From IMG/VR virus record IMGVR_UViG_3300049893_002926, positions 1-48,047 of that record: a DNA stretch of 48,047 nt. One strand, written 5' to 3'. Below, one piece after another: positions 1-48,047 of the stretch; position 1 is the stretch's first letter, and each line of letters starts with the position of its first letter. The translations under genes were made by a program, and so were the position numbers. This DNA comes from a virus. A model generated the notes under the pieces. That model did not search any database. It saw only the letters and a list, made by a program, of their open reading frames with translations, and was not told the origin of the DNA.

Positions 1-74
1 CTTCCCCTCCCCCTCCCCCAAGCGCCAGCGCCGTCGACGAGGACCCTGGCGCGGCTGAAGCCACCGCGGAATGA
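1..74 (+). CDS. C-terminal end of an unidentified gene (5' partial)
   Basis: The reading frame is open from the left edge and stops at the TGA at 72-74. That stop overlaps the next gene's ATG at 71 as ATGA, the same junction used throughout this genome, which is the main reason to believe the frame. About 23 residues are visible: a run of prolines followed by Ala, Glu and Asp, i.e. a disordered acidic tail. Such tails are common on phage recombination and replication proteins, but nothing here identifies the product. The gene lies mostly outside the window. Confidence 0.55.
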   Translation, partial: SPPPPPSASAVDEDPGAAEATAE

Positions 75-1225
75 GCCACGCGCGCATTTCGGCGTCCTCG
101 CTCGAACGCCTGGCGGTGTGCCCCTGCTCTATCGCCATGCCCCATGCTGCCGAGGCATCCGACGCCGGAGCGCGGGGGACGCGGCTGCACCTCGCGCTGG
201 AGGCCCTTGTCAAAGGGTGGCCTCGGGAAATGGCCGCAGGTCTCGTAGCTACACAAGAGGAGCGAGACGTAGTGGCCACGGTCCGCTGGGAGGACGCGGC
301 GGGCGACCTGGCAGCCCAGTCGCGCCGGCCCGAAGCCCCTTACATGCTCACCTTCCATGCCGATGGGCCTGGGATCCTGCGCGCCGAAAAGTTGCCGGGC
401 GGGCACGGCAGGCGTAGCTATCCCTTCGGCGAGCGCTTTCAGATTGCCGGCACCGTGGACGTCGTCGGATGGACGACCTGGGACAACCGTCTCGTGGTCA
501 TCGACTGGAAGACGGGCGGGGACGTGGTCGAGGTGAAGGCCAACGCCCAGCTACGCTTCGCGGCCGTGGCCGCGGCTATGACGGAGCAGCAGGAATTCGG
601 CGATGTAGAAGCTCGCATCGCATACGTGTCCAGCGACGGCCGTGTGCGTGTCGACAAGGCCACGTTCGACCGATACGAGCTACGGGAAGCGGCGGATGAC
701 CTGGAGGACATATGCAAGACGGCCACGAGGGCTCACGAAGGGCGCCACCTTCCCCTCTCGTCGATGCAGCTTCGTCCCTCGCCTATCTGTCGCCACTGCC
801 CCGCGCTCCGTAGCTGTCCGGCAATGGTCGGAGCGGCGCGGCACCTGCTCGCGACGGCACCACCAAGCCAAGAGGTGATGGTCGAGAAGCTACGGGCCAT
901 GACCTTGCCCGAGCTGACCATGGCGTACCAGAGGAAGGAACTGCTGGCCCATTGGCTCAAGCGGATGGATGGGGCTTTTGAGGCGCTCGCCTCCGTCGAG
1001 CCCATTCCTGTCGGCGACGGTTACGAGTTGCGGGCCGAGACGTCGACGAGGAGGTCTCTCCCACTGGCGGCCATTTGCGACCTGGCTCGCTCGAAAGGCG
1101 CAACCGACGACGAGATTGAAGCCTTGCGTGTCACGTCGACCACGGCAAGCGTGAGGGTGTGCCGGATGCCTGGCGCGCAGCGCGGTCGGAAACGACCGGA
1201 AGCGATTCTGGTGCCCGATGACTGA
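71..1225 (+). CDS. PD-(D/E)XK nuclease with probable 4Fe-4S cluster (RecB/Cas4/AddB-type)
   Basis: 384 aa. Seen in the sequence: an N-terminal Ser-rich SASSLERLAVCP signature with Cys17; His40 in GTRLHLALEAL; Asp130 in IAGTVDVVG; the core VIDWKTG giving Asp145-x-Lys147; Gln160 in the following helix; and a C-terminal CRHCPALRSCP with Cys240, Cys243 and Cys249. One N-terminal plus three C-terminal cysteines is the 4Fe-4S arrangement of AddB and Cas4 nucleases, and the H-D-DxK-Q order is that of the RecB nuclease superfamily. It probably processes DNA ends during phage recombination or replication. ATG at 71 overlaps the previous stop, and the next gene overlaps its 3' end by 8 bases. The nuclease family is firm; the exact role is inferred. 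Confidence 0.85.
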   Translation: MSHARISASSLERLAVCPCSIAMPHAAEASDAGARGTRLHLALEALVKGWPREMAAGLVATQEERDVVATVRWEDAAGDLAAQSRRPEAPYMLTFHADGPGILRAEKLPGGHGRRSYPFGERFQIAGTVDVVGWTTWDNRLVVIDWKTGGDVVEVKANAQLRFAAVAAAMTEQQEFGDVEARIAYVSSDGRVRVDKATFDRYELREAADDLEDICKTATRAHEGRHLPLSSMQLRPSPICRHCPALRSCPAMVGAARHLLATAPPSQEVMVEKLRAMTLPELTMAYQRKELLAHWLKRMDGAFEALASVEPIPVGDGYELRAETSTRRSLPLAAICDLARSKGATDDEIEALRVTSTTASVRVCRMPGAQRGRKRPEAILVPDD

Positions 1226-1697
1226 GCCCAGCCTGGCGCAGGTCATGGCCCAGCTCGACAGGCTCACCGCCCAGATGCGCCGCTTCGAGATATTTATGGA
1301 AGTGCGCAACCGTGGGCAACTAGCCCCAGAGGAGGACTACTTCGACGAGACCGTGCGGTTTTGTCCGCGCGACTGGCCCGGTGACAGAGTCCCGAAGGGC
1401 GCTCGCCTGAGCCAGTGCTCGCCTGGCTTTCTCCTCTACTACGCCGATGCGCTGGACTCGATGGCGGCGAAGCAGCGATTTTCCGACGAGCGGTGGAACG
1501 GGGCTCCGGCCTGGCGAAGCAACGAGCTGGCTGCCCGACGCGCCAGGCGATGGGCCTACCGTCTAGCCAATTCTCTCGAGTCCCTGGAAGACGTCGCCAC
1601 CCAGGCGTCCCATTGCCATGAAGAAACTTCTCGCCAAGAAGTTGAGCCGTGGGACGAACCCGACTACATGATCATGGCAGACCGTGACCCGCCATGA
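1218..1697 (+). CDS. hypothetical protein next to the nuclease
   Basis: 159 aa, not recognised. The N-terminal 25 residues form an amphipathic helix (MAQLDRLTAQMRRFEIFM) that could oligomerise. The centre carries CPRDWPGDRVPKGARLS, then CSPGFLLYYADALDSMAAK, a pattern resembling the short domains often found beside phage nucleases and annealing proteins, but I cannot name it. The C-terminus is acidic and ends before an ATGA junction with the next gene. Its ATG lies 8 bases inside the nuclease gene, so the two are probably translated together and may act together in DNA recombination. Confidence 0.75.
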   Translation: MTEPSLAQVMAQLDRLTAQMRRFEIFMEVRNRGQLAPEEDYFDETVRFCPRDWPGDRVPKGARLSQCSPGFLLYYADALDSMAAKQRFSDERWNGAPAWRSNELAARRARRWAYRLANSLESLEDVATQASHCHEETSRQEVEPWDEPDYMIMADRDPP

Positions 1698-2146
1698 GGA
1701 AGCCGACCATGCAAGTGGATTCGTTTGATATCGACGTGACCGAAACGCTGCTCGAGGTATCGCACATCCCGACGACGCGCCAGCAGGACCGCCAGCCGGC
1801 ATTTCCCTTCGTGTCCACGGATGCCCAGGCGGCAACCGTGACCGCCGACCAGCCCACCGCCGCCGAGCCGGAATCGGACGCCAGGCAAGAAGCGGAGCCG
1901 GCCGCGAAGGTCAATCTGTCGGCCGCGTTCCGTGAATGGGCAGCGGTGTCGGACATGATGGACGACCTACAGGACCAGATGACGGTGCTGGCCGGCCGCA
2001 GGAGTGACGTCCTCAAGGCCATCCTGGAGTCGCACGGTAGCGGGCCGTTCAAGTTTCGCGGGATGGAGCTTCTGATCGCGAAGAACAAGAACGGGCTGGG
2101 CTACTGTGTGCGCAAGATGGCCAAGAGCCCCACGGTCGTCGACTGA
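1694..2146 (+). CDS. hypothetical protein, disordered N-terminal half
   Basis: 150 aa, not recognised. Residues about 25-75 are Pro, Ala, Glu and Gln rich and likely disordered. Residues about 76-150 look folded: a helix (AAFREWAAVSDMMDDLQDQ) is followed by a short basic beta-rich end containing FKFRGMELLIAKNKNGLGY. The chosen ATG overlaps the previous stop as ATGA; a second ATG five codons later is possible. It continues the plus-strand group headed by the nuclease, so a role in DNA metabolism is plausible but unproven. Confidence 0.75.
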   Translation: MRKPTMQVDSFDIDVTETLLEVSHIPTTRQQDRQPAFPFVSTDAQAATVTADQPTAAEPESDARQEAEPAAKVNLSAAFREWAAVSDMMDDLQDQMTVLAGRRSDVLKAILESHGSGPFKFRGMELLIAKNKNGLGYCVRKMAKSPTVVD

Positions 2147-2160
2147 GCTACGATGCGACC

Positions 2161-2784
2161 ATGAGCCTTTCCAATGACGGACTGCGGGTCATGGTCGAGG
2201 AAGAGGGCCTGGTGCTGGAGCGATATCGGGACGCTTACGGCTACTGGACGATAGGCTGGGGGCATCGTCTGTCTGCGGACGAGATTGCTTCGATGCCCAC
2301 CCGTATCACACTGGAGCGGGCCCTCGAACTAAGGCGGAAGGACACGGAGCGGTTCGAGCGGCGCGTGACCGCAACCTTTCTCGCCTACACCAGCAGCGAG
2401 TTTGATGCCGGGGTCATCCTCGCCTACAACGTTGGCGAGGCAGCTTTCGCCAGCTCAAAGGTCGCCGTTCGCCATCGGGCAAAGGACCGCGCAGGAGCGG
2501 CGGACGCCTTCATGCTATGGAACATGGCGAGGCCATCCTCGGGCGGCCCGCTGCAACAAGACCCCGTCCTGACACGCCGCCGCTGGAGGGAGCGGGCCAT
2601 CTACCTGCATGGAACCTACGCGGACCCCGGAGTCAAAAGCCTCCAGCGGGAGCTAGCGCGCCTCCAGTTCTACAGCGGCGCCATTGACGGGGTCCTGGGC
2701 CCGAAGTCGCTCGATGGCATGAGGTTGGCAAAGCAGGCCATCGACGCAGGGCGCCAGATATTCACGCTGGAGCGCTTGGTTTAG
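2161..2784 (+). CDS. endolysin: GH24 (T4-type) lysozyme with C-terminal peptidoglycan-binding domain
   Basis: 207 aa. The N-terminus shows the T4 lysozyme catalytic triad spacing Glu15-x8-Asp24-x5-Thr30 within EEEGLVLERYRDAYGYWTIG, followed by GWGH, which is diagnostic for GH24 muramidases. Residues about 80-125 include the usual FDAGVILAYNVG core helix. Residues about 157-200 contain LQRELARLQFYSGAIDGVLG, the signature of a PG_binding_1 module. It would cut the glycan chains of the host wall at lysis. There is no signal peptide, so export would need a holin. The stop codon interlocks with that of the converging minus-strand gene. It is about 40 residues longer than a lysozyme alone, explained by the binding module. 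Confidence 0.92.
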   Translation: MSLSNDGLRVMVEEEGLVLERYRDAYGYWTIGWGHRLSADEIASMPTRITLERALELRRKDTERFERRVTATFLAYTSSEFDAGVILAYNVGEAAFASSKVAVRHRAKDRAGAADAFMLWNMARPSSGGPLQQDPVLTRRRWRERAIYLHGTYADPGVKSLQRELARLQFYSGAIDGVLGPKSLDGMRLAKQAIDAGRQIFTLERLV

Positions 2785-2963
2785 CGTCCTCGGCGGATGC
2801 GGTCGGCCGCTTTCGCCGACGCGCTCTCTTGCTCCAAGATTTCCAGGACGTGCCGCGCCTCGGGGTCTCCATCCAAGAGCATCCGTATCGCTCGGACGAG
2901 GTCCGGCAACACGCGACCAAGGAACAATAGCGTATCGAGCGCCCGCTGGGCATCGTCGCTCAT
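2781..2963 (-). CDS. small helical protein of the lysis region
   Basis: 60 aa, not recognised. It is predicted almost entirely helical: a hydrophobic stretch (TLLFLGRVLPDLVRAIRMLL) is followed by an acidic then basic helix. The hydrophobic part is amphipathic rather than a clear membrane span. The start ATG at 2963 overlaps the lipoprotein gene's stop as ATGA, so the pair is probably translationally coupled. Its TAA stop shares bases with the endolysin stop on the other strand. A longer frame is open upstream, but that part is antisense to the neighbouring genes and was discarded. Confidence 0.65.
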   Translation of the reverse strand: MSDDAQRALDTLLFLGRVLPDLVRAIRMLLDGDPEARHVLEILEQESASAKAADRIRRGR

Positions 2964-3322
2964 GGGCACCCCTCCAAGGCGGCAGAGTGTAGCGCGAGGA
3001 CGGCCTGACGCCCTTCTGTCCCCGGCGTCTCGCTGAGTAGATCCAGGGCGTGGTCGGCGGCGACCCGTGCGGCGCACCACACCGTGGGCTCGTCCGATTG
3101 CCGCTCGGCGTCCGCCAGAGCCTTTCGTGCCTTGCTGTACGCAGCAGCGCATCGCTCGGCACGCTTCAGGTCCCAGTCGGAAATGGCCAGGTCTGCACAC
3201 GCTCTGTCGGCCACTTGCACGCCAAGGGCCGCGCCCTCGAGCAGTTTGCGCACATTGGGCCTCCCGGTGAAGCAGGAAACAGAAGCCGCCAGCCATGCGG
3301 CAAGCACAAGCCAAGGCATCAT
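2960..3322 (-). CDS. putative lipoprotein of the lysis cassette (possible outer-membrane spanin)
   Basis: 120 aa. A short hydrophobic leader (MMPWLVLAAWLAASVSC) ends in a plausible lipobox with Cys17. The mature part is helical and Ala, Glu and Arg rich with several further cysteines. A small lipoprotein beside a holin-like gene and facing an endolysin fits an o-spanin, but its mature region is helical rather than proline-rich and no inner-membrane spanin partner is obvious, so this is inference. ATG at 3322 overlaps the upstream stop as ATGA; an adjacent ATG at 3319 is equally possible. A periplasmic lipoprotein of another role, such as superinfection exclusion, remains possible. Confidence 0.65.
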   Translation of the reverse strand: MMPWLVLAAWLAASVSCFTGRPNVRKLLEGAALGVQVADRACADLAISDWDLKRAERCAAAYSKARKALADAERQSDEPTVWCAARVAADHALDLLSETPGTEGRQAVLALHSAALEGCP

Positions 3323-3600
3323 CTTGCATCCGGAGGTGGTGGCCGGCCGGAGTTTGCGACCACCTTTCGGATCGCCTCGTCCTCAAGATACGGGGGCAAC
3401 TCGTGCTTGCCCTTTGTGTACGCCGCAACCGCGGACGCGACGCTTAGGAGCACCGTTCCGAGCGGGCCAAAGAGAACGGCAGGCGGAACCCACCCACGCG
3501 CAATCGCCAGAGTAGGCACTCCGACAAGCACCAAGGCGGCGACGGCGGCAAGGCCGACGACCAGGAAGGCCATCGGCCAGGTGATCTTGTCCAGGTTCAT
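3319..3600 (-). CDS. holin-like small membrane protein
   Basis: 93 aa. Two hydrophobic segments are visible: about residues 9-34 (MAFLVVGLAAVAALVLVGVP onward) and about 41-61 (VLFGPLGTVLLSVASAVAAY), separated by a short polar turn. A charged C-terminal tail follows. Size, two membrane spans and a basic/proline-rich cytoplasmic end fit a class II holin. It lies just downstream of the terminator at 3612-3656 and heads a three-gene ATGA-coupled set. Holins have little sequence signature, so the role rests on topology and neighbourhood. Confidence 0.65.
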   Translation of the reverse strand: MNLDKITWPMAFLVVGLAAVAALVLVGVPTLAIARGWVPPAVLFGPLGTVLLSVASAVAAYTKGKHELPPYLEDEAIRKVVANSGRPPPPDAR

Positions 3601-3611
3601 GGGGCCAGCTC

Positions 3612-3656
3612 AAAAAAGGACCCCGGAGCCCCCGCACCATGCAAGAGCCCCGGGGC
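3612..3656 (-). terminator. rho-independent terminator ending the late operon
   Basis: On the minus strand the arms CCCCGGGGCTC and GGGCTCCGGGG form an 11-bp stem including two G-U pairs, with a loop of about 13 bases. They are followed by TCC and a run of six T. The two G-U pairs would be A-C mismatches on the plus strand, and the T run also fits only the minus strand. It lies directly after the coiled-coil membrane gene at 3692-4144 and before the holin-like gene, so lysis-gene expression needs read-through or another promoter. Confidence 0.75.
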
Positions 3657-3691
3657 ACCATATCACGACGCAGCAGAGATAATCTGTACCC

Positions 3692-4144
3692 CTAGCGATA
3701 CCGCACGCGCAACCAAGTTTCGACCACGCCCGCTAGGATTTGGGTGATGGCTACGGCTGCCGACAAAACGGCGCTGAGCACGGCGAGCTGGCTAGGCCGC
3801 AGGTGAAACCCGGAACGTGCGAGCGCCGCAATCGCCTTCTTATGTTCGCGGATGGCATCTTCTGTCCGCTCGATGGACCGCTGAAGGTCCTCGGCTCTCG
3901 CTCGCAATTCCTCGAGGTCGGTGGCGCGCGACTCTTCGAGGCGCGTCAGGTGGGCGTCGAGGCCAGCGGTCCATGAACGTACGTCGTGCGCATGCTCCTC
4001 GGCTCGACGCAGACTGGCGAGCGCCATGTCCGTGATGCGCCCGGTCTCCCGTTCGACGGCCGACACGCGGGCCTTGATGGCGAGCGTTTCATCGGCGCAT
4101 GCGGCCATAGCCTTTTGCACTGCGAGCTTGGTATCGTCCGCCAT
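3692..4144 (-). CDS. coiled-coil protein with C-terminal membrane anchor (XhlA-like)
   Basis: 150 aa. Residues about 15-108 are a long charged helix with heptad character (for example DLEELRARAEDLQRSIERTE). Residues about 116-142 form one hydrophobic segment (QLAVLSAVLSAAVAITQILA) followed by a short basic tail. This layout, cytoplasmic coiled coil then C-terminal membrane span, is that of XhlA-type phage lysis accessory proteins. It differs from inner-membrane spanins, where the span is N-terminal. It is the last gene before the terminator at 3612-3656. The ATG at 4144 is preceded only by a weak GAAG-type ribosome site. Confidence 0.7.
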   Translation of the reverse strand: MADDTKLAVQKAMAACADETLAIKARVSAVERETGRITDMALASLRRAEEHAHDVRSWTAGLDAHLTRLEESRATDLEELRARAEDLQRSIERTEDAIREHKKAIAALARSGFHLRPSQLAVLSAVLSAAVAITQILAGVVETWLRVRYR

Positions 4145-4162
4145 TCTTCGGTAAGTAGCATT

Positions 4163-4624
4163 TCAGCACCTCTCGGCGGCGTCGACGACAAGCAACGTGT
4201 CCACGTGCGTAACCGTCGCTTCCGGCTGGGCAGAATGAACGGACATGAGCACTTCTCCCAGCCCCGCCGGTAGTGACACATTGGCGACCGCAGGCACCAT
4301 GGTTTCGCACCACTGCTCATCGATAGCGCGGACGGACAAGTGGCCGAGCACTGGCGCTGGCATCCAGGTGAGCCTGCTCCCGTGGCTGTGGACTGTCATG
4401 TCAAAAGACTCGCTCCAGACCTGGGTTTGACCATCACGCCATCTCGAGCAGGACATCCGGAACGTCGCCGCGGGTATGTCGAAGCCTGCAAGTCGCGACG
4501 TGACCGTCATGTGCGCGCAGACGGCGGGCCTTGCATCGAAGACCGCGTCCGGGACAATGACTGGGCCGAGCAGCCCGAAAGCCACGCTCACCCCGCCCGC
4601 CTGGGCGAGCAGAAATGGGGTCAC
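4163..4624 (-). CDS. hypothetical tail-region protein
   Basis: 153 aa, not recognised. The sequence is beta-rich with short hydrophobic strands and few charged residues (for example FDMTVHSHGSRLTWMPAP), and contains scattered Cys and Trp, as in small virion surface domains. A GTG start at 4624 overlaps the upstream stop as GTGA. It is near the distal end of the late operon, after the fibre genes, so an accessory tail or capsid-surface role is likely but not shown by any motif. Confidence 0.65.
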   Translation of the reverse strand: MTPFLLAQAGGVSVAFGLLGPVIVPDAVFDARPAVCAHMTVTSRLAGFDIPAATFRMSCSRWRDGQTQVWSESFDMTVHSHGSRLTWMPAPVLGHLSVRAIDEQWCETMVPAVANVSLPAGLGEVLMSVHSAQPEATVTHVDTLLVVDAAERC

Positions 4625-5172
4625 GCGAAGCCGCTCCGGCGCGCCGGGATGCCCGTCGCGCCCGCGACGCCCGCCCCCACGTAGTCACGAAGCTCTGCCG
4701 ACTTCCAAGGCGTAACACCGTCCGGTCGGTAAACAACGAGGGAGCCGGGCGAGCCAGGGGTGGCCTCTTGGCGGTTGTGGTGCACGGCGTGCACCCATCC
4801 GACCTGCCCCACGGTTTCACGTGCCACGTACTCCTCGGTCGCGCGCCTCAGAACGCTGCCGTCCTGCACCCGGAACTCCACGCAGAGGCGCGCCCCGGGG
4901 GCCGTGCCTGCCGGCAGGGCCGCCAGCGCGCGGCGGTAGACCCCGGGGGCGAGGGCCGCGCTCACCTCCGCCATGGGCGCCTCCCTGACCGACCATCCGG
5001 ACGCTTTCCAGGTCCCATCCGACCAGTCGAGATAGAGCAGCGACACGGGGACCGGAAGCGTTCCGTCCAGTCGGATGGCTACGACCGGCACCAGGCCCGT
5101 GACCCCACCGACGTCCTCCCTTTCGACCGTAAGGTGGAGGACCAGCGGCTCGTCCAGTTGGGCCTCGCGCAT
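4621..5172 (-). CDS. hypothetical beta-rich tail protein (possibly BppU-like)
   Basis: 183 aa. The first about 115 residues alternate hydrophobic strands with turns (PLVLHLTVEREDVGG, VPVSLLYLDWSDGTW, GARLCVEFRVQDGSVL), an Ig-like or BppU-like pattern of baseplate accessory domains. A Gly/Pro-rich end follows. The start was placed at ATG 5172, which overlaps the peptidase stop by one base (TGATG); the frame is open far upstream, but that part is a shadow of the peptidase gene. No firm family assignment. Confidence 0.65.
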   Translation of the reverse strand: MREAQLDEPLVLHLTVEREDVGGVTGLVPVVAIRLDGTLPVPVSLLYLDWSDGTWKASGWSVREAPMAEVSAALAPGVYRRALAALPAGTAPGARLCVEFRVQDGSVLRRATEEYVARETVGQVGWVHAVHHNRQEATPGSPGSLVVYRPDGVTPWKSAELRDYVGAGVAGATGIPARRSGFA

Positions 5173-5699
5173 CAGCCCGTGCCCCCATCGGCGACCACCG
5201 CGTTGCACTCCCGGCTGAGCGCCTCCATGAGGGCGCTCGGTGCCGTCGATTCGGCGTCGAACTCGACTCCGCCGATGCGAGTCGTGGGAAGGCAGCGTAA
5301 CACCAACTCCGAACACACCATCGCCGATGGGTCGGCCAGCGGGTTTCGCAGCTTGCGCTTCGCCCATCGCGTCATGACGAGGACGGGCAAAAACCCGAAG
5401 AGCCCGCCTACGTCGTACCGCTCTCCCATGGCGCCCATGAGACGGCTCATGTCGGGTCGCAGCTCGGCCGTTGGTACCAATTCCTGCACGATGGTGCGCT
5501 TCGCGCGCCAGCGATGCCGGGTCATGATCCGCACGCCAGCCAGGGACGAGTCGGCGACCATCGACCAGCCGGCCCACCGAAACCCAATGCCGCAGTGGCT
5601 TACGGACGACCCGGTTGCCTGCCGAATCAGCCAAGAGCCCAGGGTGGCACTCCTCGAAAAGATCAGCGTGACGTTGTCCGGTGCGGCCATGGCCATCAT
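5172..5699 (-). CDS. permuted papain-like (NlpC/P60, YiiX-type) cysteine peptidase
   Basis: 175 aa. Two conserved blocks are seen in permuted order: the His block SSVSHCGIGFRW with His35, preceded by the entry helix GSWLIRQATG, and later the Cys block SAMVCSELVLRCL with Cys129. In permuted NlpC/P60 enzymes of the YiiX/YaeF kind the His block precedes the Cys block, as here. These enzymes hydrolyse peptides, amides or lipids. In a tail module it could trim peptidoglycan or a host surface ligand, which is inference. ATG at 5699 overlaps the upstream stop as ATGA. No signal peptide is seen, consistent with delivery on the virion. Confidence 0.72.
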   Translation of the reverse strand: MMAMAAPDNVTLIFSRSATLGSWLIRQATGSSVSHCGIGFRWAGWSMVADSSLAGVRIMTRHRWRAKRTIVQELVPTAELRPDMSRLMGAMGERYDVGGLFGFLPVLVMTRWAKRKLRNPLADPSAMVCSELVLRCLPTTRIGGVEFDAESTAPSALMEALSRECNAVVADGGTG

Positions 5700-6424
5700 T
5701 GCGTGCGCTTCCTCCCGAGCAGCAGCCACCATGCCGCCTTGACCGTGCGCTCCCCGTCGACATGGAGGGCCAGCTTCATCCTCCACCGTGGGAACAGTTT
5801 CTTGATCTTGATCGCTGGCACCGTGATGTTGGTGACGGCGCTGCCTAGGATGGGCAGCTTCGTTGCGAACGTCTGAAGCGTGACCGGGAACTCGAACAGG
5901 TTGCACCCGCCCTGGTCCGTCACGGCGGCCGGTGCCAATGACCCAAGGCCCACGTCCTGGAGCGAATAGTCCCACTTGCCGTTTGGCAAACCCGCCGCGT
6001 CGAACGCGGGAACAGGCACCCAGTTTCCTCCTGCGCCCAGGTCCAGCACGTGGCTGGCATCCTCGCCCGCCGCCGGGTCAATTCGGTACAACCCGCCCCC
6101 AAGACTTGTGCGCTTGCAGTTAGCCGTGCCACTCGTGCCCGGCGTTGGGGTTGCTGGCGCGTACACGGACATGGTCAGGGTGTCGCCAAGGTCTGCACCT
6201 GACCAGCCCAGACCGCCACCAGCCACATAAACCCAGTCACAGAACCCCCACTCCAACTCTTCGGTTCCGGGTGTCGACCGCTGAATCTGAAAGACGGGGC
6301 CAGAGCCAGGCGTAGCCGCGTCGCCAGCCCCGGCATAATTCATAAGCACGTCACCAGGGAAAATGTTCACAAGGACGACAGGCTTGCCGTCGCTCGTCCG
6401 CGGCGTGAGGGGGGGAAGGCTCAT
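5696..6424 (-). CDS. hypothetical virion protein of the fibre region
   Basis: 242 aa, not recognised. It starts with a polar stretch and VVLVNIFPGDVLMNYAGAGD, then a long Gly, Asn, Ser and Thr-rich beta region with several Trp, and ends in a basic patch (KIKKLFPRWRMK) and WWLLLGRKR. The composition is that of secreted or virion-surface phage proteins. ATG at 6424 overlaps the upstream stop (ATGA) and its own stop overlaps the peptidase start, so it is coupled on both sides. Role within tail or capsid decoration is unknown. Confidence 0.65.
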   Translation of the reverse strand: MSLPPLTPRTSDGKPVVLVNIFPGDVLMNYAGAGDAATPGSGPVFQIQRSTPGTEELEWGFCDWVYVAGGGLGWSGADLGDTLTMSVYAPATPTPGTSGTANCKRTSLGGGLYRIDPAAGEDASHVLDLGAGGNWVPVPAFDAAGLPNGKWDYSLQDVGLGSLAPAAVTDQGGCNLFEFPVTLQTFATKLPILGSAVTNITVPAIKIKKLFPRWRMKLALHVDGERTVKAAWWLLLGRKRTQ

Positions 6425-7509
6425 GGTGTGTATTCGTACCCTCGCACGACGAAATCAACTTCCTGAAGCGACCCTGACAAGCGGCGTCGCTTCACACGGA
6501 TTGTCTTGGTTGTGCCGTTGCCATCCGAGTTGGCGCCATCCCGCGCTTTCTCAGTGTTAGGAAAAACCTCCGTACTGAAGCCGTTCAGGTACACACGTTC
6601 GATTAGGTGCTCGGTGGTGCCATCGAAGTAGAATACTTCGACAACTGAACCGCGCTCGCTCGTGTCCCCCTCGCACCCTGCCACTATCTGCTGAACCACG
6701 AAGCGCTTGCCATTCGTGATGATGTAGTTGTCGGTCTGGTCCGATGCGATGCCTAGTGCGCCCGAGAAGGTGATGGTGACCTTTGTCGTAGAAGGCGGAG
6801 GCTCGGGCGGCGTAAGTGTGAGCTTGCCCTCCACCTGCAAACGTCGACGCCCATCGAGCGAATCCACGCGCACATCCAAGGCGCGGGCGACGCCGCCGGC
6901 GTCCTCGCCGACAGCGATAATGCCGTCGGTGCCGGCGGGGACGGCGACGCCCCTCGCGACCGTCAAAATCACGTCGGCCCCGTCGACCAGACGCACTGAG
7001 CCTAGCCGGTTGGTCCCTGCCGGAAGACCGGCTTGGTCGGACGCTAGTGTTACCGGCAGGCTTCCCGCCATCGTCTTCTGACCGACGGTGGGGGCGGTCG
7101 AGCCTAGCCAGGACCCGGTGTTCACGTCCAATCGGCCCCCGACGAGCGCGGCCGGTAACTGCCCCGTCTTCGCGGCGTCGTAGAACGATGCGCCGTCGGA
7201 AAGCCGCGCGGCGTGTGGGCTCGCAGCCGTGACGTGCTCGAGGGCCGGTTCGATGAAGACGGAGCCGTCGGACTGACGTACAGCCCAGGGTGCCGCCGCC
7301 CCGGCTGGCGAGCCCTGACTGGCCGTAAGCGAGCCGTCCACCGTGATCGACCCGCCGCCGTCGTCAACGGAGAGAGACCCGCCGTTGTCCGTGACGGGTT
7401 GCGCCGTCGTCCCGGTCGGGTCCACGCGCAAAGGCGCCGTTGCGGTCGCCAACTCCGTTCCGTCGCTCTTACGAGGGACCGCGCTCTCCAAGGACTTCGA
7501 GGCACCCAT
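6421..7509 (-). CDS. tail fibre / structural protein
   Basis: 362 aa. The N-terminal third has short repeats of the GGSLSVDDGGGSITVDGSLT kind. The middle holds PTVGQKTMAGSLPVTLASDQ, a phrase commonly found in phage tail and fibre proteins. The C-terminal about 120 residues form a beta-rich domain (for example TNGKRFVVQQIVAGCEGD) ending in FVVRGYEYTP. The repetitive, Gly/Ser/Asp-rich, low-Lys composition fits an extended trimeric fibre. It overlaps the upstream stop by one base (TAATG). It probably forms part of the distal adhesion apparatus. Confidence 0.75.
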   Translation of the reverse strand: MGASKSLESAVPRKSDGTELATATAPLRVDPTGTTAQPVTDNGGSLSVDDGGGSITVDGSLTASQGSPAGAAAPWAVRQSDGSVFIEPALEHVTAASPHAARLSDGASFYDAAKTGQLPAALVGGRLDVNTGSWLGSTAPTVGQKTMAGSLPVTLASDQAGLPAGTNRLGSVRLVDGADVILTVARGVAVPAGTDGIIAVGEDAGGVARALDVRVDSLDGRRRLQVEGKLTLTPPEPPPSTTKVTITFSGALGIASDQTDNYIITNGKRFVVQQIVAGCEGDTSERGSVVEVFYFDGTTEHLIERVYLNGFSTEVFPNTEKARDGANSDGNGTTKTIRVKRRRLSGSLQEVDFVVRGYEYTP

Positions 7510-7838
7510 TAGGTCACCTCTACTCCGAAAAGGTTGAAGGAAACGCTCCCGGAGTCGGACTGTACGCTAACGACGTCGCCAGCGCCGAGGGTGAGCCCGA
7601 TGGTAGCGGTAAACGTGTCCTTGGCCAAAAGCGCCTGGTCGAAATATAAAAACTGCTTCGCGTGGTCCGCAGCCCCGTTCACGCGAACACGCACGCGGAA
7701 CTCCGCCTTGGTCCCGGCCTGGTTGCAGACCTGGAGGGTCGAAACGGTCGCACTCGTCGCAGCCGGGACCGTGTAAAGGTCCGTCTGCACGTTCGCCACT
7801 GGGGCCGCCTGCCCGAGAACTTTCAGTGCCTCGCCCAT
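7509..7838 (-). CDS. small fibre-associated beta protein
   Basis: 109 aa. It contains VLGQAAPVANVQTDLYTVPA near the start, the central AEFRVRVRVNGAADHAKQFL, and the end SVSFNLFGVEV. This order is familiar from small proteins encoded beside phage fibre genes, with a beta-sandwich flavour. I chose ATG 7838 because it overlaps the upstream TGA as TGATG, matching neighbours; ATG 7871 would add 11 residues but overlap the upstream gene by 34 bases without a better ribosome site. Likely a virion accessory or fibre-tip protein. Confidence 0.7.
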   Translation of the reverse strand: MGEALKVLGQAAPVANVQTDLYTVPAATSATVSTLQVCNQAGTKAEFRVRVRVNGAADHAKQFLYFDQALLAKDTFTATIGLTLGAGDVVSVQSDSGSVSFNLFGVEVT

Positions 7839-8056
7839 CAGCCACCCATCAGCAAGAAGTGTCTGCGCCATGCGCTGTCCGGCACCGACACCCCGGTTCG
7901 GGGGTTGAAGGTGCCCGCAGCATCCCGCATTTCAAAGCTGGTGCCATCGAAACGGATGGCCCCTGGAGCGGACAACGGGACGGGGTTCGCACCCAGGAGC
8001 ACTTCCCCGTCCTCTTGCAGGTTGCCCGGCTGGCGGTCAGGGGTCGCGGGAGCCAT
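7838..8056 (-). CDS. small fibre-region protein
   Basis: 72 aa. It holds the phrase LLGANPVPLSAPGAIRFDGT followed by FEMRDAAGTFNPR, seen in small proteins next to phage tail-fibre genes. Function is unknown. The frame is open to a TTG at 8071, but a clear GGAGG lies 10 bases before the ATG at 8056, which decides the start. It overlaps the end of the helical gene at 8037-8345 by 20 bases and its stop overlaps the next ATG. Confidence 0.68.
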   Translation of the reverse strand: MAPATPDRQPGNLQEDGEVLLGANPVPLSAPGAIRFDGTSFEMRDAAGTFNPRTGVSVPDSAWRRHFLLMGG

Positions 8057-8345
8057 GCGGCACGCCTCCAAGCTCAGAGAGGGCAGCCTCGAGCCCGTTG
8101 GCGCGGCCCAAATGGTAGGCGCCTTCCGTCATGAGGGTCACGCTCTCCAGCTCCAAAGCCTCGAGCGTCTTGCTACGGAAATCGCCGTCGTCCGCCAGGG
8201 TCTCGAGCTTGCGCCGCAACCCGTCGATGACGCCCTTCTTCGCTGCCGCGATCTGCTCCCCGAGCCGGGCGGCCCTCGCCAGCTCCGCCAGCCTCGTGCG
8301 GTGTTCTTGCGATACGCTGCTCCGGTCCGGGGGTGTCAAGGGCAT
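8037..8345 (-). CDS. small helical protein of the fibre region
   Basis: 102 aa, not recognised. It is predicted almost wholly helical with many Glu, Arg, Leu and Ala (for example ARLGEQIAAAKKGVIDGLRR), in contrast with the beta-rich genes around it. It could be a fibre-assembly chaperone or a coiled-coil connector. ATG at 8345 is preceded by AGGAAAG at a good distance. It is transcribed directly after the large structural gene at 8358-9944. Confidence 0.68.
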   Translation of the reverse strand: MPLTPPDRSSVSQEHRTRLAELARAARLGEQIAAAKKGVIDGLRRKLETLADDGDFRSKTLEALELESVTLMTEGAYHLGRANGLEAALSELGGVPHGSRDP

Positions 8346-8357
8346 GCCGCTTTCCTA

Positions 8358-9944
8358 TCAGTAATGGGGTACGACGCAAATCACGTCGGGGGCGCCGCCC
8401 GTGCTCTTGAGGGCGAACGTGAACCGAAGCTGGCCGTTCGCCAGGCTCGTCCCGGGGTAGTAGTCGTGGCCGGCCAGGTTGTCAGCCCCGGGCCGCTTCA
8501 GTGAGCCGTTCACGAAGACGTCATAATCCGTGAGGAAGCTCCCAAGGCTCATGTCAGGGAGTTGCGCGCTGAGGTTTGCGCCGCCGCCCACGCCGCCGAC
8601 GTCGGTGTCCGCCGTCACGTTGGTGGTGAGCGTGGCATAGACCTTCGTCCCGCGCGCCTTGGCCTGATAGGCGCGATTGATGGCCGCAAGCAGGCTCACC
8701 TCGCCGTACTTGGTCTTGAACTCGTTCCACTCCGCCGTCGCATCGGAGAGCTTGACGCCGTCCGACCCGGTCCAAGTGCTGCCTACCTGGTTGACGTCGT
8801 CCAGGAAAAGCTCACGAGCCGCCAGGATTCGGAGGTCGGCGGTGGCCCCGACGCTTTCGATGACACCCGCAGTTTCGCCGACGTTGATCCGAGTCGTTCC
8901 GGTAGCAACGCGGATGCCTCGGTCGAAGTCGTTGACGATGGCGCTCGAATCGAACGTGTCAACGTCCGCTGCCAGCACCACCTGTGATGTCCCGCCGGCC
9001 GAGCCTTCCACCACGCGAAACAGGTTCGCGTTCGCTTGGTCTCGAACCGTCCAGGCGATGCCAGGGGCGTTGAGGTCCAGCGTTGCGTTGGTGGTAAGCT
9101 CGACCGGCGTGGTGCCCTGGTTGTCATAGGCCACCTGCCGAGTCACCACCGCCGACGCCGGAACGTCGGTCACTGCCCCGCGGAGGAAGTCCTGCTCCGA
9201 AAGGTCTTCGAGCGCCTTACGCTCGGACGCGGCGTAGTGGACAACCTTGTTCTCGATGTCCGCCACGGGAACCGCTTCGAGGTCCGTGCCGGCCGCGTTC
9301 AGGCGGACGAAGGAGAGCTGGGCGCGGTTCGGGGTCACTCCCGTCAGGGTGGACCCGTCGGTGTTGCTCTCGCTCTGAAGCAGCGCGTAGACGGTGCGAC
9401 CGGAAGACAGAATCGGGTCATGGGTGACCGCGTCCACGATCTGACAGAGGTTCTTCGGCGAAATGGCCGAAGACCCGGTCACCTCCGCAAGGTCATGCGC
9501 GCCGAAGCCGGCGACGTACGCGACGACAGTGCCGCGCGTGGTCACAGAGCCCACCGCGGCCGTGGTGTTCTGCGGCAACTCGAGGGCGGCCAGGATGACG
9601 TAATTCTGGGTCGCCGGGACCGTGATGTCGGTCAGGAACTTGTCGGCCGCGACGAGAACCCGCTTGCGCTCCAGGTCGTGAAGCTGCTGGTTCAGCGCGT
9701 TGGTGCCGCGTGCCGCCCCGTTCTCGAAGTTGACCGGAGCGACAAGGTCACCCCACCAGTCCCCGGTCGGGAAGCTGGCGCCGTTCCGGTTCAGAATGTT
9801 CTGGACCGCGGAGCGCAGAGAATTTAGGTCGCTCTCGACCGAGACACTGTTCGTCTCGTAGTTCGCGAGCGACGGCTGAATGGTATCGTCGAAGAGATCC
9901 GACGAACGGATTTGAGTAGCTTGGCGGACGAGCGTGCGCGGCAT
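8358..9944 (-). CDS. large tail / fibre structural protein
   Basis: 528 aa. The N-terminal about 60 residues (DLFDDTIQPSLANYETNSVS, then a helix ending NRNGASFPTGDWWGD) look like a virion-attachment segment. A long beta-rich body follows. The C-terminal domain has the phrase YDVFVNGSLKRPG, then HDYYPGTSLANGQLRFTFAL and a final hydrophobic VVPHY, a fibre C-terminal beta domain found in several phage structural proteins. ATG at 9944 has AAAGGG upstream. A similar short domain recurs in the gene at 9956-10216. Likely a main fibre or baseplate-linked adhesin shaft. Confidence 0.75.
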   Translation of the reverse strand: MPRTLVRQATQIRSSDLFDDTIQPSLANYETNSVSVESDLNSLRSAVQNILNRNGASFPTGDWWGDLVAPVNFENGAARGTNALNQQLHDLERKRVLVAADKFLTDITVPATQNYVILAALELPQNTTAAVGSVTTRGTVVAYVAGFGAHDLAEVTGSSAISPKNLCQIVDAVTHDPILSSGRTVYALLQSESNTDGSTLTGVTPNRAQLSFVRLNAAGTDLEAVPVADIENKVVHYAASERKALEDLSEQDFLRGAVTDVPASAVVTRQVAYDNQGTTPVELTTNATLDLNAPGIAWTVRDQANANLFRVVEGSAGGTSQVVLAADVDTFDSSAIVNDFDRGIRVATGTTRINVGETAGVIESVGATADLRILAARELFLDDVNQVGSTWTGSDGVKLSDATAEWNEFKTKYGEVSLLAAINRAYQAKARGTKVYATLTTNVTADTDVGGVGGGANLSAQLPDMSLGSFLTDYDVFVNGSLKRPGADNLAGHDYYPGTSLANGQLRFTFALKSTGGAPDVICVVPHY

Positions 9945-9955
9945 CGGTCACCCTT

Positions 9956-10216
9956 TCAGTAGTCGACGAGGATGCTGTCCCCGGGTCTCGGTGTGCCCTC
10001 AATGTCGAACAGGATCGTATCGTAACCGCTGCCAGGGGAGCCGCTTTCGGTCCACACGAAATCGTCGGGCGGGGCCAGACGTAAGCCGTTGTGGTAGACC
10101 GATGCCTGTGCTGCATGTACTGGCGCTGGAAGCAGAAATTCACGATTGACGCCGTCCATTGCCCCGCTGGGGACCACGCCCACCGGCCTCTGAATGGCGA
10201 GCGTAATGGTGGCCAT
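9956..10216 (-). CDS. small fibre-tip-like beta domain protein
   Basis: 86 aa. It reads like a free-standing copy of a fibre domain: PSGAMDGVNREFLLP, then VYHNGLRLAPPDDF, and a final GDSILVDY. This pattern, DG-N-F, V-NG-L and closing D-Y, is common at the ends of phage tail proteins and resembles the last domain of the 8358-9944 product. The start ATG 10216 overlaps the upstream stop by one base; the longer open frame upstream is antisense noise. Probably a virion component at the fibre tip. Confidence 0.7.
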   Translation of the reverse strand: MATITLAIQRPVGVVPSGAMDGVNREFLLPAPVHAAQASVYHNGLRLAPPDDFVWTESGSPGSGYDTILFDIEGTPRPGDSILVDY

Positions 10217-10545
10217 CAGGCACCGTAGGCTAGCGGGTCGACCACAGTGAACACGGATGGGGCGGAGCGGATGCGCCCGGATGGCAGGTACAGGTATGCC
10301 ATGGCCACGTGGCGCCCAGCCGCCGCCGTGTCGGCCAGAATCAGCGTGTGGCTCGCGACGAGGTAACCAGCCTGCGCCTCCAGAATGGCAGCGGGCCATA
10401 CCATGACGGCACCAACGGGCGGGCGCACGTGGAACTCGACGGACGTGATCGTTGTCATGTCCACGCCGCTTTTGCCGGCAGCGATGCGCGCCTTGTAGGC
10501 TTCCGGAGCTATCGCTCCCTGGTAGATGATGAACGGCTCCGCCAT
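10216..10545 (-). CDS. hypothetical beta-rich tail protein
   Basis: 109 aa, not recognised. It contains ITSVEFHVRPPVGAVMVWPA and later VAMAYLYLPSGRIRSAPSVF, alternating strands that suggest an Ig-like or BppU-like domain of the kind used as fibre adaptors. GGAGAC lies seven bases before its ATG at 10545. It lies between two other small structural candidates in the late operon and overlaps the next gene as TGATG. Confidence 0.68.
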   Translation of the reverse strand: MAEPFIIYQGAIAPEAYKARIAAGKSGVDMTTITSVEFHVRPPVGAVMVWPAAILEAQAGYLVASHTLILADTAAAGRHVAMAYLYLPSGRIRSAPSVFTVVDPLAYGA

Positions 10546-10547
10546 GA

Positions 10548-11057
10548 TCAGTCTCCGTCACACGTCAGCCGAATGTACGTCACGTCCACGATGGGCTGCC
10601 CGGAGGGGTTGGTTGGGTTTGGCTGGCCGATGGTTTCCCATTCCTCGAAGTCGTCCGTCAACGGCCTGTAGCCCCACATCTGGTACGCGGTTTGGGATGG
10701 GCCGCCGCCGCCTGTGCCTCCAGAACCACCTACCGAGGACAACGTGTTGTGGGTGGCTCGAGCGCCATTCTGGAAGGCCGTGGCTCGGCTGCCAGGGACC
10801 GCCAATGCGGTGGCTCTCATGGCCTGGCCAAGGGCACGCGCCACGGAAAAAGGCCCATCGTTGCCGGCGGCGTCACGCAGGGCGCCAGCGGCGACCTGGG
10901 GACCACTCAGTGGCGCCATGGCTTCGCCGCCCCGGCGCGCTGGGCCGGCCAGAGACGCTTCAGCCATGGCGTGGGCTCCCACGGCCACGTGCGTGGCCTG
11001 CCCCATCAGGGATGCCACGGCCGCCACGCCGACCTCGGTTGCCTCGAGCGCCGCCAC
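10548..11057 (-). CDS. hypothetical virion protein, start uncertain
   Basis: About 169 aa if the GTG at 11057 is used. That GTG lies two bases after the TGA of the preceding gene; the open frame continues much further upstream but there is clearly antisense to other genes. The first about 90 residues are Ala and Gly rich and helical. A Gly-rich linker (SSVGGSGGTGGGGPSQTA) joins them to a C-terminal end with YRPLTDDFEEWETIGQ and a final acidic DGD. No family recognised. Ordered structure may be limited to the C-terminal part. Probably a tail accessory protein. Confidence 0.6.
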   Translation of the reverse strand: MAALEATEVGVAAVASLMGQATHVAVGAHAMAEASLAGPARRGGEAMAPLSGPQVAAGALRDAAGNDGPFSVARALGQAMRATALAVPGSRATAFQNGARATHNTLSSVGGSGGTGGGGPSQTAYQMWGYRPLTDDFEEWETIGQPNPTNPSGQPIVDVTYIRLTCDGD

Positions 11058-11059
11058 CT

Positions 11060-11257
11060 TCAGGCCACCCGGCGCCCGTTCACCAGGCCACCCGCCTGCT
11101 CGTCGAACTCCACCACATAGCCGCCTTCGGCCGCCGCGAGGGCTTGTGCGGCACTGAGGCTGTCCGGCGGCGTCGGGTCCAATGTGATGGGTGCTGGAGG
11201 ATTTGCGGGCATCGGAAAGGGCGAAGGTGGCGGGGGCAAATACACTTTGTAGATCAT
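11060..11257 (-). CDS. small proline-rich protein
   Basis: 65 aa, not recognised. It begins MIYKVYLPPPPSPFP and is about one quarter proline in its first half. The second half is a short Ala-rich helix, SLSAAQALAAAEGGYVVEF, then a basic end. It may be a short peptide-like linker subunit of the fibre complex. The ATG at 11257 was preferred over the start of the longer frame because the upstream part overlaps the 11266-12993 gene. Moderate confidence because it is short. Confidence 0.55.
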   Translation of the reverse strand: MIYKVYLPPPPSPFPMPANPPAPITLDPTPPDSLSAAQALAAAEGGYVVEFDEQAGGLVNGRRVA

Positions 11258-11265
11258 GGTCTGCC

Positions 11266-12993
11266 TCACAATGCGAAGGCGGGGTCCGTCGTCTCGTCCC
11301 ATGGGCCCACAACCAAGCCGAGACTTGAGGTGATGCCGTCATAGGCCACGATTTGGAAGAACTTCTTGTTGCGGACCGTATCTTCCAGACCTCCCTGCTG
11401 GATCGCGTGGAGGTGGCGCATCCGTCCGCCAAAGCCCTCGTTGAAGCCTACCGGCTCCGTGAATCCCGGGGCGAGGGCTCCTGGCCAGTCGTATACTCTC
11501 GCGGTATAGCCGCGATTGTAGCCGTAGGCGGGGGCATTGTACTGGCGTGCGTAGAAGGAGCCTGTCGTTCCGCAGTATGTTCCAAGAACCGCGGGTGCCG
11601 CGCCGCCATATCGCTCCGATGAGCGCCCGTTGACCTTAAACCAATGCACGTATCCGTACTGCCCTGGACGAGTGCCGTCCCCGAAGACTTGCCACGAGCC
11701 GACACGGTTCAATTCGTTGTACGATAACCGCCTGTATGTGGTCGATGTGCTGGCTGCTTGGGCATGGAACACAAAAGGCTCCACGTCATTCGGGGGGCAG
11801 CCGTCCAGCCTCTCGCACGACAGCATGTTGACGCCGCCCGTGTTGGTGTTCCCGACGACGATGCGCCATGTTCCGTCCACTGCCTGTCCGGCGCGGGGGA
11901 TCATATTGGCTGCGACGCACTGATGGCGTCCATTCGGGTGAATGAATGGCGGGTATGGCTCATACTGTCCAACGATGCCAGTCGCGTGGACCACCGGCGA
12001 GGCCAGGTGCGTTGGGTTCTCTCCGCGCAGAATCAGCGAGTATCCAGTGCCGAGGTTGCCGACGTTGCCGGCCGAAGTGGAGCCGCCAGGTGCCACGGTA
12101 GCATCGCAAGCTGGGTCGGACGCCTTCGTGAGGTAGCTGGCCGTTTCCTCAGCGCCACCCAGCTTATAAACCTCGTACCAGCCGGAGCCAGTGTGGTCGT
12201 CGACCGTGCTTCCCTTGCTGAACACAAGGTTGCGGGCGTAGGTGTAGAGCGTCGTCGGGTTGAGCGTTGCCCCGCTTGTGGCCCCGGTGAGGACGCCGGT
12301 GCCGTTGAACTGGCCGGACATAGGCATGAGCGTGATGGAGCTTTTGCTCACGTCGGAAGCCCAGGCCGCAGGCGCAATCACCTGCCCGGTTGCTCCGGTT
12401 CCGGCTTGCGTGACGGTTTCGCCTGCAATGAACTCGCCGGTCGGCTGGACGGTGCCGGTGAGCTGCACGTTTCTAAATGTCTCGAGAAGTGCCCACCACT
12501 GCGCCGCACCAAGCCCGTAGGTGGCGTTGGCAAGGATGTCCTTCTCCTGCCATGCAATAGACCCGTTGTTCGCGTCCGTGCCCGCTGGAGAGCCTCCGCG
12601 AATCAGAACCTTCGCCGAGGTGGGGCTCACTCGCTCGTAAATCTGGAACGTACCGTTGTGGGAGCCGTTGGCCGCGCCGGAGAAGGTGAGGAAGTTTCCC
12701 TCACTGTTGCCGCCGAGTACCGTCGGGGCGACCAGGCCCGTCAGACCGGAATACGTGACGAGCTTGCCGTAGGGATGATCTTCGATGGCCGTAACGGATG
12801 CAGCGCCGCCGCTGTTGGCGGTGTTGGTCAGCGGGAACGCCGTATGGGCGGTCACGTCGTCATTCACCACCTTGGTCGTTCCATCGGACGATGCCCGCAA
12901 CCACGCCCCGGCCTTGACCATGGCTCGGATGAGCATGTGAATGCCCTGGAACTGGTTGCCGCCGAACGAAAGATTTTTCGCAAACTCGTGCAT
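11266..12993 (-). CDS. large tail / adhesin protein
   Basis: 575 aa. The N-terminus is MHEFAKNLSFGGNQFQGI. The body alternates beta-rich blocks: GKLVTYSGLTGLVAPTVLGG, and a TG-rich repeat with GEFIAGETVTQAGTGATGQV, typical of large phage tail proteins. The C-terminal third is rich in Tyr, Gly and Asn (YARQYNAPAYGYNRGYTA) as in receptor-binding regions. GAGGG lies just before the ATG at 12993. I cannot name the family. Size, composition and position suggest a major receptor-contacting or capsid-surface protein. Confidence 0.72.
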   Translation of the reverse strand: MHEFAKNLSFGGNQFQGIHMLIRAMVKAGAWLRASSDGTTKVVNDDVTAHTAFPLTNTANSGGAASVTAIEDHPYGKLVTYSGLTGLVAPTVLGGNSEGNFLTFSGAANGSHNGTFQIYERVSPTSAKVLIRGGSPAGTDANNGSIAWQEKDILANATYGLGAAQWWALLETFRNVQLTGTVQPTGEFIAGETVTQAGTGATGQVIAPAAWASDVSKSSITLMPMSGQFNGTGVLTGATSGATLNPTTLYTYARNLVFSKGSTVDDHTGSGWYEVYKLGGAEETASYLTKASDPACDATVAPGGSTSAGNVGNLGTGYSLILRGENPTHLASPVVHATGIVGQYEPYPPFIHPNGRHQCVAANMIPRAGQAVDGTWRIVVGNTNTGGVNMLSCERLDGCPPNDVEPFVFHAQAASTSTTYRRLSYNELNRVGSWQVFGDGTRPGQYGYVHWFKVNGRSSERYGGAAPAVLGTYCGTTGSFYARQYNAPAYGYNRGYTARVYDWPGALAPGFTEPVGFNEGFGGRMRHLHAIQQGGLEDTVRNKKFFQIVAYDGITSSLGLVVGPWDETTDPAFAL

Positions 12994-13002
12994 GTCGCCC
13001 TC

Positions 13003-13863
13003 TCAATCCCAGGTCACGATTAGCTTTGCGTTAGACAGGCTGGCGAAGCTGGGCCCAGGCGCCTCGACCGCGGCCTGCACGGCGATAAGCCCGCCCGTCG
13101 TCACCGTGCCCAGATCAGCATCCAGGCTGGCGGTCAACTTCGTGGGCGTTGTGGCGTTGGTCGCCAGCGCCGAAGCTCCGATCACGGTCGGTGTGCCGCC
13201 GTTGGTGATTCCGTCCATGTCGTAGAGTCGGAACCGGCCCTCGTAGAGCGCGTTTGTCGTGTGCCCCACAAGCTCAAGCTGTACGTGGCGTGTCCGGCCC
13301 GAAACCACCGGGATGATGTCCTCCGGCCGGAACCAGGCCAGGCCCAAGGTCTCCCACAGAGGGTCGAGGCTTGCCGAAGAAGCGGGCCCCCCCAGCTCAT
13401 AATGGAACCTCGCGGGGGTGGCGTTCGCGCCTCCTCCCAACGTGCGAAGCGCTTGCTGAATGGCGCCGACCCATTTGCGCACCGGCCCGTTGAACTGGGC
13501 TGCCTCGCCGACACCAAGGTCTTCGACGCCAGCAGGCGAGAGGGTGCTCCACGCCGTAGCTTGGTCCACGTAGACGTCGTTGACGATGAGCGTCGCCATC
13601 CACTTGCCCCATGCCGTCGTGACGACGGGCAGGGTGATGTTCGCGGGTGGCGTGATGACCCCCTCGATGACCGACGTCGCGCCACCCTGGAGGGTCCACG
13701 GGGCCGGCGGCGTCCACCCCGGCGGCCCAACCACCTCGAGCCGATACTTCGTCCAGCCGTTGGTGTCGGGGAAGACAAAGCCGATGGCCGCCCCGCTCGG
13801 CACCGTGATGCCGCCGCGCTGGGGTGGACCACCGTTTACTCGGATCCATAGTTCGGGGGTCAT
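13003..13863 (-). CDS. structural tail protein
   Basis: 286 aa, not recognised. The start region MTPELWIRVNGGPPQRGG is followed by an Ig-like beta domain to about residue 110 (GGATSVIEGVITPPANITLP). A C-terminal domain with VQLELVGHTTNALYEGRFRL and a Thr/Leu-rich beta end follows. ATG 13863 overlaps the stop of the glycine-rich adhesin as ATGA; the longer open frame upstream is a shadow of that adhesin. Probably assembles with the adhesin. Confidence 0.7.
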   Translation of the reverse strand: MTPELWIRVNGGPPQRGGITVPSGAAIGFVFPDTNGWTKYRLEVVGPPGWTPPAPWTLQGGATSVIEGVITPPANITLPVVTTAWGKWMATLIVNDVYVDQATAWSTLSPAGVEDLGVGEAAQFNGPVRKWVGAIQQALRTLGGGANATPARFHYELGGPASSASLDPLWETLGLAWFRPEDIIPVVSGRTRHVQLELVGHTTNALYEGRFRLYDMDGITNGGTPTVIGASALATNATTPTKLTASLDADLGTVTTGGLIAVQAAVEAPGPSFASLSNAKLIVTWD

Positions 13864-15257
13864 GTTCCTCCTGGCAACGAGTGGTGAACTACCAACATGA
13901 CCCTGCCGGAGGCGCCCGCCTGGCCCTGGTGGTGGGGGGCCACGTCCCCCGTGACGTGGATGGCGCCGCCTCCGCCCCCGGCGCCGGTTGCGAAGAGAGT
14001 CACGTTGTAGGTCGGGGCCCCGACCGCACTGCCCGCTCCGCCGTTGCCGAAAGGGCCCGCTCCGCCACCGCCGCCGGTCGCGCGCAACGATACGTCGGGG
14101 TCGCTGACGCCCCCTGCGAAGCCGCGTTGAGCCCCGCCGTGGCATGGCAGGCGTGAGCCACCCATCGAAGACCGGCGGCCCCAGCCGCCGTGTCCTGGGG
14201 CGACAAAGGGCGGCAGTAGCCATCCAGCGTTGAGGAATGTCCCCCCGGGCACAGGGTATGGGGGCCCCCCGGGAGCCCCGTAACCAAAACCGCCAAGGTT
14301 TGCACCACCGCCAGCGCCACCCGACCCGCCTAGAGCGGTAAGCGTAAAACTCGGCCCGGTCACCGTGGCATTACCCCCCACACCACCCGGGAAGCCCAAC
14401 AGGCCGCCACCCGTATCGGTAAGGCCACCCGCTCCGCCGGCGGGGACCGTGATGTTTAGGGTGGCCCCCGGAGCAAACACGGCCCAGCCATCCGCGAGCT
14501 GACCTGCGCCACCGCCGCCGCCGCTGGTGGGTTCGGTCAGAAGGGCGTTGGCGCCACCTCCGCCTCCGCCTCCGCCTCCGCATGCAATAGCGTGCACGAG
14601 AACAGAGCCAGGCAAACCCGATGGCACTTGCCACGACGTGCTTCCAACGGCCGTATAGGTGAGAAGCTCCACGAGGCCAGTCGGGGTGGCGTACCAGGAG
14701 TGAAGTGCGGCCACCTGCCAATTGGTGCCATCGAACACAAACTCGCCAGCGTGATGCACACCGGGGGTAAGCTGTGCAATCTGAGCAGGCGCCCCTCCGT
14801 CGAAAACGACTATGCTGGCACCTGGCGCTGCGACCCTGCTCCATCGGATCTTGATCCGATCACCAGCGACCGCCGACGCCACCGCGAGCGTCACCCAAAC
14901 GACGCCTACGTTGCCAAACGTCCAACATCTATATGGAGATGTTGCGCCAATGGTTTTGTAGCCAATGCCCAGGTACACCGTGTCCGGGGTCAGCGCCCCT
15001 TCCGGCTCTGCGATGCGCGTGGAGCCGAGCAACTTCGAGGATCCAGTAACCAGCAGCTCGCCGGTGACTTCTTGAAGCCCAGTGCATTTGAGACCTGAGC
15101 CGCCAACCTCGATGGGCGTCGATGGGGCCCATACACCGCCGTGGTCGCCATTGACAGACTCGAAAAGAGTCTGGTCGATCTGCTCGACGTCCGCGGGCAG
15201 CAATGGGTCGCCAAGGACCCACGTGCCTGGCGCCTTGATCCTGGAATTATGGGCCAT
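13860..15257 (-). CDS. glycine-rich tail-fibre adhesin
   Basis: 465 aa. Residues 1-200 are a normal beta-rich attachment region, starting with RIKAPGTWVLGDPLLPADVE. From about residue 206 the protein has the start of a glycine-rich domain: FLTYTAVGSTSWQVP-like lead-in strands, then a run of nine Gly, then many further GGGGG and GGSGGAGGG blocks to the end. This layout resembles the Gly-rich adhesins of T-even phages (gp38) and LTK-type Gly-rich sandwich domains. Such domains carry variable receptor-binding loops between Gly strands. GAGGTG precedes the ATG at 15257. A likely host-range determinant; the exact fold is inferred. Confidence 0.8.
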   Translation of the reverse strand: MAHNSRIKAPGTWVLGDPLLPADVEQIDQTLFESVNGDHGGVWAPSTPIEVGGSGLKCTGLQEVTGELLVTGSSKLLGSTRIAEPEGALTPDTVYLGIGYKTIGATSPYRCWTFGNVGVVWVTLAVASAVAGDRIKIRWSRVAAPGASIVVFDGGAPAQIAQLTPGVHHAGEFVFDGTNWQVAALHSWYATPTGLVELLTYTAVGSTSWQVPSGLPGSVLVHAIACGGGGGGGGGANALLTEPTSGGGGGAGQLADGWAVFAPGATLNITVPAGGAGGLTDTGGGLLGFPGGVGGNATVTGPSFTLTALGGSGGAGGGANLGGFGYGAPGGPPYPVPGGTFLNAGWLLPPFVAPGHGGWGRRSSMGGSRLPCHGGAQRGFAGGVSDPDVSLRATGGGGGAGPFGNGGAGSAVGAPTYNVTLFATGAGGGGGAIHVTGDVAPHHQGQAGASGRVMLVVHHSLPGGT

Positions 15258-16230
15258 TCATCACCTCGAACGTGATCACATTCCCGAGCGGCAGAAGGCC
15301 GAGCGAAGGATCGCCTAGTGCTAGCCCGCTCACCTGCGCCACCGGGTATACCAGCAGGGACGGATATACCACGTGCCACACGGAGGACGCGCGCAACAGA
15401 CGGCTCATGATCGCGTCAATGCGCGCCCTCGTGGCAGCATCCTTCGCCGCCGTTTCCGTGACAAGAATCCACCAACGGCGCTGGTTGCTAACCCACCACG
15501 GGGAATGGGTCTTGATCGAGGCGCCCACATCATGAACCTTCGTGAAGGTGGCCTCGGCCAGCAGGGTTTCCCCGATAAGGCTCACCGCTTCGATGGTGAC
15601 GGCTTCCGCAAGGCCACTGTTCTCTGCCTGGAAGCAGTATGTGGCGCCTACTGAAAGACGGCGGTCCCCGCGCCCTCCTGCGCGCACATACTCGAACTCC
15701 GTGGTAGACCCGACCGTCGAAATGTTGTGGGCCAGACGAAAGCTAGCTCCGGGCTCTCGCTCCCCCTGCCATGCGCCCACGTCGCCCGGGTTCGCGGGGT
15801 AGATCGCAGGAGTCGAGCCAACGTCCGGGACCTTGATCGAGATCAACGCGCTTCCAAGCTCTGCCAGCAGCGCGTTCCACACCGATTCTGCTCGAGGCCC
15901 GCGTGGGAGGCGCATCTTGCGCGCCAGCCTCGACCGCCGCACGATAGGGGTCTCCGTGCTTCGAGCCGGAACGCGATACAACTCCTCCAGGTAGGGCAGA
16001 GCTTCGACGGCGCCGTGTGGCCGACGCTGCCCGAAAGCGTGGCGAAGCGTCGTGCGAGCCGTTGCAAACGCGATGGCTCGCGCGTGCAAGGTGCCCGCCA
16101 AGTGCGGGTCCTCTACGTTCAGCCCATCCCGATACGCCCTCCGCAGGGTCCGTAGCATCTGCTCAGCCAGGCTTGGGGTCTCCCCAAACTCGAGAACGCC
16201 GAACGGTGCTAGAGCCCCGAAGCCCGCCAT
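15247..16230 (-). CDS. baseplate / tail protein (Mu gp48-like position)
   Basis: 327 aa. The N-terminal half is helical (SLAEQMLRTLRRAYRDGLNV, then VEALPYLEELYRVPARSTET), resembling Mu gp48 or P2 gpI proteins that link baseplate J to the fibres. The second half is beta-rich with GATYCFQAENSGLAEAVTIE. It follows baseplate J and one small gene, the expected place. The start ATG 16230 overlaps the upstream stop by one base; the 57 residues upstream in the open frame are shadow. Function assigned mainly from order. Confidence 0.65.
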   Translation of the reverse strand: MAGFGALAPFGVLEFGETPSLAEQMLRTLRRAYRDGLNVEDPHLAGTLHARAIAFATARTTLRHAFGQRRPHGAVEALPYLEELYRVPARSTETPIVRRSRLARKMRLPRGPRAESVWNALLAELGSALISIKVPDVGSTPAIYPANPGDVGAWQGEREPGASFRLAHNISTVGSTTEFEYVRAGGRGDRRLSVGATYCFQAENSGLAEAVTIEAVSLIGETLLAEATFTKVHDVGASIKTHSPWWVSNQRRWWILVTETAAKDAATRARIDAIMSRLLRASSVWHVVYPSLLVYPVAQVSGLALGDPSLGLLPLGNVITFEVMNGP

Positions 16231-16709
16231 CAGTACACCGCCAGGGAGACGTCTGCGTCGATGGCTACACCCGCCGCGTCCCAGGTGCGCACCTCGACGC
16301 CGTTCGACACGGCGATGGCCCCGACGAAGATGGGCGCAGAGACGTTGTGGACGAACGCCTCCGGCGGAGAAATGGAGGGAGGGAGCCTCCCAGCCGGCCA
16401 CGTGATCCTAGTCCAGCCCACCCCAAGGTCCTGGGTGACAAGGTCGCCCAGCCCCAGGTCGCCACGGACGGAGGAAAACGAATCCACGATGGGTACACCG
16501 GCCGTGCTCGCGAGGGGCAGCCGAAAGCGAAGGACGGCAGCCATGCGGCTAGCGGCCATCGCTTGCCGTGCAATCTGCATGTATTCCTCCGCCGCTGGCA
16601 TGTGCGGAGGGACCGTGGCCGTCGTGTTCTGCTTGGCGCCGTTGAGGAGGTCAATCTCCTCCGGGCGCTTCGGCGGCGTTTGGTCGTATGTGCTTAGGGC
16701 GGACACCAT
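16230..16709 (-). CDS. tail protein between baseplate J and the gp48-like gene
   Basis: 159 aa, not recognised. Residues 1-60 are polar and helical, with PAAEEYMQIARQAMAASRMA, and residues 60-159 form a beta domain with GVGWTRITWPAGRLPPSISP. GAGG is present just before the ATG at 16709, and its stop overlaps the next ATG. Placement inside the baseplate block suggests a small wedge or adaptor component. Confidence 0.68.
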   Translation of the reverse strand: MVSALSTYDQTPPKRPEEIDLLNGAKQNTTATVPPHMPAAEEYMQIARQAMAASRMAAVLRFRLPLASTAGVPIVDSFSSVRGDLGLGDLVTQDLGVGWTRITWPAGRLPPSISPPEAFVHNVSAPIFVGAIAVSNGVEVRTWDAAGVAIDADVSLAVY

Positions 16710-16716
16710 GGGGGCC

Positions 16717-18204
16717 TCACGATAGCGCGTAAACCCGCAGCGAGCCTAGAACGAGGAGGTTGGCCGACACGCCGACCGTCGCGGCGACTGGCGTCCGTGG
16801 CAGGGCTGGACCGAGCCAGTCTGCCTCCCGCACGGATGGGACGTCGAAAAGCTCGAGCCACGACCGGGATGTGAGGGAGGTCGGCCAAGCGTCGGCAGGA
16901 GCAGGGCTCCGCCGCCGCCGCAGGCCCCCGACGTCAAAGGACACATGATCGGACGGGCCCAGCGCCGCGAAGATCCCACGGACAGGGTCCACGAGATCAA
17001 TAAGCGACTCGGCCCATGGCGTGGGTCGGTCGCCCAACGTCGGGATGTAGCTCCCGTCACTCGCGCTGTTGGTCGAGGAGAAGGTCAGGATCCATGGGGA
17101 AGCAAGCGTCCCCGCCCCCGAGATACCGACCACCGTTTTTCGGACGAACGCGGTCCCCGTCCAGAAGGCGATGGTGGTGCCGATAGATGGGGCCTGCCGG
17201 CCCGGGTCGTTCTGCGCGACGCTGGCGGTCAGGGGCGACACGCTTGTGGCTGTGACATGGTATGGCGCCGTAGCGTGGTAGGGCGGCCACGGCTTGATGT
17301 CGTTCCAGCCATTCGCGGAGGCAGCCCACTGCACCGCAATGTCGACGTCCACGGGCTCGGGGATGATGTCGTACATGAAGAGCCCGTCATCGCCAGGCAT
17401 CTTCCCGACCACATGCGCCCGAATCTGGTCGAGGTCCGTCGACGTTGGGACTCGGTCCCCCGTCGTCCCGGCGGGTGCCATCGTGACGGCCATGCCCACC
17501 GTGCCGGGGCCCATGATGGCTGGGTAGACGAAGGCAGCTTCAACTCGGACGGAGGGCGTGGAGGCGGCGGCCTGGCGGTATTCGGCGACGTTGCCTCCCG
17601 CCGCCGGGTCGGCGGTCTGCTCGCGGAACCGCTGCCGAAGCTCGTCGTCGGTTTCCTCCGGGCGCCCTCCGGAAAGGCCAGAGCCGTCGACCTGCTCAAT
17701 GACGGTCGCGTACGGCCCTACGCCTGGGGGAGGCGCGACGAATTTTAGCCGCGCCCCGGCGGACTGGTCGGTGTCTGGCCCTGTGTCTACGGCTGCAACA
17801 GGGACGGCGTCGCCATCGTCGTACAGGCCCGCGACGATGACCTGGTACCGCAACCCCGAGCTTTCGTCCTGGAGCAGCGTCCCGGCCACCAAGAACTCGC
17901 CACCGGCCACTGTCTGAACCTGGACGAGGCCCGAGGCCCCGACCGCCGCCAACCGTGATGGCTCAACGCCATAGTCCTCGCAGACCGCCTCCAATTCATC
18001 GCCGGAATGGGACTCAATGCGAAGCCCCCCACCTATCCGCGCCGCCTCCGCATAGAGCGGCAGGAGCATGTCTGTCAGCGTTCGCGCGTCCGCCCCGGGC
18101 AGCGTGTTCTGCCCGACCTTTGCCCCGGGGTTGTGGAGCAGGTAGTCCCGCTCGTACTGCCGGACCAATTCGTCACGGGATGGGATCTGGAGCTTGGTCG
18201 CCAC
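16717..18204 (-). CDS. baseplate J-like wedge protein (Mu gp47 family)
   Basis: 495 aa. The hallmark is the segment at about residues 177-210, GLSGGRPEETDDELRQRF followed by AGGNVAEYRQ, diagnostic for baseplate J / Mu gp47. Earlier, residues 63-125 hold the usual GDELEAVCEDYGVEPSRLAA and a small Ig-like domain (GLVQVQTVAGGEFLVAGT). The protein forms the wedge ring of a contractile tail baseplate. A GTG start is used at 18204. It is somewhat longer than typical gp47 because of an inserted beta region around residues 300-390. Its neighbours, gp46-like upstream and gp48-like downstream, match the Mu order. Confidence 0.9.
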   Translation of the reverse strand: MATKLQIPSRDELVRQYERDYLLHNPGAKVGQNTLPGADARTLTDMLLPLYAEAARIGGGLRIESHSGDELEAVCEDYGVEPSRLAAVGASGLVQVQTVAGGEFLVAGTLLQDESSGLRYQVIVAGLYDDGDAVPVAAVDTGPDTDQSAGARLKFVAPPPGVGPYATVIEQVDGSGLSGGRPEETDDELRQRFREQTADPAAGGNVAEYRQAAASTPSVRVEAAFVYPAIMGPGTVGMAVTMAPAGTTGDRVPTSTDLDQIRAHVVGKMPGDDGLFMYDIIPEPVDVDIAVQWAASANGWNDIKPWPPYHATAPYHVTATSVSPLTASVAQNDPGRQAPSIGTTIAFWTGTAFVRKTVVGISGAGTLASPWILTFSSTNSASDGSYIPTLGDRPTPWAESLIDLVDPVRGIFAALGPSDHVSFDVGGLRRRRSPAPADAWPTSLTSRSWLELFDVPSVREADWLGPALPRTPVAATVGVSANLLVLGSLRVYALS

Positions 18205-18220
18205 GGCCCCGATCTACCAC

Positions 18221-18688
18221 CTACCGTCGCGGGAGTAATCTCACTTCGCGCACTGCGGTCTTGCGCTCCGTGCGAGGCGCCCGAAGGTTTTCGTAGGAGA
18301 CCACCCATGTAACCCCGGACTGCCCGGTCAAAAGTCCCACGCTTAAGGAGCCTATGTCATCTGCATCTATAAGCGGCTGAAGGGCCTGCTGGACGGCCGC
18401 GAGCACGACTGCGGCGACCGTTCTCGAGGACGCTCGTTTGATGCGCTGGACGTCGAGCCCTGTCTCCGGGATGCCGACCAGGGACCCGAGCGGTAGCAGA
18501 GAGAGAGCCACCGCCTGGTCGACGGGATGGGTGCCGCGGAGCTGCCCATCCGGCATGACCGGAAAGCCCCCCGTCTCCGGGTCGAAGAACGCGGCGGCGA
18601 GGCCCGCCGACGAGTATGGGCGAGGCACGTCGGAGGGCGCATGGCCCGCGGGCCCTTCGCTCGAGGCGTTATTGCCGGCTCCCGTCAT
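18221..18688 (-). CDS. baseplate wedge protein (Mu gp46 / gp25-like)
   Basis: 155 aa. The central segment RASSRTVAAVVLAAVQQALQ, with PLIDADDIGSL and a closing beta region SGVTWVVSYENLRAPRTER, matches the W/gp25-like wedge family, where a conserved helix and R-T contacts bind sheath and J protein. Residues 1-40 are a disordered extension. AGGAGGG lies five bases before the ATG at 18688. It sits directly before baseplate J, as in Mu. Confidence 0.72.
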   Translation of the reverse strand: MTGAGNNASSEGPAGHAPSDVPRPYSSAGLAAAFFDPETGGFPVMPDGQLRGTHPVDQAVALSLLPLGSLVGIPETGLDVQRIKRASSRTVAAVVLAAVQQALQPLIDADDIGSLSVGLLTGQSGVTWVVSYENLRAPRTERKTAVREVRLLPRR

Positions 18689-18983
18689 TCTCGCCCTCCT
18701 GTCCGGGCAGCATACCCCAAACGCGGAGCACGAGGCGTTCGACCATGGCGGGCACCTCCGGGCCGTTCAGACAGGTCTCGGACACAGCCTCCGTCTCCTC
18801 GGCCCCATCGCCATAGGTCGTCTTTGTGGCCCACATCGCCACCGTCTGAGTCAGCGGGTGGCACTCGATAGTCCAGGACCAGCCTGCTGCGACGAGCAGC
18901 CTCGCCTTCTCCTCGATGCCGGGCGGCATGTCGATGCTCACACGACGCATCCGCCCGTCCGGAAAGAGCAACTGCCCAAACAT
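18669..18983 (-). CDS. hypothetical baseplate-region protein
   Basis: 104 aa, not recognised. It begins MFGQLLFPDGRMRRVSIDMP and has a compact alpha/beta pattern with two Trp near WSWTIECHPLTQ. Similar small genes of unknown role occur between the spike and the wedge genes in Mu-like phages. ATG 18983 overlaps the spike gene's stop by one base; GTG 18986 just upstream is an alternative. Its 3' end overlaps the gp46-like gene by 20 bases. Confidence 0.65.
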   Translation of the reverse strand: MFGQLLFPDGRMRRVSIDMPPGIEEKARLLVAAGWSWTIECHPLTQTVAMWATKTTYGDGAEETEAVSETCLNGPEVPAMVERLVLRVWGMLPGQEGENDGSRQ

Positions 18984-19678
18984 CACTTGGCCACCGTCTG
19001 CACTGTGCCGAGCTGGGCCAGAAGCGCGGTCACCTGGGTGACGATGGGAGCCACGTCGGGGGCGGTCGTCGGGACGGTCTTGGCGGCGATGGTAGTGAGC
19101 GCGGTAAGAATGGCCTGGAGAATGGTCGTCAGCGTCGGCGCCAGCGCCAGGGGTGCGCCGCCAGCCCCGCCCAGCCTCACCTGGGGGCCGTAGACTTCGG
19201 CGCCAGAAGCGCGGAGTGCCATCGTGGCCCCGGCGGGATGCGCGAACTCGGTCGCGCCGGACGCCATGACCATGGTCATCGCCGCCCCCGAGGCGCCGGA
19301 GGACAACTTGACCGAGCCATCCCCGTCCAGCCGAAGGTACGACAAGGCAGCCTTCGGGCCGCCATACAGAACGGTGCCGCCCTTCTTAACCAGGGGCAAG
19401 GCTCTCACCGATTCCATGTCGTGGAGCAGCAAGCCCACGGCGGCGTCGTTCTGCCAGCCGTACCAAAGACGCGCCGACTTTTGCGGGTCCGCCTCACGCC
19501 GCGTGGGAGAGACCTGCGCCATGGTTGCATCGAGCGGGACCGATAGGAGTCCATGAGGCTGGGCCACTTCTATCGGCACAAGGCCGCTCTCCGGCTGGCC
19601 AAAGGCTTCAATCTGAGCCGTCCAGAAGCCATCTTCCTCGTTGGCGCGGACGACGTTGGCAAGGTCCTGGTCGATCAT
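18983..19678 (-). CDS. baseplate spike protein (gpV / Mu gp45-like)
   Basis: 231 aa. The N-terminal OB-like region reads GLVPIEVAQPHGLLSVP. The central part has repeats of the spike beta-helix kind (SYLRLDGDGSVKLSSGA, then TMALRASGAEVYGPQVRLGG). Mu gp45 and P2 gpV spikes share this OB-fold then triple beta-helix layout. The last about 60 residues are an Ala, Thr and Leu-rich helix rather than the usual metal-binding tip, which is a difference. It sits between hub and wedge genes. ATG at 19678 overlaps the hub stop as ATGA. It would pierce the outer membrane on contraction. Confidence 0.75.
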   Translation of the reverse strand: MIDQDLANVVRANEEDGFWTAQIEAFGQPESGLVPIEVAQPHGLLSVPLDATMAQVSPTRREADPQKSARLWYGWQNDAAVGLLLHDMESVRALPLVKKGGTVLYGGPKAALSYLRLDGDGSVKLSSGASGAAMTMVMASGATEFAHPAGATMALRASGAEVYGPQVRLGGAGGAPLALAPTLTTILQAILTALTTIAAKTVPTTAPDVAPIVTQVTALLAQLGTVQTVAK

Positions 19679-21153
19679 GGGCTGATCTCTTCATACCCGA
19701 AGAGCAGGTCCGCGGTCCGCATGAGCCGCAAGGTGGTGGTCGTCCCGCCGCTGTTCCGCCGGAACTTCACGGATTCGATGTAGAACTTGTCATTGAACCC
19801 AAAGGCTTCGGACTTCACCAGCACCATGGTGTCCGGGCGCCATATCACCGGCGTCGGCGAGTCGATGGCTGGTGTGGTGTGCCCCGGAACCGTCAGCTCA
19901 AACCTGAACGCTCGCCTGCGTCCCTCCGCCAGCTTTCGGCGGGCCATGAGCTGGCACTGCTCGTCAGAGGTGACGTGCCAGTCCCGAAACGTGTGCGTGC
20001 GCTCAATGCCCCATGCCAGCATTTCGTCGTCAATGGCATGGGCCTTGTGCTTGATAAACCCGAACTTCTTGCCGGTGCCCCGCCCATAGACGATGTATCG
20101 ACTAACACGGTCCACGGTGTTTTCCGACAGGGTCAGGCGCGTCACGTTCGCGCCCCCAAGCGATGGCCAGTGCACGAGCTGATACATCGGTTCCGCGGCG
20201 GAGCTTGGGGCCGACAAGCGAAAAACATCGTCGGGGCAGTGCATCATGAACAAGCCGGCCCGGTCCAGAATGCGCTTGATGAAGTCGAACGTGCGGTCAC
20301 CCAGCTTCGAGCGGACCGGCCCCTTGATGACATTTTCTTCGAGTGCGGCCGTGATGGGCACCGGGCGGCCCGTGATCATGGCGCGTCTTACGGCGTCATC
20401 GGTCAGTGCAACCTCGCCCTCAATCTTTGCGACGCGGAGGACGGTGCGCACGAACTCTAGGTGCGTCTTCTCCGTAAACACGCGCTCCTCGCCGACGTAG
20501 CTCTCGTGGACCGCAGCCAACCCGTCGCGCCCATGGATGGAAATGGAAGCCACATCCCCCTCGATGGCGTAGCCATCGACGCGACCGACCTGGACGGGAA
20601 TGTCGTTTATCAGCAGACGGAACGACTTCCCTGGCCTTGCCATCTGGCGAAGTTGCTTCACCAACCCATGGTGACCAAGGACCATGGAGAACGTCGCCGG
20701 CTGCGTGAAAACGGCGCACTCCACCTCGTAGCTCTCCGCCCAGTCGACCCTCTGCCCGTCCAGCTCGAGGACGATGCGGTCCGCGGCGCTCCCCGGCACA
20801 AACAAGCCTGCCGTCGCGTTGCTTGACGCGCTTGACGCTGTTACCTCGCCCGTCTGCTTGACGGGCTTCGGCACCGCCGGCTTCGCCCGCTTCGGGATGG
20901 GACGGTCCCGTTCCCGCTCGGCCGCTGCCTCGAACTTGAAGTTTTGCGCCAGCTTCGCTTGCTCGATGCTGGTGTCCGTAGTGTCGCCAGGTGGGATTGC
21001 TGCGACTGTTTTCTTCCAGAATTGTCGCTTCGTGGCCTCGTCTTTCACGACCTGCCACTCGGACCAACGGGGATACCAAGCCCCGCCCCATGCCGAGTCT
21101 CTGGAAACTGTCCGCTGCTTCTGTCGCCAGGAGTATGGCCCCGAACCGCTCAT
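19675..21153 (-). CDS. baseplate hub protein (Mu gp44 / gpD-like)
   Basis: 492 aa. Residues about 118-330 contain the hub signature: RIVLELDGQRVDWAESYEVE, then RVDGYAIEGDVASISIHGRD and LVKQLRQMARPGK, as in gpD/gp27-type hubs. The C-terminal domain includes RYIVYGRGTGKKFG and GFNDKFYIESVKFRRNSGGT. The first about 110 residues are an extra, polar Lys, Pro and Glu-rich extension that typical Mu gp44 lacks. The product joins tube to spike. Both ends overlap neighbours by ATGA. Confidence 0.82.
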   Translation of the reverse strand: MSGSGPYSWRQKQRTVSRDSAWGGAWYPRWSEWQVVKDEATKRQFWKKTVAAIPPGDTTDTSIEQAKLAQNFKFEAAAERERDRPIPKRAKPAVPKPVKQTGEVTASSASSNATAGLFVPGSAADRIVLELDGQRVDWAESYEVECAVFTQPATFSMVLGHHGLVKQLRQMARPGKSFRLLINDIPVQVGRVDGYAIEGDVASISIHGRDGLAAVHESYVGEERVFTEKTHLEFVRTVLRVAKIEGEVALTDDAVRRAMITGRPVPITAALEENVIKGPVRSKLGDRTFDFIKRILDRAGLFMMHCPDDVFRLSAPSSAAEPMYQLVHWPSLGGANVTRLTLSENTVDRVSRYIVYGRGTGKKFGFIKHKAHAIDDEMLAWGIERTHTFRDWHVTSDEQCQLMARRKLAEGRRRAFRFELTVPGHTTPAIDSPTPVIWRPDTMVLVKSEAFGFNDKFYIESVKFRRNSGGTTTTLRLMRTADLLFGYEEISP

Positions 21154-22145
21154 AGGCTCGCCTGGCGCTCAAGAGGGAGAAAGTAACGCAACTTGGTCCC
21201 GGCTGGGATGACGAATGGATCTGGAATGTCGTTCAGATCCAGAAGGTCCGCACCGCGCTGGGTGGTGCCAAAAATCTGGAGCGAAACGCCCGGCAGGTCC
21301 GAGGTCGTTGCGACCACGTGCTCTCGAATCTGCTGCGTCACACGAAGAGCTTCCGCCATGCTGAAAACGCTGCTTCGCAGGTTGTGAATCGCGTTCGTGA
21401 TAGGCCATGCCTCTGGGTTTTGCACCAGCCGAATGCGGCTCTCAAGGCGCCCCATGGTCTGCGCCACGGCTTCCGCCTTGGCCGCGAGGAATGCCTGGGC
21501 CAGCTCGGCCTTATCGAACAAGCCCATCAGGTCGTCCGCAAGGCCGATGACCTTCTCCAGCAGGTTGATGTCATTGGCTGTAGGCCGAGCGCCCAAACGA
21601 AACCCAATAGCCTCTGGTTCCGCGGCGACCAACTCCGCCTTGAGCCTCTCTGTCTCCAGTCGCAGGAACGCCAGCCTCGGCTCTATGACCGACGGGCCGA
21701 GCGTGGGGTCTTCCTCAGCGAACGGGATAACGTCCTCAGTGAACGTAATGGATGCGTCCTCGCCACTGAGCGAGTTTGCACTCAGCCTGCGGCTGAACTC
21801 CGTAATGGTGGCGCGAAAAAACGGCCTTGGGGGGACGCGAAGCGGGAACGATAGACCCTGCGCGTAAAAGCTCTCGAACTGGTCCAGCACATCGGGGTAT
21901 AGGCGCATGCCGTTCTGGTCGTCGTACCCCCGCAAGCGGCCCACCTCTGTATCGAAGATGGCCTGAAACCGGACGGTCCAAATCCTCCGTCCCAGCTTTT
22001 CCACGGTGCCCCCGTGCAAGCCTGGAAACTCATGGATGGGTGCCCGAAAGCTACTCTCCAGGTTGCGCTCCTTATACGGAAACGTGAGCCCGCCAAACAT
22101 GGCGGCGTCAAACGTCGGCAGGATCGCAACGGTTTCTATCGTCAT
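21150..22145 (-). CDS. tail/DNA circularisation-type protein (Mu gp43, N-like)
   Basis: 331 aa. The N-terminal block carries GLTFPYKERNLESSFRAPIH and EFPGLHGGTVEKLGRRIWTV, the start of the DNA-circularisation N-terminal family. The middle is helical, Leu, Glu and Ala rich. The last about 50 residues include IFGTTQRGADLLDLNDIPDP and FVIPAGTKLRY, which resembles a LysM-like tail end of baseplate initiators. In Mu gp43 (N) lies between tape measure and hub, as here. It probably links the tube tip to the baseplate hub. It begins one base inside the tape measure stop. Confidence 0.8.
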   Translation of the reverse strand: MTIETVAILPTFDAAMFGGLTFPYKERNLESSFRAPIHEFPGLHGGTVEKLGRRIWTVRFQAIFDTEVGRLRGYDDQNGMRLYPDVLDQFESFYAQGLSFPLRVPPRPFFRATITEFSRRLSANSLSGEDASITFTEDVIPFAEEDPTLGPSVIEPRLAFLRLETERLKAELVAAEPEAIGFRLGARPTANDINLLEKVIGLADDLMGLFDKAELAQAFLAAKAEAVAQTMGRLESRIRLVQNPEAWPITNAIHNLRSSVFSMAEALRVTQQIREHVVATTSDLPGVSLQIFGTTQRGADLLDLNDIPDPFVIPAGTKLRYFLPLERQASL

Positions 22146-24931
22146 TATTCGGTCTCCGCGGCGCCTGACGTTGTAGCGCCCGGGGGCTGCCCCGTCGAGC
22201 CTGCTGTGGGCTGTGGAGCGTCCACCTTCACCTTAAGCACGCCCAACCTAATCCCCTCGTTCAGCTCCTTCAGCGCAGTGACGAGTCGCTCTGACTCCAG
22301 CCGACGCATTTCGTTGTTGGCCTCACTGGCCTGTTTGGCGCCAGGATAAAAGTCGGCCGGCTTATATGGGTTCAGCCATGATCCGTTCCGGACGCCTACA
22401 GTCGTCAACGCAGACGTGATCAAATATTCTCGTCCGCTTCTCAACTCGTCCGGGTACTTCTGATGGAACAACTTGCTGGCGCCCGCCGACATGGGGGTGA
22501 AGTCTGCTTCATGCCTAGCTTTGCCCTCTGCAAGCGCCTGTTGCGCCTCGGCTGTCTGCTTTTCTAAGTTTTCCTTGAGCGCCGCCGGGATTTCGACGGG
22601 ATGCTCCTTGGTACCTACTGCCAGTGCTTTTCGCACGTTCCCGACGTTGGTATCCACGTCGGCGCCGCGGGAAAGAATCCGCCCAGTCTCGGACGTGAGC
22701 GTCGGGCCCATGCTGCTGGTAAACGCTTTCGCAAACTCTGCCAGCTTTTGCACACCAGCCAGCAGGGGCGGGAAAAATGGCAGCAACCCTACGCGCAGCT
22801 CGTCCGCGAACTTCTCCATTTCTATGTTGAACGCATTGGCCTCGTTCAACCCTCTAGACCGAATGGCGGCAAGAGATTGCTCCACCTCCATCTGGGAGAT
22901 GGTGGCGTCCCTCAGCCTGTTGAATGACGCCTCGAGCTTATTGATGGCCTCGTCCGTCAGCTTTTGAGCGGACCACGTCGGGTTCTCTTTTCGGAGGGCT
23001 TCACGCGCCTCCGTGAACTTCTGCGCCATGGCTATGGTGACACGCTTCGCCTGCGCATCCTGAATCATAGGGTGGAGCAGCTCCAGCTTGCCGCCCGTCT
23101 TGCGCATCATGAGCTTGAGAAGCTGAAACGGGTCCTTCAGCTTGCCGTCAGCCGTCTCTATGCTTTCGCCAAGAATCTGCTTCATGGCGTCGCGCCGCTT
23201 GCCCTTCTGAAACTGCGTCATGAAGGTACTGACGCCGATGATCTGCTCACGGACGCTGCCCGCGCCGCCGGCTTTGGACATCTGGGCCAGGGCGACGAGA
23301 GTGGCCTGGTTGCCCTGTAGCGCTTGCGATGGCGTCAGTTGTCCCGCTCGCTCGTTGGCGAAGAAGCGAGACGTAGCCACGATCTTGCCGTAGTGAGAGG
23401 CGAAGTTTTTGAACTCAATCGTTCCGATCTTGGCCTGCGCCGCCGCCTGCCTGAGAACATCGACGATGCCATCACTTTTGTTCTCTATGTCGCCAAGCTG
23501 TAGCGACGCCTCGGCCGCGGCGTCGGCGACGTGCTCCAGGTTCGAGCCCGTGGCCCCGGCAAGCTCCGCGAGCTGCCCAAGGATCGGCCGCACGCTGGCC
23601 AGGTCACCCGTCTTTTCCGTGAACCTTGTCAGCGCATCGAGGCCCGCCTCCGTCGAAAAGCCGAACTGCTGGCCCAGAGCACGCGACTCGGCCAGGAGCG
23701 ACTCCGGCCCCACGCGCCTCGCGTTCCTCGGGTCGCCAGCCACCACTGCCTGGTTCGATAGCTGTGTCGCCATCCGCAGTCCGCGATCTGAGCGCTGCAT
23801 GGCCCCAGAAAGCGACATGTCGGCCCCCATCGCTGTCAACAGTTCGCTCCCAGTCTGGAACGCTGCGCCTGCCAACATCCCGCCCATTCCGGCCACGCCC
23901 CAGGCGATGCGTTTGCGCGATGCGGCGGCGGCCTTGGCCGACTTGTCCGCTGCCCGTTGAGCAGCTCGGCTCTCCGTGTCCGCATGCTTTTCAGCGCGGT
24001 TCGCCTCCTGCTGCCGGTTTCTCTCGCGGCGGTCCCAAGCCTTTCGCTCTTCCTTTTCCGCCTTTTCCTTCAGCTTGCGGTCGTCCTCGACCTTCTTTTC
24101 AGCCTCCTTGAGCGCCTTCTCGGCCGCTTTCTTTTCATCCGCCGCGGCTTTCTCGCGGCGCTTTTCGTCTGCCTTGAGCTTGGCTTCCGCTTCTTTTTTT
24201 GCGGCCTCCGCGGCTTTTTTCTCGTCCGCTGCCGCCTTGTCGCGCAGCTTTTTGCGCTCCTCCCACACCTTCGATTGTTGATCGAGGTCGATGTATGCGT
24301 CTTCTATGGCGAGCCGCTGGTCGGCCTTGCGCTTGGCCTTGGCTTCAGCCTCGTGTTGTTTTTCCTCTTCCCGGCGAGCCCGATGCCTTGCGCGCAGCTC
24401 GTTGCGGCGCAGCTTGACGTCAAGCTGTCCGTCCTCGACGGCCATGCGCTGCTCAGAACGATGGCGAACGCTCTGTTGCGCCTGCCGCTCCGCACTGAGC
24501 TTCCGCTCCTGGTCGCGCCGAAACTTCCAGGTGCGTTTGAGGACGTCTAGCTCCTCGTAGGCCAGGGTGACCGCTTGCTCTTGGTCTTTCTTGCGGGCCT
24601 TCTGACGCTCCTTCAGCATCCGTTTGAAGGAGGCAAGGTCCTCATCCGCAGCCGTCTTCGCACTCGTCACGTCCTGCGCGCGGAGCCGCTGCCGGTGCTG
24701 AAGCTGCATGCGAAAGACTGCAAGGTCTTCCTGCGCTCGCTCCCATGCCAGCTTTTGCAGCTTCTTCTGGTGCGCCCTCTCTGCCGCTTCCTCCTTTTTG
24801 CGAACCCTTTCGGCGCTTTCGCTGACCTTTTTATGAGCCTTTTCGACCGCGCCGGTCACCGAATGGAGAATGGACATGGTCTCCGTGTCGAGACCAAGGC
24901 CCAAGCGAATGGTGACAGTTTGCTCCGACAC
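22145..24931 (-). CDS. tail tape measure protein
   Basis: 928 aa. Residues about 30-340 are an almost pure charged coiled coil (Glu, Lys, Arg, Ala). The same core (LAxEDxxLDV-like) recurs at about 64, 94, 123, 163 and 207, then KAAADEKKAAE occurs twice 29 residues apart near 232 and 261. A hydrophobic patch at 341-358 (RIAWGVAGMGGMLAGAAF) follows. The body to about 730 has tape-measure-like Gly/Ala/Gln segments such as QFGFSTEAGLDALTRFTE. It sets tail length; at about 1.5 angstrom per residue the tail is near 140 nm. A GTG start is preceded by GAGGG. Confidence 0.9.
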   Translation of the reverse strand: MSEQTVTIRLGLGLDTETMSILHSVTGAVEKAHKKVSESAERVRKKEEAAERAHQKKLQKLAWERAQEDLAVFRMQLQHRQRLRAQDVTSAKTAADEDLASFKRMLKERQKARKKDQEQAVTLAYEELDVLKRTWKFRRDQERKLSAERQAQQSVRHRSEQRMAVEDGQLDVKLRRNELRARHRARREEEKQHEAEAKAKRKADQRLAIEDAYIDLDQQSKVWEERKKLRDKAAADEKKAAEAAKKEAEAKLKADEKRREKAAADEKKAAEKALKEAEKKVEDDRKLKEKAEKEERKAWDRRERNRQQEANRAEKHADTESRAAQRAADKSAKAAAASRKRIAWGVAGMGGMLAGAAFQTGSELLTAMGADMSLSGAMQRSDRGLRMATQLSNQAVVAGDPRNARRVGPESLLAESRALGQQFGFSTEAGLDALTRFTEKTGDLASVRPILGQLAELAGATGSNLEHVADAAAEASLQLGDIENKSDGIVDVLRQAAAQAKIGTIEFKNFASHYGKIVATSRFFANERAGQLTPSQALQGNQATLVALAQMSKAGGAGSVREQIIGVSTFMTQFQKGKRRDAMKQILGESIETADGKLKDPFQLLKLMMRKTGGKLELLHPMIQDAQAKRVTIAMAQKFTEAREALRKENPTWSAQKLTDEAINKLEASFNRLRDATISQMEVEQSLAAIRSRGLNEANAFNIEMEKFADELRVGLLPFFPPLLAGVQKLAEFAKAFTSSMGPTLTSETGRILSRGADVDTNVGNVRKALAVGTKEHPVEIPAALKENLEKQTAEAQQALAEGKARHEADFTPMSAGASKLFHQKYPDELRSGREYLITSALTTVGVRNGSWLNPYKPADFYPGAKQASEANNEMRRLESERLVTALKELNEGIRLGVLKVKVDAPQPTAGSTGQPPGATTSGAAETE

Positions 24932-24944
24932 GCGGCGCCCTCAA

Positions 24945-25508
24945 TTAGGTTGCGGGGTCCTCTTCCGGCAGGTAAGGCGAAACCAGGTCTAGGCAATGCC
25001 GCAGTAAGCGGCGAACTCGCGCGTCGATGTGCGATGGCGTTCTAGGCAAAGCCCCTAGCATCACGGCGCTCAGACACTCCAAATCCAGAGCGTCCGCTTC
25101 CTCGCTAAGCGGGGACGAATCCACATGGAGCTGCTCTACCTCGGCGATGAGCCAGCGAAGGCCCTGGTCCGTGACTGCCATGCGCATCACGTCGGCTGGG
25201 GCTGCCTCCCACGCCTCTGGTGGACGGGTGGCATCGTCCGGGTCCGTGATGGCCGCAGCGAGCAGGTGGCAGGCATAGCTCTCACGAAAGGACTGCTCCC
25301 GCTGGGCCACGTCGTTGACGTTGGGGTGGAGCACCCATGCCTCGTTCGCAGCGGTCGCCCTCCCCCGCTGAATCGCCTCTTGGCTGATCGTGACCAGCCC
25401 GACCCGCTTAGGCCGTACGCTCGCGTCCGCCCCGGCCGCGAACACGTCCGATGGCAGCTCGAGCACGCGCATGGGCTTGCGCGCCGCCACGTAGTCCCCG
25501 AACCTCAC
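24945..25508 (-). CDS. tail assembly protein before the tape measure (chaperone-like)
   Basis: 187 aa, not recognised beyond position. It has a helical Ala, Glu and Leu-rich body (PADVMRMAVTDQGLRWLIAE) with many acidic residues, as in tail chaperones. It starts at GTG 25508 with GTGA overlap of the previous gene, and AAGG lies near the start. It is in the -1 frame relative to that gene, as the second chaperone reading frame often is, but a stop in that frame at 25521 separates them, so it is probably translated on its own. Confidence 0.72.
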   Translation of the reverse strand: MRFGDYVAARKPMRVLELPSDVFAAGADASVRPKRVGLVTISQEAIQRGRATAANEAWVLHPNVNDVAQREQSFRESYACHLLAAAITDPDDATRPPEAWEAAPADVMRMAVTDQGLRWLIAEVEQLHVDSSPLSEEADALDLECLSAVMLGALPRTPSHIDARVRRLLRHCLDLVSPYLPEEDPAT

Positions 25509-26128
25509 GGCGCCGCACCTTCAGGGCCCATCGTCGCCGGCACCTCGGGAGCGGCTTCTGGCGCGGAAGCGCCCCCATTCTCCGGAGGCGACGAACCAGG
25601 CTGCGATTTGGATGCGCGTGCATCGAGAAGCAGCCTGGCCATAATACGCACTAATTGCCACCGCGTGTGTTGCGCCAATGAAACAAAAGGGTCGGGGTCG
25701 CCCTCCGCAATCTTCTCGATGCGTTCCAAGAGGTCCGCGAACGACAAGTCTTGACCGCCCGGGGAGTTTTCCTCCTGCCAACGGGCCTGGTGTTCGGCAA
25801 GCAGCATGACGTGCTGCACCGTCACGATGCCCGAGGCCATAATCTCCTCGACCCCGGAAAAGAACGGCACGGGGGCATCGACAGGGCTGTCATGGTCCAG
25901 CGTCGACAGAGCCACCGTTTTCAGGGCACGGCCGTACGTATAAAGCGGGTCGTCCGTGTTCAGGGTCGCGCTCCCGCGCGCCTTGGCGAACGACGCGGCA
26001 TAGGTGGCGATCTCCGCCTCCTCCGCCATGGACAGGACCTTGACGTCAACGAGCACCGTCATGTCCCCAAGCGCAAGGGGGACGGCCAGGCGGGCCCGCC
26101 CCCCAAGAGTGAGCTGCGCGAACTTCAT
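25505..26128 (-). CDS. tail assembly chaperone (Mu gp41-like)
   Basis: 207 aa. The beginning GRARLAVPLALGDMTVLVDV is beta-rich, the centre is helical and the end (about residues 170-207) is a Pro, Ala and Gly-rich disordered tail. The position, after tube protein and before tape measure, is that of gpG-type or Mu gp41 chaperones that coat the tape measure during assembly. A slippery heptamer lies near codon 146. ATG at 26128 overlaps the tube protein's stop as TGATG. Family assignment is from order and composition. Confidence 0.7.
   Translation of the reverse strand: MKFAQLTLGGRARLAVPLALGDMTVLVDVKVLSMAEEAEIATYAASFAKARGSATLNTDDPLYTYGRALKTVALSTLDHDSPVDAPVPFFSGVEEIMASGIVTVQHVMLLAEHQARWQEENSPGGQDLSFADLLERIEKIAEGDPDPFVSLAQHTRWQLVRIMARLLLDARASKSQPGSSPPENGGASAPEAAPEVPATMGPEGAAP
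25685..25691 (-). other. candidate -1 ribosomal slippery heptamer CCCTTTT
   Basis: In the chaperone-like gene the minus strand reads GAC CCT TTT in frame, i.e. C CCT TTT, the X XXY YYZ pattern for simultaneous -1 slippage. A shift here would replace the last about 60 residues with about 54 others, ending at the stop at 25521, and would not reach the downstream gene. The location before the tape measure is where such sites occur in other tailed phages. No clear stimulatory stem was checked, so this is only a candidate. Confidence 0.3.
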
Positions 26129-26508
26129 CAGCCGGTGATCGTAGGTACGCCGCCCTCGAACGTGCCGGTGCCGGTCGCGACGCCGTTTTCCGTTCCAGAG
26201 CCGAAGTCCAGGTTGGTGATGGCCATGTCTACGGACATGATCTTCCCGCCCACCAGCATGGCCACCGGCACGTCACGCTGGGTCATGTGGTAGGTCTGAA
26301 GCAACTTGGTCATGTCCGAGCCGCCGACCGGGGTAATCTCGTTCAGCGTCAGCCGGGTCTGCATGGCCCCCTTCGAGTGCGCCAGGTAGCCCTCCTGCCC
26401 GAAGGTCGCCGTACGCCCCGACGGGAACGAAATGCTCTGCTGGTTGCAGGTGAAGGCTTTCTTGCCTTCGAGGTAGATCGCAAACGCTTTGACGGTCGGA
26501 TTCGCCAT
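26128..26508 (-). CDS. tail tube protein
   Basis: 126 aa. A small beta-rich protein beginning MANPTVKAFAIYLEGKKAF, with TRLTLNEITPVGGSDM and an end FEGGVPTITG, matching the size and layout of Mu gpM-type tube subunits. AGGAGGATCT precedes the ATG at 26508, one of the strongest ribosome sites in the window, as expected for an abundant virion protein. It lies directly after the sheath gene. It forms the inner tube of the contractile tail. Confidence 0.82.
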   Translation of the reverse strand: MANPTVKAFAIYLEGKKAFTCNQQSISFPSGRTATFGQEGYLAHSKGAMQTRLTLNEITPVGGSDMTKLLQTYHMTQRDVPVAMLVGGKIMSVDMAITNLDFGSGTENGVATGTGTFEGGVPTITG

Positions 26509-26520
26509 GGAGATCCTCCT

Positions 26521-28035
26521 TCAACCCGCCTGCTGGCGGATGACCTGGACGAGCTGGTGCTGAACTCGCGTCACGACAAGGGGAAGTTGCTGCTCGATGC
26601 GCTTGGTCGTGCTGTTGAACTGAGTGGCCGGCGGGTTGGCGTCCGGGTCCTCGATCCAACCTGCCGCGGCCCAAGCTCGCAGGCGCGGCCAGGTGATGAG
26701 TTGCTCGAAAAGGCGCGGGTATGCGACGTTCGCGGGCGGGTCCAACTCGCCAGGGTCCGGATCCGGCTGCACGAGCGGCCGGCTGGGCCGGAAGTCGGTC
26801 TGGTAGGCTAGCTGCAACTCGAGCATGGCGTAGTCCGGGAAGACCGCGTCTCCGATGTCGAGGGTGCGAAAGTCGGGGTACAGGCCGTCCAGCAGGCTGT
26901 AACTCGTCACGGAGCGGACGACGCGGGCCTCGCCGTCGACTGATACGATGGGAGTCAACCCATTGTTGAGGGCCGCATTCTGCTCGGCGTCGATGGGCAT
27001 GTCGTCGGGGTCGAGGTATGCCGGGATGCCAGGCAGCACCAGTTGATCATAGTCCGGCACAGGCGAAGCGTTCTCCGTCCCGGCCCGGATGGCCGCCTTC
27101 ACCGCTGCGACGACCGCCGGGTGAATGTCCGCGTTGGGCATCCAAAGGACCTGCGCCCGCACGGCGTTCAGGGTGGTCTGGGCAAGGCTCTTGGCGGTCG
27201 CATAGGCCGCGCTGGAGCAGAAGATCACATGCTCGTAAAGCATGCTCAGCTCTTCGGCCTTGGCTTCCACGTGGTCCTCGAAGCGGGCCGCGTTGGTGGC
27301 GTCGGACGCCGCCGTTGCGATCCGAGCGTATCGGCCGTTCAGCAGCTTCGTCAGGATGGTCGAGACGTCGGGGGCGCCTACCCCGGTGCCAGCGGCACCG
27401 GCGAGCACGCGGCTTTGCCCCAACGAGGCGGACCCTGTAACCGTGAACGTGATACCGCTCGGCATCTTGGACGTGTCCACCTGCACCGTCCACTGCTTGC
27501 CAACCTCGCCGACGTTCTTGCACGTCAGGGTCAACGTGTTGGTCCCAGCGCTGTAGGCAGCCGAAAAGGGACAACGGGTATCAGCGTTCAGCTTCGCCGC
27601 GATCTCGGGGCCAAGGGTGTCCTCCGTGTGGCTCGGCAGGACGGTGCCTTGGTAGTAGACGCCCCCAATGCGAATCTGCCAGAGCCCCGCGGCGGTCGGG
27701 GTGCCCGCGAGAAGAATGGTCACGGTCGCCGCGGTGCCAACCGGCTCCGCGTAGCTGGCGATCATGTGTCGTCCCGTCTTGTTAGCCGACAGGCCCTTGC
27801 GGGCCATCCAGGCAAGGACGCTCCCGGGCCCCGCAAGGCGGTCGATGTCCTCGTGTGAGAACACCTCGGTCACGTCCGTGTCCGCGACCATGACCCCGTC
27901 CGTGGACTTGGGCCCCACGTAGAGGGTCACCAATGGCGCAGAGGCAGCCGACAGAGCGCCGCTGCTGAAGATGATTCGGCCGATGAAGCGCGGCACCTTG
28001 TACGTCGGATCGATACCAGTGATCTCAAATGGCAT
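26521..28035 (-). CDS. tail sheath protein (Mu gpL-like)
   Basis: 504 aa. The start MPFEITGIDPTYKVPRFIG is followed by the typical Ala/Thr-rich sheath surface domain and the C-terminal VTSYSLLDGLYPDFRTLDIG, then INQQ-like helical end ITWPRLRAWAAAGWIEDPDA used to link sheath subunits. Sheath proteins are usually 390-660 aa, so it fits. GGAGG lies five bases before ATG 28035; a GTG at 28047 in the same frame is ignored because the ribosome site supports the ATG. It proves a contractile (myovirus) tail. Confidence 0.88.
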   Translation of the reverse strand: MPFEITGIDPTYKVPRFIGRIIFSSGALSAASAPLVTLYVGPKSTDGVMVADTDVTEVFSHEDIDRLAGPGSVLAWMARKGLSANKTGRHMIASYAEPVGTAATVTILLAGTPTAAGLWQIRIGGVYYQGTVLPSHTEDTLGPEIAAKLNADTRCPFSAAYSAGTNTLTLTCKNVGEVGKQWTVQVDTSKMPSGITFTVTGSASLGQSRVLAGAAGTGVGAPDVSTILTKLLNGRYARIATAASDATNAARFEDHVEAKAEELSMLYEHVIFCSSAAYATAKSLAQTTLNAVRAQVLWMPNADIHPAVVAAVKAAIRAGTENASPVPDYDQLVLPGIPAYLDPDDMPIDAEQNAALNNGLTPIVSVDGEARVVRSVTSYSLLDGLYPDFRTLDIGDAVFPDYAMLELQLAYQTDFRPSRPLVQPDPDPGELDPPANVAYPRLFEQLITWPRLRAWAAAGWIEDPDANPPATQFNSTTKRIEQQLPLVVTRVQHQLVQVIRQQAG

Positions 28036-28047
28036 AGATGCCTCCAC

Positions 28048-28431
28048 TCAGCTTTGCGGTAACGTCACCGTGGGAACAGGCCCCGCCTCAAACCCCAAAG
28101 CCTGCCGTCGCGCCTCCCATGCCTCCAGCAGGCTCCCGACGGACCTTCCGAACGGGGACAACATGGCCGAACGCTCGCAACGAGCCAGCAGGGCCCCCTC
28201 CTGCACCCGGCGCCGATAGTAGGAGGTATCAGGCACGTCTACCTCGGCGACGTGAAACACGAAGGCCCACCGCTTGGACCGAGCGGAGGCGTCGACGTCA
28301 GGCATTGCCCCGACGTAGCTGTCTCTGGAGCCCTCGAAAGGCACCGCCGCAGAGGGACGGCCAGTGAGGGCGCAGACCGCCGCGTATGGGTTCGCAGCGA
28401 CCAGCAGTAGCCTTGGCGCGACCCGCCTCAC
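28048..28431 (-). CDS. small neck / tail-completion protein
   Basis: 127 aa, not recognised by motif. It starts as GTG overlapping the previous stop (GTGA), begins RRVAPRLLLVAANPYAAVC and has a helical, Arg and Ala-rich body ending PVPTVTLPQS. Mu-like phages carry gp38/gp37-type small genes at this point between the neck proteins and the sheath. A role in joining neck and sheath is inferred from order alone. Confidence 0.65.
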   Translation of the reverse strand: MRRVAPRLLLVAANPYAAVCALTGRPSAAVPFEGSRDSYVGAMPDVDASARSKRWAFVFHVAEVDVPDTSYYRRRVQEGALLARCERSAMLSPFGRSVGSLLEAWEARRQALGFEAGPVPTVTLPQS

Positions 28432-29162
28432 GAGAAACGCCCTGAGAGCAGCGGAAGGGCATCCGGCGCACCCGGAGGCGCGGCTGGGGCCGCGATGGCT
28501 TGCTCCACTCCGTCCGCGACGGCGAAGGCGTCCAGGTCGTCCACAAGCACCTCCGAAAACGTCATCTGCACCTCAACGAAGGGGAAGCGCTTCTCCTCGC
28601 CACCATGGACGGGGATGGGCATGTCGCCGCGCTCCACATTTACCACCTCCCACTCCCAGAATTTCACGAACTTGGAGACGAGTGACCCCCGGGTCGCGGC
28701 CAGAGGATCGGTGTCCCCCTCCTGCACCCACGCCGGGCATCGCCCTCGCTCGACGCCTGCGTCAATGGCAGACGCCATGGCATTCATAAGCGGTTCTATA
28801 CGACGCTGCTTGTCCTGATTCGTCGCATGGAACGGGAGCCACCGAAGCACCAGCGTGCTTGGTCGCACCCTGTACCCTGCGGCGATCCAAACCGGGCGGC
28901 CAAGGCTGCTGCGCCAGAGGTACAGCGCGGGGGTTGTCAGCGGCCGGAAGGACTGGCGCCCAGGGTCATGGATGAAGGCTCGCTTCACTAGCGGCTGGGC
29001 GCCGATGTTGCCTGCGGTGGCATCCCAAACGTCGCCTACCCCGTGCTCGAGGCAGGCCGCGCAAAAGGCCAGCACCACCCGTAAGGCTGGGTCGCCTGCT
29101 CCCTCCAACTCGGAATCGACCGCGGCCGGGATATCCCCGTCGCCGTACCCTCCGCCCGTCAC
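28428..29162 (-). CDS. tail terminator / neck protein (Mu gp37-like position)
   Basis: 244 aa. The sequence shows mixed alpha/beta content with a conserved-looking centre STLVLRWLPFHATNQDKQRR and VVNVERGDMPIPVHGGEEKR. The last 40 residues are Ala and Pro rich. GTG 29162 overlaps the previous stop. Tail terminators that cap the sheath lie at this position in Mu-like genomes; that role is a guess from order. Longer than most terminators (about 150-190 aa). Confidence 0.62.
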   Translation of the reverse strand: MTGGGYGDGDIPAAVDSELEGAGDPALRVVLAFCAACLEHGVGDVWDATAGNIGAQPLVKRAFIHDPGRQSFRPLTTPALYLWRSSLGRPVWIAAGYRVRPSTLVLRWLPFHATNQDKQRRIEPLMNAMASAIDAGVERGRCPAWVQEGDTDPLAATRGSLVSKFVKFWEWEVVNVERGDMPIPVHGGEEKRFPFVEVQMTFSEVLVDDLDAFAVADGVEQAIAAPAAPPGAPDALPLLSGRFS

Positions 29163-29656
29163 GGCGTCACCATGGCCTTCGCCACTTTGCGCCCCAGCAC
29201 CTTCAGGAACTTCAGCGTCGCCTCGCGCAGAATGGGGGCGGAGAAGTTTGCTGGTTTACGGATGCCTGGGTGGTCGACAATGGTGTACCACACGGGCCCA
29301 TAAACCGGGTCAACCCAATGCAGTGCCTTCGCGTTGCGGGGCCGGATGTAGTGCCGCTTGGCGCCCTTGTCGACGGCCGCCGCGTAGGGCTGCCGCCACG
29401 TTAGCGTCGCTCCGCCGCGCACCGCCATTTCACGTCCCTCGCCGCCGCCGCGTGCGGTCTTCCGGAACTTGATGTTGTCCACGAGACCGAAGGTATCCTG
29501 CGGCACAAGACGGCGGTTCGCCACCTCCGCCGCTTTCAGCGCTCGCAGAGCCAGCTCAGCCGCTTCCTTCTGTACGAAGTCCCGGATGCGAAGCTTCATC
29601 TCGGCCAATTCCTTGACCGCCGGCATGATGTCGAGATTGAAGCGGATGCTGAACAT
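29159..29656 (-). CDS. neck protein (HK97 gp10 / Mu gpG-like)
   Basis: 165 aa. The centre reads YAAAVDKGAKRHYIRPRNAK, which is the characteristic loop of HK97gp10-type tail-completion proteins, with ALHWVDP and a helical C-terminus ILREATLKFLKVLGRKV. The N-terminus has an amphipathic helix rich in Lys and Glu. GAGGAGGGG precedes the ATG at 29656, immediately after the stop of the connector gene. It closes the head-tail neck. Confidence 0.82.
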   Translation of the reverse strand: MFSIRFNLDIMPAVKELAEMKLRIRDFVQKEAAELALRALKAAEVANRRLVPQDTFGLVDNIKFRKTARGGGEGREMAVRGGATLTWRQPYAAAVDKGAKRHYIRPRNAKALHWVDPVYGPVWYTIVDHPGIRKPANFSAPILREATLKFLKVLGRKVAKAMVTP

Positions 29657-30094
29657 TCACCCCTCCTCGACCGGCGGCCCAAACTCCACGGGGACCGCTA
29701 CAAATGGGTCGGGCACCGCCGTTTCAGGGGCCAACGCCTGGGATGGGTTCGGCTGCTCGTTGTGCCCGCGCTGCATGCCAGTGGCGACGTCCTTCGCGTT
29801 CGACTTCGCCAGCTCCAACAACGCAGAACCGTTTTCTCGCATCGCAACGTCGCCGCGGAGAAACGAGCGTGCCACCGCAAAATCCAGCTCGATGGCCCAC
29901 AATTCGTCGCTCACATCCGGCGGCTCTCCGTCGTAGCCGAAAAGCACGTGCCTCATGACGTCAGCCCGCGCCATACGCAAGACGATGTTCACTGCCTGCA
30001 CGTCGGCCGCGTCTTGGCCATGGTCGCCAAAGATCGCGGTGTAGACCGACGTGCCAAGGGCGGCTTCTAGGTCCTGCATCGTGACGTGGGCCAT
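29657..30094 (-). CDS. head-tail connector (DUF1320 / Mu gp36-like)
   Basis: 145 aa. It has the gp36-type layout: short N-terminal helix MAHVTMQDLEAALGTSVYTA, an acidic middle and ELWAIELDFAVARSFLRGDV, an end helix, then an acidic Pro-rich tail not always present in the family. It follows the gp35-like gene as in Mu. The product joins the capsid portal to the neck. Confidence 0.8.
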   Translation of the reverse strand: MAHVTMQDLEAALGTSVYTAIFGDHGQDAADVQAVNIVLRMARADVMRHVLFGYDGEPPDVSDELWAIELDFAVARSFLRGDVAMRENGSALLELAKSNAKDVATGMQRGHNEQPNPSQALAPETAVPDPFVAVPVEFGPPVEEG

Positions 30095-30097
30095 CCG

Positions 30098-30379
30098 TCA
30101 GCTTCCCTTCCCCGCGGCTGGGGCCACCGTGTCCTTGGTGGCCGCAGGCCCCGGTTTGGAGTCCTTCGTTGATGCTGCCACCGGCGAAGCCGCCTTCGCC
30201 TCGAGCGCGCTGGGCGTGGGGGCCGAGGACCGAACCTCGGCTACCACCAGGAGCGAGGAAGCCCGGAGGGCCGCCGCGACGTCCGGCGACACCTCCACCG
30301 TCCTCGGGACAGGACCCCAGAACTGGCCGCAGCGCCAGTGCCCTTCGGCGCGGACGGCGTGGACCAGAAGCCGAGTCAT
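30098..30379 (-). CDS. small capsid-region protein (Mu gp35-like)
   Basis: 93 aa. Residues 1-50, MTRLLVHAVRAEGHWRCGQF and TVEVSPDVAAALRASS, match the short beta-alpha domain of Mu gp35-like proteins. The second half is an Ala, Pro, Lys and Ser-rich disordered tail. ATG 30379 overlaps the capsid gene's stop (ATGA); the upstream open frame is a capsid-gene shadow. Function in the family is unclear, perhaps head completion. Confidence 0.72.
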   Translation of the reverse strand: MTRLLVHAVRAEGHWRCGQFWGPVPRTVEVSPDVAAALRASSLLVVAEVRSSAPTPSALEAKAASPVAASTKDSKPGPAATKDTVAPAAGKGS

Positions 30380-31299
30380 GGCTTCGCCTTGCCGATAAAA
30401 TGCCAATGGCTGGGCACGCACTTGCCCCGCGCATCGGCGCCGTAGATGAACTTCTTCTGAAAGAAGACGTTCGGGCTGTTGGGGTCTTGCAGGCTGGTGA
30501 GGACCGGCAACTTGCGCTTGAACACCTTGAAGGGCTTGCGCGCGTTGCGGACGTCCGCCATGTACCACGAGCCATCCGTGATTTCGGGCAGGACGAGGAC
30601 GCGGGTGGTACCGCGAAGGACGTTGTCGATCTGGCCCGTAGAATTGGCCACGCCGACCGTCACGGGCTGGGTGTTCGACTCCGTGATCTGACGAGCCACC
30701 ACCTCGTTGTCTGCGCCCACCACGAGCAGGTTCGGCCGACAGTTGATGAGCTTGCCATCGGCGCCTCGAAGCGTCTGCATGCGCATCCGCACGTAGGCGT
30801 AGTTATCGAAGGTGAGTGGGCGGGCCGTGAACAGGTTCGCCTGTGTGGTGCCGCCAGGCTCCGCCGGGTTCACCGGGTGATCCGTGTCGAAGAAGAACTG
30901 ACCATCGTACGTGGAGAGCGCCTCTCCAGCCAGAAGCGCTTCGGTCACGAGGTCGCTCCAGAGTCGACGGCCCGCCCGCCCAAGGTCGTTGACCACGTCG
31001 CGGTACTTGCCGATCTGGTCATCCTCTACGTCGTTGCGCATCACCTCGACCATGGCCTGGTAATCGAGGGGAATCGCAGACTCCTCGAAGACAGAGAAGT
31101 TGCTGCTCTGCCGCTGGTCCTTCCACTCCGTCATCTTGACGGTGGAGGAGACCACCATGTGCTTCTCTTCGGGCCTCGTGGTGCTTTGCTCGCTGGCAAG
31201 CTCCATCGCAGGCTCCTCTTCGGAGGCGAAGCCTGACAGGTACGTCGCTCGGAGTCCTGCCTCGAGCGCCTTCAGATCATCCGGGGTATTCAGCTCCAT
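30376..31299 (-). CDS. major capsid protein (Mu gpT-like)
   Basis: 307 aa. The order is typical of gpT capsid proteins: N-terminal helical part, then the centre EAAIP-like EESAIPLDYQAMVEVMRNDV, the loop GQFFFDTDHPVNP, and the beta-rich end VLPEITDGSWYMADVRNA with FIYGADARGKC. The fold is HK97-like. AGGAGAG precedes the ATG at 31299. Neighbours (decoration upstream, gp35 downstream) match. The C-terminal cysteine lies within the last 20 residues. Forms the icosahedral shell. Confidence 0.88.
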   Translation of the reverse strand: MELNTPDDLKALEAGLRATYLSGFASEEEPAMELASEQSTTRPEEKHMVVSSTVKMTEWKDQRQSSNFSVFEESAIPLDYQAMVEVMRNDVEDDQIGKYRDVVNDLGRAGRRLWSDLVTEALLAGEALSTYDGQFFFDTDHPVNPAEPGGTTQANLFTARPLTFDNYAYVRMRMQTLRGADGKLINCRPNLLVVGADNEVVARQITESNTQPVTVGVANSTGQIDNVLRGTTRVLVLPEITDGSWYMADVRNARKPFKVFKRKLPVLTSLQDPNSPNVFFQKKFIYGADARGKCVPSHWHFIGKAKP

Positions 31300-31309
31300 G
31301 TCACTCTCC

Positions 31310-31732
31310 TCAGATGCCGACGCCCATGCGCACGTAGACGCCTTCGGCGGTTACCTTGTGGATCTTCCCTGCCCTGGACCGAGTGCCCGTCCCATCGGTC
31401 TTCGCTACGGTCTGGTCGTCGACCACGTAGCAATCCTTGAACAGGTCGGCCTGCGTGATGAGGTCGCCCGCCGAGGAGTTATCCCAGAGGAACGTCCCCT
31501 CTTCGGCAAGCGCCTCCTTGGCGCCAGCGGACCCCGTGTTGTTCACGGTCTGGGCCCATCGGCCCACCGCGATCAAGTTGAGTGCGGTACCTCCAGGTCG
31601 CCCGTAGCCAGCATCGATCATAGCGATGCCTCCGGCATACACCTGCGTGGTGGCCTTGAGCGGGAGCGAATGGATCCGCTCCACGTGCCCCAAAACTCGC
31701 GTCTTCTCTCGTCGACTGGTCAACGGTGCCAT
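31310..31732 (-). CDS. capsid decoration / head protein
   Basis: 140 aa. It has many short beta strands with VYAGGIAMIDAGYGRPG and KIHKVTAEGVYVRMGVGI, as in capsid decoration proteins of the DUF2190-like or gpD kind. GGAGG precedes the ATG at 31732. It sits between the protease/scaffold gene and the capsid gene, the usual site of cement proteins. It probably stabilises the expanded capsid; not proven. Confidence 0.7.
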   Translation of the reverse strand: MAPLTSRREKTRVLGHVERIHSLPLKATTQVYAGGIAMIDAGYGRPGGTALNLIAVGRWAQTVNNTGSAGAKEALAEEGTFLWDNSSAGDLITQADLFKDCYVVDDQTVAKTDGTGTRSRAGKIHKVTAEGVYVRMGVGI

Positions 31733-31750
31733 GCTTGCCTCCGTCTAGTG

Positions 31751-32278
31751 TCAGGCCGCGCCGGCTGCGACGCGAGCCGCAAGGATCTGCTCGTCCGACA
31801 GTTTCAGTTGCTTCTGTACCGCCCGCTCGGCGTCCGTCAGGGCGCCACGGCTCGTGTCTGCGGGCGGGGGGGCTTCCGGAGCGGTGTGGACCGCGGGCAG
31901 CGCGCTCAGGAACGCCTTCAGGCCGTCCGGGTTCGCCGCGGCGAAGTCCCGCGCGGCCCGCTCCAGCGCAGGGTTGGTGAGGCGCCCCTCGGCCCGAGCC
32001 TGCTCGAGAAGCCCCTCAACCTTCAGGGCCGCCAGCTCGGCGCGGAGCTTCTCCACCTCCACGGTCTGCTTCTCGAGCTGCCCGGCCATCTCCTGGGCGG
32101 CGTGGTGGGTGGCCTGCATGACCGCCGTCACCTCCACCAGCGACTCCTTGCGGGTCAGCGCCTTGGCCCCCGCAATGAAGCCCCGCTGCACTTCGGCCGC
32201 CGCTACCAGCTCGTCCTCCGAGGACGACGTCGAAACACCGAGCGCTACGCACAGCGCCACCATCTTCTTTGGATCCAT
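31751..32278 (-). CDS. nested scaffold protein (internal start in the protease gene)
   Basis: 175 aa, same frame as residues 311-485 of the protease. An internal ATG at 32278 (Met311, MDPKKMVALCVALGVS) is preceded by AGGAGAAGAAG, a clear ribosome site with five bases before the ATG. The product is helical and Glu/Ala-rich (residues EKQTVEVEKLRAELAALK) with a C-terminal Ala-Pro linker and final helix, as in lambda Nu3 or Mu gpZ scaffolds. It would template capsid assembly in excess over the protease fusion. Confidence 0.8.
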   Translation of the reverse strand: MDPKKMVALCVALGVSTSSSEDELVAAAEVQRGFIAGAKALTRKESLVEVTAVMQATHHAAQEMAGQLEKQTVEVEKLRAELAALKVEGLLEQARAEGRLTNPALERAARDFAAANPDGLKAFLSALPAVHTAPEAPPPADTSRGALTDAERAVQKQLKLSDEQILAARVAAGAA

Positions 32279-33208
32279 CTTCTTCTCCTGTTTGACATTG
32301 GCGGACAAGGCATAGACGGCGGCTTCAAAACCACCCACCTCGTCCGCCAAACCTGCGTCTACCGCCGCCGCTCCCATCCGCGTCCCAGCTTGCAGGCTTT
32401 TGATCGCCTCGCGCGTGAGGCCCGGCCTGTTGGCCGCCACCAGTGCCGCGAACTGGCCATCCAACTCGACCAAGCGGGTCCGGAACCGCCCAAGGGCCGC
32501 TTCCGACATAGGCACGTAGGGGTGCCCGTCCGCCTTCTCGGCGCCGGTCTTGACCACGGCGACGTTGATGCCCGCCATTTCCAGCGCCTTCGTCTGCTCG
32601 GCCATCACGCCAATGACGCCGATGGAGCCCACCACGCCGCTTGGAGGAACGACGATACGGTCCGCCAACGAGGTCAGGCCGTAGGCTGCCGAAGCCGCAA
32701 GCTCGTCCACGTACGCTACGACAGGCTTCTTGGCCGCTGCTTTCGCCTCACGCATGTGGCGAACTGCCTCGAATAGTCCGGCCACGTGGCCACCCGGACT
32801 ATCCATCATCAGCAGCACGCCAGAGACGTCCTCGTGCGCCATGGCCAGGAGGAAGTTGTCCCTGATTCGGTCGTACCCCTCAATCGTCCAGAACCAGAAG
32901 TCCACTGCGCGCTGGAGCAGCGGACCAGTGACGGGCACAACAGCCACGCCATTGGAAAGAACCTCGAAGGGAAGCTCCTTGCCCGCCTTCGACCCGCCCA
33001 GCCTGGCTTCGATGCCAGCAATGGCGGGGAGCGGGCGAGGCAACGAGGACAACGTCCAACCGTGCGCGAACGCATCCGGCAGAATGGCCATGGTCGAATC
33101 GTTGACCCACGGGGGCTCTGCGCGGTCCAGGCGCAGGACGATGGACCGACGATTGGTGGTCGGGTCCGTAGAGTAAGGAGGCGGAGCGAGACGGGGGTCG
33201 TCGGTCAT
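31751..33208 (-). CDS. prohead protease (S49) fused in frame to scaffold (Mu gpI/gpZ-like)
   Basis: 485 aa. Residues about 88-230 are an S49 (SppA/ClpP-like) peptidase: MDSPGGHVAG at 135, the catalytic Ser173 in ELAASAAYGL, the sheet GVVGSIGVIG, and Lys225 in KTGAEKADGHPY. Ser and Lys are 52 apart, as in SppA. Residues 311-485 are helical, Glu/Ala/Lys rich scaffold. ATG at 33208 overlaps the previous stop. It would cleave scaffold and capsid precursors in the prohead. In Mu gpI is similar. Confidence 0.9.
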   Translation of the reverse strand: MTDDPRLAPPPYSTDPTTNRRSIVLRLDRAEPPWVNDSTMAILPDAFAHGWTLSSLPRPLPAIAGIEARLGGSKAGKELPFEVLSNGVAVVPVTGPLLQRAVDFWFWTIEGYDRIRDNFLLAMAHEDVSGVLLMMDSPGGHVAGLFEAVRHMREAKAAAKKPVVAYVDELAASAAYGLTSLADRIVVPPSGVVGSIGVIGVMAEQTKALEMAGINVAVVKTGAEKADGHPYVPMSEAALGRFRTRLVELDGQFAALVAANRPGLTREAIKSLQAGTRMGAAAVDAGLADEVGGFEAAVYALSANVKQEKKMDPKKMVALCVALGVSTSSSEDELVAAAEVQRGFIAGAKALTRKESLVEVTAVMQATHHAAQEMAGQLEKQTVEVEKLRAELAALKVEGLLEQARAEGRLTNPALERAARDFAAANPDGLKAFLSALPAVHTAPEAPPPADTSRGALTDAERAVQKQLKLSDEQILAARVAAGAA

Positions 33209-33438
33209 GGCACGTTCCTGAACAGCGTAATGGGGAAGACGCCGGCGCCCCCGAGAACCAGCTCAAAATCCACCTCGATGCTCTCACCAGCGAGGAAGCG
33301 AAGGGTCGTCGACGTGCCCGAGGCGTTGACCACGAGCGTTCCCGCGCCGTCGGCCCGCACCTTTCCCCAGCGAGCGATGCCAGCAGCCATCGCCGCAGCC
33401 AAGTCGGCGCAATCGACAGGCCCACAAAACTTGCTCAT
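33205..33438 (-). CDS. small hypothetical protein between portal and protease
   Basis: 77 aa, not recognised. It begins MSKFCGPVDCADLAAAM and is beta-rich after residue 30 (GTSTTLRFLAGESIEVDFEL). Cys5 and Cys10 form a possible pair. The ATG 33438 overlaps the portal stop as ATGA and is preceded by GAGAGG; its own stop overlaps the protease start. In Mu this position holds gpF-type minor head genes, which are absent here. Probably a minor head component. Confidence 0.65.
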   Translation of the reverse strand: MSKFCGPVDCADLAAAMAAGIARWGKVRADGAGTLVVNASGTSTTLRFLAGESIEVDFELVLGGAGVFPITLFRNVP

Positions 33439-34832
33439 GGCTTCCTCTCCGGTCCCTGAATGTTCGAGTCTTTTGCCGTGCTCTGCAACTCCGAGGTGCG
33501 CAGTGGCAGACGGAAACGATGAGCAAAGCGCGCTATGTCTACATCCACCCCTAGTCCGAGAAGGCGCTCGAGGGCCGCCGCGGCACGGTCCTGTGTCGCC
33601 GCAGAAGCGGCGATTGAGTCTGCCGTTTCCGTGTCCCAAATCGGGTAAATGTCTCCTGCCTGCTGGCCAAAGCGGACCTTCACGTAATGCCTCAGAAGGT
33701 TTTGGCCAAAGGCCGTCCCCGCCACCTCCGCGTCGAACTCCAGATAGTCCTGGCGAACACGCTCGGCCGCCTTGCCGGCGGCATAGGACCCGCTCTCCCG
33801 GACCTCGGTTGTGAGGTTCTGGCCCAAGATGAGAACCGCGACGGCGACGTCTGCGTTCCGGACACGTCGGTCGAACGTGTCATGGTCAGGAGGGCCAAAC
33901 TCAACGGATTTCAGATCGTAGCCATGCGCCAAGACCATGCCGATGCGTGTGCGCAGTTTCGCGAGGTCCGCCGCGAAAGCCTTACGGTCCCGGTCCATGG
34001 CCTCCCGCGGGCTTAGTCCGACCAGCGCGGACCGCCCTCGAGCCTCGTTCCTTCGCGCCCAGTCGAAATCGGCGAAGGTCTTCATCAGCCAGAGGATGGC
34101 CAGCGGCGCAATCAGCCCGTACCGCCAAGGCTCCCCTCCCCCGAACGGCGAGAAGACAAACCATCGACCATCGTTGGGCGTGATTTCAATCTCCTCCGGA
34201 ACGACCTTGCCGTTTCGGAGCTTGCCGACCATGAGATAGTGCTTCCGCGTCTCGTGGTCGAAGCGCACATGCCTCGGATTTTTCACGGTCAGGCGAGGCA
34301 TCCAAACCCGCTGCCGCTCCTCGTCCCGGTACCAGGAAATCTCCGCGAGCCCGAAGTTCAGCAGCAGCGCCCAGTTGACGAGCTGTGTCATCGTGGACTC
34401 GGGGACGATGCGCCACCACTCGCCGTTGTCGAAGAGCGCCCTTGCGGCCTCGCTCTCCGTGAGCTTGATGCCGCCTCCCCGCCGGGATACCTGCGGGGCC
34501 ACGGAGTCAAAGGCGAGCGGCGTCCCAATGAGGGCGTGGCTCCGCGTCTGGAGGCAGCCACGTATCTTCCCGTCCGTCTGCACGGCTTCGCACAGGTCGG
34601 CAAGCTGCTCGAGCTTTCCGTTGTCCCATGCCTCGTCGAGCGCCGCATTCACCCGTGTGGGCGTCCAGTTGCGAACGGTCTCCGACCGGCGAGGGTCGTA
34701 CTCCGGGATGCTTTCTCGGGGCTCCTGCGAGGCGAATGGGCTGGGGATGGGGTCCACCGCGACGGCCGCGCTGGGCTGGCTCCCGCCGCGCAGCACGCCG
34801 ATAGCCTCGAGGGCGCGGTCGAGCAATGTCAT
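33435..34832 (-). CDS. portal protein (DUF935, Mu gp29-like)
   Basis: 465 aa. The family features are RRSETVRNWTPTRVNAALDE near the start, GCLQTRSHALIGTPLAFDS, the centre HGYDLKSVEFGPPDHDTFD and the end of the stem YEY-like region RNADVAVAVLILGQNLTTEV. The C-terminal 90 residues are helical. The length is a little short of the usual 480-530. It forms the 12-fold ring for DNA entry. The gene starts at ATG 34832, GGAGAG upstream. Confidence 0.88.
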   Translation of the reverse strand: MTLLDRALEAIGVLRGGSQPSAAVAVDPIPSPFASQEPRESIPEYDPRRSETVRNWTPTRVNAALDEAWDNGKLEQLADLCEAVQTDGKIRGCLQTRSHALIGTPLAFDSVAPQVSRRGGGIKLTESEAARALFDNGEWWRIVPESTMTQLVNWALLLNFGLAEISWYRDEERQRVWMPRLTVKNPRHVRFDHETRKHYLMVGKLRNGKVVPEEIEITPNDGRWFVFSPFGGGEPWRYGLIAPLAILWLMKTFADFDWARRNEARGRSALVGLSPREAMDRDRKAFAADLAKLRTRIGMVLAHGYDLKSVEFGPPDHDTFDRRVRNADVAVAVLILGQNLTTEVRESGSYAAGKAAERVRQDYLEFDAEVAGTAFGQNLLRHYVKVRFGQQAGDIYPIWDTETADSIAASAATQDRAAAALERLLGLGVDVDIARFAHRFRLPLRTSELQSTAKDSNIQGPERKP

Positions 34833-34969
34833 GCCGTCTCTCCGGCTGCCACGACTGGTTGCGCCGTCGTTCGCTTGCGCGAGGCGCCGCGCGCCCCCCC
34901 ATTGCGCGCGGCCCTCTTATCGGCCTTGTTCTGTTTGGCCAAACCTTCACGCCAAATGGTCGGCTTCAT
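34829..34969 (-). CDS. short basic protein between terminase and portal
   Basis: 46 aa, not recognised. It begins MKPTIWREGLAKQNKADKRA and is highly basic (Lys and Arg) with a Thr/Val end, as in short DNA-binding or internal peptides. It overlaps the terminase end by 23 bases and the portal start by ATGA. GAGGA lies 11 bases before its ATG. The wider frame up to 35356 is antisense-like. Real because of the tight coupling, but small, so confidence is moderate. Confidence 0.5.
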   Translation of the reverse strand: MKPTIWREGLAKQNKADKRAARNGGARGASRKRTTAQPVVAAGETA

Positions 34970-36491
34970 CCGCGTCGTCCTCGGCAAAGTCGGAACTATA
35001 GCCGTATTCCTCGGCATACTGGCGCAGGATTCGAGTCTTGAAGCCACCCTGGTCGTCCTCCGCCGCACGCCCCGAGATGGGCACGGCAGAATACTCGGCG
35101 CCAGCCTCGCCGAAGGTCGCCAGGCCCAGAGCGTCCGCCCTGTCCGGAGACCGGCCAAGTCGCTTCTTGATCTCCTTCTTGCTCTCGACCTTGCGTCGGC
35201 CTTTCTCGTCAAAAGAGTAGGCAGGAGCGATGAGGTCTCCGAGAAGAATGCTGTCATCCGGAATGGCCCCACCGTTGGCCAGGAAGGAGTGGATGCCAAA
35301 CCACAACTCGGAGCGCCTGTCTGGGAACTGGTCGGGTTGTGTGGATGACTCCGCAACGTTCACCTCCACGAGCCGGATGCGCCCTCGATTGCCATCCTCG
35401 CGGAGCTGGTCCGCAACGCCCCCGCCCACCCCTATCACGTCCACGTGCACGCTGACCACCTCGCCGGGGGTCATGCGAAGCGAGTCGGCTACGTTGCGCA
35501 CCATGGCGGCGACGGCCACCGTGTCCAGGCCGTTCACGGCGTAGAAGCCCAGGACCTTACGCCCCCGCCGGGCGGCAATGACGGAGTCATCGTCCCCAAA
35601 CCGAGCCACGTCCACGCCCAGAACCAACTCCCCATCCGCCGTCGTGTCCTCGTACCGCGCGACGGCCGCCTCGACGAGGGCCAGCGGGATGACTACGTGG
35701 CTCCCCTGTTTGGGAAAGTTTCCCGCAACACGCACCTCGTAGAGCGGATTCGTCCGGCCCCAGGTGCGGAGCTTCTCCTCGCACCAGCCCCGCGTCGCCA
35801 AGCCTTGGCCAGGCGGCCCGCGCTCCGCCGCGTCGACCGACGACAGGTGGTGAAGGTCCCAACCGAGGTCTTTATGGAAGGCGTCATAGAAGAAGCCAGA
35901 AAGCTGGGTGGGGTTGCTGAACGCTCCGACCTTCGCCCCTCCAGCGCGGTTGCCCTCGAGCGCCATGTAGATGGAATCGGGAACGCCGGAAGCCTCGTCG
36001 ATGAGGAAGAGCATCGCCGGGCCGGAGTAGCCGGCCATCTTTTCGGCGTCCTTCGTGAAGAACCCCACCACTTCGCGGCCGTCGGGGTATTGCAGCCCCG
36101 ACTCCGGCAACTCGTGCAGGTTGCCGCCGAGCGGGACGCGAGCGCGGTTGTAGAGGCGCTTGAACTCTTTCCAGAAGATGGCCTTGACCTGCCGGTGCGT
36201 GGGCGCGGTCACGATGACGCGGGCCCGCTCGAAGCAGCTCACAAACCAGAGCGCAACGCACGCAAACGCCGTGCTCTTCCCTGTCTTGTGACCGCTTCGG
36301 CAAGCAACAAGGTCGTGCAGCGCAAACGCCCGGATAAGGCGCTCTTGGGCCTCCCACGGCTCGATGGCCAACACCTCGCGGGCGAAGCCTACCGGATCGC
36401 TCCGAAAACGGTCGAAACGAGGTTCACGTCCCACCTCGAGGGAGGCGAGGCGCTCCGCGGCTACCCTGGCTAACGGCGATTTCAAGGACAC
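34947..36491 (-). CDS. terL: terminase large subunit
   Basis: 514 aa. ATPase: Walker A RSGHKTGKST at 65-74, Walker B LFLIDEASG around Asp165-Glu166, coupling motif GAFSNPTQ near 189-195. Nuclease: Asp294 in LVLGVDVARFGDDDS, Asp351 in HVDVIGVGGGVAD, and Asp450/Asp453 in GRSPDRADALGLA, the three acidic clusters of the RNase H-like fold. Both domains are complete. A GTG at 36491 with GGAGGTG is used. The C-terminal 40 residues are acidic. Powers DNA packaging; with a Mu-like head. Confidence 0.92.
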   Translation of the reverse strand: MSLKSPLARVAAERLASLEVGREPRFDRFRSDPVGFAREVLAIEPWEAQERLIRAFALHDLVACRSGHKTGKSTAFACVALWFVSCFERARVIVTAPTHRQVKAIFWKEFKRLYNRARVPLGGNLHELPESGLQYPDGREVVGFFTKDAEKMAGYSGPAMLFLIDEASGVPDSIYMALEGNRAGGAKVGAFSNPTQLSGFFYDAFHKDLGWDLHHLSSVDAAERGPPGQGLATRGWCEEKLRTWGRTNPLYEVRVAGNFPKQGSHVVIPLALVEAAVARYEDTTADGELVLGVDVARFGDDDSVIAARRGRKVLGFYAVNGLDTVAVAAMVRNVADSLRMTPGEVVSVHVDVIGVGGGVADQLREDGNRGRIRLVEVNVAESSTQPDQFPDRRSELWFGIHSFLANGGAIPDDSILLGDLIAPAYSFDEKGRRKVESKKEIKKRLGRSPDRADALGLATFGEAGAEYSAVPISGRAAEDDQGGFKTRILRQYAEEYGYSSDFAEDDADEADHLA

Positions 36492-37074
36492 GCTGGTACA
36501 CCTCCGATGGCAGCTCCGCCCGACACGCCTCGAGGAACTCCTCCATCATCATGGAGACACGCCCCTCCACCTCGACCTGCACCTTTTGCCTGAACTCGGG
36601 CGAATAGGCGGCCAGCAGGAACTTGTTCCAGCCAGTGTCTTTCGCCACGCTGGCGACGTCGTTGCCCTGCCTCACGATCATCGCCTGGCGCTCGCCGATG
36701 ATCTGGTCGTACGACTCGATGAAGACCCCATAGATCGGGTGCGCCTCCGGGTCATCCGCGAGGCGCCGGTACTTGGCCAGAAGCTCCTTCGTGATGCCAT
36801 TGGAGCGGCAAGCCTGCTCCGGCACCTGCCAGTCCTGAATGGCCTTGAGGACGGCGTTTGCCTTGGCCCGCGTGAGCTGGTGGCGGAGCTGCAACGTGCC
36901 GTGATGGTTCGCCCGCGCCAAGGGCGCCACGTCCACGTCGAGGATCGCCGCGCGGGTCAGGTCCCCTTCCGTGATGTGAGCCGCGGCCTGGCTGCGCGCC
37001 ACGTCATTCAGGCTCGCGACCGAGGGCTCGTCCCGAAAAGTGTCGTCCTCGTCGCCTCTGCCTCTCCTGGCCAT
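36424..37074 (-). CDS. probable small terminase-like protein (upstream of terL)
   Basis: 216 aa, not recognised by sequence. It is helical with HITEGDLTRAAILDVDVAPL, and RVSMMMEEFLEACRAELPSE, with polar, disordered ends. It overlaps terL by 68 bases. Its position directly before terL is that of the small terminase/DNA-binding protein, but no clear HTH is visible in residues 45-120. The ATG at 37074 (MARRGRGDEDDTF) was chosen over the ATG at 37173 because the latter would cover the divergent gene's start. Confidence 0.68.
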   Translation of the reverse strand: MARRGRGDEDDTFRDEPSVASLNDVARSQAAAHITEGDLTRAAILDVDVAPLARANHHGTLQLRHQLTRAKANAVLKAIQDWQVPEQACRSNGITKELLAKYRRLADDPEAHPIYGVFIESYDQIIGERQAMIVRQGNDVASVAKDTGWNKFLLAAYSPEFRQKVQVEVEGRVSMMMEEFLEACRAELPSEVYQRVLEIAVSQGSRGAPRLPRGGT

Positions 37075-37135
37075 GTGCCGACTCTGGCACACAATAGGTT
37101 GACCTGGCCAGCCGTGCCGAGGTATCGCCCCGAGG

Positions 37136-37612
37136 ATGGAAGCAAATCCTTTGTCCGGATTCGTGATGGCCATCCTGCTCCGCGAAGTGCCTGCGGAACA
37201 CCATCGGTGGACAGGGGAGCGTCACGAGGTCACCCTGGCTCGTTACGAGAATCTGGCAGACGCCATTGCGAGCGTCGCTGCCGACGAGCACGAAGCCGCC
37301 ATGCTTGCCGTCACGGCCGCGGCGGAGAGCGCCATCCGCGCCGATGTCCTGGCCTGCCAACGGTGGGGCGACGGCGGGCCCAAGGCCAAGGCATGGGGAG
37401 CGTTCGGCGTGGTCACCCCGAAGGCCGAGGCGTGCGGGCCGCTCCCGGTCCAGGCGGCACTCGCCCTGCGGCTTCTGCGGACGTCCCTCGCCGCGTGCGC
37501 CCATCGGCCCACGCCTTACCGCATGGCCTGGTACCTCTCCGGGTCCTGCTCCCGAGGGGCCCAGGAGTCGGCGCGCCGCTGGCGCATCGCATCCCGCCAC
37601 GCCCGAGAGTGA
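37136..37612 (+). CDS. lysozyme-like (lytic transglycosylase-type) protein
   Basis: 158 aa. The core MLAVTAAAESAIRADVLACQ carries Glu64-Ser65 in the position of the catalytic Glu of SLT-type lysozyme folds (usual form -HESG-), followed by GDGGPKAKAWGAFGVV, the small beta region, and a C-terminal LALRLLRTSLAAC helix with the end LSGSCSRG. It would cut peptidoglycan. The gene is on the plus strand between the early and late minus operons. The ATG at 37136 has CGAGG directly before it and a second ATG at 37166; start uncertain. Family is inferred from pattern. Confidence 0.6.
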   Translation: MEANPLSGFVMAILLREVPAEHHRWTGERHEVTLARYENLADAIASVAADEHEAAMLAVTAAAESAIRADVLACQRWGDGGPKAKAWGAFGVVTPKAEACGPLPVQAALALRLLRTSLAACAHRPTPYRMAWYLSGSCSRGAQESARRWRIASRHARE

Positions 37613-37624
37613 GCCGGGCGCCCG

Positions 37625-37662
37625 AAAAAACGAAAGGAGCGCCCCCCGAAGGGAACGCTCCT
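37625..37662 (-). terminator. rho-independent terminator of the early operon
   Basis: The minus strand carries AGGAGCG then a loop of about 14 bases and CGCTCCT, a 7-bp perfect stem, followed by TTCGTTTTTT. The T run lies only on the minus side. It stops transcription from the early genes ending at 37797, and its position just before the plus-strand lysozyme-like gene separates early and late blocks. Seven bp is short but GC-rich. Confidence 0.65.
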
Positions 37663-37796
37663 CTCGCGCCACTCGTCTCGGGAGGATCGGAGCGACAGTT
37701 CGACATGGCCAGGTTGGCCGCGGCCTGGGGGGAGGTCGCTCAACCGTGCACTGGCGAACGGACCCACCTTAGCCGAGCCACGCCGTGGCGCAAGAG

Positions 37797-38003
37797 CTAG
37801 AACAACGAGCCCTGGCGCTTCGCCGCTTCCTGGGCCAGAGCTTCCGACTCTGCTCGGGTGAGGCCCACCACCTGCCGGCGGCAGGCATCGCAGAATGCGC
37901 GGAGGCCCCAGCGCTCGCAGTCCCACACCGTCACCGCGCGCCGCCGGCAACGCGGGCCCGTGCATCGCCCCGCCGAGCGACGCATCCCCAAGTCGAAATC
38001 CAT
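37797..38003 (-). CDS. small Cys-rich protein, last gene of the early operon
   Basis: 68 aa, not recognised. Cysteines occur as CTGPRC near residue 14 and CERWGLRAFCDAC near 29, spacing for one zinc site, with many Arg. The ATG at 38003 has only AAGAAG upstream, so the start is less certain. A terminator follows about 135 bases after the stop. May be a regulator or anti-host protein. Confidence 0.6.
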   Translation of the reverse strand: MDFDLGMRRSAGRCTGPRCRRRAVTVWDCERWGLRAFCDACRRQVVGLTRAESEALAQEAAKRQGSLF

Positions 38004-38029
38004 GTGCTTCTTGTCGACCTGCCGAAAGC

Positions 38030-38245
38030 TCAATTCGGCGCTCCTCTGGGGATGGCGCGTCGGCCCCACCCGACCATGGCGAAGGGCTCCGGCGCTGCGA
38101 TGGGCGCGCGGACGGGACGCCCCGCTCCCCACCGCGCCATCGTGCACTCGGCGCATCGACGGAGCAAGACCCCCTCGTGGTCAGGCTCCACCGTCGCCGC
38201 ACACCGCCCGCACGCACACGTCCCCTCGCAGGTAATCGCCATCAT
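38030..38245 (-). CDS. small zinc-ribbon-like protein
   Basis: 71 aa, unknown. A CEGTCACGRC and a CAEC pair give four or more zinc ligands, then a Pro/Gly/Arg-rich tail. GGGAGG lies five bases before ATG 38245, a clear start. It is separated by 90 bases from the divergent plus-strand gene at 38336, so a promoter might lie between. Confidence 0.65.
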   Translation of the reverse strand: MMAITCEGTCACGRCAATVEPDHEGVLLRRCAECTMARWGAGRPVRAPIAAPEPFAMVGWGRRAIPRGAPN

Positions 38246-38335
38246 GTTCGCCTCCCAAACGGTCAATCGTCAGGCATCGACGCGAACGTACGACTATCGA
38301 ATTGCATACGCAAGAGGCGGAGTCATGATTTCAAG

Positions 38336-38626
38336 GTGACGCCCTACCGCGAGCCCGCTACCCTCCGGCCTAGCCCCCCGGCGCCGGCTGCGCGGTCGTG
38401 GTTGTCGTCCTTCCCCTGGCCTGCTGCCGGTCGCGCGGCCGGCGTCGCGGCGGGCCTTGCCGTCGCCATCGGCGGAAGCGTCTGGCTCCTCGCCGTGGTC
38501 CTGACGTGGCTCTCGCAGAACTTCGGGGTGCTGCTTTTGCTCGGGTTCTGGGTCTTCGGCGCCCGCGGGGGGCGGAGGAGCCGGGTTGCGCCCCAAGGGC
38601 ACTGGCCGAGCGGTAGGCGGCGCTAG
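38336..38626 (+). CDS. small membrane protein on the plus strand
   Basis: 96 aa, start GTG at 38336. Two hydrophobic segments, about 37-59 (AAGVAAGLAVAIGGSVWLLA onward) and 66-78 (FGVLLLLGFWVFG), precede an Arg-rich tail. Size and topology fit a holin or a membrane exclusion protein. A four-codon leader ATG ATT TCA AGG TGA directly before it ends over its GTG. Its TAG is interlocked with the stop of the facing gene, which argues the gene is real. No family known. Confidence 0.55.
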   Translation: MTPYREPATLRPSPPAPAARSWLSSFPWPAAGRAAGVAAGLAVAIGGSVWLLAVVLTWLSQNFGVLLLLGFWVFGARGGRRSRVAPQGHWPSGRRR

Positions 38627-38919
38627 GCCAGGGCGTCTCGCGTGGCCACGTCTACCCCCCACTCCTCCGCGCACGAGGGGCAGTCGCCACCGTCGGAGAA
38701 GTGCCAGGTGTCGCCATGGGGGCATTCCACGGCCGCGCACCGGGCGCACCCGGGCACCGTGCAGGGGTAGTGCTTCTGGGCCTCGGCGAGGAGCAGGAGG
38801 GAGCGCATCCCGAGCGCCAGGGACCAGTCGGCCCCCCTCAGGGAGAGCCGCCAGAGGCACGCCCCGCAGACCCCTTGGTGGGTCCAGTGGATGCACCCGG
38901 GCGTGATGCACGCCGCCAA
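38623..38919 (-). CDS. Cys-rich zinc-binding protein, start uncertain
   Basis: 98 aa from a TTG at 38919. Cysteines occur in four groups: CITPGC, CGAC, CTVPGCARC, then CPHG and CPSC, enough for two zinc sites. There is no ATG; a frame shift relation (-1) to the preceding gene suggests overlap of about 80 bases or fusion by frameshift. Its TAG shares CTAG with the membrane gene on the other strand. Function unknown. Confidence 0.6.
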   Translation of the reverse strand: MAACITPGCIHWTHQGVCGACLWRLSLRGADWSLALGMRSLLLLAEAQKHYPCTVPGCARCAAVECPHGDTWHFSDGGDCPSCAEEWGVDVATRDALA

Positions 38920-39269
38920 TTCCGCACGCGCGGCACGCTCGGCATAGCGGCGAAGAGCCGGTCCAACTGCTCGTTGTTGAACCTTCGGCTGGCCTTTTGC
39001 AGCTTCATGGCTCGCGTCTCCACGGTGCGGCACCATGCCCGCTGCCGGGCGCTGAGCGGACGACGAAGCTCCGCCACCATGAGCCCCATGCGCCAGAAGG
39101 CGTTCATCTCGCGCTGCCGCAGGTACAGGCGGAGCTGCGTGCAGAGCCGCCGCAGAAGCGCCAGGTCCAGAGCCGCCATCCGCTCCGCCTCCTCCTGCTC
39201 CTCCGCCGTCTCCGCCGTGTGGGCCCCCAGCTCCGCTTCTAGGGCGAAGTCCAAATCGTCGTCGGACAA
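38838..39269 (-). CDS. hypothetical helical protein (TTG start)
   Basis: 143 aa. The TTG at 39269 follows AGGAGGAGG, the strongest ribosome site nearby, which decides the start. Residues 1-30 are acidic, then a long basic helix (ALLRRLCTQLRLYLRQREMN and RQRAWCRTVETRAMKLQKAS). Overlaps the next gene's start in another frame; the last 30 residues are low-complexity. Not recognised. Confidence 0.62.
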   Translation of the reverse strand: MSDDDLDFALEAELGAHTAETAEEQEEAERMAALDLALLRRLCTQLRLYLRQREMNAFWRMGLMVAELRRPLSARQRAWCRTVETRAMKLQKASRRFNNEQLDRLFAAMPSVPRVRNWRRASRPGASTGPTKGSAGRASGGSP

Positions 39270-39280
39270 GCTCCTCCTCC

Positions 39281-39478
39281 TCAGGCCGCATACAGCACTC
39301 GAGCCCCACCCACGTCGGGGAGCTTCGCCACGCTGCAAAATCCGTCCATGGGGTCCGGCTCCAGGCCCCAGAACGAAAGCGCGAGCAGTTTAGCCTCGTC
39401 CCCGCTCGCCGCCCGGACGAGCGCGAACTTCTTCGCTCCACCCGCGAAGGCCACCCAGACCACCGTCCACATCTCCAT
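39281..39478 (-). CDS. small hypothetical protein
   Basis: 65 aa, unknown. Starts MEMWTVVWVAFAGGAKKFAL, a beta-hairpin like start, then a helix SGDEAKLLALSFWGLEP and a short beta end. It starts directly after the stop codon of the previous gene. The ATG 39478 is clear. Small alpha/beta domain of unknown role. Confidence 0.62.
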   Translation of the reverse strand: MEMWTVVWVAFAGGAKKFALVRAASGDEAKLLALSFWGLEPDPMDGFCSVAKLPDVGGARVLYAA

Positions 39479-39763
39479 CTAGAGCTTCCTTTCGCGGCAA
39501 AACCGCTGCCACCTCGCCTCCGCCTCCGACTGCGACCTTCGGATTTCCCTCAAGTCTGCACCGCAGAAAGGGCACCAGTCGAGGGCCGCGCGAAGGGTCC
39601 GACCCCTATCCCACCACATCCAGAGCGTAAGGGGCCGCTCCCCGCGCCGGAACACCTTGGGGCTCTTGGGGTCGTCCAGCGCTTCGCGCATCCGTCTGCA
39701 AAAGTCCCCGCGCACACACCGACGTGGAACGTCGGGCCACTCCGTAATTTCAGGCAGAGGCAT
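39479..39763 (-). CDS. zinc-ribbon protein
   Basis: 94 aa. Cys pairs are CVRGDFC near 16-22 and CPFCGADL near 64-67; a helix follows, then basic end. The shape, a single CPFCG knuckle in a small helical protein, is seen in many phage early proteins. AAGGA before ATG 39763. Overlaps the previous gene's end by 14 bases. Function unknown. Confidence 0.65.
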   Translation of the reverse strand: MPLPEITEWPDVPRRCVRGDFCRRMREALDDPKSPKVFRRGERPLTLWMWWDRGRTLRAALDWCPFCGADLREIRRSQSEAEARWQRFCRERKL

Positions 39764-40262
39764 GGTCCTTCAGCATCCGCCGCATGGCCGCATTCTCGCT
39801 CATGAGCCGACGGAGGAGTTGCTTGTCCGAACCCGTAACCGGCTCGGAAAGGTCCGTCCCGGTCATGGACCGCAAGGTCTCCCATTCGAGGCGCACGAGC
39901 CTAATTCTCGAGACAAGAAGGCTCTCACATTTTTTCCGGTGAGCTTTGGCTTCTCCGCCCAGCGGCTTGCCGCAGTGTGCGCACCTGTCGACGCTTCCTC
40001 GGTGAAGCAAGCCCGCGCACTTCCAGCAAAGCCGGGCCCCGGTGTAGCTGTTCGGGTAGAAGCGCTCGGTCAAGCACGCGCCGCAGGACCACACCGTCAT
40101 CCCCTTTCGCGGCACGTCCGGGCGATAGGCTGGGTCCTTCAAAGCGTGAACGCACCGCCAGCACACCCCAGGCATGGCGGTCTCCAGGCTCTCGCGAATG
40201 GGGGCGCGCTCCTTCTTGCCGCATACCTTGCACGTCACCTGCGCCCCGAGCCTGCTAGTCAC
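39750..40262 (-). CDS. multi zinc-knuckle protein
   Basis: 170 aa from GTG 40262. Five CxxC pairs are seen: CKVC, CWRC, CGAC, CWKC and CAHC, spread over residues about 10-95, followed by a helical C-terminus LLVSRIRLVRLEWETLRSMT. These fit two zinc ribbons plus an extra ligand pair. No enzyme motif is visible. A nucleic-acid or host-protein binding role is plausible. Confidence 0.68.
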   Translation of the reverse strand: MTSRLGAQVTCKVCGKKERAPIRESLETAMPGVCWRCVHALKDPAYRPDVPRKGMTVWSCGACLTERFYPNSYTGARLCWKCAGLLHRGSVDRCAHCGKPLGGEAKAHRKKCESLLVSRIRLVRLEWETLRSMTGTDLSEPVTGSDKQLLRRLMSENAAMRRMLKDHASA

Positions 40263-40467
40263 GGAGCACCCGTAGCCTGGAGAGTCCCGCGAATTCCCCG
40301 CCACACCCGCCGCAGGCGATGGCCGCCCCGGAGCGCATGGCCAGGTCCCAATCCGCCGCGTCGAGCGAAGAGACCGAGCCGCAGCCAAGGCAGCGCAGGT
40401 GTGCGCCCCCCTTCCACCATGACATGCCACAGGCGACCTTAGTTGGACGCTGCTTCGCCGGGTTCAT
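40255..40467 (-). CDS. small zinc-ribbon protein
   Basis: 70 aa. RCLGCGSVSS near 25 and ACGGCGGEFAGL near 50 make a single CxxC-x21-CxxC zinc ribbon, typical spacing. ATG at 40467, overlaps the previous gene by 29 bases and the next by 8. Probably binds nucleic acid or a protein. Not recognised further. Confidence 0.66.
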   Translation of the reverse strand: MNPAKQRPTKVACGMSWWKGGAHLRCLGCGSVSSLDAADWDLAMRSGAAIACGGCGGEFAGLSRLRVLRD

Positions 40468-40726
40468 CCGCGCAATCCTCTTCCATCTTGTCCGCTACGC
40501 CGGCCGCCACAAGGCGCACCGACACCACTTCACCCAAATGCCGCGCGCAGAGCCCGGCATGAACCACGAGGAGAGCCAGGGCTTCGTCCAGCATGGTCAC
40601 CCCCAGCTTCGTGGCCATCGTCCGCCGTTCCGCACCGTGCGACCGAAGCAAGGCTTCGCGCGACACCACACGCGCGGTCTTCATGAGGGCGGCCACCTCG
40701 GCCAGGGCGTTCTCTGTCTTTGCCAT
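40439..40726 (-). CDS. hypothetical helical protein
   Basis: 95 aa. Two helices (NALAEVAALMKTARVVSREA and MLDEALALLVVHAGLCARHL) with an acidic end. No known family. ATG 40726 overlaps the previous TGA (TGATG); GTG 40729 is an alternative that adds one residue. AAGGGA upstream. Confidence 0.62.
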   Translation of the reverse strand: MAKTENALAEVAALMKTARVVSREALLRSHGAERRTMATKLGVTMLDEALALLVVHAGLCARHLGEVVSVRLVAAGVADKMEEDCADEPGEAASN

Positions 40727-41034
40727 CACGAGCCGTTCCCTTCCGTGCCGCCATCCGATTCACCCTCCGCGGCTTCCATGGTGCTTGCAACCTGCAAGCA
40801 CGCGCGATTGTGATTCAGCCAGTCTCCGGTCGTCCGAGAGAGCATCTCCACGGCCATCTGGTGCGCACACGCCGAGCACGTGCCCATCGTCATGCACGTG
40901 CGAGCCCAGTGCTTCAGCAGCATCAGCGCCGTCACGTGCATGAACTCGAGGGATAGTTCCTGATCCTTCGTTAGCAACGAAAGGACGCGCTGCACGTGCG
41001 CAATGCCCCGGTCGATCTCCTCCTCGTTCGTCAT
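40726..41034 (-). CDS. hypothetical helical protein with Cys cluster
   Basis: 102 aa. A long helix with HVTALMLLKHWARTCMTMGT, then CSAC and a Glu-rich acidic tail. The cluster CMTMGTCSAC is a possible metal site. ATG 41034 overlaps the diphosphohydrolase stop as ATGA. Coupled with that gene, maybe functionally linked. Unknown. Confidence 0.65.
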   Translation of the reverse strand: MTNEEEIDRGIAHVQRVLSLLTKDQELSLEFMHVTALMLLKHWARTCMTMGTCSACAHQMAVEMLSRTTGDWLNHNRACLQVASTMEAAEGESDGGTEGNGS

Positions 41035-41351
41035 CCGTCCACCGCCTCCAGGCAGTCCTCTGCCGTATCGTTCGAGGTCGCGGGGCGCTTTTCGTCCGCC
41101 CACGCTTCCACGGCCATGGCCATCGCAATGCGCACGAAGGCGTGGGCAAGGCTGGGAAGTCCCGTCTCGGGGTCCAAACGAAGCCCGTTTGCCCACGCAG
41201 TCACGTGGCGACGTGCGGCTTCGGCGTGGTCCAAGGACGACACCTTGCGAAAGTTGCCAGGCGGATACTTCTTTGCGCCCTCCACGAGCACTCGCAAGCC
41301 GTCGAACGTGGCCATGCTTAGGGCTGCAATCTCGTCCTTCTCAACCAGCAT
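41031..41351 (-). CDS. dATP/dGTP diphosphohydrolase-like protein (N-terminal domain family)
   Basis: 106 aa. The conserved blocks are LVEGAKKYPPGNFRKV at 22-37 and ARRHVTAWANGLRLDPETGL then PSLAHAFVRI at 46-75, the signature of the phage dATP/dGTP diphosphohydrolase N-terminal (MazG-like helical) family: lysine pair, WRK-like turn, DPETG and HLAHA. These enzymes hydrolyse purine dNTPs to monophosphates and shape the dNTP pool. The usual W in the NWRKV block is F here. It starts at ATG 41351 and is the first gene before a divergent plus gene. Confidence 0.78.
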   Translation of the reverse strand: MLVEKDEIAALSMATFDGLRVLVEGAKKYPPGNFRKVSSLDHAEAARRHVTAWANGLRLDPETGLPSLAHAFVRIAMAMAVEAWADEKRPATSNDTAEDCLEAVDG

Positions 41352-41455
41352 GCATTCACCTCTACGGCCGAAGCCGCCCGCTCGTCCACCAGACCAAGTG
41401 CTCGGGCGTGCGCTTCGATGTTGTCGCCCATAAGCTCAGAGACTAGAAACCGTGC

Positions 41456-41908
41456 ATGCACCGTAACTACGCCGATATCCTAAGACGTTGCGGGGCACCC
41501 CTTTGGTGGGACGACCGCGGCGTGCCCAGGTACGAGCGCTTCGCCCCGGCGCTCCTCGGGCAGCTTACGTCCGCCGCCGCCCTCCTCCGCATTCGATGCG
41601 TCTCCTGCTCGACGGAGTTTGTCGTGGCATGCCACGGGCCCGCCCCACGCCTCCGGCACTTGATCGCCGCCGGCACCATCACCTGGGGACCCCCGCCCTT
41701 CCTGCCCTGCTGCGAGCTGGGCCCCCGGCTATTCTCGGCGGTTATCGAAGTGGTGGAGTTTTGGACGCTCGACGGGACGTGGACGCGGGACCGGGACGCC
41801 GAGCGCGTGTTCCCCGCCGTCCACGAGCCCACGGAAGACGATTCCTCCGCCGGGGAGGAGGACCCGGACGGGGAGACGTCAGGCATCCCCACCCCGCGCT
41901 TCTTCTAG
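41456..41908 (+). CDS. hypothetical Cys-containing protein on the plus strand
   Basis: 150 aa, unknown. RIRCVSCSTEFVVACHG and later PCCELG are possible metal ligands; WTLDGTWTRDRDAERVF and an acidic disordered tail follow. It is isolated within the minus-strand early operon, 104 bases from the divergent diphosphohydrolase gene. Its TAG stop shares CTAG with the stop of the gene at 41905-42201. No family. Confidence 0.66.
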   Translation: MHRNYADILRRCGAPLWWDDRGVPRYERFAPALLGQLTSAAALLRIRCVSCSTEFVVACHGPAPRLRHLIAAGTITWGPPPFLPCCELGPRLFSAVIEVVEFWTLDGTWTRDRDAERVFPAVHEPTEDDSSAGEEDPDGETSGIPTPRFF

Positions 41909-42201
41909 GTCAGTCGCTCGTCGAGGTAACGGTCGACGTTCGGCCATGCAGCCCGAAGTGCTCGGTAGCGAGACTTCTCGCCGCGCACTTCGCCGGGGCC
42001 CATCACAAGCAACGCGGCTTCCTGCGCAGACAGCGGAGAGGCACCTGCCGCCAGGTCCCGCATGACCACCTCCTCCAACTCCCGCAGCGACAGAATCACG
42101 TCTGCATCCTGAAATGCTGCCGTTCGCAAGTCGGTCGCGATGGCGCGGACCCGGCGCACCCAGGCGATGCGCTCCCGACCTGGCATGGCGGGCCGCGTCA
42201 C
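41905..42201 (-). CDS. hypothetical helical early protein
   Basis: 98 aa from GTG 42201, overlapping the previous stop (GTGA). Helical with WVRRVRAIATDLRTAAFQDA, then EEVVMRDLAAGAS and an end YRALRAAWPNVDRYLDERLT. No known domain. The longer frame up to 42678 is antisense-like and was ignored. Confidence 0.65.
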   Translation of the reverse strand: MTRPAMPGRERIAWVRRVRAIATDLRTAAFQDADVILSLRELEEVVMRDLAAGASPLSAQEAALLVMGPGEVRGEKSRYRALRAAWPNVDRYLDERLT

Positions 42202-42437
42202 GGTTCCGGACCCGTCACGAGGGCGCGGGGCCCGGGGGCCAGAAGCCGCTCCGCCTCCTCCTCGGAAGGCCCCTCGGAGGGCTCCTCCCCCCCTCGCGCC
42301 TCCAGCTCCCCAGGACACGGCGACGCCTCGACCCAGGAGCCGTTGACCCGCCCCCAGAGAGCCCCGCGAGGGCAGCCAATGAGGGTCGCGGAGGTCACGA
42401 TCCGCCCCCCACACGCCGAACACCGATGGGCCGTCAT
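42198..42437 (-). CDS. small zinc-ribbon-like protein
   Basis: 79 aa. Starts HRCSACGGRIVTSATLIGCP, a CxxC and a third Cys, with a short basic/acidic tail (Glu-rich GEEPSEGPSEEEAE). ATG 42437 overlaps the regulator's stop as ATGA. Probably a small regulator. Unknown. Confidence 0.65.
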   Translation of the reverse strand: MTAHRCSACGGRIVTSATLIGCPRGALWGRVNGSWVEASPCPGELEARGGEEPSEGPSEEEAERLLAPGPRALVTGPEP

Positions 42438-42790
42438 GGCGATACCCCCCGAGCCTTGGCGAGGCGCCGGGCTTCCCGCGCCAGCACCCCACGGAGGGGC
42501 GCGTACCCACCGGGCCAGTTACGCACCGTCGCAAGAATGTCCTGAGGCACGTGACCCGCGGCCCGAAGCCACACGTCCACGTCCTCGCCAAGAACCTCCG
42601 CCACCCGCACGACCCACGACGCCGCCGGGTGGCATTCACCCCGCTCCACCCGCGAGACATAAGTCGGGGATGCGTCAATGAGCCGCGCTAGCTCGCGCAG
42701 ACTCAGGGCCGACGGACGCGACTCCCGCGCACGGACGAGCAGCGCCCCCAGCGGCGTCGACTCCCGTCGGCTCACGTGTTTTCGCGGCAT
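42434..42790 (-). CDS. XRE-family helix-turn-helix regulator
   Basis: 118 aa. Residues 28-70 read SLRELARLIDASPTYVSRVE then RGECHPAASWVVRVAEVLGE, a clear HTH of XRE/Cro-CI type. The end is helical and basic. It may repress or activate early or late transcription; the operator is not seen. GGTGGAG precedes ATG 42790. Being embedded in the early operon argues against a classic CI repressor with its own divergent promoter. Confidence 0.85.
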   Translation of the reverse strand: MPRKHVSRRESTPLGALLVRARESRPSALSLRELARLIDASPTYVSRVERGECHPAASWVVRVAEVLGEDVDVWLRAAGHVPQDILATVRNWPGGYAPLRGVLAREARRLAKARGVSP

Positions 42791-43026
42791 GGCTCCACCT
42801 TCCGCACGGCTTCGACCCATGCCCGCACCGAGCGGCGCGACGTGCCCATGTCGGCGCAGTAGGCGTCGGGAAGCCCCTCCACGGCCACAAGCCAATGCCC
42901 GCTGGCTACCTGGTAGGGCGCGCCACGCACAACCCCCTCGTAGCACCGTCGGCCACCTAGCACCGGGAAGTACAGCACCCGGTCTCCGTCCCCTAGCGCG
43001 TCAGAATGTGTCCCTGCCCCAGTCAT
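42772..43026 (-). CDS. hypothetical small beta protein
   Basis: 84 aa. ATG 43026 was chosen: AGGAGG lies seven bases upstream, too close for the ATG at 43032. GDRVLYFPVLGGRRCYEGVV suggests an SH3-like beta barrel, followed by a helix with RSVRAWVEAVRKVEP. Not recognised. Overlaps the regulator start by 19 bases. Confidence 0.65.
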   Translation of the reverse strand: MTGAGTHSDALGDGDRVLYFPVLGGRRCYEGVVRGAPYQVASGHWLVAVEGLPDAYCADMGTSRRSVRAWVEAVRKVEPCRENT

Positions 43027-43366
43027 GCTCATGCCTCCTCACCTTCTTGGCCCCCGCCTCACGCTCCGCCCGCAAGATGACTCGCAAGCTCTCGCACGCC
43101 ACCCGAGGCCCGTCCTCCCGCTCCACCACCCGGCCCTCGACGTACAGCAACGTTCCCCGCGGCAGCCTTGACCGCGCCGCGTCCGAATACCGATCCGGCA
43201 TCTCGACCACGCACGTGTCCCGGGTGGACTCCCACTCGCCGCTCCGGGACTTGTAGCGCCGCTCGATGGACAGTCGAATGCGGGCCCCTGAGGCTCCCCG
43301 TTCGCCGAACACCATCGTCACCTTGCCCACCACGTAGGCCCGCGCGAAAGAGCCCCCCGCCGTCAT
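43001..43366 (-). CDS. ssb: single-stranded DNA-binding protein (OB fold)
   Basis: 121 aa. The OB pattern of SSB is visible: ARAYVVGKVTMVFGER at the start, IRLSIERRYKSRSGEWES, CVVEMPDRYSDAARSRLPRG then TLLYVEGRVVERED. The C-terminus ends basic then HDWGRDTF, with only a partial acidic tip. ATG 43366 overlaps the previous stop. SSB would protect phage ssDNA during replication or recombination with the nuclease at 71-1225. Confidence 0.8.
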   Translation of the reverse strand: MTAGGSFARAYVVGKVTMVFGERGASGARIRLSIERRYKSRSGEWESTRDTCVVEMPDRYSDAARSRLPRGTLLYVEGRVVEREDGPRVACESLRVILRAEREAGAKKVRRHEHDWGRDTF

Positions 43367-43599
43367 AGCCACGTGCCCACGATGCACGGCTCGTCCGTCG
43401 GCGAACGAGCCAGAAACACCCGCCCCTCGGGCACCATCGCCTCCGCCCGCCGGCGCGACGGAGACCTGTACGCCACCCCGTTGACGGGTTCGGGAGCCCC
43501 CGGCACCACGAACCACTGGCGCACCACCCACTCCCCCGGCGCATCGTCCGGCGACTCGTAGAGCACCCACATGTCCAAGAGCGATGTCGCCTGGCTCAT
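43363..43599 (-). CDS. hypothetical small protein
   Basis: 78 aa. Starts MSQATSLLDMWVLYESPDDA, beta-rich with VVRQWFVVPGAPEPVNGVAY, and ends CIVGTWL. Neighbour of SSB, ATGA-coupled on both sides. No family recognised; may form a small alpha/beta fold. Confidence 0.65.
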   Translation of the reverse strand: MSQATSLLDMWVLYESPDDAPGEWVVRQWFVVPGAPEPVNGVAYRSPSRRRAEAMVPEGRVFLARSPTDEPCIVGTWL

Positions 43600-43895
43600 G
43601 GGGACCCCACGTTCGCGACGCCCGCATGACGGCGCCACGCGACCAAGAACGCCTCGCGCAAGGATGGGTCGGCAAGCCCAGGCCCGAACGCCGTGTGCAG
43701 CTTTTCCGCCAGATAGGGCACCTGCCCCATCGTCCACGACGCCCTACAACCAGGAGGCGCCGCAAGAAGCGCGTCCGCGTACTCGCGCACCACGATGCAG
43801 AGTGCACGCATCCCCTCGTCGTCCGCCAACTCCGCCACCTTCTCGAACTGCTCCGCCAACCAGGCCACCATGGCTCTGCGACCTTCCAGATTCAT
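43596..43895 (-). CDS. hypothetical helical protein
   Basis: 99 aa. Helical: MVAWLAEQFEKVAELADDEG, then REYADALLAAPPGC and EKLHTAFGPGLADPSLREAF. GGGAGG lies before its ATG 43895. It is followed by an ATGA-coupled gene. Unknown function. Confidence 0.65.
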   Translation of the reverse strand: MNLEGRRAMVAWLAEQFEKVAELADDEGMRALCIVVREYADALLAAPPGCRASWTMGQVPYLAEKLHTAFGPGLADPSLREAFLVAWRRHAGVANVGSP

Positions 43896-43908
43896 CCCAT
43901 GCCTCCCG

Positions 43909-44172
43909 TCACTCGTGCCCGAACCACAACACCCGCGCCGCTTCCGTCACGTCCTCCCCATCCTCCTGCGCGTCCACCAGCTCCGCATACGTCGGATCTG
44001 CGTCCAGCTCCCCGCTCGTCCGCCATGCGCCTTGCTCCCCTCGAGCACACTGGTGGCAGAGAGACATAACAGGCGCCCCGCCCGCCTTCGCCAGCGCTTC
44101 CGCCAGCGATGCAGCCTCCACCTCGAAGAGCAGCGTGATTTGAGGGTTCACCACAAATGTGTAGCGCTTCAT
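43909..44172 (-). CDS. hypothetical protein with CxxC
   Basis: 87 aa. Starts MKRYTFVVNPQITLLFEVEA, a beta hairpin; then SLCHQCARGEQGAW, a zinc-like pair. ATG 44172 has GGGAGAGAG upstream, so I preferred it to TTG 44193. Acidic C-terminus. Unknown. Confidence 0.65.
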   Translation of the reverse strand: MKRYTFVVNPQITLLFEVEAASLAEALAKAGGAPVMSLCHQCARGEQGAWRTSGELDADPTYAELVDAQEDGEDVTEAARVLWFGHE

Positions 44173-44194
44173 GCGTCTCTCTCCCTTCCGCAAC

Positions 44195-44524
44195 CTAAGG
44201 CAGCAACGTGGCGTTGAACGCCAAGGGGTGGGCCGTCGCCTCGTCCCTTGTCATCCCCGCGTGGACCAGCGCCGACTCGCACACCATGCCCTTGCGCCGA
44301 ACCATGCACGGGCCTTCGCTCTGCGCCTGGTGCTGACAAGCGTCCTCGATGGGGCACCTCGGCACCTCCAAGGCATCCGCCAAGTCCTCGGCACCCGTGT
44401 CCACCCTGCAACGCCCCGCCGCCTTGTCCCATCCGCTCCGGCACCGCGTGCAGGCGGTGACTTCCATCCAAACCGCCGCCGAGTAATGCTGCGGGCAGAG
44501 CATGGGGAGGGCTCGCTTGGTCAT
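44195..44524 (-). CDS. Cys-rich hypothetical protein
   Basis: 109 aa. Cys occur as CPQHY, CTRCRSGW, CRVD, CPIEDAC, then CMVRRKGMVC, at least eight in 109 residues. ATG 44524 overlaps the previous stop. Likely binds two zinc ions or forms disulfides if exported, though no signal peptide is seen. Unknown. Confidence 0.65.
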   Translation of the reverse strand: MTKRALPMLCPQHYSAAVWMEVTACTRCRSGWDKAAGRCRVDTGAEDLADALEVPRCPIEDACQHQAQSEGPCMVRRKGMVCESALVHAGMTRDEATAHPLAFNATLLP

Positions 44525-45063
44525 GGGCCTCCGGGCCGCTCGGGGACGAGAAGCGGCGTCCAGTGCGTCACGTAATCGGGGAAGTCCTCGGTCAGGGGGT
44601 CGCCGCAATACGGGGGCTCGACGATAGGAAAGACCCACCAGAGGCAAGGCCCGTCATCCTCGTCCCAGTCCGCCTTCGGGCGAGGCGTGAGCGCATCCTC
44701 AAGCCGCCCCTCGACCAAACGGAGGCGGTCCACCTCCCGCGCCACGTCCTCGGGACCCTTGGTCAAGACGGGCCCATCCGGCTGCACGAAACCCAGGACC
44801 GTCATCAACTCCCACCATGAATGATGCCCCTGGACCACCGCCCGGAGCGTCTCCTGCCGAAAGACCGCCACGCGGCGCCACCACTCAAGCGCCTGGCCCA
44901 ACCGCTCCGCGTCGCACCGACACGGCGTCTGGACCCGAATGCCATCGGGGTAGGCCACCCGGCACGACTCCGAGGTGCACCCGTGCACCGGCATGTCGCG
45001 CGGGGGCCGTTGCATGTCCCGAAGCCGAGCCCTGAGCCGGCGGAGAGCAGACCCGTCCTTCAT
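44521..45063 (-). CDS. hypothetical protein, Cys and Trp rich
   Basis: 180 aa. CTSESC and CRCD early, a helix ALEWWRRVAVFRQETLRAVV and a C-terminal acidic, Trp/Pro-rich region CLWWVFPIVEPPYCGDPLTE. No known family. ATG 45063 overlaps the upstream stop. Coupled to neighbours. Confidence 0.66.
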   Translation of the reverse strand: MKDGSALRRLRARLRDMQRPPRDMPVHGCTSESCRVAYPDGIRVQTPCRCDAERLGQALEWWRRVAVFRQETLRAVVQGHHSWWELMTVLGFVQPDGPVLTKGPEDVAREVDRLRLVEGRLEDALTPRPKADWDEDDGPCLWWVFPIVEPPYCGDPLTEDFPDYVTHWTPLLVPERPGGP

Positions 45064-45482
45064 AGCCGGCTAACCCATCCTCCCTCGGCCTGCCACACGT
45101 GCCCGTGCGCCCGCAGAATCCCCATCAGGCCCCCCATCTCCTCCTTCGTCATCCGCCAATACGCCCCCTCGCGCCGCTCGGCCATGAGGGCGCGCAACTC
45201 GTCCAGCCCATACGCCCGCCCGGCCACCATCCGCTCCCCCACGGCGGAGGCCCGGAGCACCACGCGCTCCCATGACGTTAGCTTCGCGCACTTCGTGTGC
45301 CACATGATGAAGCGCGCCGTGCGGCCCAGCCAAAGCGCCTCGCCGTCGGGGCTGTGCGGACCGTCAAACCCCGCGAACATCCCCTCGCACCCCGTGCACT
45401 CGAGCGCCCGCTCGGGGCCGTCCCACGTCACCACGACCCATGGGCACTGGCACGCCTCGGGCGGAATGGCCTCCTCGTTCAT
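45060..45482 (-). CDS. hypothetical zinc-ribbon-like protein
   Basis: 140 aa. CQCPWVVVTWDGPERALECT GC-type cluster gives a possible zinc ribbon (Cys11, 13, 29, 32). The rest is helical, with a final VWQAEGGWVSRL. GTGGAGGA precedes ATG 45482. Function unknown. Confidence 0.66.
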   Translation of the reverse strand: MNEEAIPPEACQCPWVVVTWDGPERALECTGCEGMFAGFDGPHSPDGEALWLGRTARFIMWHTKCAKLTSWERVVLRASAVGERMVAGRAYGLDELRALMAERREGAYWRMTKEEMGGLMGILRAHGHVWQAEGGWVSRL

Positions 45483-45658
45483 TCCTCCACCTCTTCGTCG
45501 AACGCGCGCACGGCGTCATGCGCCTTGCGCAGACGGCGCCAGAGGGCCTCGCTCGGGTCTTTGCCGAGCCTGTAGCACGCCAGCAGATCATCCCGCGCCT
45601 TCACGGCCGCGCGAAGCGCTCGCGCGTGACGCTCCCAATTCACCTGGTTCACCAGCAC
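45479..45658 (-). CDS. small helical protein
   Basis: 59 aa. Start GTG 45658, with GGAGG five bases upstream; a second GTG at 45652 overlaps the previous stop as GTGA. Helical and charged: ARALRAAVKARDDLLACYRL, then a heptad-like end. Perhaps a regulator subunit of the methyltransferase upstream. Unknown. Confidence 0.6.
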   Translation of the reverse strand: MLVNQVNWERHARALRAAVKARDDLLACYRLGKDPSEALWRRLRKAHDAVRAFDEEVEE

Positions 45659-46266
45659 TGAAGCCTCCGCTCTCCCGGCACAAACACCTGCGCCGGGAAC
45701 GTCCAGAGCCCGGCCTTGCGCATCACCCGAGCCGCGAAGCGCAGGTCCCCGAAGTGCAAAAGAGCCCCCTGGTTCTCCGGGTTCTTTCGCTCCCCGCCCT
45801 TCACCGGGTCCAACCATCGCACCCGACGGCGGAACACGCCCGCCATGGCCTTCTCCCCCCACTCCACGCCCGGCGGCTTGTACGCCGCCGACTCCGCCGC
45901 CGACGTGAAAAGCACCTGCTCGTTGAAGAGCGCCACCGTGACCGGCATCTTCCACCTGGCGTGCACCGTCGCCGCCCACACGATGGCGTTCCGCACGTGC
46001 ACCCCCCGCAAGTCCCCAGGAGGGTTGCAGTAGAGCGCGCTGGACGCATCCAGCACAGGCTCGTACCGCCACCACTTGTCGGGCCCAAAGCCGCACGCCG
46101 GTCGACCGAAATCCAGATCCAGGTTCACCCGGCGCATGCCCGCGCACGCGGGGCGCGTCACGTCGAACGTGTCCCCCTTCCGCGGGTTCATCGCACAGAC
46201 AAGCTCGACTACGCTTGGAGGAGTCCCCCAGTCGTCGCGATAGGACGCAGGTTTGCGAGCAGCCAT
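45649..46266 (-). CDS. DNA N6-adenine methyltransferase-like protein (phage Dam family)
   Basis: 205 aa. DDWGTPPSVVELVCAMNP near the start is the phage Dam opening (W-TP). Residues 48-54 (NLDLDFG) and the motif IV site at 81-84, NPPG within LYCNPPGDLRG, match the family; W100-region VHARWKMPVTVALFNEQVLF is motif V. Most relatives have NPPY or NPPF; here the aromatic is Gly, which may affect base flipping. It probably methylates phage DNA to avoid restriction. AGGGAG before ATG 46266. Confidence 0.72.
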   Translation of the reverse strand: MAARKPASYRDDWGTPPSVVELVCAMNPRKGDTFDVTRPACAGMRRVNLDLDFGRPACGFGPDKWWRYEPVLDASSALYCNPPGDLRGVHVRNAIVWAATVHARWKMPVTVALFNEQVLFTSAAESAAYKPPGVEWGEKAMAGVFRRRVRWLDPVKGGERKNPENQGALLHFGDLRFAARVMRKAGLWTFPAQVFVPGERRLQCW

Positions 46267-46597
46267 CGGGCTCCCTTTCGACCGAAACGCTTCTGGAAAA
46301 CGCCAGGGGTAAACGCGAGGAAAGAACGGTGCGGGCATCGTGCGAATCCGCGCAAAATGGTCGGCTCTTGGTGCGGAGTGCCGACCAGGTCCCTCCGGCC
46401 TGGGAATCCCCGTCCCTCGCGCCCCAGGACGTTTCGCTTTTCGCGGGACGGTGGAGACAAAACCCCGGTCTCTCCCGGGCGTCACGACTCGCTACACGGC
46501 GTCGTTCCCTGAGTCCCCATAGGCGGCTCGGTTCAACGTCACCTACTGCGCCAACGGGTCCTTCCTGCGGCGCCCGCACCCCGCGAGCGCCAAACCC
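46267..46597 (-). other. 331-base gap upstream of the methyltransferase gene
   Basis: No convincing gene on either strand; the small frames here have low-complexity, shadow-like composition. A 5-bp hairpin CCCGG/CCGGG with GAGAGA loop and GTTTTG on the minus strand at about 46458-46479 may be a weak terminator after the gene at 46598. A promoter for the downstream minus genes would be expected here, but I see no clear -35/-10 pair. Confidence 0.4.
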
Positions 46598-47359
46598 TCA
46601 CCCCTCCGCCCCGCTCCCCGCGACCTCACGCGGGGAGTTGGGCCCGAACACCAGCCAAATGCCCCACGGGTCCGACTCCAAGAGGTCCCCCATCAGCACG
46701 ACCGACCATCCCGTCGCCCGCGCCCGCTCCACGTCCCCAGGATGGGCCAACTCCCACCGCCCGCCCCCCCGCAACGTTGCATCATCCTCCCCAGGCGCCT
46801 CGTCCCGAAGGGTGATGCACTCCCGTCCGTTGTAATTCGCGACGGCAAGGCTCCACGCCCCGTCTTCTTCCTTCTGCCCCATGAGCCTCGACGAGAGAAC
46901 CCGCGACAGGTCGAATGCCTCCACCGTCGGCCACGGTTCCCCGAAGGACTTGAAGAGGGCCGGGGCTTCCTCCCATGGGCGCACGAGCCACCTTCGCCCG
47001 TGCTTCAAGCTCCCGTCCACGAGCACCGCCGTTGTCTGCGCCGCAATCCCCTGGAGCTGCGCCCCGGTGCACCGATGGTCCCCATAACCCTCCTCCACCG
47101 TGGACTGGAGAGCGCCGGGGATGTTCGAGAGCAGCGTGAAGCAGTCGGGATGGTTCACGTGCCGCAGAGAAAAGACGCGCTCCCCGTCGCTCTGGCAGTA
47201 GATGGGCGGCTCGTCGACCGAAAAGGACGTCCGTGGAAGGTACAGCACCCCGTCCAGCCGACCCCACCGCGCCTCGAACATCCGCCGCCCCGCCGCCGTC
47301 TCCACACGGTCAGCCTTCTTCCCCGCCTCACTCCCCGTCGCCTCACCCGTCATGGTCAT
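46598..47359 (-). CDS. hypothetical protein
   Basis: 253 aa, unknown. Mixed alpha/beta: GRLDGVLYLPRTSFSVDEPP, a central LSNIPGALQSTVEEGYGDHR, and a final MGDLLESDPWGIWLVFGPNS. The ATG 47359 was chosen with AGAGG upstream, against GTG 47377. Slightly Trp-rich. It is followed by a 331-base gap, unusual for this genome, so it may be the end of one transcription unit. Confidence 0.66.
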   Translation of the reverse strand: MTMTGEATGSEAGKKADRVETAAGRRMFEARWGRLDGVLYLPRTSFSVDEPPIYCQSDGERVFSLRHVNHPDCFTLLSNIPGALQSTVEEGYGDHRCTGAQLQGIAAQTTAVLVDGSLKHGRRWLVRPWEEAPALFKSFGEPWPTVEAFDLSRVLSSRLMGQKEEDGAWSLAVANYNGRECITLRDEAPGEDDATLRGGGRWELAHPGDVERARATGWSVVLMGDLLESDPWGIWLVFGPNSPREVAGSGAEG

Positions 47360-47425
47360 GGCCAAACCTCTTGCCACCTGTCACCGTAACAGGCAACACT
47401 CGACTGCTCGAGGAGCGACACTTCA

Positions 47426-47707
47426 ATGAGCCAAGGCGCCCCCACGCATCGCTGCCCCATGTGCGGCGGCGTCAGCCACCCCGCCAGCGGGTGCGTCTAT
47501 TCCCCCACGTTCATCGTCTGCGGCCCGTGCACGCGCGCCTTCTGGGCATGGCTCGTGCCCTTCATGAGCGGCAAGGGCCGGCGACGTGGCCCCGCGTTCT
47601 ACGACCATGCCTTCAGAACGGCTTGTGGGGCCGAAGCTCCCCCAGCTCCGCGCTCAAGCGCAACCCCCAGCTCCGGAGCCGCTCCACCTCCGCCTCCATC
47701 CACTTAA
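47426..47707 (+). CDS. small zinc-binding protein on the plus strand
   Basis: 93 aa. HRCPMCGGVSHPASGC and VCGPCTRAFWAWLVPFM form a zinc ribbon-like unit of four Cys, followed by FYDHAF; this pattern is known from small phage early proteins. The last 25 residues are Pro/Ala/Ser-rich and antisense to the end of the facing gene, so the protein's folded part is about 68 residues. The ATG at 47426 is the first in frame. Function unknown. Confidence 0.62.
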   Translation: MSQGAPTHRCPMCGGVSHPASGCVYSPTFIVCGPCTRAFWAWLVPFMSGKGRRRGPAFYDHAFRTACGAEAPPAPRSSATPSSGAAPPPPPST

Positions 47708-48047
47708 TCCGAGCCCTCAGAAACCCCACCTGGCTCACGAGCCGCGCCACCTGCCTGACCACCAGGGGCCAGGAAGCCTCCCCACGAAGCCCGAGGTCCA
47801 CCCGGAGCTGGGCTAAGGCCGCGTCGGCCGAAACCTGCTCGCCTATGTCCAGGAGCGCGTGGCAACCGCCATGAGCCGCCGCCCATACGGTCATCATGGC
47901 GGGGGATGCGTCGGGGGCAGGCAGGGGAATCCCCGCCTCCTGGCATGCCATGGCGCACGATGCGCACAGCGACGTGCCGCACGTCAGCCCGCACGCATGG
48001 CATCGGGGGCTTCGCGCGCTGCCCTTGAGCTGCCCCTGGTCGTAGGT
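47613..48047 (-). CDS. Cys-rich helical protein, 5' partial at the right edge
   Basis: The first ATG in the frame is at 47951, but the frame is open to the right edge and the 32 upstream codons read sensibly, including CHACGLTCGTSLCASC, a zinc-type cluster. So the gene probably begins outside the window. The C-terminal helix VARLVSQVGFLRARIKWMEA suggests a coiled coil. It overlaps the facing plus-strand gene by 95 bases at the 3' ends. Unknown function. Confidence 0.65.
   Translation of the reverse strand, partial: TYDQGQLKGSARSPRCHACGLTCGTSLCASCAMACQEAGIPLPAPDASPAMMTVWAAAHGGCHALLDIGEQVSADAALAQLRVDLGLRGEASWPLVVRQVARLVSQVGFLRARIKWMEAEVERLRSWGLRLSAELGELRPHKPF

Follow-up and report, generated by a model that had tools for sequence, protein, structure and literature searches.

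The window analyzed here, i.e., the entire 48,047-base IMG/VR virus record IMGVR_UViG_3300049893_002926, is classed as a linear record that may be a fragment. The virus is unclassified; its head genes are of the Mu type and its tail is contractile. The left three quarters of the window form a late module, the products of which include Mu-type portal and major head proteins, a lysozyme, a tail sheath protein and a PD-(D/E)XK exonuclease. The large terminase shares less than 60% identity with every annotated phage, with the best among the matches listed at 27-35%, and a megablast comparison of the early region with phages matched no annotated phage. The early region, taken as positions 36424-48047, contains 31 genes by curated gene calling, and a terminator separates its leftward block from the packaging genes. 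A first-pass annotation of the sequence had described this region as one operon, which does not hold, since at least E15 and E30 are encoded on the plus strand, and probably E02 and E05 too. The landmarks of the region, and those of its genes discussed below that are not Cys-rich, are as follows.

34947-36491: large terminase.
37630..37667, minus strand: strong terminator hairpin with 17 pairs and a T tail, read from 37667 to 37630, where the leftward early genes end on their downstream side.
41031..41351, minus strand: E14, with a dATP/dGTP diphosphohydrolase N-terminal domain (PF18909).
42434..42790, minus strand: E18, a helix-turn-helix regulator (HTH_31, 9.3e-10).
43001..43366, minus strand: E20, OB-fold/SSB-like (PF00436, 2.3e-5, a score slightly short of the Pfam cut-off).
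45649..46266, minus strand: E28, 205 aa, with DDWGTPP and NPP motifs.

Taken for the whole region, the statement in the same annotation that enzyme motifs are absent is wrong, since E14 matches PF18909 at E 1.5e-15 (57.4 bits, above the Pfam cut-off of 27). For E14, the best PHROG match bears the label “endolysin; inhibits RNA polymerase,” whereas both Pfam and phrog_801 give dATP/dGTP diphosphohydrolase, and the endolysin label looks to have been carried over from a fused domain. E28 was considered as an adenine methylase on motifs recognized by eye only, and this candidate was rejected, as no Pfam or PHROGs profile recognizes the protein. Other observations concern E25 (44521-45063), the C-terminal part of which matches phrog_34095 (1.2e-10) and an ORF of locus L081 (50% over 46 aa); E05 (38336-38626, plus strand), a possible membrane protein in a gap between leftward genes with ambiguous codon support; and a gap of approximately 330 bases without a gene call between E28 and E29 (46267-46597), which is a candidate regulatory region and in which a consensus promoter scan gave no match.

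The genes in the early region that encode CxxC pairs are the following.

37797..38003, minus strand: E03, 68 aa; C-x4-C, C and CxxC; an orphan with weak PHROG matches only.
38030..38245, minus strand: E04, 71 aa; two CxxC in the arrangement CxCxxC...CxxC; an orphan with weak codon support.
38623..38919, minus strand: E06, with two blocks of C-x4-C plus CxxC; the start may be TTG at 38919 or ATG at 38808.
39479..39763, minus strand: E09, 94 aa; C-x5-C and CPFC.
39750..40262, minus strand: E10, 170 aa; five CxxC pairs, then a helical, probably coiled-coil tail.
40255..40467, minus strand: E11, 70 aa; two CxxC pairs; an orphan.
40726..41034, minus strand: E13, 102 aa; a single CxxC, mostly helical-looking; zinc site doubtful.
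41456..41908, plus strand: E15, 150 aa; member of the uncharacterized, widespread phrog_27600 family, with a CxxC.
42198..42437, minus strand: E17, 79 aa; CSAC and two more Cys.
43909..44172, minus strand: E23, 87 aa; a single CHQC; phrog_9642 (9.5e-6); zinc site doubtful.
44195..44524, minus strand: E24, 109 aa; eight Cys.
45060..45482, minus strand: E26, 140 aa; five Cys including one CxxC, in the N-terminal part.
47426..47707, plus strand: E30, 93 aa; CPMC, C and CGPC; weak codon support; overlaps the 3′ end of E31.
47613..48047, minus strand: E31, at least 144 aa, cut short by the contig end; CHAC, CASC and additional Cys, followed by a long coiled-coil-type region.

These 14 of 31 early genes contain 24 CxxC motifs, vs. 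2 of the 48 late genes (Fisher P = 1.5e-5), and cysteine makes up 3.3% of the residues of the early proteins and 0.6% of those of the late proteins, i.e., a share five times higher. The crowding of such genes reported initially is thus confirmed, with its count of about 15 of some 27 revised to 14 of 31, and the ORFs given as examples (at 38030, 38623, 39479, 39750, 40255, 42198, 44195, 45060, 47426 and 47613) are all real and all contain CxxC pairs. Shuffling residues within each protein gave a mean of 4.2 genes and 4.8 motifs, with a maximum of 10 CxxC genes over 5000 shuffles, vs. the 14 and 24 observed, where the E06 frame was opened to 38985 for these statistics and one E06 motif hinges on the start chosen. 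Since shuffled proteins give far fewer motifs, cysteine content alone does not explain the pairing.

In order to set this excess against other genomes, small genes were called with a single, home-made gene finder, which found CxxC in 12 of 26 small early genes (46%) and in 0 of 27 small late genes of the window. Among the matches listed for GC-rich viral contigs, the same gene finder found CxxC in 35 of 714 small genes (4.9%) at 116 loci, a baseline that was drawn with one 16-base pattern, mixes late with early regions and includes few loci that hold 12 small genes. Fairer comparisons are provided by loci bearing relatives of E15, where 45 of 203 small genes (22%) contain CxxC, or 28 of 186 when one relative per locus is removed, and by locus L170 and the Myxococcus phage Mx8. 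The densest run of 12 small genes contains up to 7 with CxxC in the window, 6 in L170 and 5 in Mx8, and at most 2 of 12 consecutive small genes do so in the complete phages D29, phiM5 and D3112. Mx8 resembles the window in having an array of small genes upstream of the terminase, although its CxxC density is lower and it contains no match to E10 or E24. As the E15-relative loci, Mx8 and L170 are also dense in CxxC, the window stands at the top of a continuum, and its crowding, which is real and extreme, looks like an extreme case of a common feature of phage accessory regions.

An artefact of GC-rich DNA, in the form of spurious ORFs or of cysteine pairs arising by chance, is a highly improbable explanation for this excess. 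Individual genes do invite it: E04 and E30 rank only third of the six frames by codon choice, and there are long overlaps between E06 and E07 and between E30 and E31. Against this, codon choice puts most of the Cys-rich genes in first or second place among the frames, these genes lie in a tightly packed array, the motif is scarce both among this phage's own late genes and in other GC-rich contigs, and E15 and E24 are conserved. Two or three of the 14 genes (E13, E23 and perhaps E04 or E30) may nevertheless represent chance motifs or weak gene calls.

The paired cysteines most probably bind zinc, as judged from sequence patterns and modeling. The first-pass annotation had described a concentration of zinc-ribbon-like proteins, and such a concentration, of probable zinc ribbons or knuckles, is real, with the cysteines conserved among relatives in both of the proteins for which relatives are available (E15 and E24); the description is doubtful for E13 and E23, each with one CxxC and little else, which may not bind metal. 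No usable relatives were found for the other 12 of the 14 proteins, including in protein-pattern scans of viral contigs with E26, and the same scans with E29 also found none. E24 is 53% identical to protein 195 of Virus Rctr197k (Rctr197k_195), with 8 of 8 Cys kept; this protein has a C-terminal extension absent from E24, and no shared neighborhood was seen. An alignment scan with E24 and a degenerate CPIxDxCxHQ pattern found no further relatives, and E24 and E10 had no match in 18 records behind related loci, in a search run without a positive control. The five CxxC pairs of E10 gave a match to the double zinc ribbon (DZR, PF12773) at E 0.0045 and 17.6 bits, below the Pfam cut-off of 27.3, and its single-sequence structure model, made without relatives, is unreliable (pLDDT 55).

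The most useful by-product of this survey is the E15 family. E15 matches phrog_27600 at E 4.5e-11 over residues 2-106, and shares the blocks PLWWDxxGVPR, CxxC and GxPP...C..G with the gp15 family of the Thermus phage P23-45 over most of its length. A first alignment scan recovered P23-45 alone, with no match in genome contigs, and a looser DNA pattern for WWDxxGVP recovered most of the family, from viral contigs and from Dehalococcoidia, Actinomycetes and Devosia assemblies. In total there are about 20 relatives in viral and bacterial records. Many of these share 29-37% identity with E15, and WWD..GVPR and CxxC are invariant in 20 of 20 aligned sequences, the relatives being about 30-42% identical. 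E15 is a diverged member of this family, in that it retains the block YGDPP...CC/C..G..M in part, as WGPPP...CC..G, with W-G-P-P for Y-G-D-P and without the Met of GxxM, and in that it has a C-terminal tail of its own. Family members lie at 41456-41908 of the window and at loci L214, L228, L211 and L007, several of them near DUF5131 or C5 methylase genes. Pfam gave no match for E15. A confident AlphaFold model built from 18 sequences (mean pLDDT 83) has strands at residues 40-48 and 54-61 and positions C48 and C51 in the turn that joins them, a predicted placement that is as needed for a zinc knuckle or ribbon. A Foldseek search with this model returned no confident structural relative; a likeness to ubiquitin-specific proteases was rejected, the matches being weak and not significant (E > 0.5).

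The suggestion that the Cys-rich proteins are duplicated ribbons diversified from a few ancestors is not borne out by comparison of the proteins with each other. We compared all 91 pairs of the 14 proteins against shuffles in which the cysteines were held fixed, and found no similarity beyond the cysteines themselves. The best pair reached z = 3.9, a value equaled by 1 of 200 shuffles; since this frequency is within reach of 91 tests, it provides no evidence of homology. Duplication and divergence is therefore very unlikely, even though E04 and E31 have in common a short stretch (CAxCxMA...AGxP...APxAxP) and the pairwise scores of E09, E10 and E26 are slightly above those of the shuffles, as the 91 comparisons gave nothing beyond the expectation for multiple testing. 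A duplication may have been so ancient that the cysteines alone persist.

We consider it probable that the region is an early or accessory module of mutually unrelated small Cys-paired proteins, with zinc in a structural role, that act as binding modules. This reading is supported by the early-type neighbors encoding helix-turn-helix, OB/SSB-like and dGTPase-type domains, by the position of the terminator ahead of the packaging genes, and by the existence of other clusters of small, host-directed early genes in phages (PMC6873191). Such a module would be transcribed mostly leftwards, ending at the terminator, and its small proteins would have been acquired independently. Their paired cysteines, most probably on structural zinc, would substitute for a hydrophobic core and so provide a minimal fold, and each protein would serve early in infection as a small binding module for a host or phage protein or for nucleic acid. 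The helical tails of several of these proteins (E10 and E31) could allow them to dimerize.

The proteins could also form a dedicated host-takeover or anti-defense arsenal, each inhibiting a specific host enzyme or defense system, a plausible but less likely reading. An example of a cluster of small early genes that act on the host is the host takeover module of SPO1, which contains ~26 mostly small early genes with largely unknown targets (PMC6873191). The window resembles this module in its early position and its many small orphan genes, a likeness of layout, and a text search of the SPO1 paper found no mention of zinc (PMC6873191). More generally, literature searches on Cys-rich phage early proteins gave no direct precedent among the papers covered. 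Against an arsenal, ten of the proteins had no match to any defense-related model in PADLOC, which is a weak negative because these models describe defense systems and not inhibitors. In addition, tblastn located E15 relatives on plasmids of Roseibium and Sphingobium, i.e., outside an obvious phage context. The absence of PADLOC, Pfam or PDB-level matches and of a functional relative speaks neither for nor against a host-takeover or anti-defense set.

It is unlikely that the Cys-rich proteins, instead of being directed at the host, assist as accessory factors in replication, in nucleotide metabolism or in the modification of DNA, although several neighbors point this way. The window itself encodes the diphosphohydrolase domain of E14 and the SSB-like E20, and the gene for Rctr197k_195, the relative of E24, adjoins a DnaQ-type exonuclease gene. 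DUF5131 genes adjoin the E15 relatives in L214 and L228 and lie on the same contig stretch in L211, and C5 cytosine methylase genes are near the relatives in P23-45 and L211. These neighbors of the E15 relatives are a lead towards DNA modification, from associations that are few and may be due to chance, and at other E15-relative loci the neighbors are RtcB, AAA or phosphoesterase genes, which argues against a shared role of this kind. A more far-reaching idea is a long shot: the phage would carry a functional set of some twelve zinc-knuckle microproteins that evolved independently, with a different host or defense target for each, and E15 would be a common representative of an overlooked family of phages and plasmids that works with DUF5131 proteins or DNA methylases.

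No part of phage genomes is understood less well than the small orphan early genes. Of the regions sampled in this analysis, the early region of the window has one of the highest densities of CxxC proteins, which makes it a compact test set for the question of whether zinc-stabilized microproteins are a preferred form of phage early effectors, and the E15 family, conserved across ~20 viral and bacterial records and lacking a Pfam model, offers experiments a concrete target.
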